A stretch of DNA of 64,000 nucleotides from an uncultured Methylophilaceae bacterium (lineage in GTDB: Bacteria > Pseudomonadota > Gammaproteobacteria > Burkholderiales > Methylophilaceae). The position numbers and the translations under genes were made by a program. Location: positions 1 to 64,000 of the forward strand of contig CAIULB010000029.1 of assembly GCA_903899965.1 (NCBI GenBank), given 5' to 3'. The number at the start of each line of letters is the position of its first letter. Within the stretch, counting starts at the first letter, position 1. Below the pieces are notes generated by a model that saw nothing but the letters and a program-made list of their open reading frames with translations, was not told the origin of the DNA and made no database searches. Positions 1 to 64,000 of the stretch are shown here, one piece after another.

Positions 1-6
1 CGCAAC

Positions 7-567
7 GTGGAAAACGTCAATCTTACTGGACACTTTCTCATTGCAATGCCCGCAATGACCGATCCACATTTTGCAAAGTCAGTAACCTACATTTGCGAAC
101 ATAATGAAACAGGCGCGATGGGCGTGGTGATTAACCACCCTATCGAAATGAAATTAGATGCCCTGTTCAAACAAATTAATCTAAACATTTCCGAATTGCC
201 AATCGCCCAGCAAACAGCCCAGTTTGGTGGCCCTGTGCAAATTGAACGTGGCTTTGTGCTTCATCAGCCGCCAGGTGATTGGGATTGCACCATTGCCATT
301 AATGGCGACACCGCGCTTACCACTTCTAAGGACATTCTTGAAGCAGTTGCTAATGGCAGTGGCCCAGAAAAAATGCTCGTGACCCTTGGGTTTGCAGGTT
401 GGTCGCCAGGTCAACTAGAAGATGAAATCAGCAAAAATGCTTGGCTCACCGTAGAGTCTACAGACTCCGTGATTTTTGACACCCCAAATGCAGAAAAACT
501 AAACGCAGCGATGGGCCTACTGGGGTTAAATTTAGCAAACCTTTCCGAGGTGGCTGGTCATGCTTAA
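7..567 (+). CDS. yqgE: YqgE/AlgH family protein
   Basis: This 186-residue protein belongs to the UPF0301 (YqgE/AlgH) family, a soluble family of uncertain biochemical role. The family N-terminus [10 protein letters not shown] is at residues 8-17, followed by [10 protein letters not shown] at 36-45 and a later [10 protein letters not shown] block, and the length is normal. Translation opens with GTG at base 7. Too little upstream sequence is present to exclude an earlier start, but the family usually begins only a few residues before the HFLIAMP motif, which fits. It overlaps ruvX by 8 nt, the usual yqgE-ruvX pairing in proteobacteria, so the two are probably co-transcribed. The family assignment is firm and the function is unknown. 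Confidence 0.93.
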
Positions 568-1063
568 ATCATTGCAGGCCATCAATAACGACAAAACGAT
601 ACAACCCTCTTTTGAAGGCACCGTGCTTGGCTTTGATTTTGGTCTCAAACGCATCGGCGTAGCCTCAGGTGAACACATGCTGGGTATTGCGCATCCACTT
701 ACTACGCTCAATGCAGAATCCAATGATGATCGATTTAATTTAATTGCCGACTTAATTGAAGAGTGGAAACCAAGCACTTTGGTGGTTGGCTTACCCTTAA
801 GCCTAGACGGTGAAGTGCACGAAGTCACCCTGCTCTGCAAAAAGTTTGCTCGCCGCATGGATGGCCGCTTCAATCTACCTATTATTATGATAGATGAGAG
901 ATTGAGCTCCGCAGAAGCAAGCCAGTCGCTAGGTGAGATCGGCATCAAAGGTCGCAAACAAAAACCGATGTTGGACCAAATGGCGGCACAAGTCATATTA
1001 CAATCCTACTTCGACATGATTACCCATGAAGTGAGCAAAAAGCATCATCATGAACCTACCTAA
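560..1063 (+). CDS. ruvX: RuvX/YqgF family putative pre-16S rRNA nuclease
   Basis: RuvX (YqgF) has an RNase H-like fold and is implicated in 5' maturation of 16S rRNA; it was formerly annotated as a Holliday junction resolvase. The first acidic active-site strand reads [14 protein letters not shown] at residues 24-37, with Asp26 as the expected catalytic residue. The second block [10 protein letters not shown] and the third DERLSS follow in the right order. At 167 residues it is a little longer than many homologues, because of about 20 extra N-terminal residues before the core. It overlaps yqgE by 8 nt and pyrR by 14 nt, which indicates one transcript. Confidence 0.93.
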
Positions 1064-1547
1064 CGCAGAAACCCTTTTTGAAACGCTCGCCGAGCGCATC
1101 AAGCCACTCATTAAAGCGAACACTGCCATTGTTGGCATCCATAGTGGCGGCGCTTGGTTGGCAGATCGTCTGTTGCCAATATTAGGTAAAGATTTAGAGC
1201 ATGGCATCTTAGATGTGTCATTTTATCGTGATGATTTCAATGAACGCGGCTTACACAGCGAAACGAAGCCGTCGCAAATTCCTTTTGATGTGCAAGATAA
1301 ACACATCATCCTCATTGATGACGTGTTTTATACAGGCCGCACTATTCGTGCCGCGATGAATGAATTGTTTGATTATGGCCGCCCTGCCAGCATTACGTTG
1401 GCAGTTATGGTTAACCGCGGCGGACGTGAATTGCCGATTGCGCCACAAATCAGCGCCTTGGATACGGACCTCGCTGATTCAAAAAATCTACAATTACTCC
1501 GCCATAAGAATGGCACCTTTTACTTTACGCTGGAAGAGAACACGTAA
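1050..1547 (+). CDS. pyrR: PyrR bifunctional pyrimidine regulator / uracil phosphoribosyltransferase
   Basis: PyrR belongs to the type I phosphoribosyltransferase family. In some bacteria it binds pyr mRNA to control attenuation, and it can convert uracil and PRPP to UMP. The PRPP-binding loop [14 protein letters not shown] spans residues 85-98, with the paired acidic residues Asp90-Asp91. An earlier [10 protein letters not shown] stretch corresponds to the flexible substrate loop. The length of 165 residues is typical. The gene lies directly before pyrB, sharing the A of its stop with the pyrB start (TAATG). This placement supports pyrimidine regulation, but whether this copy acts on RNA or only as an enzyme cannot be read from the sequence. 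Confidence 0.92.
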
Positions 1548-2494
1548 TGCAAAATCCTCAACTGACCAATGACGGCGAACTTAAACACCTTCTGTCCATT
1601 GAGGGCTTGCCCAAAAGGATATTGAACCAAATCCTAGATACCGCAGAATCGTTTGTGGGTGTAGCCGAACGTGAAGTGAAAAAAGTACCTCTACTGCGCG
1701 GCAAAACAGTGTGCAATCTGTTCTTTGAAAACAGTACACGTACACGCACTACCTTTGAGATTGCGGCAAAACGCTTATCTGCCGATGTGATTACGCTCAA
1801 CGTGAGCACCTCATCACAATCCAAAGGCGAGACGATTCTAGACACCATCGACAACCTCACCGCAATGCACGCTGACATGTTTGTGGTAAGGCATGCACAG
1901 TCTGGCGCCGCGCACATGATTGCAAAGCACGTTGCCCCACACATCAGCGTCATCAATGCAGGGGATGGCCGTCATGCGCACCCTACACAGGGCTTGTTGG
2001 ATGTGTTCACAATACGCAAATACAAACCTGACATGCACAATTTACGTGTCGCCATCGTCGGTGATATTTTGCACTCTAGAGTTGCAAGGTCTGAAATTCA
2101 TGCACTCACCACACTAGGTGTGCCAGAGGTTCGCGTAATTGCACCTAAAACATTACTTCCGCAAGATGTCGAAAAACTAGGCGTGCATGTCTATCACGAC
2201 ATGAATGAAGGCTTAAAAGATGTGGATGTAGTGATGATGCTTCGCCTTCAAAATGAGCGTATGGCTGGCGCAATGCTTCCAAGCTCACAAGAGTACTTCA
2301 AAACCTACGGACTCACCCCAGAAAAACTTGTACTCGCAAGGCCAGATGCCATTGTGATGCACCCTGGACCGATGAACCGAGGCGTAGAAATTGATAGCGC
2401 GGTAGCAGATGGCTCACAGTCTGTCATCTTGCCGCAGGTCACTTACGGGATTGCGGTGCGCATGGCCGTGATGAGCATTCTGGCGGGAAATTAA
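1547..2494 (+). CDS. pyrB: Aspartate carbamoyltransferase catalytic subunit
   Basis: Aspartate carbamoyltransferase condenses carbamoyl phosphate and aspartate to carbamoyl aspartate, the first committed step of pyrimidine synthesis. The carbamoyl-phosphate motif [10 protein letters not shown] is at residues 59-68, HPTQGLLD lies mid-protein and [10 protein letters not shown] near the C-terminus. The 315-residue length is typical. No pyrI regulatory subunit gene follows. Instead a dihydroorotase-like gene begins 2 nt after the stop, the arrangement known from Pseudomonas, where PyrB and an inactive PyrC' form a dodecamer. I infer the same assembly here. Confidence 0.96.
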
Positions 2495-2496
2495 TC

Positions 2497-3768
2497 ATGA
2501 AAATACACATCAAAAATGGCCACTTAATCGACCCTAAAAATGGCATAGATGCCCAACAGGATATTTACATCGCCGCAGGCAAAATCGCTGGCATAGGTAA
2601 AGCGCCTGAGGGATTCAATGCCAACCAAACCATCGACGCAACTAACTTAGTCATCATTCCTGGCTTGGTGGATTTATCTGCACGCTTGCGTGAACCTGGC
2701 TTTGAACACAAAGCCACGCTCGAGAGCGAAATGAATGCGGCAGCAGCGGGCGGCGTGACTAGCCTTGCCTGCCCACCAGATACAGACCCTGTGCTTGATG
2801 AGCCAGGCCTAGTAGAAATGCTCAAGCATCGGGCCAAACAACTTAACCAAGCGCATGTTTATCCGCTCGGTGCGCTCACCCACCAATTGGCGGGCAAAGA
2901 AATTACCGAAATGTGCGAGCTTAGCGAAGCTGGCTGTGTCGGCTTTTCACAAGCAGATGTAGCCATTAAAGATACCCAAGTACTATGGCGCGCCATGCAA
3001 TATGCAGCGACATTTGGCTTCACTGTCTGGCTACGTCCAGAAGAACCATACCTAGCTAAAGATGGTGTTGCGCATGATGGCGAAGTCGCCGCGCGACTAG
3101 GCTTAAAAGGCATACCTGCAGCGGCTGAAACCTTAGCTATTGCCAGCATATTGCGTATTGCCAAAGAAACAGGCGCAAAAGTGCATCTATGCCGCCTATC
3201 TACCTCAGAAGGTGTGGAAATGGTGCGCGCCGCGAAAAAAGCAGGCCAAAAAGTCACCTGTGATGTCAGCGCAAATCACCTACACCTCACCGACTTTGAT
3301 ATTGGCTACTTTGATGCCAACACGCACCTAAAACCACCTGTACGTAGCCAACGTGACAAAACAGCGCTCACTAATGGCCTAGCAGATGGCACCATTGATG
3401 CAATCTGCTCTGACCACACACCAGTGGATGACGATGCGAAGCTCTATCCTTTTGCCGAAGCTGAAGCAGGCGCGACAGGGCTAGAGTTACTATTACCTCT
3501 CACCCTAAAATGGGCAGAAGATCACAAGCTCAAATTAAGCGATGCGGTAAAATACATCACCCAAGCGCCAGCCAGTATCTTGGGCGTTGCAGCTGGTGAT
3601 TTAAGCGTGAATGCAAACGCAGATATTTGCGTGTTTGACCCGAAACAATATTGGAAAATAGAACCGAAAGCGCTACTCAGCCAAGGTAAAAACACACCAT
3701 TTTTAGGACTGGAACTCGCAGGAAAAGTGAAATACACCCTTGTAAACGGGCATGTGGTTCATGGATAA
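2497..3768 (+). CDS. pyrC: Dihydroorotase-like protein PyrC', probably catalytically inactive
   Basis: This 423-residue protein has the type I dihydroorotase fold. The metal-binding signature, normally D-x-H-x-H-x-R-x-P, reads DLSARLREPG at residues 59-68, so both zinc-ligand histidines are replaced (Ser61 and Arg63). The CHxST-type segment reads CRLST with Arg233 in place of His. The late SDHTP motif with Asp306 and the substrate-binding HLKPPVRS stretch remain. Active enzymes need the HxH pair, so this copy is probably a structural partner of PyrB, as described for Pseudomonas PyrC'. A true dihydroorotase should be encoded elsewhere. It is the last gene before a strong terminator. Confidence 0.9.
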   Translation: MKIHIKNGHLIDPKNGIDAQQDIYIAAGKIAGIGKAPEGFNANQTIDATNLVIIPGLVDLSARLREPGFEHKATLESEMNAAAAGGVTSLACPPDTDPVLDEPGLVEMLKHRAKQLNQAHVYPLGALTHQLAGKEITEMCELSEAGCVGFSQADVAIKDTQVLWRAMQYAATFGFTVWLRPEEPYLAKDGVAHDGEVAARLGLKGIPAAAETLAIASILRIAKETGAKVHLCRLSTSEGVEMVRAAKKAGQKVTCDVSANHLHLTDFDIGYFDANTHLKPPVRSQRDKTALTNGLADGTIDAICSDHTPVDDDAKLYPFAEAEAGATGLELLLPLTLKWAEDHKLKLSDAVKYITQAPASILGVAAGDLSVNANADICVFDPKQYWKIEPKALLSQGKNTPFLGLELAGKVKYTLVNGHVVHG

Positions 3769-3784
3769 ATGAACCATTAGAAAT

Positions 3785-3816
3785 AAAAAAAGCGCATTTC
3801 AAATGCGCTTTTTTTA
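3785..3816. terminator. Bidirectional rho-independent terminator between pyrC' and the RND pump gene
   Basis: The arms AGCGCATTT (3791-3799) and AAATGCGCT (3801-3809) form a perfect inverted repeat. It is flanked by an A-run on the left and a T-run on the right, so it can end transcription of both convergent operons. Confidence 0.9.
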
Positions 3817-3821
3817 TTTAC

Positions 3822-6800
3822 TTAAGCCGACTTATCAAGCGTCAACAAGCTTTTTAACTTAGGCGTAATCAACTGCTCAAAATCGTCAATCAGCACATAC
3901 ACCACAGGCACAAATAACAAACTCAATGCAGTAGAAGCAAATAACCCTCCAATCACTGCAACCGCCATAGGTTCACGGAAAGCGTTGCCAGCCCCAAAGC
4001 CAAGCACCAATGGCAACATACCAGCAATCATCGCCATAGAAGTCATGATGATAGGTTTAGCGCGTTGTTGGGCAGCTTCTAAAATGGCCTCGTAACGAGA
4101 CTTTCCAGATGCAATGGTTTCGATAATGCAGTCAACCAACAAGATGCCGTTTTTACCAACGATGCCTGAGAGCATAAGAATGCCAATCACTGATGGCAAG
4201 GAAAGCGATTCACCGAATATCCAAAGCGCCAAACAAGCACCAAAGATAGAAAGCGGTAGCGCGACCATAATGGTGATGGGCTGAAGCACGGTGCGGAATA
4301 AAAGCACTAACACGCCAAGCACGACCATAGCGCCAAACACCATGGCCGTTAAGAATGAATCAAACATTTCGCCCAGCAATTCCGCATCGCCCGTATCAAA
4401 ACGCTTCACAGTTTTAGGGAGGTTTTTTAAGGCAGGCAATTGCTCAACAGCATCCAAGCCCTCACCTAGCGTTGCATTTATAAGATTAGCTTCTAGCGTA
4501 ATTTGGCGCTGTCTGTCGTAACGCAAAATGCTAGCGGGGCCAGCGCTAAAGCTCACATCTGCCACTGCAGAAATCGGCAACATCGTGCCTTCGCTGTTAG
4601 GCACCAGCAATTGGCTAATCATCGCGCCATCTTCTTTAGCTGCTGCATTAAGCTGAACACGCAAAGGAATTTGGCGTCCATCAAGGCTTATTTTGGCAAG
4701 ATTAGAATTTAAATCACCCATCGTTGCGACGCGACCAGTATCTGCAATTACATCTGCATTCACACCAAAGCGAGCCGCATCTTCTGTTCTTGGGGTAATC
4801 ATATATTCAGAATGCGGCAATGGAATGGTGGATGAAACCTCTTTTAGGCTAGGCAAGCCGCGCATTTGGGTTTCCAAGGCGCTTGCCGTTTGAGCTAAAT
4901 CATCAGGGGAGCTGCTTGCCAGCGAGAATGTTAGTGCCTTGCTTCCGTTTTCATTCAGCACCGAAATTCGCGCATTTGGAATAGCCGCAAAATCTTGCAG
5001 AATTGTTTGCTCAAATGCTTTTACATCCAGATCACGCTCAGGCCTTGGTTTGAGGCGCACCAAAACCGAAGCACGGCGCACTTCTCCATCAATATTGGTA
5101 TCAACATCCGCGCCACCAGCCAAGGTGTAAATCGACTGCACTTCTGGTTTTTTGCGTAAAGCCTCTGTCATCAAACCCAGCACATGGTCAGTTTCTTCAA
5201 CACGCAAACCTGTTGGCAACTCCACTTGCAGTGTTGATTGCGACTTATCTTCAAACGGCATGAAGTCGGTTGGCAAGCGAGATGCAATCAACACCGTTAC
5301 GCCCATAATGCCGACAGCGATTAATAATGAGGTTTTCGGTTTAGCTAAAGCTAGCTCCAACCAGTGGCGATAGTTTGCCATCCATGATGAAGGTGCATGC
5401 GCTTCATCGAAAGGCTTGAGGAAATAAGCCGCCAACACAGGGGTAATAAAACGCGCAACGAACAACGAGAAAATAGTTGCAACCGCTACAGTTAAACCAA
5501 ATTGAATAAAGTATTGCCCAACCACGCCGCCCATAAAGCTCACCGGCACGAATACCGCCACAATCACTACAGTCGTTGCAACAACGGCAAGGCCAATTTC
5601 ATCAGCAGCGTCCATCGCGGCGTGGTAAGCGGTTTTACCCATACGCAAATGGCGCATGATGTTTTCAATCTCAACAATCGCATCGTCCACCAGCACACCC
5701 GAAACGAGCGACAAAGCTAACAAACTGACCATATTGAGCGAAAAGCCTAGCCATTGCATGACGAGGAAAGTAGGAATCACAGATAGCGGAATGCCCAGCG
5801 CAGTAATCCAAGTTGCACGCCAATTGCGGAAGAATACAAACACCACAGCCGCCGCTAGCAAAGCGCCTTCAATAAACGACCAAAGTGCTGCATGGTAAGT
5901 ATCTTGGGTAAACTCGACTAAGGTTTGCGCCTCAGTAAAACTGACATCGGGCTGACTGACTTGAATCTCTTTAAGCACAGCTTGCACTTCTTTTTCAACG
6001 CTAACTTCGCTTGCGGTTTTTGAACGATAAACGGCAAAGCCAACCACAGGCTCGCCATCTAATCGAGCGATTTGGCGTTTTGCCGAAGTGGTGTCAATCA
6101 CATCACCCAAATCCGCCAAGCGCACAAAGCGCTGGCCTGGCAAGGCGATATTCATATTCTGCAAACTGACTACATCAGCCGGAGCCCCTAAAGTGCGAAT
6201 GAGCGTTTCTTGCCCTGCGCTATCAATACGCCCTGCTGGCAAGTTTTGAACTGAAGCAAGCAATTGATCGTTAATTGCGGAAGCTGTGACACCGTAGCTT
6301 TGAAGTTTCACAGAGTCTAAGGCGATGCGGATTTCACGCCCAACACCACCTTGCCGCTGCACTTTCGCCACGCCTTTAATGGCCAACAAAGCACGGCTAA
6401 TTTGCGTATCCACCAGCAAAGTCGATTGTTCAATCGAGCGTTGTGGTGCCTGCACGGCATAAGTCAAAACCGGCACAACATCAGCATCAATACTTTGTAT
6501 CATTGGCTCTTCAGAACCACGCGGCAATAAAGGCTTAATGCCTATCATTTGGTCGCGCACTTTTGAAAGTGCTTGATTGATGTCAGTGCCTAACTGGAAT
6601 TCTATTTTAGTGCTCGATACGCTATCAGTCACGCTTGAAGTAATGTGCTTAATATTGCCGATACCCGCCAATGCGGTTTCCACTCGAAGCGTAATTTGGG
6701 ATTCAATTTCCGTAGGTGATGCGCCAGGCAAAAACACCGACACATTGACCACTGGGATGTTCACGTTAGGCATGCCGTTCAACGGCAAGCGTGAGAACGA

Positions 6801-6887
6801 CATTAAGCCAGTCACCACCAAGCCAACAAATATGACTATCGGCACTAGCGGGCGTTTAATCGCCCATGAAGAAATCCGCAAAGCCAT
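3822..6887 (-). CDS. RND efflux pump inner membrane transporter (HAE1-type)
   Basis: This 1021-residue AcrB/MdtB-like proton-driven exporter has the two-fold repeat of the RND family. Membrane segment 1 is near residues 12-31, followed by a long periplasmic loop, a first cluster of membrane helices, a second loop and a final helix cluster. The proton-relay region reads GVLVDDAIVEIEN around residue 400, carrying the double Asp of the drug-exporting (HAE1) subfamily, and the matching GIVGKNGILLVD segment with Lys lies in the C-terminal half. It is the last gene of a three-gene operon, and its ATG overlaps the adaptor stop by 1 nt. The substrate cannot be predicted. No local regulator gene is adjacent. 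Confidence 0.93.
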   Translation of the reverse strand: MALRISSWAIKRPLVPIVIFVGLVVTGLMSFSRLPLNGMPNVNIPVVNVSVFLPGASPTEIESQITLRVETALAGIGNIKHITSSVTDSVSSTKIEFQLGTDINQALSKVRDQMIGIKPLLPRGSEEPMIQSIDADVVPVLTYAVQAPQRSIEQSTLLVDTQISRALLAIKGVAKVQRQGGVGREIRIALDSVKLQSYGVTASAINDQLLASVQNLPAGRIDSAGQETLIRTLGAPADVVSLQNMNIALPGQRFVRLADLGDVIDTTSAKRQIARLDGEPVVGFAVYRSKTASEVSVEKEVQAVLKEIQVSQPDVSFTEAQTLVEFTQDTYHAALWSFIEGALLAAAVVFVFFRNWRATWITALGIPLSVIPTFLVMQWLGFSLNMVSLLALSLVSGVLVDDAIVEIENIMRHLRMGKTAYHAAMDAADEIGLAVVATTVVIVAVFVPVSFMGGVVGQYFIQFGLTVAVATIFSLFVARFITPVLAAYFLKPFDEAHAPSSWMANYRHWLELALAKPKTSLLIAVGIMGVTVLIASRLPTDFMPFEDKSQSTLQVELPTGLRVEETDHVLGLMTEALRKKPEVQSIYTLAGGADVDTNIDGEVRRASVLVRLKPRPERDLDVKAFEQTILQDFAAIPNARISVLNENGSKALTFSLASSSPDDLAQTASALETQMRGLPSLKEVSSTIPLPHSEYMITPRTEDAARFGVNADVIADTGRVATMGDLNSNLAKISLDGRQIPLRVQLNAAAKEDGAMISQLLVPNSEGTMLPISAVADVSFSAGPASILRYDRQRQITLEANLINATLGEGLDAVEQLPALKNLPKTVKRFDTGDAELLGEMFDSFLTAMVFGAMVVLGVLVLLFRTVLQPITIMVALPLSIFGACLALWIFGESLSLPSVIGILMLSGIVGKNGILLVDCIIETIASGKSRYEAILEAAQQRAKPIIMTSMAMIAGMLPLVLGFGAGNAFREPMAVAVIGGLFASTALSLLFVPVVYVLIDDFEQLITPKLKSLLTLDKSA

Positions 6888-8146
6888 TAGCTTGAAGACC
6901 CTGTCGTTACCTTAACAGGCTCGCCATCACGCAAGAATGAAGCTGCTGTATCAATCACCACCATGCCTACTGATACACCATCAAGAATTTCTAGCGTATT
7001 GCCAATATGCTGACCGACTCTGACTGGCTGACGTTTTGCCAAGCCGTCTTTTGCACTAAATACATAAGCTGATGAACCTTCAAAACGCACTGAGGTATCA
7101 GGCAAATAAATACCATTTCTTGAAGTGGCATTCACCACGACACGCGCAAACTGCCCAAGGATTAAATTGGGTGCTTGGTCAAAGCGAACGCGCACTTTTG
7201 CGATTTGGTTTTGGCGGTTAATTTGTGTGGCAGCGCGGCTGATTTTGCCTTTATAGATATTAGCTGATTGCGCATTAACTGTATTAGGCGCTTTAGCGGC
7301 TGATGTGTTGGTAAGCAACTCTATACTAACTGGCATTCCTAGTATCAAACGCGAGGCATCATCGGCAGAAACTTCCAGCTCAACTTCAATATCATCATCC
7401 CGCAACACATTAAACAAAGGCTCTGCATTTTGCGCAAGCGACATACCAGTTCTCGCTTTGCGCTCTATCACTGTGCCAGAAACTGGCGAACGAATCTCAG
7501 CTTGGTTCAAACGCAAATCAGACTCGGCAAGCTGTGCGCTAGCCAAATTAAAATCAGCTTGCGCCATGCTAAGACTGTTCTTCATGGCCTGCACTCGTGC
7601 CTTTGCCAATTGTTCCGCCGTGATGCGCTGATCCCTAACTTCGCGTGAAATCAATCCTGTTTCAGCCACGACCTCGGCGCGCTGACGCTCTGTCTGTGCT
7701 TGAGCATATTGTACTTGCGCTTCTTCTAGTGCATTTTCTTGCTGTTTAATGGCAAGACTAGCTTTTTGTTGAGTCGCTTGCTGTTGCGTTTTTTGAATAC
7801 GTAAAGCTGAAGCATCCACTGTGGCTAATATCGTGCCAGCTTTTACATGCTTCCCAGCTTCAACCAAAACTTTATCAATACGGCCTTGGACTAGCTCACT
7901 GTAAACAGGCACCTCATCACGTCCAACCACGGGGCCTGAAAAAGTCATGCGCCTTTGGACGCTCCCTATATGTGCAGTCACCCCAGTGACTGCAATCACT
8001 TGGCCATTTTTTTTATCCTCAGCATAAGCTTTTAAAGTAATGCAATTGATAAGGACAAGTAGAATGAATGCAAGGCTTGCAATCATCATACTGCGGGTTA
8101 TTTTTTGTGTGGTGCATCTCTTCATGAAACTTTTTACCTCAAGCAA
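6887..8146 (-). CDS. RND efflux periplasmic adaptor (membrane fusion protein)
   Basis: This 419-residue HlyD/AcrA-type adaptor links the inner membrane pump to the outer membrane channel. An N-terminal hydrophobic segment at about residues 20-43 ends in AYAEDKK and serves as a signal peptide or anchor. A biotinyl-lipoyl-like half (VEAGKHVKAGTILATVD) follows, then a long Gln/Ala-rich coiled-coil hairpin around residues 120-215. The second lipoyl half contains SPVSGTVIERKARTG, and beta-barrel and membrane-proximal domains finish the protein. The order outer membrane factor, adaptor, pump and the short gaps indicate one operon. Confidence 0.93.
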   Translation of the reverse strand: MLEVKSFMKRCTTQKITRSMMIASLAFILLVLINCITLKAYAEDKKNGQVIAVTGVTAHIGSVQRRMTFSGPVVGRDEVPVYSELVQGRIDKVLVEAGKHVKAGTILATVDASALRIQKTQQQATQQKASLAIKQQENALEEAQVQYAQAQTERQRAEVVAETGLISREVRDQRITAEQLAKARVQAMKNSLSMAQADFNLASAQLAESDLRLNQAEIRSPVSGTVIERKARTGMSLAQNAEPLFNVLRDDDIEVELEVSADDASRLILGMPVSIELLTNTSAAKAPNTVNAQSANIYKGKISRAATQINRQNQIAKVRVRFDQAPNLILGQFARVVVNATSRNGIYLPDTSVRFEGSSAYVFSAKDGLAKRQPVRVGQHIGNTLEILDGVSVGMVVIDTAASFLRDGEPVKVTTGSSS

Positions 8147-8160
8147 TTTTTACTTAAATA

Positions 8161-9630
8161 TTATTTAACTGCTGCTGGCTTTTGAGCCATACGCGCTTTT
8201 TCAATCGTCATATTAGTTTGTGCTTTATTTGCCGCCGCAAATGCTGCTAGCCATGCTGATTGCTCATCGGCATGTACCAATTTACGCTCTTGCAATTTCG
8301 CCTGGCCACGGAACGCCTCCAGTGGGCTTAAGTAGCCTTTATTCAAACCAACTTTATTACGTTTTGCCGCCTCTTCTAAATCTAAAGCCTCTTTGGCGGT
8401 TCGAACTATGCGTTCATCCATTGCATTAAAATTAGCAATAGTGATTTCGGTTTCGGCAATAGCCTGCAAGACTATATCCCGATAGCTCAAGATACTGCGA
8501 CGTAACTCCGCCTCACTGGCATTTTTCTGTTCACGTAACATTCCCCAATCCCAAATAGGGAATCGAAGTGAGGGGGCAATGAAATTAATAATTCCATCTT
8601 TAGCTGTTGAACCATTTCTTACAATCGTACCAGAATACAAGACCGCGCCTTCCAAGCCGATTTTAGGATATAGCTCAGCATCAGAAACGCCTACCGCGCC
8701 AGCGGCGTGCATAATTCCAGCTACAGCCGTTTGTACATCTGGGCGTTGCATAATCACGTCAACAGGCACGGCAAAGGGAGGGAGTTGCGCTCGTTCAATT
8801 TGCCATGATGGCGCACTAAAGTTCAACCATGCTGACAACGGCGCCTCCAATCCACACAAGACATCTAGGCGCTGAATGGAGGACTCACGGATTGCGTTCA
8901 TTTCAGAAAGCGCAGAGTCAGCTTCAATTAATCTACTACGGGCTTCCATCACATCTTGCTGAGATGCTGCGCCAACATCAACAGACCGCTCAAACATCTC
9001 ATAGATGCCCTGGTTGTAAGCCACTATCTTTTTGAGCGATTGGACTTTTTGGTCAGCCGCCCTAAGTTCACCATAAACACGCACCACCTCTGCGATTAAG
9101 CTTGTTTTAGCTGCAATAGTAGATGCAGCAGCGACATCTACATTAGCTTGCGCCATATTACGTTCACCCTCTTTTTTAGAGGTGTAAGGTATTTCCCAAT
9201 TGAAGTCGAAGCCTAATAAATATGCCGATGAAGAACGATAGTTACCAAAAGCTACTGAGCTATTTGGACCTAAATACAAACCAAATTTAGGCTTATGAGA
9301 TGCAAGGGTAGCTTTTTCTAAAGCCCGCTCAGAATTTAAGCGTTCATAAGATTGCGCCACGTTTAGATTGTTTTTGAGTGCCAGCTCAACGGCATCGTTC
9401 AGAACCGGATCCTTTAGAGCAGTCCACCAAGCTTCATTAGACGCGGAAGTTGAAGTTGAAACAGCAGAATTTCGCCATGCAGAGGGAGTTTTGACATTTA
9501 AATCGGGGTGCGGCACTGATCCGCAAGCAACAAGCGCCAAAGACAAAAAAACTATCGCCAAGGAACTTACTTTATCAGTATTAATATAGATTCTATTTTT
9601 ATGACCACAAGAAAACATTAAAACGCCCAT
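8161..9630 (-). CDS. RND efflux outer membrane lipoprotein (NodT/OprM family)
   Basis: This TolC-like outer membrane factor contains two OEP repeats with long helical stretches. A lipoprotein signal is visible: a hydrophobic segment ending in LALVACGS, where the Cys would be lipidated, followed by the mature start. The reading frame is open to 9699, but I prefer the ATG at 9630. A GGAG element lies about 10 nt upstream of it, and the signal peptide follows at a more usual distance. It is first in the operon with the adaptor (14 nt away) and pump. It could also work with other inner membrane partners, as NodT-type channels often do. Confidence 0.9.
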   Translation of the reverse strand: MGVLMFSCGHKNRIYINTDKVSSLAIVFLSLALVACGSVPHPDLNVKTPSAWRNSAVSTSTSASNEAWWTALKDPVLNDAVELALKNNLNVAQSYERLNSERALEKATLASHKPKFGLYLGPNSSVAFGNYRSSSAYLLGFDFNWEIPYTSKKEGERNMAQANVDVAAASTIAAKTSLIAEVVRVYGELRAADQKVQSLKKIVAYNQGIYEMFERSVDVGAASQQDVMEARSRLIEADSALSEMNAIRESSIQRLDVLCGLEAPLSAWLNFSAPSWQIERAQLPPFAVPVDVIMQRPDVQTAVAGIMHAAGAVGVSDAELYPKIGLEGAVLYSGTIVRNGSTAKDGIINFIAPSLRFPIWDWGMLREQKNASEAELRRSILSYRDIVLQAIAETEITIANFNAMDERIVRTAKEALDLEEAAKRNKVGLNKGYLSPLEAFRGQAKLQERKLVHADEQSAWLAAFAAANKAQTNMTIEKARMAQKPAAVK

Positions 9631-9798
9631 TAGCAAGCTTCTCCGTTGACTCAACTCCCACCGAGCCTGCAAGTGAAGCACAGTGTGTAATAGTCCCACA
9701 AATAGAAAAACGGAGGCAAGTAATTTCAGAAAATTTAAATGCCTAAAATTGATATCTACTCAATCATTAGAAACATGATTTTTGAGTCGACACTCCGA

Positions 9799-9804
9799 TA
9801 TAAT
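9799..9804 (+). promoter_or_regulatory. Consensus -10 hexamer upstream of yggS
   Basis: TATAAT is present here but no good -35 is seen at 16-18 nt. If used, transcription would start near 9811. That is too close to an ATG at 9814 for a ribosome binding site, and it argues for the downstream ATG at 9865 as the yggS start. Confidence 0.45.
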
Positions 9805-9864
9805 CTATATTAAATGAATATCAAAAAAAATGCATCATTAGTTGCAAGAAAATCTGTCAATAAA

Positions 9865-10587
9865 ATGATAAAAAATAATCACTTGCAAGCAGTGCAAGAC
9901 AATATCAAAGAAACCGTTGCAAAACGTGATCCCCGGCACATCGTCAACAAAAATGGCGAGGTGACACTTCTTGCTGTGAGTAAAGCACAGTCCTCGCAAA
10001 AACTTCGTGAAGCTCATGAGGCGGGTCAAACAAAATTTGGCGAGAATTACCTACAAGAAGCTTTGAATAAACAAGTTGACCTTGCAGACTTGAATATTGA
10101 ATGGCATTTTATTGGCCCGATACAAAGCAATAAAACACAACCCATCGCCCAACACTTTAGCTGGGTTCATGGCGTGGATAGGCTTAAAATTGCCCAGCGT
10201 CTAAACGAGGCAAGGTCGGCCGATTTGCCCCCTCTGCAAATCTGTTTACAAGTAAATATAAGCGGCGAGGAGTCAAAAAGTGGCCTTGTGCCAAATGAAC
10301 TTTTAGATTTTGTTAAAGCGGTTGCTGTCTTACCAAGGCTAAGATTACGAGGCTTAATGACCATCCCGGAACCTACAGAAGATGAGACAGTGCAGCGCCA
10401 ACGATTTAAGCAAATGCGCGACTTGCTCAATACTTTAAGAAACGAAGGGTTTGCGCTTGACACTCTCTCAATGGGCATGTCCAGCGACTATCAAATTGCG
10501 ATTGAAGAAGGCGCGACCATCGTGAGAATTGGCTCAGCGATTTTTGGTGCGCGGCCAGCAAAAGTTACACTTGAAGATACAAACTAA
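9865..10587 (+). CDS. yggS: YggS/PROSC family PLP homeostasis protein
   Basis: This protein is a fold-type III, alanine-racemase-like PLP carrier that maintains pyridoxal phosphate and amino acid balance and has no known enzymatic activity. The PLP lysine is expected in LLAVSKAQSS near the N-terminus, followed by GENYLQEA, WHFIGPIQSNK and the C-terminal phosphate-binding SMGMSSDYQIAIEEGAT. The frame is open from 9814, but the additional 17 residues are not typical of the family and a TATAAT at 9799 would give a start site just before them. I therefore place the start at 9865, without a strong Shine-Dalgarno for either choice. The neighbours proC and yggT form the classic yggS-proC-yggT cluster. 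Confidence 0.93.
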   Translation: MIKNNHLQAVQDNIKETVAKRDPRHIVNKNGEVTLLAVSKAQSSQKLREAHEAGQTKFGENYLQEALNKQVDLADLNIEWHFIGPIQSNKTQPIAQHFSWVHGVDRLKIAQRLNEARSADLPPLQICLQVNISGEESKSGLVPNELLDFVKAVAVLPRLRLRGLMTIPEPTEDETVQRQRFKQMRDLLNTLRNEGFALDTLSMGMSSDYQIAIEEGATIVRIGSAIFGARPAKVTLEDTN

Positions 10588-10648
10588 ACTACGCACTATC
10601 GAAGAAAATTTTAAAAGTTAAAATTTAAAGCAAAATTGAAAGAAAAAA

Positions 10649-11476
10649 ATGACTGAACACACCATCGGAAAAATATGTTTTATTGGCGGCGGCAACATGG
10701 CTCGCGCCCTTATTGGCGGCCTGCAAACGAACGGCTACCTCATGAGCGACATTAACGTGATTGAGCCAGAAGCTGAAAAACGTGCACAGCTTAATGCCGA
10801 CTTTGGTGTTTCAGTGACAGAGCAATTACCAAGTGTAGCGATGGCGGATATCGTGGTGTTAGCAGTCAAGCCTCAACAACTTCGTGACCTCTCCATTTTC
10901 TTGGGTAGCCTATTACAAAAACAATTGCTCATTTCCATAGCTGCTGGCATCCGCGCGAAAGATATTGCACGCTGGCTTGGTGGCTATCAGTCTATTATCC
11001 GGGTGATGCCAAATACCCCAGCGCAAATTCAATTAGGCGTGTCAGCACTTTACGCCATGCCAGAAGTGACTCAAGCGCAACATGTGCAAGCAGAAACTAT
11101 TTTAAAAGCAGTCGGCGAGATTTTATGGCTAGATGAAGAAGCCAAGATGAATGCTGTGACCGCAATTTCGGGCAGTGGTCCCGCTTATGTGTTTTACTTT
11201 ATTGAGGCCATGCAACAAGCTGCTTTGGAGTTGGGTTTAAATGCAGAGCAAGCAAAAACGCTAAGCCTGCAAACATTCATTGGCGCCAGCAAGTTAGCGG
11301 AACAAAGCCATGAATCACCAGCAACCTTGCGTAGCCAAGTCACTTCAAAGGGCGGCACAACGGAACAAGCGATTTTAACGATGGAAAGTGCTACAGTGAA
11401 ATCATCTATTATCAAAGCAGCTAAAGCAGCGGCGGCACGCTCAGAAGAGCTTGGCGATATTTTAGGTAAGGATTAA
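10649..11476 (+). CDS. proC: Pyrroline-5-carboxylate reductase
   Basis: ProC reduces 1-pyrroline-5-carboxylate to proline with NAD(P)H in the cytoplasm. The Rossmann nucleotide-binding motif FIGGGNMARALIGGL lies at about residues 11-25. VKPQQL and RVMPNTPAQI mark the mid-region, and SGSGPAYVFYFIEAM with TSKGGTTEQAI near the C-terminus form the substrate site. The length of 275 residues is normal. yggS lies upstream and yggT begins 2 nt downstream, an arrangement widely conserved in proteobacteria. Confidence 0.96.
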   Translation: MTEHTIGKICFIGGGNMARALIGGLQTNGYLMSDINVIEPEAEKRAQLNADFGVSVTEQLPSVAMADIVVLAVKPQQLRDLSIFLGSLLQKQLLISIAAGIRAKDIARWLGGYQSIIRVMPNTPAQIQLGVSALYAMPEVTQAQHVQAETILKAVGEILWLDEEAKMNAVTAISGSGPAYVFYFIEAMQQAALELGLNAEQAKTLSLQTFIGASKLAEQSHESPATLRSQVTSKGGTTEQAILTMESATVKSSIIKAAKAAAARSEELGDILGKD

Positions 11477-11478
11477 TC

Positions 11479-12054
11479 ATGTTGATTAATGCGCTGGTAT
11501 TTTTATTGAATACCCTTCTTAGCTTAATGAGCCTTGCCTTTTTACTTCGCTTTTATCTACAGGCCACCAATGCGCCCTTCCGCAACCCACTTTCACAAGC
11601 CGTCGTGACGATAACCGATTTTGCAGTGACTCCTGTGTGGCGCTTCGTACCAAGTATATTCAAACTAGACACCTCAACCCTACTGCTAGCTTTTGTAACG
11701 CAACTAATCTTAGAATTCGCACTCCACTACTTAGGTGACTTTCCATTTAAATTAGCAGGAAACTCAATCTGGATGGGCTTAGCAGGCTTGTCAGCCCTGC
11801 ATGTGGCTAACTTTAGTTTAGATTTATTTCTCTATGCGATCGTTGCACAAGCTTTACTTAGCTGGGTCAATCCATACACCCCGATTGCACCTGCACTAGA
11901 GGCGTTAACAAGGCCAATACTTAATCCTATCCGCCAATTCATCCCATCACCAAAGGGACTCGATTTGTCGCCTTTGGTCGCAATTCTTTCAGCACAATTG
12001 ATTCAGATGTTGGTGTTTTCCCCTTTAGAAATAGCTGTTACAAAACTGTTCTAA
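11479..12054 (+). CDS. yggT: YggT family integral membrane protein
   Basis: This 191-residue protein contains two copies of the YggT membrane unit. Each has a hydrophobic helix followed by a conserved re-entrant stretch: SLAFLLRFYLQ with NPLSQAVVTITDF in the first half, and AIVAQALLSWVNP with RPILNPIRQFIP in the second. The family is linked to osmotic protection and cell-envelope functions, but the biochemical role is unclear. It follows proC by 2 nt and is convergent with rng, with only 14 nt between the stops and no obvious terminator hairpin. Confidence 0.92.
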   Translation: MLINALVFLLNTLLSLMSLAFLLRFYLQATNAPFRNPLSQAVVTITDFAVTPVWRFVPSIFKLDTSTLLLAFVTQLILEFALHYLGDFPFKLAGNSIWMGLAGLSALHVANFSLDLFLYAIVAQALLSWVNPYTPIAPALEALTRPILNPIRQFIPSPKGLDLSPLVAILSAQLIQMLVFSPLEIAVTKLF

Positions 12055-12068
12055 GCAGCCAAACCAAC

Positions 12069-13520
12069 TTACATCAAAACAATATCAAACGCTTCTTGTG
12101 AGTATTGATTTTCAACCTGCAATGACACAGGCTTGCCGATAAAGTCAGATAAATTCGCCAAGCTTTGTGATTCTTCATCCATCAATAAACCAATGACTTT
12201 TTGCGAAGCTAGCACACGAAACTCACGCGCGCTAAACTGTCTTGCGTGGCGCAATAATTCACGAAGAATTTCATAACAGACGGTTTGCGCCGTTTTAAGC
12301 TCGCCACGTCCGCGGCAACTTGGGCAAGGCTCACAAAGAATATGTGCCAAGCTTTCACGTGTGCGTTTGCGTGTCATTTCAACCAAGCCTAGCGTTGAAA
12401 ATCCATTCACACCGATGCGTGCGCGGTCTTTTTCTACTGCTCGATTTAATTCCTCAAGCACAGCAGCACGATGCTCATCTTCATCCATATCGATAAAATC
12501 AATGATGATAATGCCGCCTAAATTACGCAGCCTTAATTGGCGTGCGATACATTGAGAGGCTTCTAAATTAGTCTTAAAAATAGTGTCTGACAGGCTCTTG
12601 CCGCTCACAAAGCCGCCAGTGTTTACATCCACAGTGGTGAGCGCTTCAGTTTGGTCAAAAATCAAATAGCCGCCTGACTTCAGCTCAACTTTGCGCGACA
12701 TCGCTTTTTCGATTTCAACTTCTACGTTGTACATATCAAAGAGCGGGCGCTCGCCTTGATAATGCTCAAGGCGTTTTACTGCACGAGCAGCGTATAGCTC
12801 AGCAAAATCAGAAAGCTTTTGAAAAGTCTCGCGCGAATCCACCACAATACGGTCAGTTTTTTCATTCACCACATCACGCAGTATGCGCATAGGCAAATTC
12901 AAATCTTGGAATACCAAAGAGCGTTCAGAAGCGCCATGACTAGCTGCTTGAATGTTGCTCCATACCTTATCCAAATAAGCGATATCAGCCAACAGTTCTT
13001 CGTCGCTTGCTGTTTCAGACATGGTGCGAATGATGTAACCACCTGGGTGATTTTCAGGCAAAAGACTGATTAAACGATCACGTAAAATCTCACGTTCCGC
13101 TTCATCTTCAATGCGTTGGGATACCCCGATGTGATCTTGTTGTGGCAAGTAAACGAGGAAACGACCTGCGATACTGATTTGCGTGGTAAGGCGCGCGCCC
13201 TTAGTGCCAATAGGCTCTTTAACCACTTGCACCATCAAAGGCTGGCCTTCGTGCAAAACTTCTTGAATGGTTTTTTCTTGGTTGGCGCTGGTACATTCCA
13301 GTACATCCGCAACGTGCAAAAAGGCAGCGCGTTGCAAACCGATTTCCACAAAAGCCGATTGCATTCCTGGCAATACTCGGCAAACTGAACCGCGATAAAT
13401 ATTGCCCACCAAGCCCAACGAACTAATGCGCTCAATGTGCAATTCTTGGACGATACCCTGCTCCACAATCGCCACCCGCGTCTCCTGCGGGGTGACGTTG
13501 ATTAAAATCTCTTCACTCAT
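12069..13520 (-). CDS. rng: Ribonuclease G
   Basis: RNase G is an RNase E/G-family endoribonuclease that processes the 5' end of 16S rRNA and degrades some mRNAs. The N-terminal S1 domain (GNIYRGSVCRVLPGMQSAFV) is at about residues 37-56. The DNase I-like catalytic core contains VDVNTGGF and IIIIDFIDM, which carry the expected metal-binding Asp residues. The zinc-link motif CEPCPSCRGRG comes at about residue 400. At 483 residues it lacks the long C-terminal scaffold of RNase E, which supports RNase G. maf lies 41 nt upstream on the same strand and is probably co-transcribed. Confidence 0.95.
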   Translation of the reverse strand: MSEEILINVTPQETRVAIVEQGIVQELHIERISSLGLVGNIYRGSVCRVLPGMQSAFVEIGLQRAAFLHVADVLECTSANQEKTIQEVLHEGQPLMVQVVKEPIGTKGARLTTQISIAGRFLVYLPQQDHIGVSQRIEDEAEREILRDRLISLLPENHPGGYIIRTMSETASDEELLADIAYLDKVWSNIQAASHGASERSLVFQDLNLPMRILRDVVNEKTDRIVVDSRETFQKLSDFAELYAARAVKRLEHYQGERPLFDMYNVEVEIEKAMSRKVELKSGGYLIFDQTEALTTVDVNTGGFVSGKSLSDTIFKTNLEASQCIARQLRLRNLGGIIIIDFIDMDEDEHRAAVLEELNRAVEKDRARIGVNGFSTLGLVEMTRKRTRESLAHILCEPCPSCRGRGELKTAQTVCYEILRELLRHARQFSAREFRVLASQKVIGLLMDEESQSLANLSDFIGKPVSLQVENQYSQEAFDIVLM

Positions 13521-13561
13521 TTCAACTCACTTTGCTATTTTTAATTCTTAAATTTTTTGCA

Positions 13562-14152
13562 TCATAAAATGCGAATTCCTGCTTGGACGAGTAGCTGCGC
13601 GGTTTCATAAATGGGCAATCCCATCACGCCAGAATAGCTACCTTCAATACGCTTAATTAGCGTGCCAGCTAAACCTTGTATGCCATAAGCGCCTGCTTTG
13701 TCGCGCGGCTCTTCTGTGGCGATATAGGCCAAAATCGTTTCGTCAGATAACTTCGCCATCTCAACTTTAGTAGTCGAAATCGCAACCTTCAAACCCTCGT
13801 GTGTGGCTACAGCAATCCCCGTATGCACTTCGTGGCATCGGCCTGACATGCTAGATAGCATCTGAAAAGCTTCGTCATCATCTTGTGGCTTGCCTAGTAT
13901 TTTACCCTCCATGCTCACCGTGGTATCTGCCGCTAACACGGGATAAATAGGCGCTAATTGGCTAATTAAACCATCATAACAAGCTTGTGCTTTTTCTGCC
14001 GCAAGGCGCATTACATAATCATGTGACTGTTCATTGAGCAGCGGAGTTTCATCAATATCGGAGGGCAAGACAATAAATTCGATGCCTATTTGCTCAAGCA
14101 ACTCCGCTCGCCTTGGAGAGCGAGAAGCAAGATAAATCATTTTTTGATGCAT
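13562..14152 (-). CDS. maf: Maf family nucleoside triphosphate pyrophosphatase
   Basis: Maf/YhdE proteins hydrolyse dTTP, UTP and modified nucleotides to monophosphates and are thought to clean the nucleotide pool. The N-terminal motif LASRSPRRAELL and the catalytic-site region AADTTVS with GKILGKPQDDDEA are present, and the total is 196 residues. Translation may begin at the first Met (14152) or at Met5 (14140), where the family usually starts. The gene precedes rng on the same strand, a common association. Confidence 0.93.
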   Translation of the reverse strand: MHQKMIYLASRSPRRAELLEQIGIEFIVLPSDIDETPLLNEQSHDYVMRLAAEKAQACYDGLISQLAPIYPVLAADTTVSMEGKILGKPQDDDEAFQMLSSMSGRCHEVHTGIAVATHEGLKVAISTTKVEMAKLSDETILAYIATEEPRDKAGAYGIQGLAGTLIKRIEGSYSGVMGLPIYETAQLLVQAGIRIL

Positions 14153-14296
14153 TTTTTAATGTTTCATTTTCCAGAGTCGATAAGAATACTAACTGAAGCC
14201 GAGATATCTACCAACAAACAAATCATAAATAAAAGCCTTGCTGGTTTACTCTGTCGGCTAGCGGTAAAATGTCATTTTAAGCTTTAAAGTATCTCA

Positions 14297-14740
14297 ATGA
14301 TTTGGAAACCCAATACCACCCTTGCCGCCATCATCGAAAAAGATGGACGTTTTTTAATGGTGGAAGAAAATACTGCTGAAGGCATTCGCATCAATCAGCC
14401 CGCAGGTCATTTAGACGAAGGTGAAACGATTTTGCAAGGCGTGACGCGCGAGACCTTAGAAGAAACGGCTTACGACTTTACGCCTACAGAATTATTGGGT
14501 ATTTACCACTGGCAGCGCCCAGCCAAAGACATTACCTACTTACGCTTTGCCTTTGTTGGAAAGCTAGGAGCACATCACCCTAATCGCGCTTTAGATGATG
14601 GTATTATTCGCGCAGTTTGGATGACGCTTGATGAATTGCGCGCAAGCCATGACATTCATCGCAGTCCGCAAGTATTAAAATGTATAGAAGATTATTTAGC
14701 AGGACAGCGTTTTCCTTTAGCTGTGCTGTCTCATTTATAA
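14297..14740 (+). CDS. nudJ: Nudix hydrolase (NudJ-like)
   Basis: This 147-residue Nudix protein has the box [20 protein letters not shown], which fits GX5EX7REUXEEXGU except that the usual late Gly is Ala. NudJ-type enzymes hydrolyse thiamin pyrophosphate and nucleoside diphosphates or triphosphates. The exact substrate here is inferred only from resemblance and from its place immediately before mnmA, where nudJ sits in many proteobacteria. It ends 13 nt before mnmA, so the two probably form an operon. Confidence 0.88.
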
Positions 14741-14753
14741 AGCAAAAGAATTT

Positions 14754-15848
14754 ATGAAAAACAAAAGAGTTGTTGTTGGACTTTCTGGCGGAGTAGATTC
14801 CTCAGTCACTGCTTTGTTGCTCAAGCAACAAGGTTATGACGTGGTCGGCCTATTCATGAAAAACTGGGAAGACGACGACACCGACGAATACTGCTCATCC
14901 AAACAGGATTTAATCGATGCAGTTTCTGTTGCGGACAAAATCGGCATTGAAATCGAAGCCGTGAATTTCAGTAAAGAATACAAAGAGCGCGTATTCCAAA
15001 ACTTCTTAGATGAATACCAAGCAGGTCGAACACCTAACCCCGATATTTTGTGCAATGCCGAGATTAAATTCAAAGCCTTTTTAGATCATGCAATAGGTCT
15101 GGGGGCTGACTTAATCGCCACAGGTCATTATGCCCAAGTACGCGAAAACCCATTTGAAGCAGGTAAATATCAACTGCTGAAAGCAGAAGATGGCAGCAAA
15201 GACCAAAGTTACTTTTTACATCGCCTTAATCAAGCACAGCTTTCAAAAACGCTATTCCCACTCGGCCATTTACTTAAACGTGAAGTGCGTGAAATTGCAC
15301 GAAAAGCAGGCCTTGCGACCAGCGAAAAGAAGGACTCCACGGGCATTTGTTTTATTGGTGAACGCCCATTCCAAGAGTTTTTAAGTCGCTATTTACCACG
15401 CGAACCTGGCGAAATGAAAACGCCCGACGGAAAAGTGGTCGGCAAACATGATGGCTTAATGTACTACACACTAGGTCAACGCCAAGGATTGAAAATTGGC
15501 GGCTCAAAAGAAAGTAATGGCGAGCCTTGGTTTGTTGCCCAAAAAGACATGAAAAAGAATGTACTTATCGTTGTGCAAGGCCATGAACATCCACTCTTGC
15601 TCAACGATGGCTTGCAAGCTGGTCAGGTGCATTGGATTAGTGGCGAGGCGCCAAAAACTAACTGGGTATATGCGGCAAAAACACGCTATCGCCAGCCAGA
15701 TGCGCCATGCGAAATTGAGCGTTTGGGCGATGATTTTGTTGAGATTAAATTTGGTCAAAAGCAATGGGCAATTACGCCAGGCCAATCAGCTGTTGTCTAT
15801 GAAAGCAACGTCTGCTTGGGTGGCGGAATTATTACTGGTGCTATTTAA
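14754..15848 (+). CDS. mnmA: tRNA-specific 2-thiouridylase MnmA
   Basis: MnmA installs the 2-thio group on U34 of tRNAs for Lys, Glu and Gln, receiving sulfur through a relay. The PP-loop ATP pyrophosphatase motif [12 protein letters not shown] is at about residues 7-18. The first catalytic Cys is in [14 protein letters not shown], and the second in [12 protein letters not shown]. The 364-residue length is usual. The last codons overlap the stop of the convergent glutathione S-transferase gene through a shared TTAA, so the two stops share 4 bp and leave no space for a separate terminator. Confidence 0.96.
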
Positions 15849-16459
15849 GCCTTAGGTGGTTCGGTTTCTGCAATGGATGGGCGTGAAGCAAGTGACGCAT
15901 TTAGTCTTGCTAAATTTGGGTAACGATCATCCAAATCAAGCTTACTACCAAAGCGTAAATCCAAATAACCCAACACACAAACCAAGGCGATGTCGGCTAA
16001 GCTAAATGTATCCGCCACGCAGAATCTGTTCTGGCCTAAATCATCATTAAGCACCTGCAAGCCACGCTCAACTTTAGACCATTGTTTGTTAATCCAGCTT
16101 GGGTCTTGTAAGTTTTCTGGGCGACGCTGCTCAACCATGACAGCAATACCTGCATCACAAACACCGTCAGCCAAAGACTCCCAGCGCTTCACTTGAAACT
16201 TAGACTTAGTATCTTGTGGAATTAAATGTGACACAGGCGTGCGCTGATCCAAGTAATCAACAATCACGCTGGAATCATACAAGCTCTCACCATCGTCCAT
16301 AATCAAAACTGGAATTTTCCCTAGCGGATTATGCTGTGGGACAGTACAGTTCGCATCAGCCAATACCACCTGTTCCAAATCAATGGCAATTCGTTTCTCA
16401 GCCGCCACAATACGAACTTTTCGGGCATAAGGACTAGTGAGTGAGTATAGAAGTTTCAT
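15845..16459 (-). CDS. Glutathione S-transferase family protein
   Basis: This cytosolic GST-like protein has an N-terminal thioredoxin-like domain ([20 protein letters not shown], with a Ser/Thr-rich active site) and the cis-Pro/GSH-binding block [21 protein letters not shown] helical C-terminal domain contains [18 protein letters not shown]. The frame opens at 16483, but the ATG at 16459 places the conserved KLLYS start at the N-terminus, so I use that. The physiological substrate is unknown. It is convergent with mnmA and divergent from nadC. Confidence 0.9.
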
Positions 16460-16518
16460 AATTTGGTCTAATTTGCTTTTCAAAATACGCTATCGAGACA
16501 TCTCAAGCGGATTGTCAT

Positions 16519-16524
16519 TATAAT
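16519..16524 (+). promoter_or_regulatory. Consensus -10 hexamer at the nadC start
   Basis: TATAAT overlaps the first in-frame ATG (16523). GAGACA at 16495-16500 lies 18 nt upstream as a weak -35. Transcription would begin near 16531, immediately before the ATG at 16532. Confidence 0.5.
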
Positions 16525-16531
16525 GGAATTT

Positions 16532-17422
16532 ATGAACGAATTAATCAGCAAGCAAGTGTTGGCGGAGTTGGCAGGGGCGATTAAAGCCAATGTTCATGCG
16601 GCTATCATTGAAGATTTAAGTGGAGCAGGCATCAACGCTAAAGACTTCACGGCGAAACTCATCGTGCCCAATCAAATTGCCCAGGCCAGCATTATTTCTC
16701 GTGAACCTGCAGTGATTTGTGGCATCCCTTGGGTGGAAGAATGCTTCAAGCAAATAGCTCCTAGCGTGGCAATCATTTGGCAGGTAAAAGAAGGTGAGTC
16801 AGTTAAAGCTAATCAAACGCTTTGCAAACTAAATGGCAAAGCGCATGAAATGCTAAGTGCTGAGCGTTGTGCTTTAAACTTCTTGCAAACACTATCTGCA
16901 ACCGCCACCGCAACCAAGCTGTATGTTGAAGCGATTAGTGGTACCAATGCGCGCATTTTAGATACACGCAAAACCATTCCTGGCTTACGGATTGCCCAAA
17001 AATATGCGGTGACCGTTGGTGGCGGACTCAATCAACGCATCGGGCTTTATGACGGGATTTTGATTAAAGAAAACCACATCGCTGCAGCTGGAAGCATTGA
17101 GGCCGTGCTAGCAGAAGCCAATAAAATTGCTGCTCAGCAAGGCAATAGTTTAAGCATCCAAATCGAAGTGGAAAATTTGGCGGAATTAGAAAGCGCGTTA
17201 AACGCAGGCGCCAAATTAATCTTGCTGGATAACTTTGACAGCATCACTCTTAAAGCTGCAGTGACACTCAATTCCAATCGCGCCATCCTTGAGGCCTCAG
17301 GCGGAATTGATCTCTCAAACGTAAGAGAAATTGCACTCACTGGGGTGGATAGAATTTCTATCGGCAGCCTCACAAAAAACATTCAAGCCATCGACCTTTC
17401 GATGCGCTTTTCAAACATTTAA
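16532..17422 (+). CDS. nadC: Nicotinate-nucleotide pyrophosphorylase (carboxylating)
   Basis: NadC makes nicotinate mononucleotide from quinolinate and PRPP in NAD synthesis. Family landmarks are AIIEDLSGAGI near the N-terminus, ILDTRKTIPGLR, then GGGLNQRIGLYDGILIKENHI, and a C-terminal EASGGIDLSNVREIALTGVD for phosphate binding. The length of about 297 residues is typical. An in-frame ATG exists at 16523 but lies within a TATAAT box, so I use the ATG at 16532. If that -10 is the real promoter, the message would be almost leaderless. Confidence 0.94.
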   Translation: MNELISKQVLAELAGAIKANVHAAIIEDLSGAGINAKDFTAKLIVPNQIAQASIISREPAVICGIPWVEECFKQIAPSVAIIWQVKEGESVKANQTLCKLNGKAHEMLSAERCALNFLQTLSATATATKLYVEAISGTNARILDTRKTIPGLRIAQKYAVTVGGGLNQRIGLYDGILIKENHIAAAGSIEAVLAEANKIAAQQGNSLSIQIEVENLAELESALNAGAKLILLDNFDSITLKAAVTLNSNRAILEASGGIDLSNVREIALTGVDRISIGSLTKNIQAIDLSMRFSNI

Positions 17423-17575
17423 TCAAAACGCACTCCCAAAATACAATAAGCCTATGTGTTTTAGGGTTTATTTGGCACTGACAAGCTTAAGATTCTACGC
17501 CCCCAGCCTTGACCAAAAGGCCGTAAACGGTTACTGTTCAGGGTTACCCGATTATTAGCAAAAATAAGTAAGTCT

Positions 17576-19345
17576 ATGGACGATAGCAATCAGCAAAAAG
17601 TAGGCCAAATTTCTGGCGCGGAAATCATCATGCGATGTTTGCAGGAGGAGAACGTCAAGTTCGTCTTCGGCTATCCGGGCGGCGCTGTGCTGCACATTTA
17701 CGACGCATTATTTAAGCAAAAACACTTCAAACATATTCTTGTTCGTCATGAGCAAGCTGCAGTTCATGCAGCCGATGCTTTTTCACGCGCAACAGGTGAG
17801 GTTGGCGTAGCACTTGTGACATCTGGGCCAGGCGCAACAAATGCGGTGACAGGCATTGCAACTGCTTATATGGACTCTATCCCTATGGTGGTGATTAGTG
17901 GCCAAGTACCTACTGCCGCCATTGGCATGGACGCTTTCCAAGAAGTGGACATGGTAGGCGTGACTCGACCATGTGTGAAGCATAACTTCTTGATTAAAGA
18001 TGTACACGACATCGCCATCACCCTCAAAAAAGCATTTTATATTGCTGCAAGCGGTCGTCCAGGCCCTGTTGTAGTAGATATTCCCAAGGATATCACGGCT
18101 GAATTTGCGGAGTTTGATTACCCTAAGAGCGTTGAGATGCGCTCTTACACGCCAGTGACTAAAGGTCATTCAGGCCAAATCAAAAAAGCAGTCAAAATAT
18201 TGCTCGAAGCTAAACGCCCAATGATTTACACAGGCGGTGGCTTGGTATTGGGTGACGCATCAAACGAGTTAGTTAAATTAGCGAGAACGCTAGATTATCC
18301 AGTGACCAACACCCTCATGGGCTTGGGCGGCTACCCTGCAACTGACAAACAATACGTGGGCATGCTAGGCATGCATGGCACTTACGAAGCCAATAACGCC
18401 ATGCAAGATTGTGACGTATTACTTGCGGTTGGAGCTCGTTTTGATGACCGCGTAGTTGGCAACCCTGACCATTTCTTGAGTGTTCCACGCACGATTATTC
18501 ATATCGACGTTGACCCTTCATCTATCTCCAAACGCGTAAAAGTAGACGTGCCTATCGTCGGTCACGTGCAATCCGTACTTGGCGAGATGAATGAGCTTTT
18601 AGCTGCTGAAACAAAAAAACCAGATGCTTCAGCTTTAAAAAGCTGGTGGGCGAAAATTGATGGCTGGCGTGCTAAAAACACATCAAGCTATGATGGCTCA
18701 AGTAGTAGCATTATCAAACCACAATACGTGATTGAAAAACTCTGTGAAGTGACTAAAGGCGATGCTTTTGTAACGTCAGACGTTGGCCAACACCAAATGT
18801 GGGCAGCGCAATATTACAAATTCGACAAACCTCGTCGCTGGATTAATTCTGGCGGGCTTGGCACCATGGGCGTGGGCTTGCCATACGCAATGGGCTGTCA
18901 ATTAGCTTATCCAGATGCACAAGTGGCTTGCGTGACCGGTGAAGGGAGTATTCAAATGAATATTCAAGAGCTTTCAACCTGCAAACAGTTCCATTTGCCG
19001 ATTAAAGTCATTCTCCTTAACAACCGCTACTTGGGCATGGTTCGCCAATGGCAAGAGTTCTTCTACGAAAACCGTTATTCAGAGTCTTACATGGACAGCT
19101 TGCCTGATTTTGTAAAACTCGCTGAGTCTTATGGCCACGTTGGCATGAACATTGAAAAACCAGGCGACGTTGAAGGTGCATTGCAAGATGCATTTGCAAT
19201 GAAAGACAAGTTTGTCTTCATGAACTTCATGACAGACCAAAAAGAAAACGTCTTCCCTATGGTGCCAAATGGCAAGGGCTTGTCTGAAATGATTTTAGGC
19301 TCAGATCCAAATGCTAATGATGCTGTAGACGAGATGGAGGGCTAA
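17576..19345 (+). CDS. ilvB: Acetolactate synthase large (catalytic) subunit
   Basis: This thiamin diphosphate enzyme makes acetolactate or acetohydroxybutyrate, the first common step of valine, leucine and isoleucine synthesis. The N-terminal domain has FGYPGGAVLHIYDAL and the catalytic-Glu segment VRHEQAAVHAADAF. The central FAD/ADP-like domain carries GARFDDRVVG. The C-terminal domain has the ThDP-binding TGEGSIQMNIQEL followed by LLNNRYLGMVRQWQ. The 589-residue length is normal. It is followed 1 nt later by the regulatory subunit gene and then ilvC, a biosynthetic operon. The 153-nt leader shows no convincing attenuator peptide. Confidence 0.96.
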   Translation: MDDSNQQKVGQISGAEIIMRCLQEENVKFVFGYPGGAVLHIYDALFKQKHFKHILVRHEQAAVHAADAFSRATGEVGVALVTSGPGATNAVTGIATAYMDSIPMVVISGQVPTAAIGMDAFQEVDMVGVTRPCVKHNFLIKDVHDIAITLKKAFYIAASGRPGPVVVDIPKDITAEFAEFDYPKSVEMRSYTPVTKGHSGQIKKAVKILLEAKRPMIYTGGGLVLGDASNELVKLARTLDYPVTNTLMGLGGYPATDKQYVGMLGMHGTYEANNAMQDCDVLLAVGARFDDRVVGNPDHFLSVPRTIIHIDVDPSSISKRVKVDVPIVGHVQSVLGEMNELLAAETKKPDASALKSWWAKIDGWRAKNTSSYDGSSSSIIKPQYVIEKLCEVTKGDAFVTSDVGQHQMWAAQYYKFDKPRRWINSGGLGTMGVGLPYAMGCQLAYPDAQVACVTGEGSIQMNIQELSTCKQFHLPIKVILLNNRYLGMVRQWQEFFYENRYSESYMDSLPDFVKLAESYGHVGMNIEKPGDVEGALQDAFAMKDKFVFMNFMTDQKENVFPMVPNGKGLSEMILGSDPNANDAVDEMEG

Positions 19346-19346
19346 G

Positions 19347-19838
19347 ATGAAACATATTATTTCTCTACTCATGGAAAACGAAGCAGGCGCGCTTTCTCGC
19401 GTTGCAGGCTTATTCTCAGCACGTGCTTACAATATTGAATCCCTGACAGTAGCGCCAACTGAAGACGCCACTTTGTCACGTATGACGATTGTCACATCCG
19501 GATCGGATGAGGTAATCGAGCAAATCATCAAACAGCTCAACAAGCTGGTCGATGTTGTAAAAGTCCTAGACCTGAATGATGGCCGCTATATCGAACGCGA
19601 GCTGATGCTGGTCAAGGTCAAAGCCACTGGCGCATTGCGCGAAGAAATGAAGCGCATCAGCGACATTTTCCGTGGCCGTATTATTGACGTAGCAGATGGT
19701 AGTTACACCATCGAACTCACAGGTTCTGGCTCAAAATTAGATGCCTTTTTAGAAGCATTGGATAAAACAGTGATTCTAGAAACTGTGCGCACAGGCGCTT
19801 CAGGCATTGGTCGCGGCGACAGAATTTTAAAAGTTTAA
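19347..19838 (+). CDS. ilvN: Acetolactate synthase small (regulatory) subunit
   Basis: The 163-residue regulatory subunit confers valine feedback inhibition and activates the large subunit. The N-terminal ACT domain is clear (ISLLMENEAGALSRVAGLFSARAYNIESL, split here as LLMENEAGALSRVAGLFS followed by RAYNIESL). A C-terminal domain with LELTGSG-like sequence (TIELTGSGSKLDAFLEAL) follows. The length matches the IlvH/IlvN long form. It starts 1 nt after ilvB and lies 44 nt before ilvC. Confidence 0.95.
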   Translation: MKHIISLLMENEAGALSRVAGLFSARAYNIESLTVAPTEDATLSRMTIVTSGSDEVIEQIIKQLNKLVDVVKVLDLNDGRYIERELMLVKVKATGALREEMKRISDIFRGRIIDVADGSYTIELTGSGSKLDAFLEALDKTVILETVRTGASGIGRGDRILKV

Positions 19839-19846
19839 TTATTTAA

Positions 19847-20899
<1,053 letters not shown>

Positions 20900-20911
20900 T
20901 TTAGGTGCAAA

Positions 20912-20929
20912 TTAAGCGATATCGCTTAA
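20912..20929. repeat. Perfect 18-bp palindrome after ilvC
   Basis: TTAAGCGATATCGCTTAA reads the same on both strands and lies between the ilvC stop and the terminator hairpin. It has no T-run, so it is not itself an intrinsic terminator. It could be an mRNA-stabilising 3' hairpin or a protein site. Confidence 0.7.
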
Positions 20930-20936
20930 AATAAAA

Positions 20937-20965
20937 GGGCAAGGTGGCAACACCCTGCCCTTTTT
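20937..20965 (+). terminator. Rho-independent terminator of the ilv operon
   Basis: GGGCAAGGTG (20937-20946) pairs with CACCCTGCCC (20951-20960) with one wobble and a GCAA loop, followed by TTTTT. The GTG at 20944 lies inside this hairpin, which rules it out as the psd start. Confidence 0.88.
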
Positions 20966-20988
20966 ACTTTTATACAGTTGAGATTTTT

Positions 20989-21840
20989 GTGAGCGCGAAA
21001 TTAAAAGTTCTACCGCAATACCTAATTCCAAAACAGGCTATTACTGCACTTGCAGGCAAGCTTGCTTTTGCTAAGGCAGGCACACTCACTACTACCGTCA
21101 TTACGTGGTTTGTAAAACGCTACCAAGTCAATATGGCCGAAGCAGCAGAGCCCAATATTCAAGCTTACGAAAGCTTTAACGAGTTCTTCACGCGCCCTTT
21201 GAAAAAAGGTGCGAGACGTATTAGCAAAGCAGATTTCATTAGCCCAGTTGATGGCGCAATTAGCCAATTTGGCGATATTAAAGCCGACCAAATTTTCCAA
21301 GCCAAAGGCCACCAATACTCAACTCTTGCTATGCTTGCTGGCGATAAATCTTTAGCAGCTAGCTTTCAAAATGGTCACTTCGCCACGCTTTATTTAAGCC
21401 CCAAAGACTATCACCGCATTCACATGCCTTGTGATGGCAACCTTAAAAGTATGACTTACGTGCCGGGTGATTTATTTTCAGTCAACCCAACGACAGCGCA
21501 AGGCGTACCAGGTTTATTTGCAAGAAACGAACGTGTAATTTGTGAGTTTGATTCAGCACATGGATCTTTTGTGCTGATTTTAGTTGGTGCAACGATAGTT
21601 GGTAGCATGGCAACCATTTGGCATGGCATCGTCAACCCACCCAGACTTGGTAGTGTAAACACTTGGACTTATGAGAACCAAACCATCACACTTAAGCAAG
21701 GCGAAGAAATGGGGCATTTTTTACTCGGCTCAACCGTGGTCATGCTATTCCCAGAAAACACTCTCTCATTTAACAGAGCATGGAAGCCAGAAAAACCTAT
21801 CAAGCTAGGTGAGAAAATGGCCGACTCTGTTAAGCCTTAA
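20989..21840 (+). CDS. psd: Phosphatidylserine decarboxylase proenzyme
   Basis: Psd makes phosphatidylethanolamine and matures by self-cleavage to a pyruvoyl enzyme. The cleavage motif LGST is visible in HFLLGSTVVMLFPEN near the C-terminus, with Ser becoming the pyruvoyl group. Upstream are FNEFFTRPLK, SPVDGAI and LSPKDYHRIHMPCDG, which carry the expected Asp/His residues. The frame is open from 20944, but that GTG lies inside the ilv terminator stem, so the GTG at 20989 (VSAKLKVLPQYLIPK) is the sensible start. About 283 residues result, normal for the proteobacterial membrane-associated form. Confidence 0.95.
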   Translation: MSAKLKVLPQYLIPKQAITALAGKLAFAKAGTLTTTVITWFVKRYQVNMAEAAEPNIQAYESFNEFFTRPLKKGARRISKADFISPVDGAISQFGDIKADQIFQAKGHQYSTLAMLAGDKSLAASFQNGHFATLYLSPKDYHRIHMPCDGNLKSMTYVPGDLFSVNPTTAQGVPGLFARNERVICEFDSAHGSFVLILVGATIVGSMATIWHGIVNPPRLGSVNTWTYENQTITLKQGEEMGHFLLGSTVVMLFPENTLSFNRAWKPEKPIKLGEKMADSVKP

Positions 21841-21852
21841 AAGAACAGAGCC

Positions 21853-21880
21853 AAAAAAAACCGCTTAAAGCGGCTTTTCC
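21853..21880. terminator. Bidirectional terminator between psd and rppH
   Basis: CCGCTT (21861-21866) and AAGCGG (21868-21873) form a short hairpin with eight As on the left and CTTTT on the right. It is best suited to the minus-strand rppH transcript but usable by both. Confidence 0.8.
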
Positions 21881-21889
21881 AAAGTTTAT

Positions 21890-22423
21890 TTATTCAGTGA
21901 CAATGCGCTGAGGGTTTTGCGCTCTTTGCTTGGTACGTTCATTACTGCCCAAGTGCACAGCCAACTCATTAAGTGCCAAACGATAAACGTCACGCTTAAA
22001 CTCAATTACGCTTTCCATCGGCACCCAATACTCACTCCAGCGCCAAGCATCGAACTCTGGATGTGGGGTTGCTCTTAGCGAAACATCACTATCACGCCCA
22101 ACCAAGCGCAGTAAAAACCAAATTTGCTTTTGGCCTTTATAACTGCCACGCCACTCACGCTTAATCCAACTCGTCGGCACGTCATAGCGCAACCAGTCTC
22201 GCGTGCGGCCTAGAATTTTCACATGCTCAGGGCGCAATCCAACCTCTTCCATCAGCTCTCGATACATGGCTTCTTCTGGGCTTTCGCCTTGTTTTATGCC
22301 ACCTTGCGGGAACTGCCAAGAGTGTTCGCGGATGCGTTTACCCCAAAAAACCTGATTGTTGGCATTGCTAATAATAATGCCAACATTCGGGCGATATCCA
22401 TCGCGATCTATCATCACAAACAA
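21890..22423 (-). CDS. rppH: RNA pyrophosphohydrolase
   Basis: RppH removes pyrophosphate from triphosphorylated mRNA 5' ends to start decay. The Nudix box reads [20 protein letters not shown], and the N-terminal [20 protein letters not shown] and WQFPQGG are typical of RppH rather than of generic Nudix enzymes. The protein is 177 residues. It is divergent from the beta-propeller gene. Confidence 0.95.
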
Positions 22424-22461
22424 CCTAAATAATTTAGTGTAATTTTTTCATACTTCGCCAC

Positions 22462-22486
22462 ATATTGAAAGGCATGGTTTCAATAT
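22462..22486. repeat. Inverted repeat between rppH and the beta-propeller gene
   Basis: ATATTGAAA (22462-22470) and TTTCAATAT (22478-22486) are perfect 9-bp inverted arms separated by GGCATGG. There is no T-run. It lies 39 bp upstream of the rppH start and 143 bp before the beta-propeller gene, a plausible operator, though this is inference. Confidence 0.55.
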
Positions 22487-22628
22487 CAGCTTCATAAAAT
22501 CTCAATACCCCACCCATCAAAGCATTGAAAGCCACTTTATTTTTTCTAGGTCAACCAGCACAAATCAGGCGCGTTAAATAAGCAATTGCAAGTTAGAATA
22601 CAAACTAAACCATTAATAAGCACATCCC

Positions 22629-23597
22629 TTGAAACTACCTAGCAAAAAAATCTTTTTAGTTATTAACAGCTTATGCATATCAAGCTTTATGAGCCTATGT
22701 TTTGCGGGGAGCGCATACATCACCAATCAAGGCGAAAACACTGTCTCAGTAATTGACACCACCACCAACCAAGTCATTAACACCATTAAGGTAGGATTAA
22801 AACCTGTGGGTGTTACAGTCTCAGCGTTTAGCCGTCGCGCTTACATTTCAAACGTTGATGGGCAAAGCATTTCAGTCATCGACACCACTAAGAACAAGCT
22901 GATAAACACATACCGAATTAAAGGCTCACCTGTTGGTTTAGTGATCTCACCCGACAGCAAAACACTCTATGTGGCTGACTGGACGGACGACCGCATTTAC
23001 GTATTAGATGCCATCACCTTAAAAGTACAAGCTGAAATCAAAGATGGAAAAGCTCCTGCTGGCATGGTGATTAGCCCTGATGGCAAAAAACTCTATATTG
23101 CCAATCGCGATACTAACGATGTCGCTATTATCGACACCAGCACTCGTCAAATCAGCAATCGCATCACCGTCGGCAAACACCCATTCGGCTTGGCAATGAG
23201 CAAAAGTGGTAACGAACTTTATGTCGTGAATGTTATTAGCAACACTGTTTCTGTCGTCAACACCACCAACTTAAAAAGCGAAAGCATCCGTGTGGGCGAA
23301 CACCCTTACTGCGTCACACCAAGCAAAGATGGTCTTTTCTTATTCGTCACCAACACCCAAGACGATAACGTTTCTGTGATTGAGCTCGCAAAAAAACAAA
23401 GCATTGCGACGATTAAAGTAGGTGAAGTTCCAGAAGGCATCAGCACAGATGAGTTCACAGGCAATATTTATGTAGCGAACTGGGCAACCAATCAAGTTAG
23501 TGTGATTGATGGGCAAACGCAAAAACTCATGAATCAAATCAAAACGGGCGAAAAAAGTCGGGCGTTTGGGCAGTTTATCTTGCAAACAAGCCCTTAA
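22629..23597 (+). CDS. Secreted YVTN-type beta-propeller protein
   Basis: This 322-residue exported protein begins with a signal-peptide-like segment (a basic start, then a hydrophobic core ending near LCFAGSAY). It is then built of about seven blades of roughly 42 residues. Each has the repeating pattern of AYITNQGENTVSVIDTTT, LYVADW and LYIANRDTNDVAIIDT, ending in a turn such as VGLKPVGV or VGKHPFGL. The start codon appears to be TTG at 22629, because no ATG lies before the signal sequence. The function is unknown. In methylotrophs such propellers occur near PQQ-dependent dehydrogenase genes, and the next gene is MxaD-like, so a periplasmic role in alcohol oxidation is possible but unproven. 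Confidence 0.88.
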   Translation: MKLPSKKIFLVINSLCISSFMSLCFAGSAYITNQGENTVSVIDTTTNQVINTIKVGLKPVGVTVSAFSRRAYISNVDGQSISVIDTTKNKLINTYRIKGSPVGLVISPDSKTLYVADWTDDRIYVLDAITLKVQAEIKDGKAPAGMVISPDGKKLYIANRDTNDVAIIDTSTRQISNRITVGKHPFGLAMSKSGNELYVVNVISNTVSVVNTTNLKSESIRVGEHPYCVTPSKDGLFLFVTNTQDDNVSVIELAKKQSIATIKVGEVPEGISTDEFTGNIYVANWATNQVSVIDGQTQKLMNQIKTGEKSRAFGQFILQTSP

Positions 23598-23735
23598 TAA
23601 AAGGCGTTTTTAATGAAAAATCATCGTAAACTCCCCCAAATTTAGGTAAAGTAATAAGTTAAGTTTTTTTGCAAGTTTTGAAGTTGTTTTAAACGTAGTT
23701 AATTTTTAGAGTAATTAATATTTGGAGAAATTCGC

Positions 23736-24272
23736 ATGAAAAAAGTACTAGCACTCATCGCCATGGCTATTTTGCCGCTTACCGCAGCAGCCCACGGCCC
23801 AAGCCCACAAAAAGTAGAAAAAGAAATCGTCATTAAAGCTGATCCAGCTAAAGTTTGGGCTTTGGTTAAAGATTTCGGCAACTTGCAAAAATGGCATCCA
23901 GCAGTGGCTAGCACTAAGCTGGAAACTAAAAAAGATGAAAATGGCGATGAGCAAACTTACCGCACATTGACGCTTAAAGGCGGCGGAACAATCTACGAAA
24001 AACTTCGTGGCATTGATGACAAAGACATGCAATTGAAATATGAAATCGTTTCTGGCGTATTACCAGTGGCTGATTACAACGCAAAAATGACGGTTAAAGC
24101 AGGCCCTGGCGCTGGCGAAACAACAGTGGTTTGGATGGCACGTTTCTACCGTGTATACAAACTTAACCCTCCTATCCCAGCTGGTCAAGATGATGAGTCT
24201 GCAATCAATGCTGTGACTGGCGTATTTGAAGCAGGTCTACCAGCACTTAAAGCATTGGCTGAATCTAAATAA
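23736..24272 (+). CDS. Periplasmic SRPBCC-family MxaD-like protein
   Basis: This 178-residue protein starts with a clear signal peptide (MKKVLALIAMAILPLTAAAHG, cleaved after TAAA or so). It continues as a START/SRPBCC lipid-binding-like fold (VEKEIVIKADPAKVWALVKD then FGNLQKWHPAV, with a late MARFYRVYKLNPPIP). Its size and layout match MxaD, the small periplasmic protein linked to methanol dehydrogenase and cytochrome cL in methylotrophs. No mxaF, xoxF or PQQ gene is in the window, so the link is by resemblance only. GGAG precedes the ATG by 8 nt. A terminator follows. Confidence 0.87.
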   Translation: MKKVLALIAMAILPLTAAAHGPSPQKVEKEIVIKADPAKVWALVKDFGNLQKWHPAVASTKLETKKDENGDEQTYRTLTLKGGGTIYEKLRGIDDKDMQLKYEIVSGVLPVADYNAKMTVKAGPGAGETTVVWMARFYRVYKLNPPIPAGQDDESAINAVTGVFEAGLPALKALAESK

Positions 24273-24301
24273 CTTTTAGCTGGCCGTTTCAAGCACTTAA
24301 A

Positions 24302-24327
24302 AAGCCTCGATTTATCGGGGCTTTTTT
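24302..24327 (+). terminator. Terminator after the MxaD-like gene
   Basis: GCCTCGAT (24304-24311) pairs with ATCGGGGC (24314-24321) through one G-T pair and a tiny TT loop. AAA lies before it and CTTTTTT after it. Confidence 0.82.
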
Positions 24328-24391
24328 AATATATGTGTCACCTTTAAAAATGTCAAAATACAACCCTACTCATTCAATTGCTTCCACCTAT

Positions 24392-25066
24392 ATGTCTTCA
24401 GCCATTCTAAATCTTGAAACTATCATCATTGAAACCTCAATGCCGATTAAACACAGCGTGATTTGGCTGCATGGCTTAGGGGCAGATGGGCAAGATTTTG
24501 TCCCCATCGTGCCAAAGCTCAACATGCCTAACACGCGGTTTATTTTTCCACATGCGCCGCATAAACCTATCACGATGAATAATGGTTATGAGATGCGCGC
24601 TTGGTATGATTTATTTGGCCTGAGTTTGCAACATCAGCAAGATGAAGCGGGCATGCGTAAAATGCAGAAAAGCATTGAGGCTTTAATTGCCAACGAAATA
24701 AGGCAAGGCATTAGCGAAAACAACATCGTGTTGGCTGGCTTTTCGCAAGGCGGTGCAATGGCTTTATTTACTGCGCTTCGCCATCCAAAAAGATTAGCTG
24801 GGGTATTGGCGCTTTCGACTTACGTCTGCCTCAAAGAAAAGTTGGCAGAGGAAGCCAACCCAGCCAACCAAGATGTGCCAATTCTGATGGCGCACGGCAG
24901 TTTTGATAGCGTGATTACGCTAGACACCTGCTTGATTTCACGCCACTTGCTGGAGAGCCTCAATTACAAACTTGAGTGGCACGAATACCCAATGGCACAT
25001 TCTGTTTGCGCCGAAGAAATTGATGATATTTCACGCTTTCTAAGCAAGGTTTTTAAGGCCGAATAG
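24392..25066 (+). CDS. Alpha/beta hydrolase, carboxylesterase/phospholipase family
   Basis: This cytoplasmic serine esterase resembles Pseudomonas carboxylesterase II and lysophospholipase-like enzymes. The oxyanion-side motif WLHGLGADGQDF comes early, the nucleophile elbow is GFSQGGAM, and the acid and His of the triad are expected in AHGSFDSVI and YPMAHSVCAEEI. The frame extends to 24335, but the first 19 residues are not family-like. I use the ATG at 24392, though ATG 24350 is also possible and neither has a clear ribosome site. The natural substrate is unknown. It precedes xseB by 13 nt. Confidence 0.87.
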   Translation: MSSAILNLETIIIETSMPIKHSVIWLHGLGADGQDFVPIVPKLNMPNTRFIFPHAPHKPITMNNGYEMRAWYDLFGLSLQHQQDEAGMRKMQKSIEALIANEIRQGISENNIVLAGFSQGGAMALFTALRHPKRLAGVLALSTYVCLKEKLAEEANPANQDVPILMAHGSFDSVITLDTCLISRHLLESLNYKLEWHEYPMAHSVCAEEIDDISRFLSKVFKAE

Positions 25067-25079
25067 GTTAAAATGTCGC

Positions 25080-25337
25080 ATGACTAAAAATCTCATAGAA
25101 TCCACCTCCGAATTGCTTGAAGTGAGCTTTGAAGCCGCCGTAAGCGAGCTTGAAACTATCGTCAGCCAAATGGAATCCAAAGAATTGTCTTTGCAAGACA
25201 CCCTTGCCGCTTTTAAACGTGGCACAGCCTTGTTGCAACATTGCCAAAAAACTTTAGTAGAAGTTGAACAGCAAGTGCGTATTTTGAGCGACGACGGCAA
25301 GACTCAAGTATTACAGGCATACCAAGACCACGATTAA
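25080..25337 (+). CDS. xseB: Exodeoxyribonuclease VII small subunit
   Basis: XseB is the small helical subunit of exonuclease VII, several copies of which bind the XseA catalytic subunit. The 85-residue protein contains the family pattern FEAAVSELETIVSQMESKEL followed by SLQDTLAAFKRGTALLQHC. It ends 1 nt before ispA, the usual xseB-ispA-dxs order. xseA is not in this window. Confidence 0.93.
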   Translation: MTKNLIESTSELLEVSFEAAVSELETIVSQMESKELSLQDTLAAFKRGTALLQHCQKTLVEVEQQVRILSDDGKTQVLQAYQDHD

Positions 25338-25338
25338 A

Positions 25339-26238
25339 ATGGATTTAAGTAACGACCTTCAAAGCTGGGCAACAGCCATACAGCAACGCACCGAACAAGC
25401 GCTAGATAAAGCCCTGCCAGCCGCGAACATTGCGCCAAATAAACTGCACGAAGCCATGCGCTATGCAACCCTTGGCGGTGGGAAACGTGTGCGTGCTTTA
25501 TTAGCGCATGCCGCTGGCGAGTTTTGTGGGGCGGATGCTAATAAGATTGACCAAGCCGCGATTGCCGTTGAGATGATTCACGCTTATTCATTGGTGCATG
25601 ATGATATGCCGTGCATGGATAACGATGACTTACGTCGCGGTAAGCCTTCATGTCACAAACAATTTGATGATGCAACTGCGCTACTTGTGGGCGATGCTTT
25701 GCAGAGCTTGGCTTTTCAAGTGCTCTCAGCGCCTAATTTACATGCGGATTCTGAACATCAAATCAACATGATTCATCTATTGGCAGTTGCCAGTGGTTCA
25801 CGCGGCATGGCTGGCGGACAAATGATTGATTTAGCAAGCGTGGGGGAGTCGCTATCTCAAACTGAGCTTGAGTTTATGCACATCCATAAAACAGGCGCAT
25901 TGATTCGTGCAGCAGCTTTGCTTGGTGCTTATAGCGCAAGTGCTTTAGATGAAAAGCGTATTTCAGCAATTGACCATTACGCGCAATCAATTGGTCTTGC
26001 ATTCCAAGTGGTGGATGACATTTTAGATACCGAAGCCGATACCGTAACGCTAGGCAAAACCGCAGGCAAAGATGCCGATAGCAACAAACCAACTTATGTG
26101 ACCATACTTGGCTTAGTCCGCGCAAAAGAGCTTTCAGAAGAACTTTATGACAGTGCAATTGAGCCATTGAAAGCTTATGGCGAGGATGCGACAAGACTTG
26201 TTCAGCTCGCACAATTTATTACTCAACGAGGCTTTTAA
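25339..26238 (+). CDS. ispA: Polyprenyl synthetase, farnesyl diphosphate synthase
   Basis: IspA condenses dimethylallyl and isopentenyl diphosphates to farnesyl diphosphate. The first Asp-rich motif is visible in [20 protein letters not shown], the second in [13 protein letters not shown], and the [10 protein letters not shown] loop precedes the first. The spacing DDxxxxD in motif one is typical of bacterial farnesyl synthases. The protein is 299 residues. The stop overlaps the dxs start by 1 nt. Confidence 0.95.
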
Positions 26239-28091
26239 TGGCGGCTGAATACCCTTTACTCGACACCGTCCACATGCCTGAGCAACTGCGCCATTTGTCG
26301 CGCAAACAATTGCCTGAACTTGCCAAAGAGCTGCGTGAATTTTTAGTAGAAAGCGTGTCGCAAACAGGTGGGCATTTATCTTCCAACCTAGGCGTTGTTG
26401 AGCTCACGATTGCTTTGCATTATGTATTCAACACACCCGAAGATCGATTGGTGTGGGATGTGGGTCATCAAACCTATCCGCACAAAATTCTCACAGGTCG
26501 CCGCTATTCAATGAGCACATTACGCAAGCCTGGTGGAATTGCCGGCTTTCCTCGCCGCAACGAAAGCGTATTCGACACCTTTGGCACAGGCCACTCTAGC
26601 ACTTCAATTTCGGCAGCGCTAGGCATGGCAATTGCCGCACAACAAACCGGCTCAGACCGCCGTGCAGTAGCCATTATTGGCGATGGCGCGATGACCGCTG
26701 GCATGGCCTTTGAAGCCCTCAACAATGCAGGTGCGATGGATGCCAACTTACTGGTGATTTTGAACGACAACGACATGTCGATTTCACCCAATGTGGGCGC
26801 GCTTCAAAATTACTTAGCTAGACTGCTTTCTGGCAGACTGTATACCAATGTTCGAAAATCTGGTGAGCGCGTATTAGGCGTGATGCCGCCAGTCTTGGAA
26901 TTTGCAAAACGCGCAGAAGAGCACGTCAAAGGCATGGTGACGCCAAGTACATTATTTGAAGAATTTGGCTTCAATTACATCGGCCCGATTGATGGTCACG
27001 ATCTAGATACGTTGGTTGCAACGCTCAATAATATTAAAAAGCTTCAAGGGCCGCAGTTCTTACATATCGTGACTGAAAAAGGCCGCGGCTATGCGCCAGC
27101 TGAAAACGAACCAGGCAAGTTTCATGGCGTAGGTAAGTTCAACCCAGAGGATGGCTGTGCGATTAGCAGTTCAAGCAAAAAAACTTACACACAAGTTTTT
27201 AGTGACTGGCTTGTGGACATGGCAGCAAAAGATGAGCGCTTAATCGGCATCACCCCTGCCATGTGTGATGGCTCTGGCATGAATGACTTTGCGGCAGCTT
27301 ACCCAAAAAGATTTTACGATGTTGGCATTGCGGAACAACACGCACTGACTTTTGCTGCTGGTATGGCTTGCGATGGCTTAAAACCTGTTGTCGCGATTTA
27401 CTCGACATTTTTACAACGCGCTTACGATCAATTAATTCACGATATTGCACTTCAAAACCTACCTGTGGTTTTTGCAATTGATCGTGCTGGTTTGGTGGGT
27501 GCTGACGGCCCAACACATGCGGGGAGCTTTGACTTAAGCTTCTTACGCTGCATCCCGAATATGGTCGTGATGACACCGAGCGATGAGCAAGAGTGTCGCC
27601 AAATGCTCACAACGGCATTCCATTTCAATGGCCCAAGCGCTGTGCGATATCCTCGCGGGGGTGGGCCAGGCGCAACGATTACAAGCGAACTAAGTTCATT
27701 ACCAATCGGCAAAGGTGAAATTCGTCGACAAGGTAAAAAGATTGCGATTTTAGCCTTTGGTAGCATGCTCGCGCCAGCGCTTGACGCCGCAGAAAAGCTC
27801 AATGCGACAGTCGCCAATATGCGCTTTGTGAAGCCGTTGGACATTGAGCTTGTGCACTTATTAGCTAACAGCCACGACCTTATTGTGATCATAGAAGAGA
27901 ACGCCATTATGGGCGGCGCAGGCGCAGCGGTGATGGAAGCCATGCAGGCATTGAACATTGCCACACCAACACTATGTTTGGGCCTGCCAGATACATTTAT
28001 TGAGCACGGCGTGCATGAAACCATGTTGGCAGAATGCGGTCTTGATGCTAAAGGCATCATCACCTCAATTGAGAAAAAATTAACCGAGTGA
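26238..28091 (+). CDS. dxs: 1-deoxy-D-xylulose-5-phosphate synthase
   Basis: Dxs joins pyruvate and glyceraldehyde 3-phosphate, the entry step of the MEP isoprenoid pathway. The N-terminal His region [20 protein letters not shown] and the ThDP motif [18 protein letters not shown] are present. The transketolase-like pyrimidine domain has [17 protein letters not shown], and the C-terminal domain follows. The 617-residue length is normal. The translational coupling to ispA makes sense because both serve isoprenoid, and so quinone, synthesis. Confidence 0.97.
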
Positions 28092-28136
28092 TATACTCAA
28101 GTATTGGTGTTAGATATTTATAAATTCAGGAAACCA

Positions 28137-28937
28137 ATGAGCCAAGATCAAAACTTACCTATCGAAGATGTACAAAACACGCCGGACGTTCGTCATTTGG
28201 CGATTGATAAGGTAGGCATTAAATCTATCCGCCACCCTGTGAAGGTGAAAGATAAAACAGGCGGCGTTCAGCACACTGTAGCCATGTTCGATATGTATGT
28301 GCATTTGCCGCACAACTTTAAAGGCACACACATGTCGCGCTTTGTTGAAATTCTCAACATGAATGAGCGTGAGATTTCGATTGAATCTTTCGAAACCATT
28401 TTGCGTGAAATGGTAAAACGCCTAGAGGCTGAATCTGGCTACGTGCAAATGACTTTCCCGTACTTCGTAAACAAATCTGCCCCTGTATCAGGCGTTCAAA
28501 GTTTGCTCGATTACGAAGTGACATTTATCGGTGAAATTAAACAAGGGAAATTCGATATCACCGTTAAAGTATTGGTGCCGGTGACTAGCCTTTGCCCATG
28601 CTCTAAAAAGATCTCAGACTACGGCGCGCACAACCAACGCTCTCACGTTACTGTAACCGCGCTGATTAACGACTTTATTTGGGTGGAAGACATTATCCGC
28701 ATGGTGGAAGAACAAGCCTCTTGTGAGCTTTATGGCCTACTCAAACGCCCTGATGAGAAGTTTGTGACTGAACGCGCTTACGACAACCCTAAGTTTGTAG
28801 AAGACATGGTGCGTGACGTTGCCGCGGTGTTGAATGACGAGAAACGGATTGATAAGTTCGTGGTCGAATCTGAAAATTTCGAGTCTATCCATAATCACTC
28901 GGCTTATGCATTGATTGAAAAAGACAAACGTATTTAA
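28137..28937 (+). CDS. folE2: GTP cyclohydrolase FolE2 (type IB)
   Basis: FolE2 opens the tetrahydrofolate pathway by converting GTP to dihydroneopterin triphosphate and can use several metals other than zinc. Recognised blocks are [20 protein letters not shown], the metal-site Cys in [20 protein letters not shown] and the late [17 protein letters not shown]. The frame opens with GTG at 28104. However, AGGA at 28127-28130 stands 6 nt before the ATG at 28137, and the protein [13 protein letters not shown] starts as in homologues, so that start is used. It is 266 residues long. Confidence 0.95.
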
Positions 28938-28953
28938 TAAGATTTTTAGCATT

Positions 28954-28983
28954 AAAAAGCCAGCTCAATTGAGCTGGCTTTTT
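28954..28983. terminator. Bidirectional terminator between folE2 and the MFS gene
   Basis: A perfect palindrome has arms 28954-28968 and 28969-28983, with core AGCCAGCTC/GAGCTGGCT bounded by an A-run and a T-run. It serves both convergent genes. Confidence 0.93.
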
Positions 28984-28987
28984 AATT

Positions 28988-30133
28988 TTAGAGCTTCGCT
29001 TTTTTTGGCATGACCCAAATAAAGAACAAACAGCCAAGCAAGCCAAATATGCCTGAAATAGCAAAAGTCCAACTTGACCCTAGCGCCTCCCAAGCATAAC
29101 CACTAACCAACCCACCAAAGGTGCCACCCATACCATAAGATACACTGGTATAAAGCCCCTGCCCTTTTGATTGATGACGACCTTTGAAGTGCTGATGCGT
29201 CATCGCCACTGCAGCGGCATGATAGGAACCAAAAGTAGCAGCATGCAACACTTGTGCAAACAGCACTATCCACCACCAATCCACCGCCCAGCCAATTAAA
29301 TTAAAGCGTACAAAGGCAATGAATAAGCTGACGAGTAAAATATTCTTTAGGCCGAAGCGCTTGGTCAGTTTTGGCATCCATAAGAAAATCAAAATCTCAG
29401 CGATGACGCCCAATGCCCAAAGCAAGCCAACATTCGCTTTACTATAACCATGGTCAACTAAGTAAATAGAGTAAAACGTGTAATACACGCCATGCGCCGC
29501 AGCCATCATGAAACAAGCGGCCAACAAAGCGAGCACTTCGCGCTGCCGCATAATCGCCCAAATGGAACGGTCATCAGTATGATGCGGCTCTATTTTTGGT
29601 TCGGGAATATTACGAGAGAACACCAAGACCGCGACCATCATGCCCAGCACAGCCCATAGCAATAAGCGAATATTGAAGATATCGAGCAAGTACCCAAGGC
29701 CAATCACCGCAACGATAAAGCCTATAGACCCCCACATACGGATATGGCCGTATTTATCAAAGCGGTCGCCCAAATGACCTAGCGTGACTGTTTCGATTAA
29801 AGGTAAAGACGCACTCCAAAAGAAGCTGAGCAAAAGCATAACAGCAAACAGCCAGGCATAGCTTGTGCCCACAAACACCCCAACATAAGAGAGCAAACTC
29901 AGCGCGGATAACCACTGAATAATGGAAACGCGTTGCCCAAGATGATCTGCTAGCCAGCCCCACAAGCTAGGCGCAAAAATACGCGCCACTTGAAACAGTG
30001 ACATGAGCACTGCGATTTGGAATGGGGCAAAAGCGAGTGATTTTAGATATAGGCTCCAATAGGGCGAAAAGGAGCCTACAAATGCGAAATAAGCGAAATA
30101 AAAAGCGGAAAGGCGCCAATAAGGGAGTTGCAT
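28988..30133 (-). CDS. MFS transporter, HcaT-like (PPP family)
   Basis: This 381-residue inner membrane protein has about twelve hydrophobic helices and resembles the 3-phenylpropionate-type (HcaT/LacY-like) major facilitator group. The N-terminus YFAYFAFVGSFSPYWSLYLK and the loop GWLADHLGQRVSIIQWLS are characteristic, and a PEPKIEPH cytoplasmic loop separates the two halves. The substrate is unknown. In many betaproteobacteria the gene sits alone among housekeeping genes, as here. It lies 20 nt downstream of aroC on the same strand and may be read from the same message. Confidence 0.87.
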   Translation of the reverse strand: MQLPYWRLSAFYFAYFAFVGSFSPYWSLYLKSLAFAPFQIAVLMSLFQVARIFAPSLWGWLADHLGQRVSIIQWLSALSLLSYVGVFVGTSYAWLFAVMLLLSFFWSASLPLIETVTLGHLGDRFDKYGHIRMWGSIGFIVAVIGLGYLLDIFNIRLLLWAVLGMMVAVLVFSRNIPEPKIEPHHTDDRSIWAIMRQREVLALLAACFMMAAAHGVYYTFYSIYLVDHGYSKANVGLLWALGVIAEILIFLWMPKLTKRFGLKNILLVSLFIAFVRFNLIGWAVDWWWIVLFAQVLHAATFGSYHAAAVAMTHQHFKGRHQSKGQGLYTSVSYGMGGTFGGLVSGYAWEALGSSWTFAISGIFGLLGCLFFIWVMPKKAKL

Positions 30134-30153
30134 ATCAGGCCTATGAAAATAAA

Positions 30154-31245
30154 TTAGATGCTTTTAAGGCCTGAATTTACGTCAGCATTTTGAGCGCGAT
30201 TGCGAAGCGCATGGTCGATTAACACCAAAGCCAACATCGCTTCAACGATAGGCGTGGCGCGGATGCCTACACAAGGGTCATGACGACCTGTGGTTTGCAT
30301 CATCACTGGCTGACCATTTTTATCAATTGAATTACGCTCTTGCGGAATACTTGAAGTTGGTTTGAACGCAACATTCACGCTGATCTCTTGACCGCTAGAA
30401 ATGCCGCCCAAAATACCGCCTGCATGATTCGTTGCAAAGCCATTTGGTGTGAGTTCATCGCTGTGCACACTGCCACGCTGAGCAATAGATTCAAAGCCAG
30501 CACCAATCTCAACGCCTTTTACTGCATTAATGCCCATCATGGCATAAGCAATTTCAGCATCTAAACGATCAAAAATAGGCTCACCCCAACCCACTGGCAC
30601 ACCTTCGGCAATGACAGTAATTTTTGCACCGACTGAATCACGCTCAGAACGCACATTGTCTAAATAAGCTTCTAGCTCAGGCATCATCGCCATATTAGGC
30701 GTAAAAATTTTATTATCTGGATGCTGCAAATTATCCCAACTTACAAAAGGAATATTGAGTTCGCCAAGTTGGCTCAAGTAGGCACGAATCGTCACGCCAT
30801 ATCGTTGCTTCAACCATTTCTTAGCAATCGCACCAGCGGCAACGCGCACTGCGGTTTCGCGGGCACTTGAGCGACCACCACCACGATAATCGCGGATGCC
30901 GTATTTTTGGATGTAAGTGTAGTCCGCATGACCTGGACGGAAGGTGTCCATAATCTTGCTGTAATCTTGACTGCGTTGGTCTGTGTTGCGAATCAATAAA
31001 CCAATCGGCGCGCCTGTGGTTTTACCTTCAAATATGCCAGAAAGAATCTCAACGCTATCTGCTTCGCTACGTTGCGTCACATGGCGAGAAGTGCCTGGTT
31101 TACGTCTATCCAAATCAATCTGCAAATCTTCAACCGACAGTTCCAAACCTGGAGGACAGCCATCTACCACACCGCCGATGGCAGCGCCATGTGATTCACC
31201 AAATGAAGTGAGCGTAAATAATGTACCAATGGTATTACCAGACAT
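30154..31245 (-). CDS. aroC: Chorismate synthase
   Basis: AroC converts EPSP to chorismate with reduced FMN, the last step of the shikimate pathway. Signatures are [18 protein letters not shown] at the N-terminus, [20 protein letters not shown], then [10 protein letters not shown], and the C-terminal [20 protein letters not shown]. The protein is 363 residues. Confidence 0.97.
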
Positions 31246-31359
31246 AAGATTTCTCTTTAATTAGCGCAACAAATAAGCATAAGTTTACCATAAGCCACAC
31301 GCGCGTTGCGGCGCTGAAATAGTGCATAGCAATTGAATAAAACCCGAGACTGCACCGTT

Positions 31360-31890
31360 TTAAATCTGTCGCCACGTGCCTAATGGCAAATCATCTAAGG
31401 TGTGATTGCCGATGGCATAGCGAATCAAGCGCAAGGTTGGAAAGCCCACCTTTGCTGTCATGCGACGTACTTGGCGATTTTTACCTTCTGAAATTTTAAT
31501 CTCCAGCCATGTGGTGGGAATGGCCTTGCGCTCTCTAATTGGGGGGTTGCGAGGCCATAAATTAGCAGGCTCTGGAATGATGTTGACTTGCGCTGGGACT
31601 GTCACAAAATCACCCAAATCCACTCCTTTTAAAAGTGGCATTAAATCTGCTTGTGTAGGAGCGCCCTCGACTTGCGCCCAATAAGTTTTGATTTCTTTGT
31701 ACTTTGGGTGCGAAACACGGTGTTGAAGTGCGCCATCATCGGTTAAAATAAGCAAACCTTCACTATCCGTATCAAGTCTGCCAGCGGCATAAATATTTGG
31801 GATAGCAATATAATCAGCCAATGTTTCGTGATTTTCGTGTGCGCTAAATTGACACACCACGCCGTAGGGCTTATTGAACAGAATTAACAT
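31360..31890 (-). CDS. rluE: RluE-like 23S rRNA pseudouridine synthase
   Basis: This protein belongs to the RsuA/RluB/E/F group of pseudouridine synthases. The catalytic Asp is in [19 protein letters not shown], an early [15 protein letters not shown] begins the fold, and the C-terminal motif [20 protein letters not shown] is complete. At 176 residues it is short and lacks an N-terminal S4 domain, which matches RluE rather than RluB or RluF. The expected target is a 23S rRNA uridine; the exact position is by analogy to RluE. Confidence 0.9.
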
Positions 31891-31956
31891 AGCACTCAGT
31901 TTTTAATTTTTTAAGATTTTTATTTTTCAAGTTTTAACACATAGGGTTTATCAAGC

Positions 31957-33195
31957 ATGTCATCCAAAATCATGGTTCCAAACTTTGGTGAAAAAATCAC
32001 CGTTAACGCAGATAACACTTTGAATGTGCCTAATCAGCCCATTATCCCATTTATTGAGGGTGATGGCATCGGGGTCGATATTACGCCACCAATGCAAAAG
32101 GTGGTGGATGCGGCTGTTGAAAAGGCTTACGGCAGCAAAAAGAAAATCGCTTGGATAGAGGTTTTTGCTGGCGAAAAAGCAACTAAGGTTTACGACAAAG
32201 ACACTTGGTTGCCTGAAGAAACCATGAAAGCTGTGAAAGATTACGTTATCTCAATCAAAGGCCCGCTCACAACGCCGGTGGGCGGTGGCATTCGTTCACT
32301 CAATGTGACATTGCGCCAAGAGCTGGACTTATACGTTTGCTTGCGCCCAATTCAATATTTCACTGGCGTTCCTAGCCCTGTGAAGCACCCAGAAAAAACC
32401 GACATGGTGATTTTCCGTGAAAATACTGAAGATATTTACGCAGGCATTGAATGGGCAGCTGGCACACCAGAAGCCGAAAAAGTAATTGGATTTTTGAGTG
32501 ACATGGGTATGCGCAAAAAAATCCGCTTCCCAGAGTCTTCAGCGATTGGCATCAAGCCAGTTTCAATTGATGGTAGCAAACGCTTAATCCGTAAAGCGAT
32601 TCAATACGCGATTGATAATAACCGTAAATCTGTGACAATTACCCACAAGGGCAACATCATGAAGTTCACCGAAGGTGGCTTTAGAGACTGGGGTTACGAA
32701 CTTGCTAAGCAAGAATTTGGCGCAGTGGAAATTGATGGTGGCCCATGGTGCAAACTGCCTAACGGCATCATCATTAAAGACTGTATCGCTGATGCATTCT
32801 TACAAGAAATCTTGTTGCACCCTAGCGATTACGATGTAGTTGCTGCACTTAACTTGAATGGTGACTACATGTCTGATGCGCTTGCTGCACAAGTCGGCGG
32901 CATTGGTATTGCGCCTGGTGCAAACTTATCCGATACAGTTGCAATGTTTGAAGCCACACACGGCACAGCGCCTAAGATTGCGGGTAAAGACATTGCCAAC
33001 CCAAGCTCAATAATCCTTTCCGCTGAAATGATGCTACGTCATTTAGGCTGGGTAGAAGCGGCTGATTTAGTACTAAAAGGCGTGGGTAAAGCGATTAATG
33101 CTAAACGTGTCACGCATGACTTCTCATCTCAAATGGAAGGGGCAACACAAGTGGGTAGCGCGCAATTTGGCGAAGAAATTATCAGACAAATGTAA
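31957..33195 (+). CDS. icd: NADP-type isocitrate dehydrogenase
   Basis: Icd oxidatively decarboxylates isocitrate to 2-oxoglutarate. The 412-residue protein is of the homodimeric E. coli type. Landmarks are [20 protein letters not shown], the substrate loop [20 protein letters not shown] (Ser in RSLN), [29 protein letters not shown], and the C-terminal [15 protein letters not shown]. No regulatory kinase gene is adjacent. In methylotrophs of this family the TCA cycle is often incomplete and Icd supplies 2-oxoglutarate for biosynthesis; that role here is inferred. Confidence 0.96.
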
Positions 33196-33221
33196 TTCGC
33201 TGATTTAGACGCTATAAAACA

Positions 33222-33258
33222 AAAAAAGGCTTGAAGCTAAAAACTTCAAGCCTTTTTT
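33222..33258. terminator. Bidirectional terminator between icd and the cold shock gene
   Basis: GGCTTGAAG (33228-33236) and CTTCAAGCC (33244-33252) form a 9-bp stem with a 7-nt loop, extended by A-run and T-run pairing on the outside. Confidence 0.93.
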
Positions 33259-33303
33259 AATCTTAGCAACATTAAAGTTGAGCTAAGACTTTATGCAGGT
33301 TAA

Positions 33304-33507
33304 TTAACCTTTTTGAATGTTAGACGCTTGTTTGCCCTTAGGACCTTCGGTAACATCAAAGCTTACGCGCTCACCTTCCTTTAAACTCTTGAAGCCAGAA
33401 TCTACAATCGCTGAGAAGTGAGCGAACAAATCATCGCCACCATCATCAGGTGTAATAAAACCAAAACCTTTTGCATCATTGAACCACTTTACGCTACCTG
33501 TTGCCAT
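33304..33507 (-). CDS. Cold shock domain protein (CspA family)
   Basis: This 67-residue single cold shock domain protein binds single-stranded RNA and DNA as an RNA chaperone. Both nucleic-acid motifs are present: [15 protein letters not shown] (RNP1) and DLFAHFSAI (RNP2). It ends QASNIQKG. Whether it is cold-induced cannot be decided, but a long 5' leader of about 108 nt is predicted from the upstream promoter, as is usual for csp genes. Confidence 0.95.
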
Positions 33508-33622
33508 TTGTTACTTCCTTACTAAACTAAAAAGGGAGGCACCCCCAAAAGTTTGCATTTCAAAATACCAATTCTGTTTGTACAGCATGATCTAAATTCG
33601 AAATCTCAAACGCCTGTTCGCT

Positions 33623-33651
33623 TTTTTACTTTTTCTTGTTTTTGCTGTCAA
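33623..33651 (-). promoter_or_regulatory. Predicted sigma-70 promoter of the cold shock gene
   Basis: On the minus strand TTGACA (33651-33646) is followed 17 nt later by TAAAAA (33628-33623). The -35 is perfect and the -10 is weak. The start would be near 33616, giving a 5' leader of about 108 nt before the ATG at 33507. Confidence 0.55.
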
Positions 33652-33665
33652 GATTTTTTACATTC

Positions 33666-34385
33666 TTATTTCTTAGGCGATACAACCAAAGCCTTTTCAA
33701 TTTCAGTCGCAGGATAAGCACCTAACATACGCTTTCCATCGGCAAAGAAAATCGTCGGTGTACTGGTTACGCCCAATCGACGAGCCAAAGCCGCAACCTT
33801 ATCAATGGGTGAATCGCAACTGCCAGCTTTTTTAGGCAACTGCGCATTTAGCGCCCAATCTTGCCAAGCTTTATTTCTATCAGGGGTACACCAAATCGCT
33901 TTAGCTTTGTTGGCCGCATCAGGATGCAACTGCTCCAAAGGCATCAAGAAAGTGTAAATGGTCACGTCAGTAATATTGCTCAATTCGTTTTGTTCTAAAC
34001 GCTTACAAAATGGACAGTCAGGGTCTGAAAATACCGCCATTTTGCGACTGCCATTACCCTTCACCACTTTAATCGCTTGGTCAAAAGGCAAGGCTGAAAA
34101 ATCAATCTTAGACAAATCCGCCAAGCGGTCACCCGTCACATCTTTTTTAGTTTTCGAATCGACCAAATGGCCTTCGGCAATCAAAAAGCTAAACTTGTCA
34201 TCGGTGTAAATAATTTGGCCGTTCATGTACACCTCATAAAGACCTGCATAAGGTGTCTTCACAACGCTTTCTACTGACATTTTTGGGTAAGCCGCTTCAA
34301 CGGCTTTTTTAAGCGAAGCTTCATCAGCCCAAACGCTTGCAGCGTAAATTGAAAGAGTTGCTGCAATGAGTGATTTTTTTAACAT
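33666..34385 (-). CDS. dsbC: Thiol:disulfide interchange protein DsbC
   Basis: DsbC is a periplasmic disulfide isomerase. The 239-residue precursor has a signal peptide (MLKKSLIAATLSIYAASVWA) and an N-terminal dimerisation domain with SVVKTPYAGLYEVYMNGQIIY. The thioredoxin domain carries the active site CPFC in FSDPDCPFCKRLEQNE. The cis-Pro loop TSTPTIFFADGKRM is intact, and a second Cys pair (WCTPDRN and GSCDSP) is seen. Its presence fits envelope proteins in the window that need correct disulfides, such as LptD, but no operon links them. Confidence 0.94.
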   Translation of the reverse strand: MLKKSLIAATLSIYAASVWADEASLKKAVEAAYPKMSVESVVKTPYAGLYEVYMNGQIIYTDDKFSFLIAEGHLVDSKTKKDVTGDRLADLSKIDFSALPFDQAIKVVKGNGSRKMAVFSDPDCPFCKRLEQNELSNITDVTIYTFLMPLEQLHPDAANKAKAIWCTPDRNKAWQDWALNAQLPKKAGSCDSPIDKVAALARRLGVTSTPTIFFADGKRMLGAYPATEIEKALVVSPKK

Positions 34386-34425
34386 GTTTTTCCTATTAAA
34401 TTTCTTATCGTTTTTTGTAAAAGAT

Positions 34426-35616
34426 TTAAATCAGCGCTTGCTTCATCAAAGCACGTTTAAGCATTAGATGCTTATTCGGTAAGCTCAAACCCCAATTGCG
34501 CGCGGCTCTGACCAAAGCCTGTTTGCTATCGAAGGCGCCATATAGTCCATGCGTTAAACCTTGCATCGCCAACAAATCGGCTTTTCTGGCACGTTCATAG
34601 CGACGAAGCACAAATCGATCGCCAATGTCTGCCAACGGATTTCGCTCAGCAAGCACCTGTGCCAACTCCACCACATCGCGGAAACCAAGATTCACGCCCT
34701 GACCTGCCATCGGATGGACTTGATGCGCTGCATCACCGACCAGCGCAAGTCTATTAGCAATGAGTGCACTCGCGTTTTGCTTTACCAGCGGAAAAGCAAC
34801 CGGAGGCGTAATGCAATGCATCTTACCCAACGTATTGCCACCAGCTTGCACCACATATTCTGCCAATTCGGCTAGACTTAATGCCATTAAATTTTGCGAA
34901 TGCTTGGTAGAAAACACCATCGAAATTCTATTTCCTGTCAAAGGCAACCAAGCCAAAATACCGTCCTCTAAAAACCATTGTCTTGCGATATTTTGATGCG
35001 GCAATTCCACCTCAAAATTAGCAACAACGCCGACATGCTCATACACGGTTTTTTGTTGGCTTAAGCCCGCTTGCGCTCGCACCCAAGAGTTACCGCCATC
35101 AGACCCAATCATCAGTTTTGCTGTTAACTGCTGACCATTCGCTAGCTGTAAAGCGGCGCCTTGCGCATTCAATTCAACTGAAGTCCCTTCAGCGCCAATC
35201 AACACATCCACGTCTAATGTTTTCAGTTCGTCCCATAGCGCTTGCTGCAAAGCGCTATTTTCAAGGATGTACCCGAGGTTATTCGCAAAAACATCTTCCG
35301 CATTGAAATTTAAGGCTTCAATGTTCGAATCACCCGAAATTTGCATGGCATCAATCGGCGTAATTCTTTCGGCGTTCATGCGTTGCCAAACGCCTAAATC
35401 TTTCAACCAATCTGCATTACCGGGGCTGATTGCATAAATACGACTATCCCACTCACCATTAGCCAATTCAACTAAAGGCAACTTTTTATCGACTAAAGCC
35501 ACTTTAAAACCTTGCTTAGCCAAAGCCACTGCAGCAGAAGCACCTACCAAGGAAGCGCCAACAATCACGATATCGTAATGTTTTGTCGTTGCACTCAACT
35601 TAGCCTCGACTCCCAA
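34426..35616 (-). CDS. FAD-dependent ubiquinone biosynthesis hydroxylase (UbiH/UbiF/VisC family)
   Basis: This 396-residue flavoprotein monooxygenase hydroxylates the ring of a ubiquinone precursor. The N-terminal FAD motif IVGASLVGASAAVALAKQG, the middle LMIGSDGGNSWVR and the C-terminal GDAAHQVHPMAGQGVNLGFR are all clear. It overlaps ubiH by 17 nt, so two related hydroxylases are co-translated. Which carbon this one modifies (the UbiI, UbiF or UbiM role) cannot be told from sequence alone. Confidence 0.9.
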   Translation of the reverse strand: MGVEAKLSATTKHYDIVIVGASLVGASAAVALAKQGFKVALVDKKLPLVELANGEWDSRIYAISPGNADWLKDLGVWQRMNAERITPIDAMQISGDSNIEALNFNAEDVFANNLGYILENSALQQALWDELKTLDVDVLIGAEGTSVELNAQGAALQLANGQQLTAKLMIGSDGGNSWVRAQAGLSQQKTVYEHVGVVANFEVELPHQNIARQWFLEDGILAWLPLTGNRISMVFSTKHSQNLMALSLAELAEYVVQAGGNTLGKMHCITPPVAFPLVKQNASALIANRLALVGDAAHQVHPMAGQGVNLGFRDVVELAQVLAERNPLADIGDRFVLRRYERARKADLLAMQGLTHGLYGAFDSKQALVRAARNWGLSLPNKHLMLKRALMKQALI

Positions 35617-36763
35617 AACTCATTTTTCTGACTAAACGAGATTTCACAGGCTTGAGTAAATCAAGCATCCCCAAGCTCATACCGCGCAGGCCTGAAACGC
35701 CAACGATATCGTTAGAAAATAAATTGACTAAAAAGTCGGTAAACAGCAATCCCCTTTGGGTGTCTGTTTTACGGCCCTGTTGGTAGACGCGCATCATGGC
35801 ATCTTGCCCCCAAGCCTCTGGCGAAGTTTGCGCAATTTGTTGCGCCAACTCATAAGCGTCTCGCAAACCAACATTAAAACCTTGTCCCGCCACGGGGTGC
35901 ATGGTTTGTGCGGCATTACCAATCACCACCAAATGCGGCGCGGTGACTGGATTGAGATATGAAAGTTTAAGTGGAAAAGTAAGACGCTTGCCCACGCTTA
36001 AAAAGCGCCCGACGCGATCGCCAAAATGTTGATGCAATTGACTCAAAAATGCTTCATCTTCCAGCGCCATGACTTCAGCCACTTCCGCTTGTTTGCCAGT
36101 CCACACCAATGAAAAGTCTTCGCCATTTGGCAACAATGCAACGGGCCCCGTAGGCGTAAAACGCTCATAAGCGATATTGTCGTGCGGCCATTCACATTTT
36201 ACCTTGGTCACCAGTGCATCGTGCCCATACATTTTGGTTTCACGCTGTATGCCAGGAATATCGCCCAAGCTGCGGCCGCCGTCAGCCAGCACCAAGAGTG
36301 CGCTACTTAACTGTTGTGATTGCGATTGATGGTTAAAGCTGACGGTCGCTTTTTCAAGCGATGGCTCAATATGCGTAGCTTCAGCTTCGTAAATGACATT
36401 CACACCATTAAAGTCAGCCAAGGCTTCATCCAAAGCTTTCGCGAGTGCCCCATAAGAAAGCACATAGCCCAAAGAGGGAAAATCGTGGTCTTGGGCTTTA
36501 AGCAAGCTGCGCCCAAAACTGCCGCGCTGTGAAATATGAATGGTATTAATAGCTGTGGCTTGGCGCTCTAATTTTTTCCAAACGCCTAACTTTTCCAGAA
36601 TTGCACGACTACCGTATGAAAGCGCTAAAGCACGCTGATCTTGATAAGCGGCGCCTTTGGCTCGCGCTTCTAACATGGTCGCTGCGATGCCTTTGTACTG
36701 AAGCGTCAGCGCTAAAGTTGCGCCTACTGGGCCACCACCAACGATAAGCACCGACTCAGTCAT
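35600..36763 (-). CDS. ubiH: 2-octaprenyl-6-methoxyphenol hydroxylase UbiH
   Basis: This second flavin monooxygenase has 387 residues. The FAD-binding start is LIVGGGPVGATLALTLQYKG, and the C-terminal motif is GNAAQTMHPVAGQGFNVGLR. Asn and Gln at the GDAAH positions are as in E. coli UbiH, which supports this name over UbiF or UbiI. It overlaps both its neighbours: 8 nt with pepP upstream and 17 nt with the second hydroxylase downstream. The pepP-ubiH-ubi order is the same as in enterobacteria. Confidence 0.92.
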   Translation of the reverse strand: MTESVLIVGGGPVGATLALTLQYKGIAATMLEARAKGAAYQDQRALALSYGSRAILEKLGVWKKLERQATAINTIHISQRGSFGRSLLKAQDHDFPSLGYVLSYGALAKALDEALADFNGVNVIYEAEATHIEPSLEKATVSFNHQSQSQQLSSALLVLADGGRSLGDIPGIQRETKMYGHDALVTKVKCEWPHDNIAYERFTPTGPVALLPNGEDFSLVWTGKQAEVAEVMALEDEAFLSQLHQHFGDRVGRFLSVGKRLTFPLKLSYLNPVTAPHLVVIGNAAQTMHPVAGQGFNVGLRDAYELAQQIAQTSPEAWGQDAMMRVYQQGRKTDTQRGLLFTDFLVNLFSNDIVGVSGLRGMSLGMLDLLKPVKSRLVRKMSFGSRG

Positions 36764-38066
36764 CGCGCATCAAAGCCTCAATCTCAGCCACCGTTTTTGG
36801 CGCAGCTTTGGTGATAATTTCACAGCCGCTTTCGGTCACGACTGCATCATCTTCAATACGGATGCCGATGTTCCAAAAATGCTCAGGCACATTATCCGCA
36901 GGGCGCACATAACAGCCAGGCTCCACGGTCAAAGCCATACCTTTTTCCAGCATGCGCCAATTGCCTTGTTTGTCTTTATACTCACCCGCGTCATGCACAT
37001 CCAAGCCGAGCCAATGACCAGTACGGTGCATATAAAACTGACGGTAGCTGCCAGTTTCTAATACCTCTTCAGGACTGCCTTTACACAGACCAAAATCTAT
37101 AAAGCCGCGAATGAGCACATCTAAAGCCGCTTCGTGGGGCGCATTCCAGTGATTACCTGGTGAGATTTTTGCGATTGCGGCGGCTTGCGAGGCTAACACC
37201 AACTCATACAAATCTTTTTGCGCCGCGCTGAATTTTCCATTCACAGGGAAAGTGCGGGTAATGTCTGAGGCATAACCATCTAGCTCGCAGCCCGCATCAA
37301 TCAATAGCAAATCACCATCACGCAATTGAGCGTTATTGGCGTTGTAATGCAAGGTACAAGCATTGGGTCCGCCTGCAACGATACTGGTATATGCTGGCGC
37401 TTGCGCGCCTCGACGGTAAAACTCGTGCAGAAATTCCGCCTCAACTTGATATTCCATCATGCCAGGCTTGGAAAATCGCATGGCACGCAGATGTGCCCCT
37501 GCAGCGATATTGGCTGACTGGCGCATGGTTTCGATTTCGTAAACAGACTTACACAAACGCATTTCATCTAAATACTTGCGCACATCCACCACTTCATCCG
37601 GGGCACTGACGCCTGTTCTGGCTTGTGAGCGCAATTGATTGAGCCAAGCGGTGACACGACTATCCCAAGCTGTATCTGCACCTAAGCTGTAAAACAGTTT
37701 AGATTGATTCGCGATTAATTTAGGCGCAGTTTCATCTAATTGGTGAATAGAATAGGCTTCATCAATACCAAACTCAGCAACCGCCGCGGCAGGTCCATAG
37801 CGGAAGCCGTCCCAAATCTCACGTTCCATGTCTTTATCACGGCAGAACAATACCGTTTTAGGCTCAGTGCCAGCGATGATAAATAAAACCGATTCAGGCT
37901 CTTTGAAAGCAGTGAGATAGTAAAAGTAGCTATCAAAGCGGAATGGGTAATGACTATCGCGATTGCGAATGAGCTCAGGTGACGTGGGTATGATTGCTAC
38001 ACCCTCGACCATTTTTTGCATCAAGCGATGACGTCTTGCACTAAATTCATTCAAATTAATTGCCAT
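36756..38066 (-). CDS. pepP: Xaa-Pro aminopeptidase (aminopeptidase P)
   Basis: PepP is a dinuclear manganese peptidase that removes N-terminal residues preceding proline. The 436-residue protein has an N-terminal AMP_N domain (FSARRHRLMQKM), then the pita-bread catalytic domain. Metal ligands are in LLIDAGCELDGYASDITRTF (two Asp), HRTGHWLGLDVHDAGEYKD (His) and the Glu-containing LEKGMALTVEPGCY and IGIRIEDDAVVT. It heads a coupled pepP-ubiH-ubi block and follows murU by 12 nt. Confidence 0.95.
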   Translation of the reverse strand: MAINLNEFSARRHRLMQKMVEGVAIIPTSPELIRNRDSHYPFRFDSYFYYLTAFKEPESVLFIIAGTEPKTVLFCRDKDMEREIWDGFRYGPAAAVAEFGIDEAYSIHQLDETAPKLIANQSKLFYSLGADTAWDSRVTAWLNQLRSQARTGVSAPDEVVDVRKYLDEMRLCKSVYEIETMRQSANIAAGAHLRAMRFSKPGMMEYQVEAEFLHEFYRRGAQAPAYTSIVAGGPNACTLHYNANNAQLRDGDLLLIDAGCELDGYASDITRTFPVNGKFSAAQKDLYELVLASQAAAIAKISPGNHWNAPHEAALDVLIRGFIDFGLCKGSPEEVLETGSYRQFYMHRTGHWLGLDVHDAGEYKDKQGNWRMLEKGMALTVEPGCYVRPADNVPEHFWNIGIRIEDDAVVTESGCEIITKAAPKTVAEIEALMRDD

Positions 38067-38078
38067 AAAATTTTCTTA

Positions 38079-39751
<1,673 letters not shown>

Positions 39752-39950
39752 TTTATCTATCCATCAACAAAAATTATTTGAGGCTAAAAACGCTAAAACT
39801 GCCATTTTTATTGTTCAAAAAAGCTAAAAAAACACATCTTTAGGCTATCATACGGGGATAACAAAAAAGCTGCGTGAGAGACTATTTACTGTGCGATTTT
39901 ATCACCCAAAAAGAAACACGCGCTTAATTTAATATTCGCGAATACTGATA

Positions 39951-42518
39951 TTGAAATTTACCTCATTTATTTTTAGTGCAATCCTTGTTGTTTTAAGGAC
40001 GCAAATTGCTTGGGCAGATGACATCAAGTCATCTGAAAGCATGGCTGAGAGCAACACAACTGTGGGGCTTACACTCGACCACGAACTACTGCAAACAGCA
40101 GCCTCCTTTGAAGCGAACGATCAGTCTCCCATTCCAAAAACGGATATTCGTATAAAGCTACGAATGAGCAAAAGTATTAATAATTTTGACAGTCTTAACA
40201 ATCTAGAAGACAGTCAACCGCTCGACGAGTTAAGCATTAAAAAAGAATTGGATAATGAAAAAACTATCATTGCTAATGGTGGTGTGATCATTGAAGGAGA
40301 CCGCATTGAGGAGCTTCTGGACCGAAACCTGACAGTTCTTGGAAAGGGCCTGTTGAAAAACAAAAGCTCATCAATTAGTGGCGATCGCATTGAGTTCGAC
40401 CTCATCAATCACTCACTAACGTCATCAGGAAACGCCATATTTGACAACAAAGATTTACTTGCAAAAGGGCCTCAGCTTTATCAGAACATTGATAATTCAA
40501 CTGGTGAAATGGTAGCTCCTGTTTTTACACTTTACAAAAGCATTTTCACGGTAGCCCCTGACAGAACGATTTTAGGAGGATCAATAAGCCCCGGACAATC
40601 TCCTTTAACGTTTAGCGAGTACAAACAAAACACGAGCAAAGATAATCAGAATAAGACCCCCCAAGGCAGAGGCGATGCTGACATGCTTTATTTTGATGGA
40701 GAAACAAAAAAGCGTCTTATTAATGCTAGATACACCACGTGTTCGACCAACTCAGATGATTGGTACATCAACTCAAAAGAAATTACTCTAAACACAGAAT
40801 CTAATAAAGCAGTTGCTGAAAACGCCACAATTGAGTTTAAAAAAATCCCCATCATCTACACGCCATGGATGAGCTTCCCATATGCCAACCAAAGACAATC
40901 AGGCTTTATTAATCCTACAATGGGGAGCACTACTAGCAGCGGATTTGAGCTAGACCTGCCTATATATTGGAACATATCACCAGATATGGATGCAACTGAG
41001 ACAAATCGTTACTTAAGTAAACGTGGTCTACAATTAAATGGTGAGTTTAGATATTTACTGGATGAAAATAAATCTTACGGTATTGAACAAGTTCAGTACT
41101 TAGCTAATGACAACTTAACACACAAAGACAGATACTTCATTGGCTCATTTAACAAACAAGATTTTGGTAACGGCTTGAGTATGGGGATCAACTATAACCG
41201 GGTATCAGACAATCAATATTTCTCAGACCTATCAACACAGATATTAATAACTAGCCAGGTCAATCTACCTCAACAATTTACATTGAATTACAACAAATAT
41301 GGTTGGCAATTTGGAACAACAATTGAAAAGTTTCAAAACCTAGATCTTTCCTCGTATGCTTACGAGCGCTTACCCCAAATCTCACTCAACCGGAATGATA
41401 ATTTCGACTGGGGAAAAACCTCACTACAAAACCAATATACTGAATTTCAAATTGATCCGCTTGCCACATCTCAAGCAGTAAAGTCAGGCTCCCGATTCCT
41501 CACTCAAGCAAGTGCAAGTTTCCCAATGAATAGTGCATATGGATTCATAACTCCAAAAATTGGATTTAATTATGCAGGCTATAATTTGACAGATGTAAAT
41601 CAAAATATTGCAACCACGCAATACGGCACAACGCTTGACCAATCATCAACAAGAAATATTCCTATTTTCAGTTTAGATAGTGGTCTTTTCTTTGACAGGG
41701 AAGCAACATACGGGAATGAATCCTATACACAAACTTTGGAGCCGCGCCTATTCTATGTTTACATCCCATATCAAGACCAATCAAAAATGCCAGTATTCGA
41801 TAGTGGACTGGCCGATCTTAATATGGGCACACTTTTCTCAGAGAATCAATATGTTGGTGGGGATAGAGTTAACAATGCAAATCAATTAAGCATAGCAATC
41901 AGCTCACATATAATTGACTCAAACGGGAAGCAATTATTCGGGGTTTCTTTAGGAGAGCGGGTTTATTTTACAAACCAACGCGTATACTTGCCTGGCGAAA
42001 CAGTTCGAAGTGGAGATCGATCTGATTTAATAGGAACAGCGTCTGCAAACATCACAAATGCCTTAAAAGTTAATTCTGCTTTAGATTACGATACTGATTC
42101 TGGACAATTAGTGAAGGGGAATATTGGCTTACGTTACAATCCAACCCCAGGAAAAAGCTTAAATTTAAGCTATCGATATACGAAAGACATCTTAAATCAA
42201 GTAGTTGGCTCTACCCAATGGGCAATTGGTCATGGATATTATGCTCTTGCAAATCTTAACTATTCAATTTTAGACGGGAAAACTGTCGAAATGATCACAG
42301 GTATTGAGTATGATGCAGGCTGCTGGCAATCACGACTTGTAGTTCAAAGGGTACAAACGTCAGCCTCTCAAGCAAACTATGCGTTCTTCTACCAGCTTGT
42401 TCTTGGAGGAATGACTTCTATTGGCACAAGTCCACTTGATATTCTTCATAGAACCATTACTGGATATAAAAACAGCTCTATGATTCCTGATAATTACAGA
42501 CAAGAATACAATGAATAA
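39951..42518 (+). CDS. lptD: LPS-assembly protein LptD
   Basis: LptD is the outer membrane barrel that inserts lipopolysaccharide, working with LptE. The 855-residue precursor has a signal peptide (KFTSFIFSAILVVLRTQIAWA). An OstA-type jelly-roll follows around residues 105-200 (IIANGGVIIEGDRI and SSISGDRIEFDL), then the long C-terminal barrel with PWMSFPYANQRQSGFINPT. The start is TTG at 39951, because no ATG precedes the signal peptide. Only two cysteines are visible, Cys264 and Cys791, against four in E. coli. It overlaps surA by 8 nt, joining LptD with its chaperone. Confidence 0.93.
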   Translation: MKFTSFIFSAILVVLRTQIAWADDIKSSESMAESNTTVGLTLDHELLQTAASFEANDQSPIPKTDIRIKLRMSKSINNFDSLNNLEDSQPLDELSIKKELDNEKTIIANGGVIIEGDRIEELLDRNLTVLGKGLLKNKSSSISGDRIEFDLINHSLTSSGNAIFDNKDLLAKGPQLYQNIDNSTGEMVAPVFTLYKSIFTVAPDRTILGGSISPGQSPLTFSEYKQNTSKDNQNKTPQGRGDADMLYFDGETKKRLINARYTTCSTNSDDWYINSKEITLNTESNKAVAENATIEFKKIPIIYTPWMSFPYANQRQSGFINPTMGSTTSSGFELDLPIYWNISPDMDATETNRYLSKRGLQLNGEFRYLLDENKSYGIEQVQYLANDNLTHKDRYFIGSFNKQDFGNGLSMGINYNRVSDNQYFSDLSTQILITSQVNLPQQFTLNYNKYGWQFGTTIEKFQNLDLSSYAYERLPQISLNRNDNFDWGKTSLQNQYTEFQIDPLATSQAVKSGSRFLTQASASFPMNSAYGFITPKIGFNYAGYNLTDVNQNIATTQYGTTLDQSSTRNIPIFSLDSGLFFDREATYGNESYTQTLEPRLFYVYIPYQDQSKMPVFDSGLADLNMGTLFSENQYVGGDRVNNANQLSIAISSHIIDSNGKQLFGVSLGERVYFTNQRVYLPGETVRSGDRSDLIGTASANITNALKVNSALDYDTDSGQLVKGNIGLRYNPTPGKSLNLSYRYTKDILNQVVGSTQWAIGHGYYALANLNYSILDGKTVEMITGIEYDAGCWQSRLVVQRVQTSASQANYAFFYQLVLGGMTSIGTSPLDILHRTITGYKNSSMIPDNYRQEYNE

Positions 42519-43842
42519 AATATACGGGGCACGAATGTTCAATTTGAAATTTGTATTAATTTTTGGTTTGCTTTTATTCTGCTCAACAGTAAACCCTGCA
42601 CCTTTAGAACAAGCTGAAATCATCAAAATAGATCGCATTGTTGCAATTGTTGACCAAGTTGTGATTACAGAAAAAGAGTTGGCAGACCGCATCAAAAGCG
42701 TAACCGCTCAACTAGAAAAGCAAGGTACCGAATTACCTCCGCCGGCCATTCTTGAAAAACAAATCCTTGAGCGCATGATTACTGACAGTTTACAGCTCCA
42801 ATTTGCCAGCCAAACTGGCTTACGCGTTGATGATAACCAATTGGATAAAACTATCGAGCGAATTGCAGCCCAAAATAAAATGGATATCCCAACTTTCAAG
42901 AAAGCTTTGTTGGAAGATGGCATTCAATACAGAAAGTTTAGAGAAGATATCCGCAACGAAATTACCTTGGCACGCTTACGCGAACGTGAGGTAGACAACC
43001 GCATCAACATTACCGAGTCAGAGATTGATAGTTTTATTGCTATGCAAGCAGCATCGAACAGCTCCGATGAGTTTGAGATTTCACATATTTTAATTCGCGC
43101 CGGTGAAGACACTGCCCCTGATGACTTAAAGAAGCTTCGCGCAAAAGCTGAAGATGCATTAAGCCAACTACAAGCAGGCAAAGACTTTGCGAAGATTTCC
43201 GCAAGCTTTTCAGATGCGCCAAACGCACTTGAAGGCGGTAGTTTAGGTTGGAAAAACGGATCTCAAATTCCAGCGCTATTTCTTGAAGCCCTTAAACCGC
43301 TTAAAGCAGGCGAAGTCAGTGGTATTTTACGCAGTCCTAATGGCTTTCATATTCTAAAAGTGACCAACCGTCGCGGTGGCACATCGCCACTAGTTGTTAG
43401 CCAAACACATGTTCGCCACATCCTAATTAAACTCAACGAAGTAGTCTCAGAAAAAGATGCCATGGCACGTATGGAAGGTATTAAAGAACGCCTAGAGCAT
43501 GGCGAAAAATTTGAAGATTTGGCCCGTCAATATTCAGATGATGGTTCAGCAAAAAATGGCGGGGATTTATCTTGGGTAAACCCTGGTGATACCCTACCTG
43601 AATTCGAAAAAACCATGAATGCACTTGCGCCAGGCGAAATAAGTAATGTGATTAAAACGCAGTTTGGCTTACACGTTTTACAAGTGATTGAACGCCGCAA
43701 TCAAGACATGTCAAAAGAAGCGGCTCGCATCAAAGCACGCCAAGAAATCCGTGCTAGAAAATCCGATGAAGCCTTTCAGGACTGGGTGCGTGAGCTTCGC
43801 GACCGTGCTTTTGTTGAGCTCAGACTTGAAGATAAGTACTAA
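42511..43842 (+). CDS. surA: Periplasmic chaperone and peptidyl-prolyl isomerase SurA
   Basis: SurA escorts unfolded outer membrane proteins, LptD among them. The 443-residue precursor has a signal peptide, an N-terminal SurA domain (IVDQVVITEKELADRI) and two parvulin PPIC domains. The first contains FEISHILIRAGEDTAPDDL and the second HVRHILIKLNEVVSEKDAM with YSDDGSAKNGGDLSWV. Translation may begin at Met1 (42511, overlapping lptD) or Met9 (42535), which has GGGG a few bases before it and a more usual signal peptide. Confidence 0.95.
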   Translation: MNKIYGARMFNLKFVLIFGLLLFCSTVNPAPLEQAEIIKIDRIVAIVDQVVITEKELADRIKSVTAQLEKQGTELPPPAILEKQILERMITDSLQLQFASQTGLRVDDNQLDKTIERIAAQNKMDIPTFKKALLEDGIQYRKFREDIRNEITLARLREREVDNRINITESEIDSFIAMQAASNSSDEFEISHILIRAGEDTAPDDLKKLRAKAEDALSQLQAGKDFAKISASFSDAPNALEGGSLGWKNGSQIPALFLEALKPLKAGEVSGILRSPNGFHILKVTNRRGGTSPLVVSQTHVRHILIKLNEVVSEKDAMARMEGIKERLEHGEKFEDLARQYSDDGSAKNGGDLSWVNPGDTLPEFEKTMNALAPGEISNVIKTQFGLHVLQVIERRNQDMSKEAARIKARQEIRARKSDEAFQDWVRELRDRAFVELRLEDKY

Positions 43843-43858
43843 ACTTTAAAATCATCCC

Positions 43859-44869
43859 GTGGCAACCACCTTACCTCGCATTATCCTTACCGCTGGAGAA
43901 CCGGCGGGCATAGGCTTGGACTTATGTGCAATGCTGGCACATCAAGCGATTGCCGCTGATATCATCGTGATTGCCGACCAAGAGGCTTTGAATGCACGTG
44001 CAAAAAGCCTCAACATTGCATTAAACATTCACCCCTATCAAGCTATGCAAACCCCCTCTGCACATACAGGCAAAGGCGAGCTGAAGGTGCTACATCAACC
44101 CACTGCAAAGCCTGTGGTTGCAGGCAAACTCGACAAAGCAAACAGCGATTACGTTTTAAGAATGCTCAGCACCGCACTTAAAGGCTGTCAAGAAAACGCA
44201 TTTGATGCGATGGTCACAGCACCTGTACACAAAGGCATTATTAATGAGGCAGGCATTAGCTTTAGCGGCCATACAGAATTTTTAGCCGAAGAAACCAACA
44301 CTGAACAAGTCGTTATGATGCTAGTAGGTGGCAACATGCGTGTAGCACTAGCGACAACGCATTTACCACTCACCAAAATCAGCGCTGCCATCACAACAGA
44401 GAGCCTGACAACAACCATCCGCATTTTATACACTGATCTTAAGCAAACATTTGGCATCGCAAATCCACGCATCATGGTTGCAGGGCTCAACCCTCACGCA
44501 GGCGAAGATGGGTATCTGGGCAACGAGGAGATTAAAACCATTAGGCCTGTGTTAGAAAAATTACGCACAGAGGGCATGAACCTTATTGGCCCTCTTCCTG
44601 CTGACACCATGTTCTCACAAAAAAATATCGCTCAAACAGATGCTTTTTTGGCGATGTATCACGACCAAGGATTGGCGGTGCTTAAACATGCAAGCTTTGG
44701 CGAAGGCGTCAACGTCACGCTAGGGCTACCGATTATCCGTACTTCTGTTGACCACGGCACTGCTTTAGATTTAGCTGGAAAAGGCAACATTGAAATTGGC
44801 AGCTTGCTCGCAGCAATCAATTTAGCGATTGCGTTAGCGCAGACAAAACAAAACAAAACGTCCTCATGA
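43859..44869 (+). CDS. pdxA: 4-hydroxythreonine-4-phosphate dehydrogenase PdxA
   Basis: PdxA oxidises 4-phosphohydroxythreonine in the DXP-dependent vitamin B6 route, which also uses the product of dxs at 26.2 kb. Landmarks are LTAGEPAGIGLDL at the start, VTAPVHKGIINEAGISFSGH mid-protein, AGLNPHAGEDGYLGNEE, and YHDQGLAVLKHASFGEGVNV. The protein is 336 residues from a GTG start with no good ribosome site, which suggests coupling to surA 16 nt upstream. Its stop overlaps the rsmA ATG (ATGA). Confidence 0.95.
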   Translation: MATTLPRIILTAGEPAGIGLDLCAMLAHQAIAADIIVIADQEALNARAKSLNIALNIHPYQAMQTPSAHTGKGELKVLHQPTAKPVVAGKLDKANSDYVLRMLSTALKGCQENAFDAMVTAPVHKGIINEAGISFSGHTEFLAEETNTEQVVMMLVGGNMRVALATTHLPLTKISAAITTESLTTTIRILYTDLKQTFGIANPRIMVAGLNPHAGEDGYLGNEEIKTIRPVLEKLRTEGMNLIGPLPADTMFSQKNIAQTDAFLAMYHDQGLAVLKHASFGEGVNVTLGLPIIRTSVDHGTALDLAGKGNIEIGSLLAAINLAIALAQTKQNKTSS

Positions 44870-45645
44870 AACATATTGCAAAAAAACGCTTCGGCCAAAA
44901 CTTTCTAACTGATCAAGGCGTCATTTATAGCTTGGTTGAAGCGATCTCGCCAAAAGAGGATGACATCATGGTGGAGATTGGCCCAGGGTTAGGTGCGCTT
45001 ACACAGCCGCTACTTAAAAAACTCAATCATCTTCATGTAGTGGAAATTGACCGCGACATCATTACATGGATGGAAAGCTTTTACCCAAAAGACAAACTCA
45101 CCATCCACAACTCTGATGCGCTTAAATTTAATTTTGCAGAACTTGCGACGCTCAGCCCTGAGAACAAAATCCGCGTGACAGGCAACCTGCCTTACAACAT
45201 CTCAACGCCAATCTTGTTTCATCTATTAAGCAACATAGAAAACATTATCGACATGCACTTTATGCTACAAAAGGAAGTCGTTGAGCGCATGGTGGCTGAC
45301 CCATCCACTTCCGAATACGGTCGACTTTCAGTGATGCTGCAATATCGCTTAAAAATGGAATATCTCATTACCGTGCCGCCAGAAGCATTCGACCCGGCCC
45401 CTAAAGTAGAGTCAGCCTTTGTAAGGTGCGTGCCGCACAAAGTATTGCCTTACCCAGCGAAAAATGAAGGATTGTTTGCGAAAATAGTCACGGCGGCTTT
45501 TGGTCAGCGGCGCAAAACTTTACGCAACACATTAAAAGAATATTTAGATGATGCCGGCTTTACAGCCGTTGGCATTGACTCGGGACTTAGAGCTGAAAAT
45601 TTATCCGTCGAACAATTTGTGTCGATTGCTAACTTTTTAGCCTGA
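44866..45645 (+). CDS. rsmA: 16S rRNA dimethyladenosine methyltransferase RsmA (KsgA)
   Basis: RsmA dimethylates two adjacent adenines near the 3' end of 16S rRNA late in 30S assembly. The SAM-binding motif MVEIGPGLGALTQPL, the catalytic NLPYNISTPILFH and the RNA-binding start KKRFGQNFLTDQG are all present in 259 residues. It is coupled to pdxA by an ATGA overlap, as in many gram-negative bacteria, closing the lptD-surA-pdxA-rsmA block. Confidence 0.96.
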   Translation: MKHIAKKRFGQNFLTDQGVIYSLVEAISPKEDDIMVEIGPGLGALTQPLLKKLNHLHVVEIDRDIITWMESFYPKDKLTIHNSDALKFNFAELATLSPENKIRVTGNLPYNISTPILFHLLSNIENIIDMHFMLQKEVVERMVADPSTSEYGRLSVMLQYRLKMEYLITVPPEAFDPAPKVESAFVRCVPHKVLPYPAKNEGLFAKIVTAAFGQRRKTLRNTLKEYLDDAGFTAVGIDSGLRAENLSVEQFVSIANFLA

Positions 45646-45651
45646 TATAAT
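45643..45651 (+). promoter_or_regulatory. Extended -10 promoter of adk
   Basis: TGATATAAT combines the TGn extension with a perfect TATAAT (45646-45651) and overlaps the last rsmA codons. No good -35 is seen. The start would fall near 45658, with a leader of about 33 nt before adk. Confidence 0.6.
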
Positions 45652-45663
45652 TTCAACCATTGA

Positions 45664-46344
<681 letters not shown>

Positions 46345-46375
46345 AGCGAATTACCTAAAAAATACCCAGTAGCTT

Positions 46376-46404
46376 TTGACAATGACCCGCCAAAACAATA
46401 GAAT
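46376..46404 (+). promoter_or_regulatory. Strong sigma-70 promoter, native promoter of the interrupted tRNA-Met
   Basis: TTGACA (46376-46381), a 17-nt spacer and TAGAAT (46399-46404) make a near-consensus promoter with a predicted start near 46411, 27 nt before the tRNA 5' end. CCCGCCA (46386-46392) and TGGCGGG (46404-46410) also form a hairpin across the spacer, which may help end adk transcription. Confidence 0.75.
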
Positions 46405-46437
46405 GGCGGGCTTGCTTAATCAGCAAGTTAACAGGAT

Positions 46438-46476
46438 GGTGATGTAGCTCAGCTGGTTAGAGCGCAGGATTCATAA
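46438..46476 (+). repeat. Left 39-bp direct repeat (candidate attL)
   Basis: This 39-bp segment is identical to 49135-49173. The identity begins exactly at the tRNA 5' end and stops at the end of the anticodon loop. Confidence 0.85.
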
Positions 46477-46497
46477 AACAATCCTGCATCATCCTCA
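46438..46497 (+). pseudogene. 5' half of tRNA-Met(CAT) with a T-arm-less tRNA-like tail
   Basis: Bases 46438-46476 are identical to the first 39 nt of the complete tRNA-Met at 49135, through the anticodon loop TTCATAA. After that the sequence continues with AACAA, TCCTG and CATCATC. TCCTG can pair with CAGGA of the anticodon stem, and CATCATC with the acceptor GGTGATG through one G-U pair. So the fragment could fold with acceptor, D and enlarged anticodon arms but no T arm and no CCA. It sits directly behind the strong promoter. It is either an attachment-site remnant or a decayed tRNA. Confidence 0.8.
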
Positions 46498-46549
46498 AAG
46501 CCTTATCTGTAGCCAATACCCGACTTTTAAACAGCGTTAGTTACACAAA

Positions 46550-46560
46550 ACTAGCACAGT
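46550..46560 (+). repeat. ACTAGCACAGT, left copy of a short end repeat
   Basis: ACTAGCACAGT lies 74 bp inside the left tRNA repeat and just before the integrase start. The same 11-mer occurs at 48937 and a one-base variant at 48916, near the right end. A candidate integrase arm-type site. Confidence 0.5.
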
Positions 46561-46572
46561 TTAGAGGGTTTG

Positions 46573-47283
46573 ATGGCTACTATCACTAAGACCAAATTCA
46601 ACACTTATCGTGTTCAAATCAGACGTTCAGGCCTACCACCAATCTATCAGTCTTTTAAAACCAAGGAACAAGCGCTCACTTGGGTCAGAAAGACTGAATA
46701 TGAGTTAGACATAGGGACTCACTTAAGCAAAGAAGACTCAGAAAGAATTACCTTTGCTGAACTGGCAACCCGTTATGTCAATCAAGTTTCCCCTAAGAAA
46801 AAAGGCCACAAACAAGAGGTTTATCGCTTCGATTTTAAATTCTTCTGTGAAACGAACTCTACGCATTTGATGCTCCTTTTTTACCTCAATTATGAGGCTA
46901 AAAAGTATCTACTGCATCCGGGTCGATTCACTCAGCAGGATAAAGCAATTGTATATATTGTAAGACCAACGCAACTAGGTGGATTAGTTCGCTTTAATGT
47001 GTTTCTAGATAACCAAGAAGATTCTTCAGAGATGGGGTATACCAGAGCTGGACAATACATTTATTTCAACCTGACCCCAGGAGAACATAAAATATATTCA
47101 AAGGCAGAGAATTGGGCTGAAAGCTTAGTTACAGTGAAACCCGGGGATGTTGTTTTTCTTCAGCAAGAGCCTTCAATGGGAATAATCATGGCAAGAAATA
47201 CTATGTTCAAGCTAGACGACCATGAAGGTAAATATCACGTCAAAACACTGACTCTCGGAACCATTATTAAGTCTGATAAGTAA
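46573..47283 (+). CDS. Chimeric ORF: phage integrase N-terminus fused to a DUF2846-like domain
   Basis: The 237-residue frame has two unrelated parts. Residues 1 to about 90 (KTKFNTYRVQIRRSGLPPIY, then FKTKEQALTW and ITFAELATRYV) match the N-terminal arm-binding and start of the core-binding domain of tyrosine recombinases; no catalytic R-H-R-Y region follows. Residues about 123-237 (AIVYIVRPTQLGG, AGQYIYFNLTPGEHKIYS, VKPGDVVFLQQE) resemble DUF2846 proteins. Those are normally lipoproteins, but no signal peptide or lipobox is present here. The ATG at 46573 has GAGGG 4 nt upstream; a TTG lies one codon earlier. A terminator follows. It is probably the product of a deletion joining two genes in frame; whether it is made is unknown. 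Confidence 0.75.
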   Translation: MATITKTKFNTYRVQIRRSGLPPIYQSFKTKEQALTWVRKTEYELDIGTHLSKEDSERITFAELATRYVNQVSPKKKGHKQEVYRFDFKFFCETNSTHLMLLFYLNYEAKKYLLHPGRFTQQDKAIVYIVRPTQLGGLVRFNVFLDNQEDSSEMGYTRAGQYIYFNLTPGEHKIYSKAENWAESLVTVKPGDVVFLQQEPSMGIIMARNTMFKLDDHEGKYHVKTLTLGTIIKSDK

Positions 47284-47296
47284 CATGAAAATAATT

Positions 47297-47323
47297 AAGC
47301 CCACCTAAGACGTGGGCTTTTTT
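47297..47323 (+). terminator. Terminator after the chimeric ORF
   Basis: AAGCCCAC (47297-47304) pairs perfectly with GTGGGCTT (47312-47319) around a 7-nt loop, followed by a run of six Ts. Confidence 0.9.
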
Positions 47324-47353
47324 ACGTTATAAATTTATATAAAAATAGAGCAG

Positions 47354-47400
47354 CCCCTAAATACCTATATTAAAGGTAATAAATTTCCCCTCCCCACCCT
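47354..47400 (+). repeat. Imperfect direct repeat, copy 1
   Basis: This copy ends in TTTCCCCTCCCCACCCT (47384-47400), identical to 48893-48909, and its upstream part (CCCCTAAATAC...) resembles 48862-48892 with mismatches and one indel. The rest of 47284-47576 is very AT-rich spacer with no gene seen. Confidence 0.6.
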
Positions 47401-47576
47401 CAATAAAATAAAAGCTCTCATAATTAGTCTTTAATTCTCTTGTTTGAATTTTCTTTAATTGAAGGAAATTTTGTACGACACTTTATAGTGAATTATTTAT
47501 GAAAAATATTCATTGAATTCCAAAGCAATATCGATTTGATAATGTTCCAACATGCCAATCAACATGGCTAATGGGT

Positions 47577-48083
47577 CTACTTATTGTAGCTTTCAAGTTT
47601 GCGACTGAGAGTTTCAACAGCTTTCGCTAGAGCTAATAATTCTTTTTCCCTGAGCATGTCTATCTTTTGATGTAACAGTTCAATTTCTATATCCGACTTA
47701 ACACTAATCTCAAAGTTGCCTCTTGCTCTTTGACGGTCAATATCAGTTAAACGATTCTGGCTCATCATAATGACAGGAGCGGTATAAGCTGCTTGAAAAG
47801 ATAATATTAGATTCAGGAAAATAAAGGGGTATGGGTCCCATGGCTTTGGACCAAAGATTTGGTTGCAAATAATCCAAACAGCAATAAGAATGGTCTGCAA
47901 GATAATGAATTGCCAAGACCCCACAGCAATAGCAACTCTATCTGAAATCCTCTGACCCAAAGTCAGTTGTGTTGATGCGTCTGCAGTAGAGGTATTGTCG
48001 GCCTTCAAAGATTCCTGCCTACGCCTACGCTGACGCAATAACTCTAAAACTTGCAAATCTTCTTTTGTTGGCTTTGTTACCAT
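47577..48083 (-). CDS. DUF1003 family membrane protein
   Basis: This 168-residue protein has the DUF1003 layout. A basic N-terminus (LRQRRRRQES) is followed by a first membrane segment, WQFIILQTILIAVWIICNQI, at about residues 57-76. The conserved PWDPYPFIFLNLILSFQAAY begins the second segment, and APVIMMSQNRLTDIDRQRA follows. A C-terminal helical or coiled region rich in Glu and Lys (IEIELLHQKIDML) ends it. The family function is unknown. It is transcribed towards the chimeric ORF and lies within the tRNA-bounded element, between the two copies of the 47-bp repeat, so it was probably acquired. Confidence 0.85.
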   Translation of the reverse strand: MVTKPTKEDLQVLELLRQRRRRQESLKADNTSTADASTQLTLGQRISDRVAIAVGSWQFIILQTILIAVWIICNQIFGPKPWDPYPFIFLNLILSFQAAYTAPVIMMSQNRLTDIDRQRARGNFEISVKSDIEIELLHQKIDMLREKELLALAKAVETLSRKLESYNK

Positions 48084-48362
48084 TTTCAGCTCCTAAGTAA
48101 ATCTCACTAATAAGCTTAATACAAGTTTCACAGAAACATCTATGTTAAATTGCCCCATGACTTTTTTATCAGTTAATATGGCCAATATCAATCAACCACA
48201 TGAGCGATGGATTTAGTGAGTGAATTCTTTTGTTTTTGGCTTCGGCTTTTAAAAATAATCTGCAATTCCTAGAGCCCGAGTTCGCTGTGGTTTGTTTTAG
48301 ATTAGAAAATTCTAAAAAATAGAACAGCCTATGAGCAGTTCATTTATAAGATTCAGGAAATA

Positions 48363-48814
48363 ATGGAAACTAAGACAGGCATGCGTTCAGTTGCAACCTT
48401 TGATGCAGTTGTCGGCTTTTTTGTTTTGGTGGTCGGTGTTGGATTGCTTTTAGTGGCCGATAGCAATCTGAACTTGCTGATAAAACAATACTTGAGATTT
48501 TTTCACATTTCTTTATCTCACCCATTTTCACGGGGACTGCTCGATGTTACTGAACATTTAACGTATCAACAGATTAATTTTCTGGGGTTAATGTCAGCTA
48601 GTTATGCGATGGTACGTCTAACGGAAGCATATGGCCTATGGTATCAAAAGCGCTGGGGGGCATGGCTTGCAATACTGTTATGTGCATTTTTATTCCCATC
48701 GAGATATACGAGGAGATTAATAAAGTCACTTTTACAAATACATTAATTCTGATATTCAACACTTGGATTGTTGTATTTATGATGAACACTTTGACTGAAA
48801 AATCAATCAACTGA
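48363..48814 (+). pseudogene. DUF2127 family membrane protein gene with a frameshift near the 3' end
   Basis: The first frame (48363-48746, 127 residues) reads like DUF2127: GMRSVATFDAVVGFFVLVVG, a second helix block, then MVRLTEAYGLWYQKRWGAWL. It then turns into a basic tail and stops. The frame beginning at 48692 continues the family sequence as IPIEIYEEINKVTFTNTLIL and ends at TGA 48812-48814. The switch lies at the T5 run 48687-48691, so loss of one T from a T6 run would explain it. AGGA precedes the ATG. It may be a real lesion, a sequencing error in the homopolymer or, less likely, recoding. Confidence 0.78.
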
Positions 48815-48861
48815 AAAAATTAAGGACATTTCCCCTTAAGAGTCTCCAAAATATAGAAAAT

Positions 48862-48909
48862 CCCCTCAATACAATATTTGAATAATAAGAATTTTCCCCT
48901 CCCCACCCT
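48862..48909 (+). repeat. Imperfect direct repeat, copy 2
   Basis: This copy ends in TTTCCCCTCCCCACCCT (48893-48909), the 17-mer shared with 47384-47400. With copy 1 it brackets the DUF1003 and DUF2127 genes. Confidence 0.6.
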
Positions 48910-48915
48910 AAATTT

Positions 48916-48926
48916 ACTAGCACAAT
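48916..48926 (+). repeat. ACTAGCACAAT, variant end repeat
   Basis: This 11-mer differs by one base from the copies at 46550 and 48937 and lies 21 bp before the latter in the same orientation. Confidence 0.45.
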
Positions 48927-48936
48927 TTCAACACAC

Positions 48937-48947
48937 ACTAGCACAGT
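48937..48947 (+). repeat. ACTAGCACAGT, right copy of the short end repeat
   Basis: This is identical to 46550-46560. Both copies are followed at a short distance by AGAGGG (46563 and 48959). Confidence 0.5.
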
Positions 48948-48971
48948 ATTCTTACAAAAGAGGGTCTCTTC

Positions 48972-49001
48972 TTGCCTGCTTCTTGAAGCAAATGCTATAA
49001 T
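48972..49001 (+). promoter_or_regulatory. Predicted sigma-70 promoter in the element, upstream of the intact tRNA-Met
   Basis: TTGCCT (48972-48977), an 18-nt spacer and a perfect TATAAT (48996-49001). Since the native promoter is now 2.7 kb away behind a terminator, this is the best visible candidate for tRNA-Met expression, with a leader of about 127 nt. Confidence 0.6.
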
Positions 49002-49007
49002 GCTTGG

Positions 49008-49134
49008 CTTAGGTTTTGGGGACAATAGAACCCACGACCTCAAGGGCGAAAGCCCGAAGTAACAAGCTGCAAGGCTTGTTGAATTATGAATCGCTAACAA
49101 TGTTTAGTTGTTATTTTGGTTCAGAAAAAGACCT
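49008..49134 (+). other. Structured 5' leader of the tRNA-Met transcript
   Basis: Two hairpins are visible: GGGC-GAAA-GCCC (49044-49055, a GNRA tetraloop) and AACAAGC/GCTTGTT (49061-49067 with 49074-49080). Bases 49028-49042 (GAACCCACGACCTCA) are the exact complement of tRNA bases 49177-49191 in the variable and T-arm region. No reading frame is supported. It may be a precursor leader, a small RNA or a relic. Confidence 0.5.
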
Positions 49135-49173
49135 GGTGATGTAGCTCAGCTGGTTAGAGCGCAGGATTCATAA
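49135..49173 (+). repeat. Right 39-bp direct repeat (candidate attR) within tRNA-Met
   Basis: Identical to 46438-46476. The sequences before the two copies are unrelated, so the duplication begins exactly at the tRNA 5' end. Confidence 0.85.
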
Positions 49174-49211
49174 TCCTGAGGTCGTGGGTTCGATCCCCAC
49201 CATCACCACCA
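49135..49211 (+). tRNA. tRNA-Met (CAT anticodon, elongator)
   Basis: The 77-nt gene folds as a full cloverleaf. The acceptor is GGTGATG/CATCACC, the D-arm contains AGCTCAGCTGGTTAGAGC, and the anticodon stem CAGGA/TCCTG has loop TTCATAA with anticodon CAT. The T-arm is GTGGGTTCGATCCCCAC, and discriminator A and CCA are encoded. G1 pairs with C72 and there is no run of three G-C pairs in the anticodon stem, so it is an elongator rather than an initiator. It differs from the lysidine tRNA-Ile2 by its body sequence. Its first 39 nt duplicate 46438-46476. Confidence 0.96.
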
Positions 49212-49219
49212 CTTACAAC

Positions 49220-49252
49220 AAAGCCCAATGCTCCTAGCATCCGGGCTTTTTT
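49220..49252 (+). terminator. Terminator of tRNA-Met
   Basis: AAGCCC (49221-49226) pairs with GGGCTT (49243-49248), with an inner ATGC/GCAT pairing, followed by a T-run. Confidence 0.88.
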
Positions 49253-49292
49253 GTTGCAAAAAAACAACAAAAATCCACTGCTTGTGTTGCAT

Positions 49293-49306
49293 TTGACCTA
49301 CATCAA
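49293..49306 (+). promoter_or_regulatory. FNR-type binding site upstream of ompW
   Basis: TTGACCTACATCAA matches TTGAT-N4-ATCAA at nine of ten fixed positions. The centre (49299.5) is 41.5 bp upstream of the start predicted from TAAAAT at 49329-49334, the class II activator position. An FNR-like gene lies 2.5 kb away. Confidence 0.75.
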
Positions 49307-49328
49307 AGAGCGACGCATTTAAAGCACA

Positions 49329-49334
49329 TAAAAT
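49329..49334 (+). promoter_or_regulatory. -10 element of ompW
   Basis: TAAAAT, one base from consensus, predicts a start near 49341 and a 39-nt leader. No -35 is present at 17 nt, as expected for an activator-dependent promoter. Confidence 0.6.
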
Positions 49335-49379
49335 TCATCCATCGAGTTTAGATTTAATATTTTTAACGAGGATGGAATC

Positions 49380-50078
49380 ATGAAAAAAACATTATTAGCT
49401 TTAGCAGTGGCAGCTGCTTTAGTACCTTCTCTAGCAATGGCTGAAGCCGGTGACATCGTTGTACGTTTGCGTGCGACACATATTTCAGCAGATGAGAGTA
49501 GTTCTTTGGGTGCTACGACACAGGCGAATGTCGGCAACATTTATGGCAATACTGGCGCAGAGTTGCGCGTAGACAGTAATACAATTCCAGAGATTGATTT
49601 CTCATACTACATCACTAAAAACATCGCAGCTGAGTTGATTTTAGCAACCGGTACGCGCCATGATGTTAGCATCAAGGGTTTAGCAGCGGGCGCAACCGTT
49701 ACAAACCCTAATTTGGGTAGCGTAAATCTCCTGCCTCCTACATTAACTGCTCAATGGCACTTTAACCCAGACCAAACATTTGACCCATATGTAGGTGCTG
49801 GCTTGTCATACGTTCGCGCTATGGATAATGGATTGGCCGCACAGACTGCTGGTGCTCCAGTGCCAATCCGCATCAGCCGCAACAGCTTTGGTCCTGCGAT
49901 TCAGGCTGGTCTTGATTACAACGTACCTGACAGCAAGTGGTTATTGAACGTTGATGTCAAAAAGATCTGGTTTGATACAAAAGTTGAGGGTAATTTTTCT
50001 GGTACTACATGGACAAAAATCGACCAACTTGACGTTGACCCATGGGTTGTATCAGTAGGCTTCGGTCGCAAGTTCTGA
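49380..50078 (+). CDS. ompW: OmpW family outer membrane protein
   Basis: OmpW is a small eight-stranded outer membrane barrel thought to admit hydrophobic compounds and, in E. coli, induced without oxygen by FNR. The 232-residue precursor starts with a signal peptide (MKKTLLALAVAAALVPSLAMA). GDIVVRLRATHISADES is the usual N-terminus of the mature protein, and LPPTLTAQWHFNP and DPYVGAGLSYVRAMD are family blocks. It ends in VSVGFGRKF, the C-terminal Phe of barrel proteins. GAGG precedes the ATG. The FNR box upstream suggests induction under low oxygen. Confidence 0.93.
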   Translation: MKKTLLALAVAAALVPSLAMAEAGDIVVRLRATHISADESSSLGATTQANVGNIYGNTGAELRVDSNTIPEIDFSYYITKNIAAELILATGTRHDVSIKGLAAGATVTNPNLGSVNLLPPTLTAQWHFNPDQTFDPYVGAGLSYVRAMDNGLAAQTAGAPVPIRISRNSFGPAIQAGLDYNVPDSKWLLNVDVKKIWFDTKVEGNFSGTTWTKIDQLDVDPWVVSVGFGRKF

Positions 50079-50138
50079 TTAAGGAGCGCAAGTAAATCTC
50101 CCGTGAATTAACACCCTATTGTTGTTAGCTCCACCCTC

Positions 50139-50169
50139 GCCCCCGTTATCACCATCGGGGGCTTTTTTT
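50139..50169 (+). terminator. Terminator of ompW
   Basis: GCCCCCG (50139-50145) pairs with CGGGGGC (50156-50162), followed by seven Ts. Confidence 0.93.
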
Positions 50170-50191
50170 GTGCATTAAATTGAACAACCGC

Positions 50192-50215
50192 AAAAAAAGC
50201 CGAGCATTGCTCGGC
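50192..50215 (-). terminator. Terminator of hemN
   Basis: Read on the minus strand, GCCGAGC (50215-50209) pairs with GCTCGGC (50205-50199) around a 3-nt loop. The run of As at 50192-50198 becomes the T-run. Confidence 0.9.
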
Positions 50216-50234
50216 ATTTTTATACCTTCAGCAT

Positions 50235-51674
50235 CTAAATAATCTTAGAGAATCTCGCTCTGTTTTGATCCGTTTGTAAGTAGCGGTCAAAGTGCATCGC
50301 TATTCCCCTAACAAAGAACCAACCACGGCTAGTGACTTGAATGCTAGCGTCATCAACAATCACCAAACCTTCTTTTTCCAAAGCTTTTAAGCTGGTAAGT
50401 TCGGCTGAGAAATATTGTTTAAAGTCGATCATGTAAGCGAGTTCAACCGCTTCAAACTGTAGTTCCCCTTGGCACATCAACGCCATAATCACCGCACGGC
50501 GTACCAAATCATCACTGCTTAATGCTAAGCCTTTTACAACGGGCAATTTACCTTGGTTAATGTGATCATAATACTCATCTAAGGTTTTCGCATTTTGGCT
50601 ATAAGTGCTACCAACACGACCAATGGCCGAAACCCCAAGCGCGATTAAATCACAATCTGGTTGCGTGCTATACCCTTGGAAATTGCGGTGTAAACGCCCT
50701 TGTCGTTTAGCAATCGCTAACGGGTCTGTCGGCAACGCAAAATGATCCATGCCCACATACACATAGCCAGCACTTAAGAAGGTTGAAATGGCAATTGAAA
50801 GCATTTCAATCTTATCTGCAGCCACTGGCAAATCTTCAGCATGTATTTTGCGTTGAGGCTTAAAGCGCTGAGGAAGATGTGCATAAGCATAAAGTGCAAT
50901 ACGTTCTGGTTTGAGCGTAGCTACTTGCTGCAATGTGTGAGCAAATGATGTTGGGCTTTGTTTAGGTAAACCGTAAATCAAATCCACATTCACTGAATCA
51001 AAGCCCAATCGTCTTGCAGTGCCAACCAAATCAAATACTTGTTCTGCTGGCTGAATACGGTGCACTGCTTTTTGAACTTCAGCATCAAAATCTTGCACAC
51101 CAAAACTTAAACGATTAAAGCCCAAGCCTGCCAAATGCACTAAGCGCTTTTCATCTACAGTACGTGGATCAATCTCAATCGAATACTCACCATTGGGCGC
51201 AAGCACAAAATTGCGTTTAATCATCTCCATGAGTTGCGTGAGCTCTTCATCATTAAAGAAGGTTGGAGAACCACCACCCAAATGAAGCTGGCTGATGGTT
51301 TGACCTTTACCCAAATGTGCCACATGCAAATCAATCTCACGGCGCAAGTATTCTAAATACTCTGTGCCTCGCTCATGGCGCTTGGTGATAATTTTGTTGC
51401 AGGCACAATAAAAACAAAGTGACTCACAAAAAGGCACGTGCACATAAATAGATAAAGGCAATGCCATCCCACCGATACGTCTTTTATCTAGAGCTTGTTG
51501 ATAATCCTCAACGCCAAAAGCATCCACAAAACGATCTGCAGTTGGATAGGATGTGTAACGCGGACCAGCCACGTCATATTTTTCTAGCACCTCTAGGGTA
51601 ATTTCTTTTAAAGCATCAGTTTCGCTTTGTATTGTTTTATTGCTTACGCCCTCTGCTATTGAAATGACAGTCAT
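50235..51674 (-). CDS. hemN: Oxygen-independent coproporphyrinogen III dehydrogenase
   Basis: HemN is a radical SAM enzyme that makes protoporphyrinogen IX without oxygen. The cluster motif is HVPFCESLCFYCACN, with Cys83, Cys87 and Cys90 binding the 4Fe-4S cluster and Cys92 in the usual fourth position. LHLGGGSPTFF and the HemN C-terminal domain follow, and the 479-residue length is right for true HemN rather than the shorter HemW. A perfect FNR box lies upstream, so it is probably induced when oxygen is low. It is divergent from the fnr-like gene. Confidence 0.96.
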   Translation of the reverse strand: MTVISIAEGVSNKTIQSETDALKEITLEVLEKYDVAGPRYTSYPTADRFVDAFGVEDYQQALDKRRIGGMALPLSIYVHVPFCESLCFYCACNKIITKRHERGTEYLEYLRREIDLHVAHLGKGQTISQLHLGGGSPTFFNDEELTQLMEMIKRNFVLAPNGEYSIEIDPRTVDEKRLVHLAGLGFNRLSFGVQDFDAEVQKAVHRIQPAEQVFDLVGTARRLGFDSVNVDLIYGLPKQSPTSFAHTLQQVATLKPERIALYAYAHLPQRFKPQRKIHAEDLPVAADKIEMLSIAISTFLSAGYVYVGMDHFALPTDPLAIAKRQGRLHRNFQGYSTQPDCDLIALGVSAIGRVGSTYSQNAKTLDEYYDHINQGKLPVVKGLALSSDDLVRRAVIMALMCQGELQFEAVELAYMIDFKQYFSAELTSLKALEKEGLVIVDDASIQVTSRGWFFVRGIAMHFDRYLQTDQNRARFSKII

Positions 51675-51741
51675 GACTTACTTCCCAATTTTTACATTTT
51701 TTTACTTGTTAACACTCTAATCACTTAAGAAGCAAAAGTCC

Positions 51742-51755
51742 TTGATATAAATCAA
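51742..51755. promoter_or_regulatory. FNR-type binding site between hemN and fnr
   Basis: TTGATATAAATCAA is a perfect TTGAT-N4-ATCAA palindrome. Its centre (51748.5) lies 41.5 bp from the hemN start predicted from TAGAGT on the minus strand (51719-51714, start near 51707). It is 135 bp from the fnr ATG, so it might also affect fnr. Confidence 0.85.
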
Positions 51756-51889
51756 ACGATTAGCAAGCAAAAGCACGACAAGAATTACCAAATTCATCAT
51801 CAAAAACAAACGCATGCAATTTTTAACATTTACCCTCAAAGCCCATATCGCTGTATGATTACGTGAATGATTGATATAGCCAAAAACGT

Positions 51890-52618
51890 ATGACCGATAA
51901 CACCTTCAAAGTAGCCTGTTCAAGCTGTAATCTCCGTGAGCTTTGTATGCCGATTGGCCTAGAAGTTGATGATATGAAAAAGCTTGATGAGGTCGTCGCA
52001 ACTCGACGCCAAGTGAAACAAGGCCAAATGCTATTTAGTAATGGGGATGCTTTCACCTCACTCTACGCAATTCGCACAGGCTTCTTCAAAACCTGCGTTG
52101 CCAATGAAGATGGTCGCGAACAAGTGACTGGCTTTCAAATGGCAGGCGAAATTATTGGGCTTGATGGTATCGTCAGCGACCAACATAGCTGTAATGCCGT
52201 AGCGCTTGAAGACGCAGAAGTTTGCGTAATGCCTTTTGCTAACGTTGAAGAGCTTTCACGAGAATTCCCAGTATTGCAACGCCACGTTCACAAGGTGATG
52301 AGTCGCGAAATCGTCCGTGAAAACGGCATGATGATGATGCTAGGCAATATGCGCGCGGAAGAGCGTCTTGCAGCATTCTTGCTTAACCTAGTACAACGTT
52401 TACATGCACGTGGATTCTCCCAGTCCGAAATGATTCTACGCATGACCCGCGAAGAAATTGGCAGTTATCTCGGCCTCAAGCTAGAAACGATTAGCCGAAC
52501 ATTTTCTAAACTCAGTGATGATGGCATCATTGAAGTGAAACAGCGTTACGTAAAAATCCTTGCACCTGATGAGTTGAAAAAGATTTTCAATCCACAGTCC
52601 TGTCAAACAGTTATCTAA
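51890..52618 (+). CDS. fnr: FNR/Anr-type oxygen-sensing transcription regulator
   Basis: This 242-residue Crp/Fnr family activator carries an oxygen-labile 4Fe-4S cluster. The ligands are Cys10, Cys13 and Cys19 in CSSCNLRELC and Cys112 in LEDAEVCVMPF, the same pattern as in E. coli FNR. A cNMP-type beta-roll covers about residues 30-125 and a long dimer helix follows. The helix-turn-helix contains IGSYLGLKLETISRTFSKL, and its E-T-I-S-R is the recognition set for TTGAT half-sites. It should therefore bind the boxes before hemN and ompW. The radical SAM gene starts 3 nt later. Confidence 0.95.
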   Translation: MTDNTFKVACSSCNLRELCMPIGLEVDDMKKLDEVVATRRQVKQGQMLFSNGDAFTSLYAIRTGFFKTCVANEDGREQVTGFQMAGEIIGLDGIVSDQHSCNAVALEDAEVCVMPFANVEELSREFPVLQRHVHKVMSREIVRENGMMMMLGNMRAEERLAAFLLNLVQRLHARGFSQSEMILRMTREEIGSYLGLKLETISRTFSKLSDDGIIEVKQRYVKILAPDELKKIFNPQSCQTVI

Positions 52619-52621
52619 AAA

Positions 52622-53485
52622 ATGGCTGACGACCAATACCTCACTGTCGCAGACCATAACCGTGACGTTAGCGGTTTAACTTATATTTACCCTGTGGTTT
52701 CACGCCGCGCTGGCGGCGTTTCCATCGGAATCAATCTCAATATCAACAACGCCTGCAACTGGCGATGCCTATATTGCCAAGTACCTAATCTAACCCGAGG
52801 CGCGCCGCCACCAATCAATCTAGAGTTACTCGAAAAAGAGTTGCGTGATTTTCTAGAGTATATTGTGCATGGCGACTTTATGGAGCGATATGTTGCTGAA
52901 GGTGACCGTAAGCTTCAAGACATCGCATTCTCTGGCAACGGCGAACCGACCAGCGCAAAAGAGTTCCCAGAAGTACTGGGTATCGTTGAAAAGCTGTTAA
53001 ATGAATTTAATTTACTCAATCCATCGAACGAAAATCCAATTAAAGTTCGCCTGATTACCAATGGTAGTTTGATGGACAAACCTCAGGTTCTAACAAGTAT
53101 GCGCCACCTCGCAAGAATCAATGGTGAAGTATGGTTCAAAGCGGATGCTGGCACATCTGAAGGTGCCGCAAAAATTAATGACGTTAATATCAACATCCCT
53201 AGTGTGATTAAGCGTATCAAAGCTTGCGCTGAGGCTTGTCCAACTTTTGTGCAAACCTGCATGGTGGCAATTGATGAAATCGCGCCAACAGATGCAGAAG
53301 TTACTGCTTATATTGCCTTACTGAGCGAAGTGAAACAGATCATTCAGGGCGTCCATTTATATGGGCTTGCAAGGCCATCCATGCAAGCCGAAGCGCCACG
53401 TTTGAGTCGCCTTTCACCAGAGTGGCTTGAAGGCGTAGCTCAAAAAATTCGGGCGATAGGCTTAAAAGCTTTTGTTAATCCATAA
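52622..53485 (+). CDS. Radical SAM protein of unknown function, coupled to fnr
   Basis: This 287-residue protein has the radical SAM cluster motif CNWRCLYC (Cys45, Cys49, Cys52), then IAFSGNGEPTSAKEFPEV, which corresponds to the GGE-type SAM-binding motif, and RLITNGSLMD. It resembles COG0731-type Fe-S oxidoreductases, but I cannot assign a substrate. It begins 3 nt after the fnr stop, so the two are surely co-transcribed, and a terminator follows. The context suggests a role tied to oxygen limitation or redox, as an inference only. Confidence 0.88.
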   Translation: MADDQYLTVADHNRDVSGLTYIYPVVSRRAGGVSIGINLNINNACNWRCLYCQVPNLTRGAPPPINLELLEKELRDFLEYIVHGDFMERYVAEGDRKLQDIAFSGNGEPTSAKEFPEVLGIVEKLLNEFNLLNPSNENPIKVRLITNGSLMDKPQVLTSMRHLARINGEVWFKADAGTSEGAAKINDVNINIPSVIKRIKACAEACPTFVQTCMVAIDEIAPTDAEVTAYIALLSEVKQIIQGVHLYGLARPSMQAEAPRLSRLSPEWLEGVAQKIRAIGLKAFVNP

Positions 53486-53510
53486 GCAATAACAAATCTT
53501 GCAGGCAATA

Positions 53511-53538
53511 AAAAAGGCACAGAATTCTGTGCCTTTTT
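53511..53538. terminator. Bidirectional terminator between the radical SAM gene and gnd
   Basis: A perfect 28-bp palindrome with core GGCACAGAATTCTGTGCC is bounded by five As and five Ts. Confidence 0.93.
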
Positions 53539-53555
53539 CGTTTTAAGCTAAAAGC

Positions 53556-55067
53556 TTAAATTTCGTACTGTGGACGACCCGCTTCTGGCCAATCCAAGTG
53601 GTAGAACTGACCACGTGGTTGGTCAACACGCTCATAAGTGTGCGCACCGAAATAATCGCGTTGTGCTTGCAACAAGTTTGCTGGAAGCACTGCGCTGCGG
53701 TAGCCATCATAGTATGAAAGCGCTGCGCAGAAACCTTGTGCAGGAATACCATATGTCACAGCTAGGGCAATCACTTTACGCCAGCCAGCTTGACCGTCGT
53801 TCATTGCTTGTGTGAAGTATGGATCTAACATCAAGTTTTTCAAACGTGAGTCAAGTGCATAAGCGTCAGTGATTTTTTGCAAGAAACGTGCGCGGATGAT
53901 ACAACCACCACGCCAGATTTGAGCGATTTCACCGAAGTTCAATTTCCAGTTGTAAGCCACTTGCGCTTTATCAATCAATTGGAAGCCTTGCGCGTAAGCG
54001 CAGATTTTTGAGCAATACAAAGCATTCTTAATCGCTTCGATAATTTCTTTCTTGTCTGACTCAGTTTTAATCACTGGGCCTTTAAGAATCTTGCTTGCTT
54101 CAACACGTTCTTCTTTCAAGCTTGAAAGAGCACGTGCGTAAACTGCCGCAGCAATCGCATTTGCTGGCGCGCCTAACTCAAGCGCATTTGCCGCTGTCCA
54201 TTGGCCTGTACCTTTTTGACCAGCAGCGTCCATCACCATATCAACTAAATAACCCTTACCTGCTGGGTCTTTTTGTTGAAGAATATCGCCAGTAATTTCA
54301 ATCAAGAAGCTTGATAATTCACCCTTGTTCCAGTCTTCAAAAATCTTACCGATTTCGCCAGCTTCCATGCCGAGCAAGTTTTTCATCAACCAGTAAGCTT
54401 CGCAAATTAATTGCATATCGATATATTCAATACCGTTGTGCACCATTTTCACGTAGTGACCAGCACCGTCTGGGCCGATATATTCAGCACAAGAGAAACC
54501 GCCTTCAACTGGCTTGCCTGGCGCACCACCTTCTAAAGGCACACCTGTTTTTGGATCAACTTTAGCTGCAATATCGCGCCAGATAGGCTCTAAACTCGCC
54601 CATGCTTTACGTGTACCAGAAGGCATCAAGCTTGGGCCAAAACGCGCACCAGTTTCACCACCCGAAACGCCAGAACCGATAAAGTCGATACCCTTAGCTG
54701 CTAATTCTTTTTCACGACGAATCGTGTCTGTCCATAAAGCGTTACCACCATCAATAATGATGTCACCTTGCTCTAGGAATGGTAACAATGCATTGATAGT
54801 CACATCAGTCGCGCTACCTGCTTTTACCAATAAAATAATCTTACGTGGACGCTTAATGCTCAACACGAAAGAAGCTAAATCTGCATGACCCACTACATTT
54901 TCATGTGAAGGCTCATTCTTCTTACACTCTTCAATAAAATTCACCATTTTTTTAGGGTCGCGGTTGTATACCGCAATGGTGTAGCCGTGATCAGCAATAT
55001 TGAGGGCAAGATTTTGCCCCATCACAGCAAGGCCAACGAGGCCAATATCAGCATTTTTAGTGGTCAT
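53556..55067 (-). CDS. gnd: 6-phosphogluconate dehydrogenase, decarboxylating
   Basis: Gnd oxidises 6-phosphogluconate to ribulose 5-phosphate and, in ribulose monophosphate methylotrophs, serves the oxidative formaldehyde cycle. The NADP motif [20 protein letters not shown] is at about residues 8-27. [21 protein letters not shown] and [20 protein letters not shown] mark the active site (Lys and Asn). At 503 residues it exceeds the common 470-residue form, partly because of an insertion of roughly 14 residues ([15 protein letters not shown]) before the active-site helix. No zwf gene is adjacent. Confidence 0.95.
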
Positions 55068-55281
55068 TTTCTTCTCTTTTGGAGTTGTTTAATGGATGTG
55101 AGATGGCGCTTCACCAAATCAACAGAGGCAGAATTATAAATCGGATTTGCTTCTAAAGCGCGTCACGATAAGAAAAACTACGACAAAATTATCATTTTTA
55201 TAAGCTACGCAATATAAATCGCATAAAAACTAATGACCAACACCATTTAGTAATCTATTTCTTTTATTCAGCATATCGCCC

Positions 55282-55287
55282 TATAAT
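55282..55287 (+). promoter_or_regulatory. Consensus -10 hexamer upstream of the metal efflux block
   Basis: TATAAT would give a start near 55294, 37 nt before the first gene. No good -35 is seen, which allows for an activator. The rest of 55068-55330 shows no gene or clear operator. Confidence 0.45.
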
Positions 55288-55330
55288 GGCTTTCAACTTT
55301 ATTGAAGCGTCTATTTGATTCGCGGGCAAT

Positions 55331-55726
55331 TTGAATAAAAAACGACACATTCAGTTTTTCATATTTTGGCTTGTGGCTTTGCAGCTTATCTCGCCATTTT
55401 TGCACGCCCATGCTTTTGGAATTGGCGAGGTTAACAATACCCCAGGCATTCATATTCACTTAGACGAAATCGAATCTGCTGCAAAGCAAGATTTTCAAAC
55501 AGCTACCATCCACAACGAAGTGCTTTCTGAACAAAGCATTGGCGTATTTACTGGCGTCGCTGAGAAGTTTGCATTCAAATTTATAGCCCCGCTTTTATTT
55601 GTATTGGCTTCGCTCAGCCTCTATTTGGTTTACCTTAGACGCTTTTACGCTCCATCTTCTGCCCCTATTGTTAAGCCGCATTTCAAACGCACCTCCCCGC
55701 CTCGCGCACCTCCATCACGCTATTAA
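55331..55726 (+). CDS. Small membrane protein preceding the czc-like operon
   Basis: I do not recognise this 131-residue protein. It starts with TTG and a signal-type segment (HIQFFIFWLVALQLISPFLH). A short periplasmic part with clustered histidines (HAHAFGI, PGIHIHLDE) follows, then a second hydrophobic helix (FIAPLLFVLASLSLYLVYL) and a basic, Pro-rich tail. No Cys is present. The topology suggests a periplasmic loop held by two membrane spans. It lies 71 nt before czcC on the same strand, and the histidines would suit metal binding, as in CzcI-type accessory proteins, but it is not an evident homologue of CzcI. Confidence 0.7.
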   Translation: MNKKRHIQFFIFWLVALQLISPFLHAHAFGIGEVNNTPGIHIHLDEIESAAKQDFQTATIHNEVLSEQSIGVFTGVAEKFAFKFIAPLLFVLASLSLYLVYLRRFYAPSSAPIVKPHFKRTSPPRAPPSRY

Positions 55727-55797
55727 TCATTAGACGGCACTTGCCGTTTTAGCTGAGCATATTAATGCTGAGCGTTCGTATTAATTGGAGTGATTTT

Positions 55798-57057
55798 ATG
55801 TTTCCGAAATTTAAATTGATGCATCTTTGCTTTTTGCTGTGGGCTTTATATTCCGTGCTGTTCAACACGCCAGCCTATGCTGAACAAGATGAGCACGACC
55901 ATGATTTGCAAGTGAGCGCACAACTCACTCTGCACGACTTGGTAGAAAAAACCATTATTCGTTACCCAGATAGCGCGTTGTTGGCTGCCAAAAAAATCGA
56001 AATTGAAGCAAAAAATAAACGTGCAAATGGCATATTGCCTGCCGCCCCAGCCATTGGACTACTCAACCGCAACGACGCAATTACCAGCAATCGTGGAGAA
56101 CGTGAATGGGAGGCCGAGTTAGAACTTCCTGTTTGGCTTCCAGGCCAAAGAGCTGCACGTGAAGCCATTGCTCGAGATGCGGCATTGGGATTAATGGACA
56201 CGCGTGCGACGCTTAATCTGCAAGTCGCTGGCATGGTGCGTGACGCGCTCTGGGATATTGCGATGATGTCGCATCAAGCCACGCTGGCAAAAAGTCGCCA
56301 TCAAACATCCTTAGCGTTGCTGAACGATGTTGAGAGACGTGTAAAAGCAGGTGACTTGCCTAAAACCGACATCATGCTTGCACAAAACGAGGCCTATCAA
56401 GCAGAAACTTTTTTGCTTCGCGCTGAGGCTGAAGTAAAGCACGCGCAATTTAGATACAAGTTACTGACAGGCTTAAACACCATCCCCGAAGCATTTTCAG
56501 AGCAACAGGTAAAAACCACGCTTGATGACAACCACCCTGCCCTTCGTGATGCGTCTAAAAAAATCTTAGTGGCAGATGATGAGCGTAATTTAGTTAAAGT
56601 CGAGCGTCGTGAAAATCCAACCGTTTCGCTCAACGCGCGGAGTCAACGTGGGCCGTTTGATAATCAGGCAAATGAAAGTCTCGGCTTAAAGCTTCGCATC
56701 CCTTTTGAAACAGAAGCTCATAGCGCACCTTTGGTCGCTAATGCCGAAATGAATTACGCTAAAAACCAAGTAGAAGCACAACATTTACGCTACACCTTAG
56801 AAGCTGCTTTTCATGAGGCTGAGCACAATTTGGAAGTGACCACAGCGGAGCTCGCCATCATCACTAAACAACATGCTAACGCCCAAGAAAGTTTGCGCCT
56901 TTCCAAAAAAGCGTTTGTGCTAGGTGAGACAGACTTAGTGAGTCTTTTACGTGTGCAAGCCTCAGCTTATGAGGCAGAACGCGCGATGAAACAACGACAA
57001 ATTCAATTGCAATGGGATACCGCGCACTACAACCAAGCGGCGGGAGAAATGCCATGA
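55798..57057 (+). CDS. czcC: CzcC-like outer membrane factor (TolC family)
   Basis: This is the outer membrane channel of a heavy-metal efflux complex. After a signal peptide (LCFLLWALYSVLFNTPAYA) comes an acidic His-bearing start EQDEHDHDLQVS, then two OEP repeats dominated by long helices (LTLHDLVEKTIIRYPDSALL and later RVKAGDLPKTDIMLAQNEAY). The frame is open from 55765, but GGAG precedes the ATG at 55798, so this start is used. Its stop overlaps an ATG in the czcB frame. Confidence 0.9.
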   Translation: MFPKFKLMHLCFLLWALYSVLFNTPAYAEQDEHDHDLQVSAQLTLHDLVEKTIIRYPDSALLAAKKIEIEAKNKRANGILPAAPAIGLLNRNDAITSNRGEREWEAELELPVWLPGQRAAREAIARDAALGLMDTRATLNLQVAGMVRDALWDIAMMSHQATLAKSRHQTSLALLNDVERRVKAGDLPKTDIMLAQNEAYQAETFLLRAEAEVKHAQFRYKLLTGLNTIPEAFSEQQVKTTLDDNHPALRDASKKILVADDERNLVKVERRENPTVSLNARSQRGPFDNQANESLGLKLRIPFETEAHSAPLVANAEMNYAKNQVEAQHLRYTLEAAFHEAEHNLEVTTAELAIITKQHANAQESLRLSKKAFVLGETDLVSLLRVQASAYEAERAMKQRQIQLQWDTAHYNQAAGEMP

Positions 57058-57083
57058 GCCAATCTCAATATTCAGGAATCCAT

Positions 57084-58211
57084 ATGTTAATGCCATCAAA
57101 ATATCTAATGCTTATACTCAGCCTTGTGTGTGTAAGCTTAAACATTGCCAACGCTGGCCAAGTCGTTCGCATCACCCCAGCGCAAATCAAAACTTTGGGC
57201 ATAGAAACCTCGCCCATTCAAGCGAACGCAAATGCGAACAGCCAACGCTTACCTGGTGAAATCGTGGTGCCTGTTGACCAAGCACGCATCATCAGCGCGC
57301 CGCAATCAGGCCTCATCGACCAAATGCTAGTAGCAACAGGTCAGCACGTTAAACAAGGTCAGGCGCTTGCCCATTTAAGCAGCCCCGATTTGGTCGCATT
57401 ACAGCGCGACCATTTGCAAGCCTTATCGCAACAACGTCTCTCTCAAAACTCGCTTAACCGCGATACTGAGCTTTATAAAGATGGCATCATAGCCGAGCGC
57501 CGTTACCTCACATCCGAGAGCAATCATGCGGAGGTGAATGCCTTGCTTGCTGAGCGTCGTCAGGCACTCAAACTCTCAGGCATGAGCCCACAAGCAATTA
57601 AAAGTTTAGAGACAAGCGGAAGCTATACCAACGGCATTACGCTCGCTGCGCCAATTGATGGCATGGTGTTAGAGCAACTTGTCACAGCAGGTCAGCGTGT
57701 AGATAGCGCAATGCCTATTTATCGCATCGCAAAACTTTCACCGCTATGGCTAGAAATTCATGCGCCTACACAAGCCTTAAGTAGCATTCAATTGGGCATG
57801 AAAGTTAACATTCTTAACTCAGCAGCAACAGGCAAAGTGATTGCAATCGTGCCTAACGTCAACAAATTGGACCAAACCGCATTAGTACGTGTAGCCATTA
57901 ACAATGGCACAGCAGCATTAGCACCAGGTCAATTGGTAGAGGCTGAAATCGCGCAACCCGTGAGCAATAAATCAACAAGCTTTAGCTTAGCCAAAAGCGC
58001 GATTGTGCAAATCAACGATGGCAAAAATGCCAACCAAACTTTGGTATTCGTCCAAACCAAAGAAGGCTTTGAGCCGCGCGCTGTAAAAGTACTAAACAAC
58101 ACAGGCGCACAAACGTTTATTAGCGGTGACTTTGCAGGCACTGAACGCATTGTCACATCAGGCACGGCAGCGCTCAAAGCCAAAATGCAGGGCATAGGCG
58201 GGGGAGAATAA
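57084..58211 (+). CDS. czcB: CzcB-like periplasmic adaptor
   Basis: This membrane fusion protein belongs to the metal RND efflux system. A signal peptide (LMPSKYLMLILSLVCVSLNI) is followed by an RND_mfp layout: VDQARIISAPQSGLIDQMLV and GQHVKQGQALAHLSSPDLV form the lipoyl part, then a helical hairpin, IDGMVLEQLVTAGQRVD, and a beta-barrel. AGGA lies 6 nt before the ATG at 57084. An ATG at 57054, overlapping the czcC stop, and the upstream frame to 57012 are alternatives. The last A of its stop is the first base of the czcA ATG. Confidence 0.9.
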   Translation: MLMPSKYLMLILSLVCVSLNIANAGQVVRITPAQIKTLGIETSPIQANANANSQRLPGEIVVPVDQARIISAPQSGLIDQMLVATGQHVKQGQALAHLSSPDLVALQRDHLQALSQQRLSQNSLNRDTELYKDGIIAERRYLTSESNHAEVNALLAERRQALKLSGMSPQAIKSLETSGSYTNGITLAAPIDGMVLEQLVTAGQRVDSAMPIYRIAKLSPLWLEIHAPTQALSSIQLGMKVNILNSAATGKVIAIVPNVNKLDQTALVRVAINNGTAALAPGQLVEAEIAQPVSNKSTSFSLAKSAIVQINDGKNANQTLVFVQTKEGFEPRAVKVLNNTGAQTFISGDFAGTERIVTSGTAALKAKMQGIGGGE

Positions 58212-61200
58212 TGTTAAACGCAATTATTCAAGCCTCCATGCGTGGCCGCTTGCTGGTCATGCTTTTCGTTGCTGGGCTAGTCGGCGGCGGGCTTTATGCG
58301 GTTCAAAATCTACCGATTGATGCTTTCCCAGACGTTTCAAGCACGCAAGTCAAAATCATTATCAAATCACCAGGCCTCACCCCTGAAGAGATTGAAGCGC
58401 GCATTACGGCGCCAGTAGAAGTGGAAATGCTGGGGTTACCTAAGCAAACCATGCTTCGCGCTGTTGCAAAATACGGCCTGACTGACATCACTATCGACTT
58501 TGCCGATGGCACCGATATTTACTGGGCTCGTCAGCAAGTTTCAGAGCGGCTCAATAACGTGTGGGGCAATCTACCCAAAGACATTACTGGTGGCATTGCA
58601 CCGATGACCACGCCGCTAGGTGAAATGTTTATGTTCACCATTGAGGGGGGCAGCTTATCGCTAGAGGAACGACGTAGCTTGTTAGATTGGGTGATACGTC
58701 CGCAACTACGCAGCGTGGCTGGTGTAGCCGACGTGAACTCACTTGGTGGCTTGGTGCGTAGCTTTGAAATTACCCCAGATCTTGCTCGTATGTCAGCGCG
58801 CGGAATTACTTTAGACAACTTACAACAAGCCTTAGACCGCAACAACCGCAACGATGGCGCTGGGAGATTAAACGAAGGTGAAGAGTCACTTATCGTACGT
58901 GCCGAAGGTCGCTTTAATAATTTAGACGACGTCCGCAATACCGTAATCAAAGCCTCGGCTGGCAACCCGATTCGCATCAGCGATATCGCCAACGTGAATA
59001 TCGGCGCACTCACTAGATATGGCGCAGTAAGCCACAATGGCAAAGGCGAAGCGGTTGAAGGCTTGGTGCTTGGGCTGCGTGGCGCCAATGCAAGACAAGT
59101 GGTAGAAGGCGTGCGCGAACGCTTAGCCGAAATTCAGCCAACACTCCCTAAAGGTGTCACCACAGAAGTATTTTATGATCGTGGCAGTTTGGTTGACCGC
59201 GCCATTCATGGGGTATCAAAAGCGCTGATCGAGGCCATCGTGCTGGTTGTGATCTTACTGATTTTATTCTTAGGCAATCTACGCGCAGCGCTCACTGTCG
59301 CCTTTGCCCTTCCGCTCGCTGCTTTAGTTACGTTCATCCTAATGCGTAGCTTTGATTTATCTGCCAACTTAATGAGCTTGGGCGGGCTTTCAATTGCCAT
59401 CGGTATGTTGGTGGACGCGGCTGTAGTGGTAGTTGAAAACATCGCAGCGCATCTTGCCCAGCACGACCATCAAGCTGAAGAGTCCGCTTTAATTAAAGAC
59501 AAAGAATCTCCAAGCACCGAAAAGAAAACACGACTTGAGCTAATTACGTTTTCTGTGCAAGAAGTCGGTGTGCCAGTCACTGCAGGCATTCTGATTATCA
59601 TCACTGTATTCTTACCGTTACTTACATTGCAAGGTCTAGAAGGCAAACTATTTAGCCCTGTAGCGCTCACCATCGTGTTCGCACTTGCGGGTTCACTTGT
59701 ATTGTCACTTACTGCAATTCCAGTATTAGCTTCTTTGTTGCTTGGCAAGATGAAACATGAAGAGCCTTGGCTGGTTCGCAAAGCGCTGAGAATCTATGAG
59801 CCAGCACTTGCTTGGGCGCTTAACAATAGTCGCAAAGTATTTATTAGTGCGCTATTTGGGCTGTTAGCCACTGGCATCGTTTATACCCAAATTGGCAAAA
59901 TATTTATGCCCACCATGGATGAAGGCGACATTATTATCGGTACCGAAAAGCTACCATCAATTAACCTCAATCAAAGCTTACTTATTGATGGCAAACTTCA
60001 GCAGGCTATTTTGAGTCGTGTGCCAGAAGTGAAACAAGTTGTTTCAAGAGTCGGCTCAGATGAGCTTGGCTTAGATCCAATGGGCTTAAATCAAACCGAC
60101 CAATTTTTAATTCTAAACCCACGTGACACTTGGCGCTCGCCAGATAAAAATCTGCTTATCGACCGCTTGCGCGAAGTGATGCAAGACTTGCCTGGCATGG
60201 CTTATAGCTTTACACAGCCAATTGATATGCGGGTTAATGAGATGATTCTAGGCGTTCGCGGCGACTTAGCGATTAAGATTTTTGGTGGTGATTTAGATGT
60301 GCTTGACCAACATGCGCAACACATCAAAAAAATCCTTGAATCTATCCCCGGCAGCCAAGATGCTTACACGCCTCAAAATAGTGGCGTCCAATATTTACGG
60401 ATTGAAATAGACCGAATGGCGGCAGGCCGTTTAGGTTTCGACATCACGCAAATTGAAGATATTTTACGAGCGCACGTTGAAGGCAAAGTCTTGGGTATAG
60501 TGCAAGAAGGTCAGCGCCGCACGCCCTTGCTTTTAAGAGGCGAAGAGACTTTACGATTTTCACCTGCTGAGTTCGCTAATGTTCGCCTCACCTTACCTTC
60601 TGGCATAAGCGTACCCCTTTCAACGATTGCCAAGCTTGTACGTGCCGATGGCCCTGTCAAAATTGACCGTGAGCGCGCAGCCCGCATGGTAGTGGTCACC
60701 GTCAATGTGCGTGACCGTGACTTGGTAGGCTTTGTGGAAGAAGCAAAAAAACGCGTGAATGCCGAAGTGAAATTAGGCGAAGGCTATCATTTACTCTGGG
60801 GCGGTCAGTTCGAAAATCAACAGCGTGCAGCGCAACGTTTAGGAATTGTTGTACCGATTGCTTTGGGTTTGATTTTCTTACTGCTTTACACCACCTTCAA
60901 CTCCATCCGCCAAGCTGCACTTATTCTTTCTAATATTCCATTTGCGATGATAGGCGGCGTATTTGCTCTTTGGGTTTCTGGTGAGTATTTGTCTGTGCCC
61001 GCCTCGGTTGGCTTTATCGCCTTACTGGGGATTGCCGTGCTCAATGGCGTGGTGATGGTGAGCTACTTCAACCAACTCGCCAATGAAGGTATGGCGATTG
61101 CACAGGTGGTTATAGAAGGTGCAAAACGTAGACTCCGCCCTGTGCTAATGACTGCCAGCATCGCAGCCTTTGGCTTGGTTCCACTATTATTCGCAACCGG

Positions 61201-61324
61201 CCCAGGCTCTGAAATTCAACGCCCTTTGGCGATTGTGGTGATTGGCGGATTAGTGAGCTCGACACTACTCACGCTTATATTGCTGCCTATGCTGTATTTG
61301 CGTTTTGGGCAAAGTAAAAAGTAA
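58211..61324 (+). CDS. czcA: CzcA/CusA-family heavy-metal RND transporter
   Basis: This 1037-residue proton-driven metal exporter of the HME-RND family starts with RLLVMLFVAGLVGGGLYAVQ and DAFPDVSSTQVKIIIKSPGL. The membrane-relay motif reads SIAIGMLVDAAVVVVEN (Asp402, Glu409). The first Asp of the zinc/cobalt type (D-F-G) is Ala396 here, a form nearer CusA-type copper/silver pumps. The periplasmic part GLDPMGLNQTDQFLILNPRD looks more like Czc/Cnr proteins. The metal is therefore uncertain. An unusual Glu/Lys-rich cytoplasmic loop (about residues 418-440) sits after the relay helix. Confidence 0.92.
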   Translation: MLNAIIQASMRGRLLVMLFVAGLVGGGLYAVQNLPIDAFPDVSSTQVKIIIKSPGLTPEEIEARITAPVEVEMLGLPKQTMLRAVAKYGLTDITIDFADGTDIYWARQQVSERLNNVWGNLPKDITGGIAPMTTPLGEMFMFTIEGGSLSLEERRSLLDWVIRPQLRSVAGVADVNSLGGLVRSFEITPDLARMSARGITLDNLQQALDRNNRNDGAGRLNEGEESLIVRAEGRFNNLDDVRNTVIKASAGNPIRISDIANVNIGALTRYGAVSHNGKGEAVEGLVLGLRGANARQVVEGVRERLAEIQPTLPKGVTTEVFYDRGSLVDRAIHGVSKALIEAIVLVVILLILFLGNLRAALTVAFALPLAALVTFILMRSFDLSANLMSLGGLSIAIGMLVDAAVVVVENIAAHLAQHDHQAEESALIKDKESPSTEKKTRLELITFSVQEVGVPVTAGILIIITVFLPLLTLQGLEGKLFSPVALTIVFALAGSLVLSLTAIPVLASLLLGKMKHEEPWLVRKALRIYEPALAWALNNSRKVFISALFGLLATGIVYTQIGKIFMPTMDEGDIIIGTEKLPSINLNQSLLIDGKLQQAILSRVPEVKQVVSRVGSDELGLDPMGLNQTDQFLILNPRDTWRSPDKNLLIDRLREVMQDLPGMAYSFTQPIDMRVNEMILGVRGDLAIKIFGGDLDVLDQHAQHIKKILESIPGSQDAYTPQNSGVQYLRIEIDRMAAGRLGFDITQIEDILRAHVEGKVLGIVQEGQRRTPLLLRGEETLRFSPAEFANVRLTLPSGISVPLSTIAKLVRADGPVKIDRERAARMVVVTVNVRDRDLVGFVEEAKKRVNAEVKLGEGYHLLWGGQFENQQRAAQRLGIVVPIALGLIFLLLYTTFNSIRQAALILSNIPFAMIGGVFALWVSGEYLSVPASVGFIALLGIAVLNGVVMVSYFNQLANEGMAIAQVVIEGAKRRLRPVLMTASIAAFGLVPLLFATGPGSEIQRPLAIVVIGGLVSSTLLTLILLPMLYLRFGQSKK

Positions 61325-61330
61325 ACATCA

Positions 61331-61367
61331 AATTGGGATGACATGTTTTTGAGCATGCATCCCAATT
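61331..61367. repeat. Inverted repeat after czcA
   Basis: AATTGGGATG (61331-61340) and CATCCCAATT (61358-61367) are perfect 10-bp arms with a 17-nt loop containing a weak CATG/GCATG pairing. There is no T-run directly after it. It may be a transcript-end hairpin or a regulator site for the next gene. Confidence 0.55.
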
Positions 61368-61392
61368 CATGATGAATACCTCACAAATTCAG

Positions 61393-61398
61393 TATAAT
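61393..61398 (+). promoter_or_regulatory. Consensus -10 hexamer upstream of the PerM-like gene
   Basis: TATAAT predicts a start near 61405, 20 nt before the ATG. The -35 region is weak. Confidence 0.45.
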
Positions 61399-61424
61399 GA
61401 ATTTTCATTTGTCATGACCTCGCT

Positions 61425-62417
61425 ATGAACAAAATCAAACTCAGCAGTTTTATTGCCATCTCCGCACTCATCGGCATGGTGCTCATCTTACACATGGCGC
61501 CCACCCTACTCATCGGCATGCTCATTTATTTGCTCGCAAAAAGATTAGGCGACAAACTCAGCCTAAAGATGCCAGAAAAACCAGCGCGCTTAATTGCTGC
61601 TGTGTTAATTACCACCATTATTATTGGTGTGCTAACAAGCGTAGGCATGCTGTTATCAAAGACGATAGGCAATGAACAAAATCTAGCGGGCTTAGCCTCC
61701 AAACTTGGCGAGAGTGTTAATGACATTCGCAATGATTTGCCTCCAACCTTGCTCAGCTACTTGCCTGATAGCCTTCTCTCTCTAAATGGCTCCGTAAGCG
61801 ATTTAATTAAAGAGCACACACGTGAGCTCGGTGGCGCAGGTAAAGAAGGTTTGCATACTTTCGCGCATATTTTGATTGCGACCGTTGCTGCGCTATTGCT
61901 ATCAGTAGATTCATTTTCAACGCTAGCAAAAGCCCAACCTTTTGCCAAAGCCATGCGTGAGCGCATCCAGTTATTCGGTAAAGCGTTTGAAAATATCGTA
62001 TTTGCACAAATCAAAATATCAGCCATTAACACCCTGCTCACAGGCATTTTCTTATTGATTGTTCTGCCTCACTTTGACATCAAGTTACCCTATAACAAAA
62101 CCTTAGTTGTTGTTACTTTTTTTGCTGGCTTGCTCCCCGTCATTGGCAACCTTATTTCCAACACCATCATCACCGTCATTAGCATAGGCGTGTCGTTCAA
62201 AGTGGCAATTGCTGCTTTAGTGTTTTTGGTGGGCGTCCATAAACTTGAATATTTTATTAACGCTAAAATCGTTGGAAGCAAAATACATGCGGCCGCTTGG
62301 GAGCTTCTGCTTGCGCTTCTAGTCATGGAAACTTTATTTGGCATCACTGGCTTGCTAATCGCGCCCATCCTTTACGCATACATCAAATCTGAGCTATTAC
62401 TAGCCAAGCTGATTTAG
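61425..62417 (+). CDS. AI-2E/PerM family membrane protein
   Basis: This 330-residue protein of the UPF0118 (PerM/TqsA) family has several hydrophobic segments: two near the N-terminus (residues 8-40), one at about 60-78, then a soluble stretch with LGESVNDIRNDLPPTLLSYL, and a C-terminal block of helices. The C-terminal region contains NTLLTGIFLLIVLPHFDIKL, GLLPVIGNLISNTIITVI and HKLEYFINAKIVGSKIHAAA, the family signature. Family members export small molecules or ions, and the substrate here is unknown. It has its own -10 element. DUF455 begins 12 nt later. Confidence 0.88.
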   Translation: MNKIKLSSFIAISALIGMVLILHMAPTLLIGMLIYLLAKRLGDKLSLKMPEKPARLIAAVLITTIIIGVLTSVGMLLSKTIGNEQNLAGLASKLGESVNDIRNDLPPTLLSYLPDSLLSLNGSVSDLIKEHTRELGGAGKEGLHTFAHILIATVAALLLSVDSFSTLAKAQPFAKAMRERIQLFGKAFENIVFAQIKISAINTLLTGIFLLIVLPHFDIKLPYNKTLVVVTFFAGLLPVIGNLISNTIITVISIGVSFKVAIAALVFLVGVHKLEYFINAKIVGSKIHAAAWELLLALLVMETLFGITGLLIAPILYAYIKSELLLAKLI

Positions 62418-62429
62418 GAATTTTGCAAT

Positions 62430-63224
62430 ATGGAACTCCGCGCACAGGCACTGCATTGCCTTGCTCAAACTGATTACCTAGATAAAACCAAAGCCGTTGC
62501 AGAACTAGCTGAGGCTTGGGCATCTGGAAGATGTCGCCTTGATATAAGTGTTACATTCAAGGTGCCAGACAATATTCCTGGCCTACCAAGCAAACCTAAT
62601 TTAGTTTCGCCGAAAGATGTCGCGCGTCGCAACATGCGAACAACCGAAGGCCGTGCAATAATGATTCACGCGCTAGCCCATATTGAATTTAATGCGATTA
62701 ATTTAGCTTTAGATGCCGTTTGGCGGTTTGCGGATATGCCTAAAGACTATTACGCCGACTGGCTAAAAGTCGCAGCTGAAGAGGCTTATCATTTCACCTT
62801 ACTTAACGAGCACCTCATTAAACTAGGCTGCTCTTATGGTGACTTCCCCGCACATAACAGCTTGTGGGAAATGGCAACGAGAACCACGGATGATATCTTA
62901 GCGCGCATTGCTTTAGTGCCCCGCACCATGGAAGCGCGAGGGCTAGATGCATCACCAGCTTTACGCGCAAAAGTGGCGCAAGTAGGAGATTTAGAAGCCG
63001 CGGCAATTTTGGATATTATCCTACGTGATGAGATTGGCCACGTCGCAATAGGTAATCATTGGTTTAATTGGCTTTGTAAATCGCGTGATTTAGAGCCGAT
63101 TAGCACTTATGCCGCATTGGCTAAACAATATGAAGCACCAACCCCACGCAAACCTTTCAATCATCAAGCAAGGCTCGCTGCTGGCTTTACCGAACAAGAG
63201 CTTGCTTGGCTAGAGAATGCATAA
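62430..63224 (+). CDS. DUF455 ferritin-like protein
   Basis: This 264-residue protein is of the DUF455 family, whose fold is ferritin-like and related to the tRNA hydroxylase MiaE. The metal-ligand pattern can be seen as Glu and His residues on helices: MIHALAHIEFNAINLALDA, KVAAEEAYHFTLLNEHL and LRDEIGHVAIGNHWFNWL. These give the E-x2-H-type pairs of a di-iron centre. No substrate is known. It is coupled to a SUV3-type helicase gene by an 8-nt overlap. Confidence 0.88.
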   Translation: MELRAQALHCLAQTDYLDKTKAVAELAEAWASGRCRLDISVTFKVPDNIPGLPSKPNLVSPKDVARRNMRTTEGRAIMIHALAHIEFNAINLALDAVWRFADMPKDYYADWLKVAAEEAYHFTLLNEHLIKLGCSYGDFPAHNSLWEMATRTTDDILARIALVPRTMEARGLDASPALRAKVAQVGDLEAAAILDIILRDEIGHVAIGNHWFNWLCKSRDLEPISTYAALAKQYEAPTPRKPFNHQARLAAGFTEQELAWLENA

Positions 63225-64000
63225 AAAACTCACCAGCTCATTAGCACTGCATGAGTTTCCCAATAGCTACCAAGTGGCGCGTAACTTAAATCGTCAGATC
63301 CACTTCCACTTAGGCCCTACCAACTCCGGTAAAACTTACCAAGCCCTACTCAAACTACAAGCCGCTGAGTCAGGCGTATACCTTGCCCCACTTCGCTTGT
63401 TAGCGATGGAAATTCGAGACAGACTCATGGAAGCAAGCGTGCCTTGCAATTTGATTACAGGTGAAGAGCGCCAACTGATTCCTGGCGCCAAACATACAGC
63501 TTGCACAGTGGAAATGATGAATCCAAATCAAGCGGTGGATGTCGCGATTATTGATGAAATTCAAATGCTACAAGACGAAGCACGTGGTTATGCTTGGACG
63601 TCAGCACTCATCGGCGCACCAGCAAAAGAGGTTTTTGTATGCGGAGCCAATAGCGTAACTACGCCATGCATAAGAGCGATTGAAGCATTGGGCGAAAAAT
63701 ACGACATTACGCATTTAGAACGCAAAACACCCTTATTGCTTGAACATGAGGGCCTCAGCGGCAGGAAATATAATCGTGCCAATCTCAAAGGAAAATTACA
63801 AAAAGGTGATGCCGTGATTGCATTTACTCGTAAAGATGTACTGACTTTAAGTGCGAGATTTCGTCAATGGGGGCACGGCGTAGCTTCGATCTATGGCGCA
63901 CTATCCCCCGAAGTAAGACGCACAGAATCCAGGCGTTTCTGCGAAGGGGATGCTGACATTTTAGTCGCAACCGACGCTATCGGAATGGGTCTAAATTTAC
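63217..64000 (+). CDS. SUV3-type ATP-dependent RNA helicase (5' part only)
   Basis: The frame opens with ATG at 63217, overlapping the DUF455 stop by 8 nt, and stays open to the window edge (261 codons). It has the Walker A motif GPTNSGKT at residues 33-40, APLRLLAMEIRDRL, the DEIQ Walker B at 113-116, CGANS, and motif VI-side ILVATDAIGMGLNL at the end of the window. These are typical of SUV3-like helicases of mitochondria and some proteobacteria. The C-terminal domains are missing because the window stops. The role in RNA turnover is by family analogy. Confidence 0.87.
   Translation, partial: MHKKLTSSLALHEFPNSYQVARNLNRQIHFHLGPTNSGKTYQALLKLQAAESGVYLAPLRLLAMEIRDRLMEASVPCNLITGEERQLIPGAKHTACTVEMMNPNQAVDVAIIDEIQMLQDEARGYAWTSALIGAPAKEVFVCGANSVTTPCIRAIEALGEKYDITHLERKTPLLLEHEGLSGRKYNRANLKGKLQKGDAVIAFTRKDVLTLSARFRQWGHGVASIYGALSPEVRRTESRRFCEGDADILVATDAIGMGLNL

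Follow-up and report, generated by a model that had tools for sequence, protein, structure and literature searches.

tRNA-Met islands termed 'tycheposons', ranging in size from 4 to 200 kbp, have been described in the Methylophilaceae (PMC10872708). The window analysed here, the whole stretch of 64,000 nucleotides from an uncultured Methylophilaceae bacterium, contains a 2.7-kb island at a tRNA-Met gene. A perfect 40-bp repeat of the tRNA-Met 5′ half (46437-46476) and its copy at attR flank this island, which holds a scarred open reading frame (ORF) and two cargo genes, one for a DUF1003 and one for a DUF2127 protein (Table 1). In five relatives (G003, G004, G005, G006 and G009), adk leads straight into a full, uninterrupted tRNA-Met and then into the downstream sequence; the contig of G008 stops just past the tRNA half. 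Between the same tRNA-Met repeats, G002 carries an island of 7.3 kb. With tRNA direct repeats at both ends and empty sites in relatives, the 2.7-kb segment is a tRNA-integrated island.

The scarred ORF (46573-47283, forward strand) runs from ATG to TAA without internal stops and encodes 236 residues, or 237 if the start is the TTG at 46570, upstream of the ATG. The initial annotation had described it as an integrase N-terminus fused in frame to a DUF2846-like domain at a single junction near 46840, through a deletion removing the catalytic domain. The open frame, framed by a GAGGG site and by a hairpin with a T-run, was confirmed, and the catalytic domain (PF00589) is indeed absent. The single junction did not hold. 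Three parts make up the ORF, integrase (residues 1–85), insertion sequence (IS, residues 86–119) and DUF2846 (residues 120–236), with junctions at ~46826 and at 46930/46931 and a ~105-bp end of an IS3-family element in between. A direct integrase–DUF2846 fusion through one deletion is ruled out, as the IS end separates the two pieces. We consider it very likely that IS activity in a decaying tRNA-Met island produced this mosaic by accident and that the ORF is an ordinary relic, an IS/deletion scar. Among the roles first proposed for the product, 'simply a relic' is the best supported.

Table 1. Coordinates of the tRNA-Met island features and of the parts of the chimeric ORF in the window.
Feature	Position	Strand	Evidence or remark
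Sigma-70-like promoter (TTGACA-17-TAGAAT) of tRNA-Met	46376..46404	+	11/12 consensus matches
tRNA-Met 5′ half (attL), broken after the anticodon loop	46438..46476	+	100% identical to 49135-49173; full tRNA-Met there in relatives
Candidate integrase arm-type site ACTAGCACA, attL side	46550..46558	+	exact 9-mer; related site in G002 attL
GAGGG ribosome-binding site inherited from the integrase gene	46564..46568	+	sequence; G002 equivalent is AGGAAGGGATTTAGGATG
Integrase codons 1–85: arm-binding domain and start of core-binding domain	46573..46826	+	64/85 identical to G002 integrase
IS3-family terminal remnant, read antisense as residues 86–119	46827..46930	-	identity to IS copies, alignments ending at 46930
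DUF2846 lipoprotein gene, mature part only (signal peptide, lipobox Cys and linker absent)	46931..47283	+	PF11008; 48–76% identical to L038-L052
Intrinsic terminator 3′ of the ORF	47297..47319	+	8-pair stem and T-run; related terminator module before attR in G002
Island cargo, DUF1003 membrane protein	47577..48083	-	PF06210, E=4.6e-36
Island cargo, DUF2127 membrane protein	48363..48746	+	PF09900, E=9e-23
Two candidate arm-type sites ACTAGCACA (at 48916 and 48937), attR side	48916..48945	+	similar triplet before attR in G002
Restored full tRNA-Met(CAT), attR	49135..49211	+	ARAGORN; preceded by a promoter-like site, 48972-49001

The assignment of the N-terminus to the DNA-binding region of a tyrosine recombinase was borne out, 64 of the 85 residues being identical to an integrase of 330 aa that is intact in G002, a relative within the genus, where it occupies the same tRNA-Met site; this protein matches PF00589 (1.9e-27) plus Int_N. 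The arm-binding domain of such recombinases is present in the ORF; the catalytic domain with its active-site residues is missing, and the Pfam search gave no PF00589 match. In the Pfam search, DUF2846 scored above its cut-off and the N-terminal match (Arm-DNA-bind_4, E=0.046) stayed sub-threshold. The window and G002 are collinear from adk through the tRNA half into the integrase, and the similarity ends at 46817. By eye, integrase sequence can be followed to about 46826 (TATCG), where IS sequence (GCTTCG...) begins, with ~1 bp shared. Matches to the integrase N-terminus were also observed as open frames of 114–192 aa in G095:C24, G141:C1, G178:C49, G189:C1 and G198:C13; truncated integrases may be common in the family, with the proviso that these frames may abut contig ends.

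The middle part ends exactly at an inverted repeat, GGTCGATTCA (46921-46930), and matches to IS DNA recurrently stop at the last of these positions. It retains, on the reverse strand, the start of orfA (MRRVRFTEEFKIEA) at 46866 and the first ~13 codons. Repeat-bounded copies of the element are present elsewhere in the genus and family. The G004 copy measures 1,228 bp and has perfect 12-bp ends (TGAATCGACCCG and CGGGTCGATTCA), and G165 contains three 100%-identical copies of ~1.23 kb bounded by TGAATCGACC...GGTCGATTCA. Membership of the IS3 family is supported by the inverted-repeat end shared with the complete copies (both ends in G004 and G165) and by the products of the G004 copy, an HTH orfA (HTH_Tnp_1, 4.8e-16) and an rve orfB (8.9e-19) whose gene appears in pieces; the window keeps only the ~13 orfA codons. 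An ATA target duplication of 3 bp was recognised by eye at one of the three G165 copies, and the scrap in the window keeps one IS end only. Identity to the scrap is 95.7% for the G004 IS DNA, 100% over 90 bp for the G008 copy and 78–81% for multi-copy elements in G165, G118 and others. Given full identity over 90 bp with a copy from another species, the junction is probably young.

The C-terminal ~115 residues were correctly assigned to DUF2846, with a PF11008 score of 35.9 bits against a curated Pfam cut-off of 34.3. Fifteen loci in genome_contigs (L038-L052) match the ORF from residue ~118 on, at 48–76% identity. The homologous open frames that were read carry a signal peptide and lipobox Cys, then a short linker, upstream of the point at which the window's DUF2846 sequence starts, consistent with the earlier statement that this is normally an exported lipoprotein domain. 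In the ORF, neither signal peptide nor lipobox Cys precedes the domain, and the IS end occupies their place. One of these loci, L046, apparently covered residues 88–236, but it is an ordinary lipoprotein frame with its front aligned by chance. Of the ten genomes of the genus that were searched, the window's own is the only one in which DUF2846 was found; given this absence from the others, the gene was probably acquired with the island. An in-frame ATG at 46870, inside the IS scrap, might be the start of a short DUF2846 protein made on its own and still in use, as the domain is complete to the C-terminus. Such use is extremely unlikely, as the ATG has no ribosome-binding site upstream and the resulting N-terminus (MLLFYLNYEAKKYLL) lacks a lipobox, unlike the homologues.

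The mosaic is best explained by two steps, whose order we infer. An IS3-family element would have entered the island's DUF2846 lipoprotein gene shortly before the part that codes for the folded domain. A later deletion, with one end point at orfA codon ~13 of the IS and the other at codon ~85 of the integrase gene, would have taken with it most of the IS, the core and catalytic domains of the integrase and the 5′ portion of the lipoprotein gene. The island can no longer excise by its own integrase. Any product would be cytoplasmic, with an arm-binding domain joined by a disordered linker to a DUF2846 domain in the wrong compartment, and no selected role would be expected for it.

Alternatively, an assembler might have collapsed through a repeated IS and joined integrase and DUF2846 artificially. 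The ~105-bp scrap is repeat-like, the genome consists of 38 contigs, and the G008 copy of the IS ends exactly at a contig end, indicating that such elements break assemblies. This explanation is nevertheless very unlikely. The two sides belong to one syntenic locus, with matches to relatives both at adk to the left and at 49134-50504 to the right, and the same arm motif occurs at both island ends. In addition, the integrase/IS junction shares only ~1 bp, which leaves no assembler overlap for that junction, and this assembly has no second copy of the IS end.

The initial annotation had proposed to look for the same fusion in other genomes, and neither junction recurs in any of the collections searched. 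The 60 relatives gave single-part matches only and genome_contigs gave matches to the DUF2846 part only. From the other 186 family genomes, a 241-bp DNA query spanning the junctions retrieved the IS part alone, and the fusion was not found in viral_contigs.

The clean frame had been regarded as uncommon, a view that our counts contradict. With the 105-bp IS scrap held fixed, a complete fused frame results from 280 of 840 integrase cut points, and ~9% of cut combinations give an open fused frame when scrap lengths of 20–400 bp are considered. One of the three forward frames through the scrap is open, and the G004 IS is open over 39 codons in the DUF2846 frame. Because a third of the cut points stay open, an intact frame says little in favour of selection; moreover, with the scrap identical over 90 bp to an IS of another species, the time available for stops to arise may have been short. 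At synonymous positions, divergence from the nearest relatives has reached saturation, which leaves no usable dN/dS. Against the relic reading, the frame is open, the ribosome-binding site, start and terminator are all present, and the outer domains look undamaged in the predicted structure.

That structure has a mean pLDDT of 62.7. Residues 1–40 are predicted as strand-strand-strand-helix (pLDDT ~94), most of residues 53–120 have low pLDDT, and the C-terminal domain is beta-rich, with blocks in 141–200 at ~71–87. If the model is right, the N-terminal arm-binding fold is intact and binding to arm sites is possible. When the PDB was searched by sequence, nothing matched the alignment profile, most of which represents DUF2846; the fold search returned 6hif_Y as its one weak match (E=7.6e-4, TMq 0.27), besides generic low-scoring ones. 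In the window, ACTAGCACA occurs only at the three positions in Table 1, with none on the other strand, and its presence at both island ends would fit integrase arm sites.

The tRNA-Met promoter now points into the broken tRNA half and then toward the chimeric ORF. Relatives have a similar TTTTGACA...AAAATGGCGGGC stretch upstream of the tRNA; promoter-like matches in total do not exceed those in shuffled sequences. No terminator was found between this promoter and the integrase start (46376-46476 onward). Transcription of the ORF from the old tRNA-Met promoter is plausible, and islands of this class may rely on the tRNA promoter of the host to express their integrase.

A functional DNA-binding chimera has also to be weighed, in which the arm-binding domain, sitting on ACTAGCACA at attL and attR, would block excision by related integrases or act as a repressor of its own promoter; the DUF2846 part would be a tail, either passive or stabilising. 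The arm-binding fold predicted with high confidence, the candidate arm sites at either end of the island, the inherited ribosome-binding site with a possible tRNA promoter and the 64/85 residues in common with an intact integrase all speak for it. We nevertheless judge it highly improbable, as the fusion occurs in one genome only among those searched, the linker is antisense IS sequence of low pLDDT and an open frame is expected by chance in about a third of cases. Moreover, arm-binding domains are usually weak binders without the remainder of the recombinase. Barely plausible is the specific form in which the IS scrap made a new chimeric protein whose arm-binding domain, on attL and attR, is dominant-negative against related integrases and locks the island in the chromosome. 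Should the product bind att sites, it would be a newly born regulator. The relic reading makes the ORF a clear and well-preserved case in which an IS and a deletion produced a chimeric frame that is open and would be annotated as a gene, and it cautions that an open frame with a ribosome-binding site and a terminator should not be taken for function.

Several further features of the island were observed. The left tRNA half and the restored tRNA of the window genome and of G002 (G002:C16:30331, 37609) share the allele GCGCAGGATTCATAA...CCTGAGG; the other matching genomes of the genus have GCGATGGATTCATAA, and the island may bring or replace tRNA sequence. Upstream of the restored tRNA, 49012-49042 repeats the tRNA-Met 3′ half (49177-49207) imperfectly and in inverted orientation (31 nt, 77% complementary), and a shorter such copy is also found in G002. 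A module of a terminator with AAAATAGAACAGCC / TTCCCCTCCCC recurs after cargo genes in the window (47293-47410 and 48849-48913) and in the G002 island (L074 4707-4740, 6020-6080 and 7074-7193), which suggests repeated cargo units or nested insertions. At G001:C3:51143-54260 (L075), about 2.4 kb separates adk from a full tRNA-Met and is partly similar to the attR side of the window; no left tRNA half was found at this adk/tRNA-Met locus, which is possibly another island state.

The locus can be set against four known systems. With the tyrosine recombinases (PF00589 with Int_N PF24624) of tRNA-Met islands, represented by G002:C16:30466-31458, the ORF shares residues 1–85, the ribosome-binding site and the position at the left end, but it lacks most of the core-binding domain and the whole catalytic domain. 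With DUF2846 (PF11008) lipoproteins such as L038 (76% identical over residues 118–236), it shares the whole mature domain to the C-terminus; however, signal peptide, lipobox Cys and linker are gone and the domain is joined to IS and integrase sequence. From the IS3-family element of ~1.23 kb with ends TGAATCGACC...GGTCGATTCA (G004, G165, G118), the window retains the terminal ~105 bp with its end repeat and ~13 orfA codons; compared with complete copies, >90% of the element is lost and the remnant is read antisense. Finally, like the Methylophilaceae tycheposons (PMC10872708), the island is bordered by tRNA-Met(CAT) and has a tyrosine recombinase at one end, but a tycheposon has an intact recombinase and spans 4–200 kbp, whereas here the integrase is broken and the island is just 2.7 kb long.
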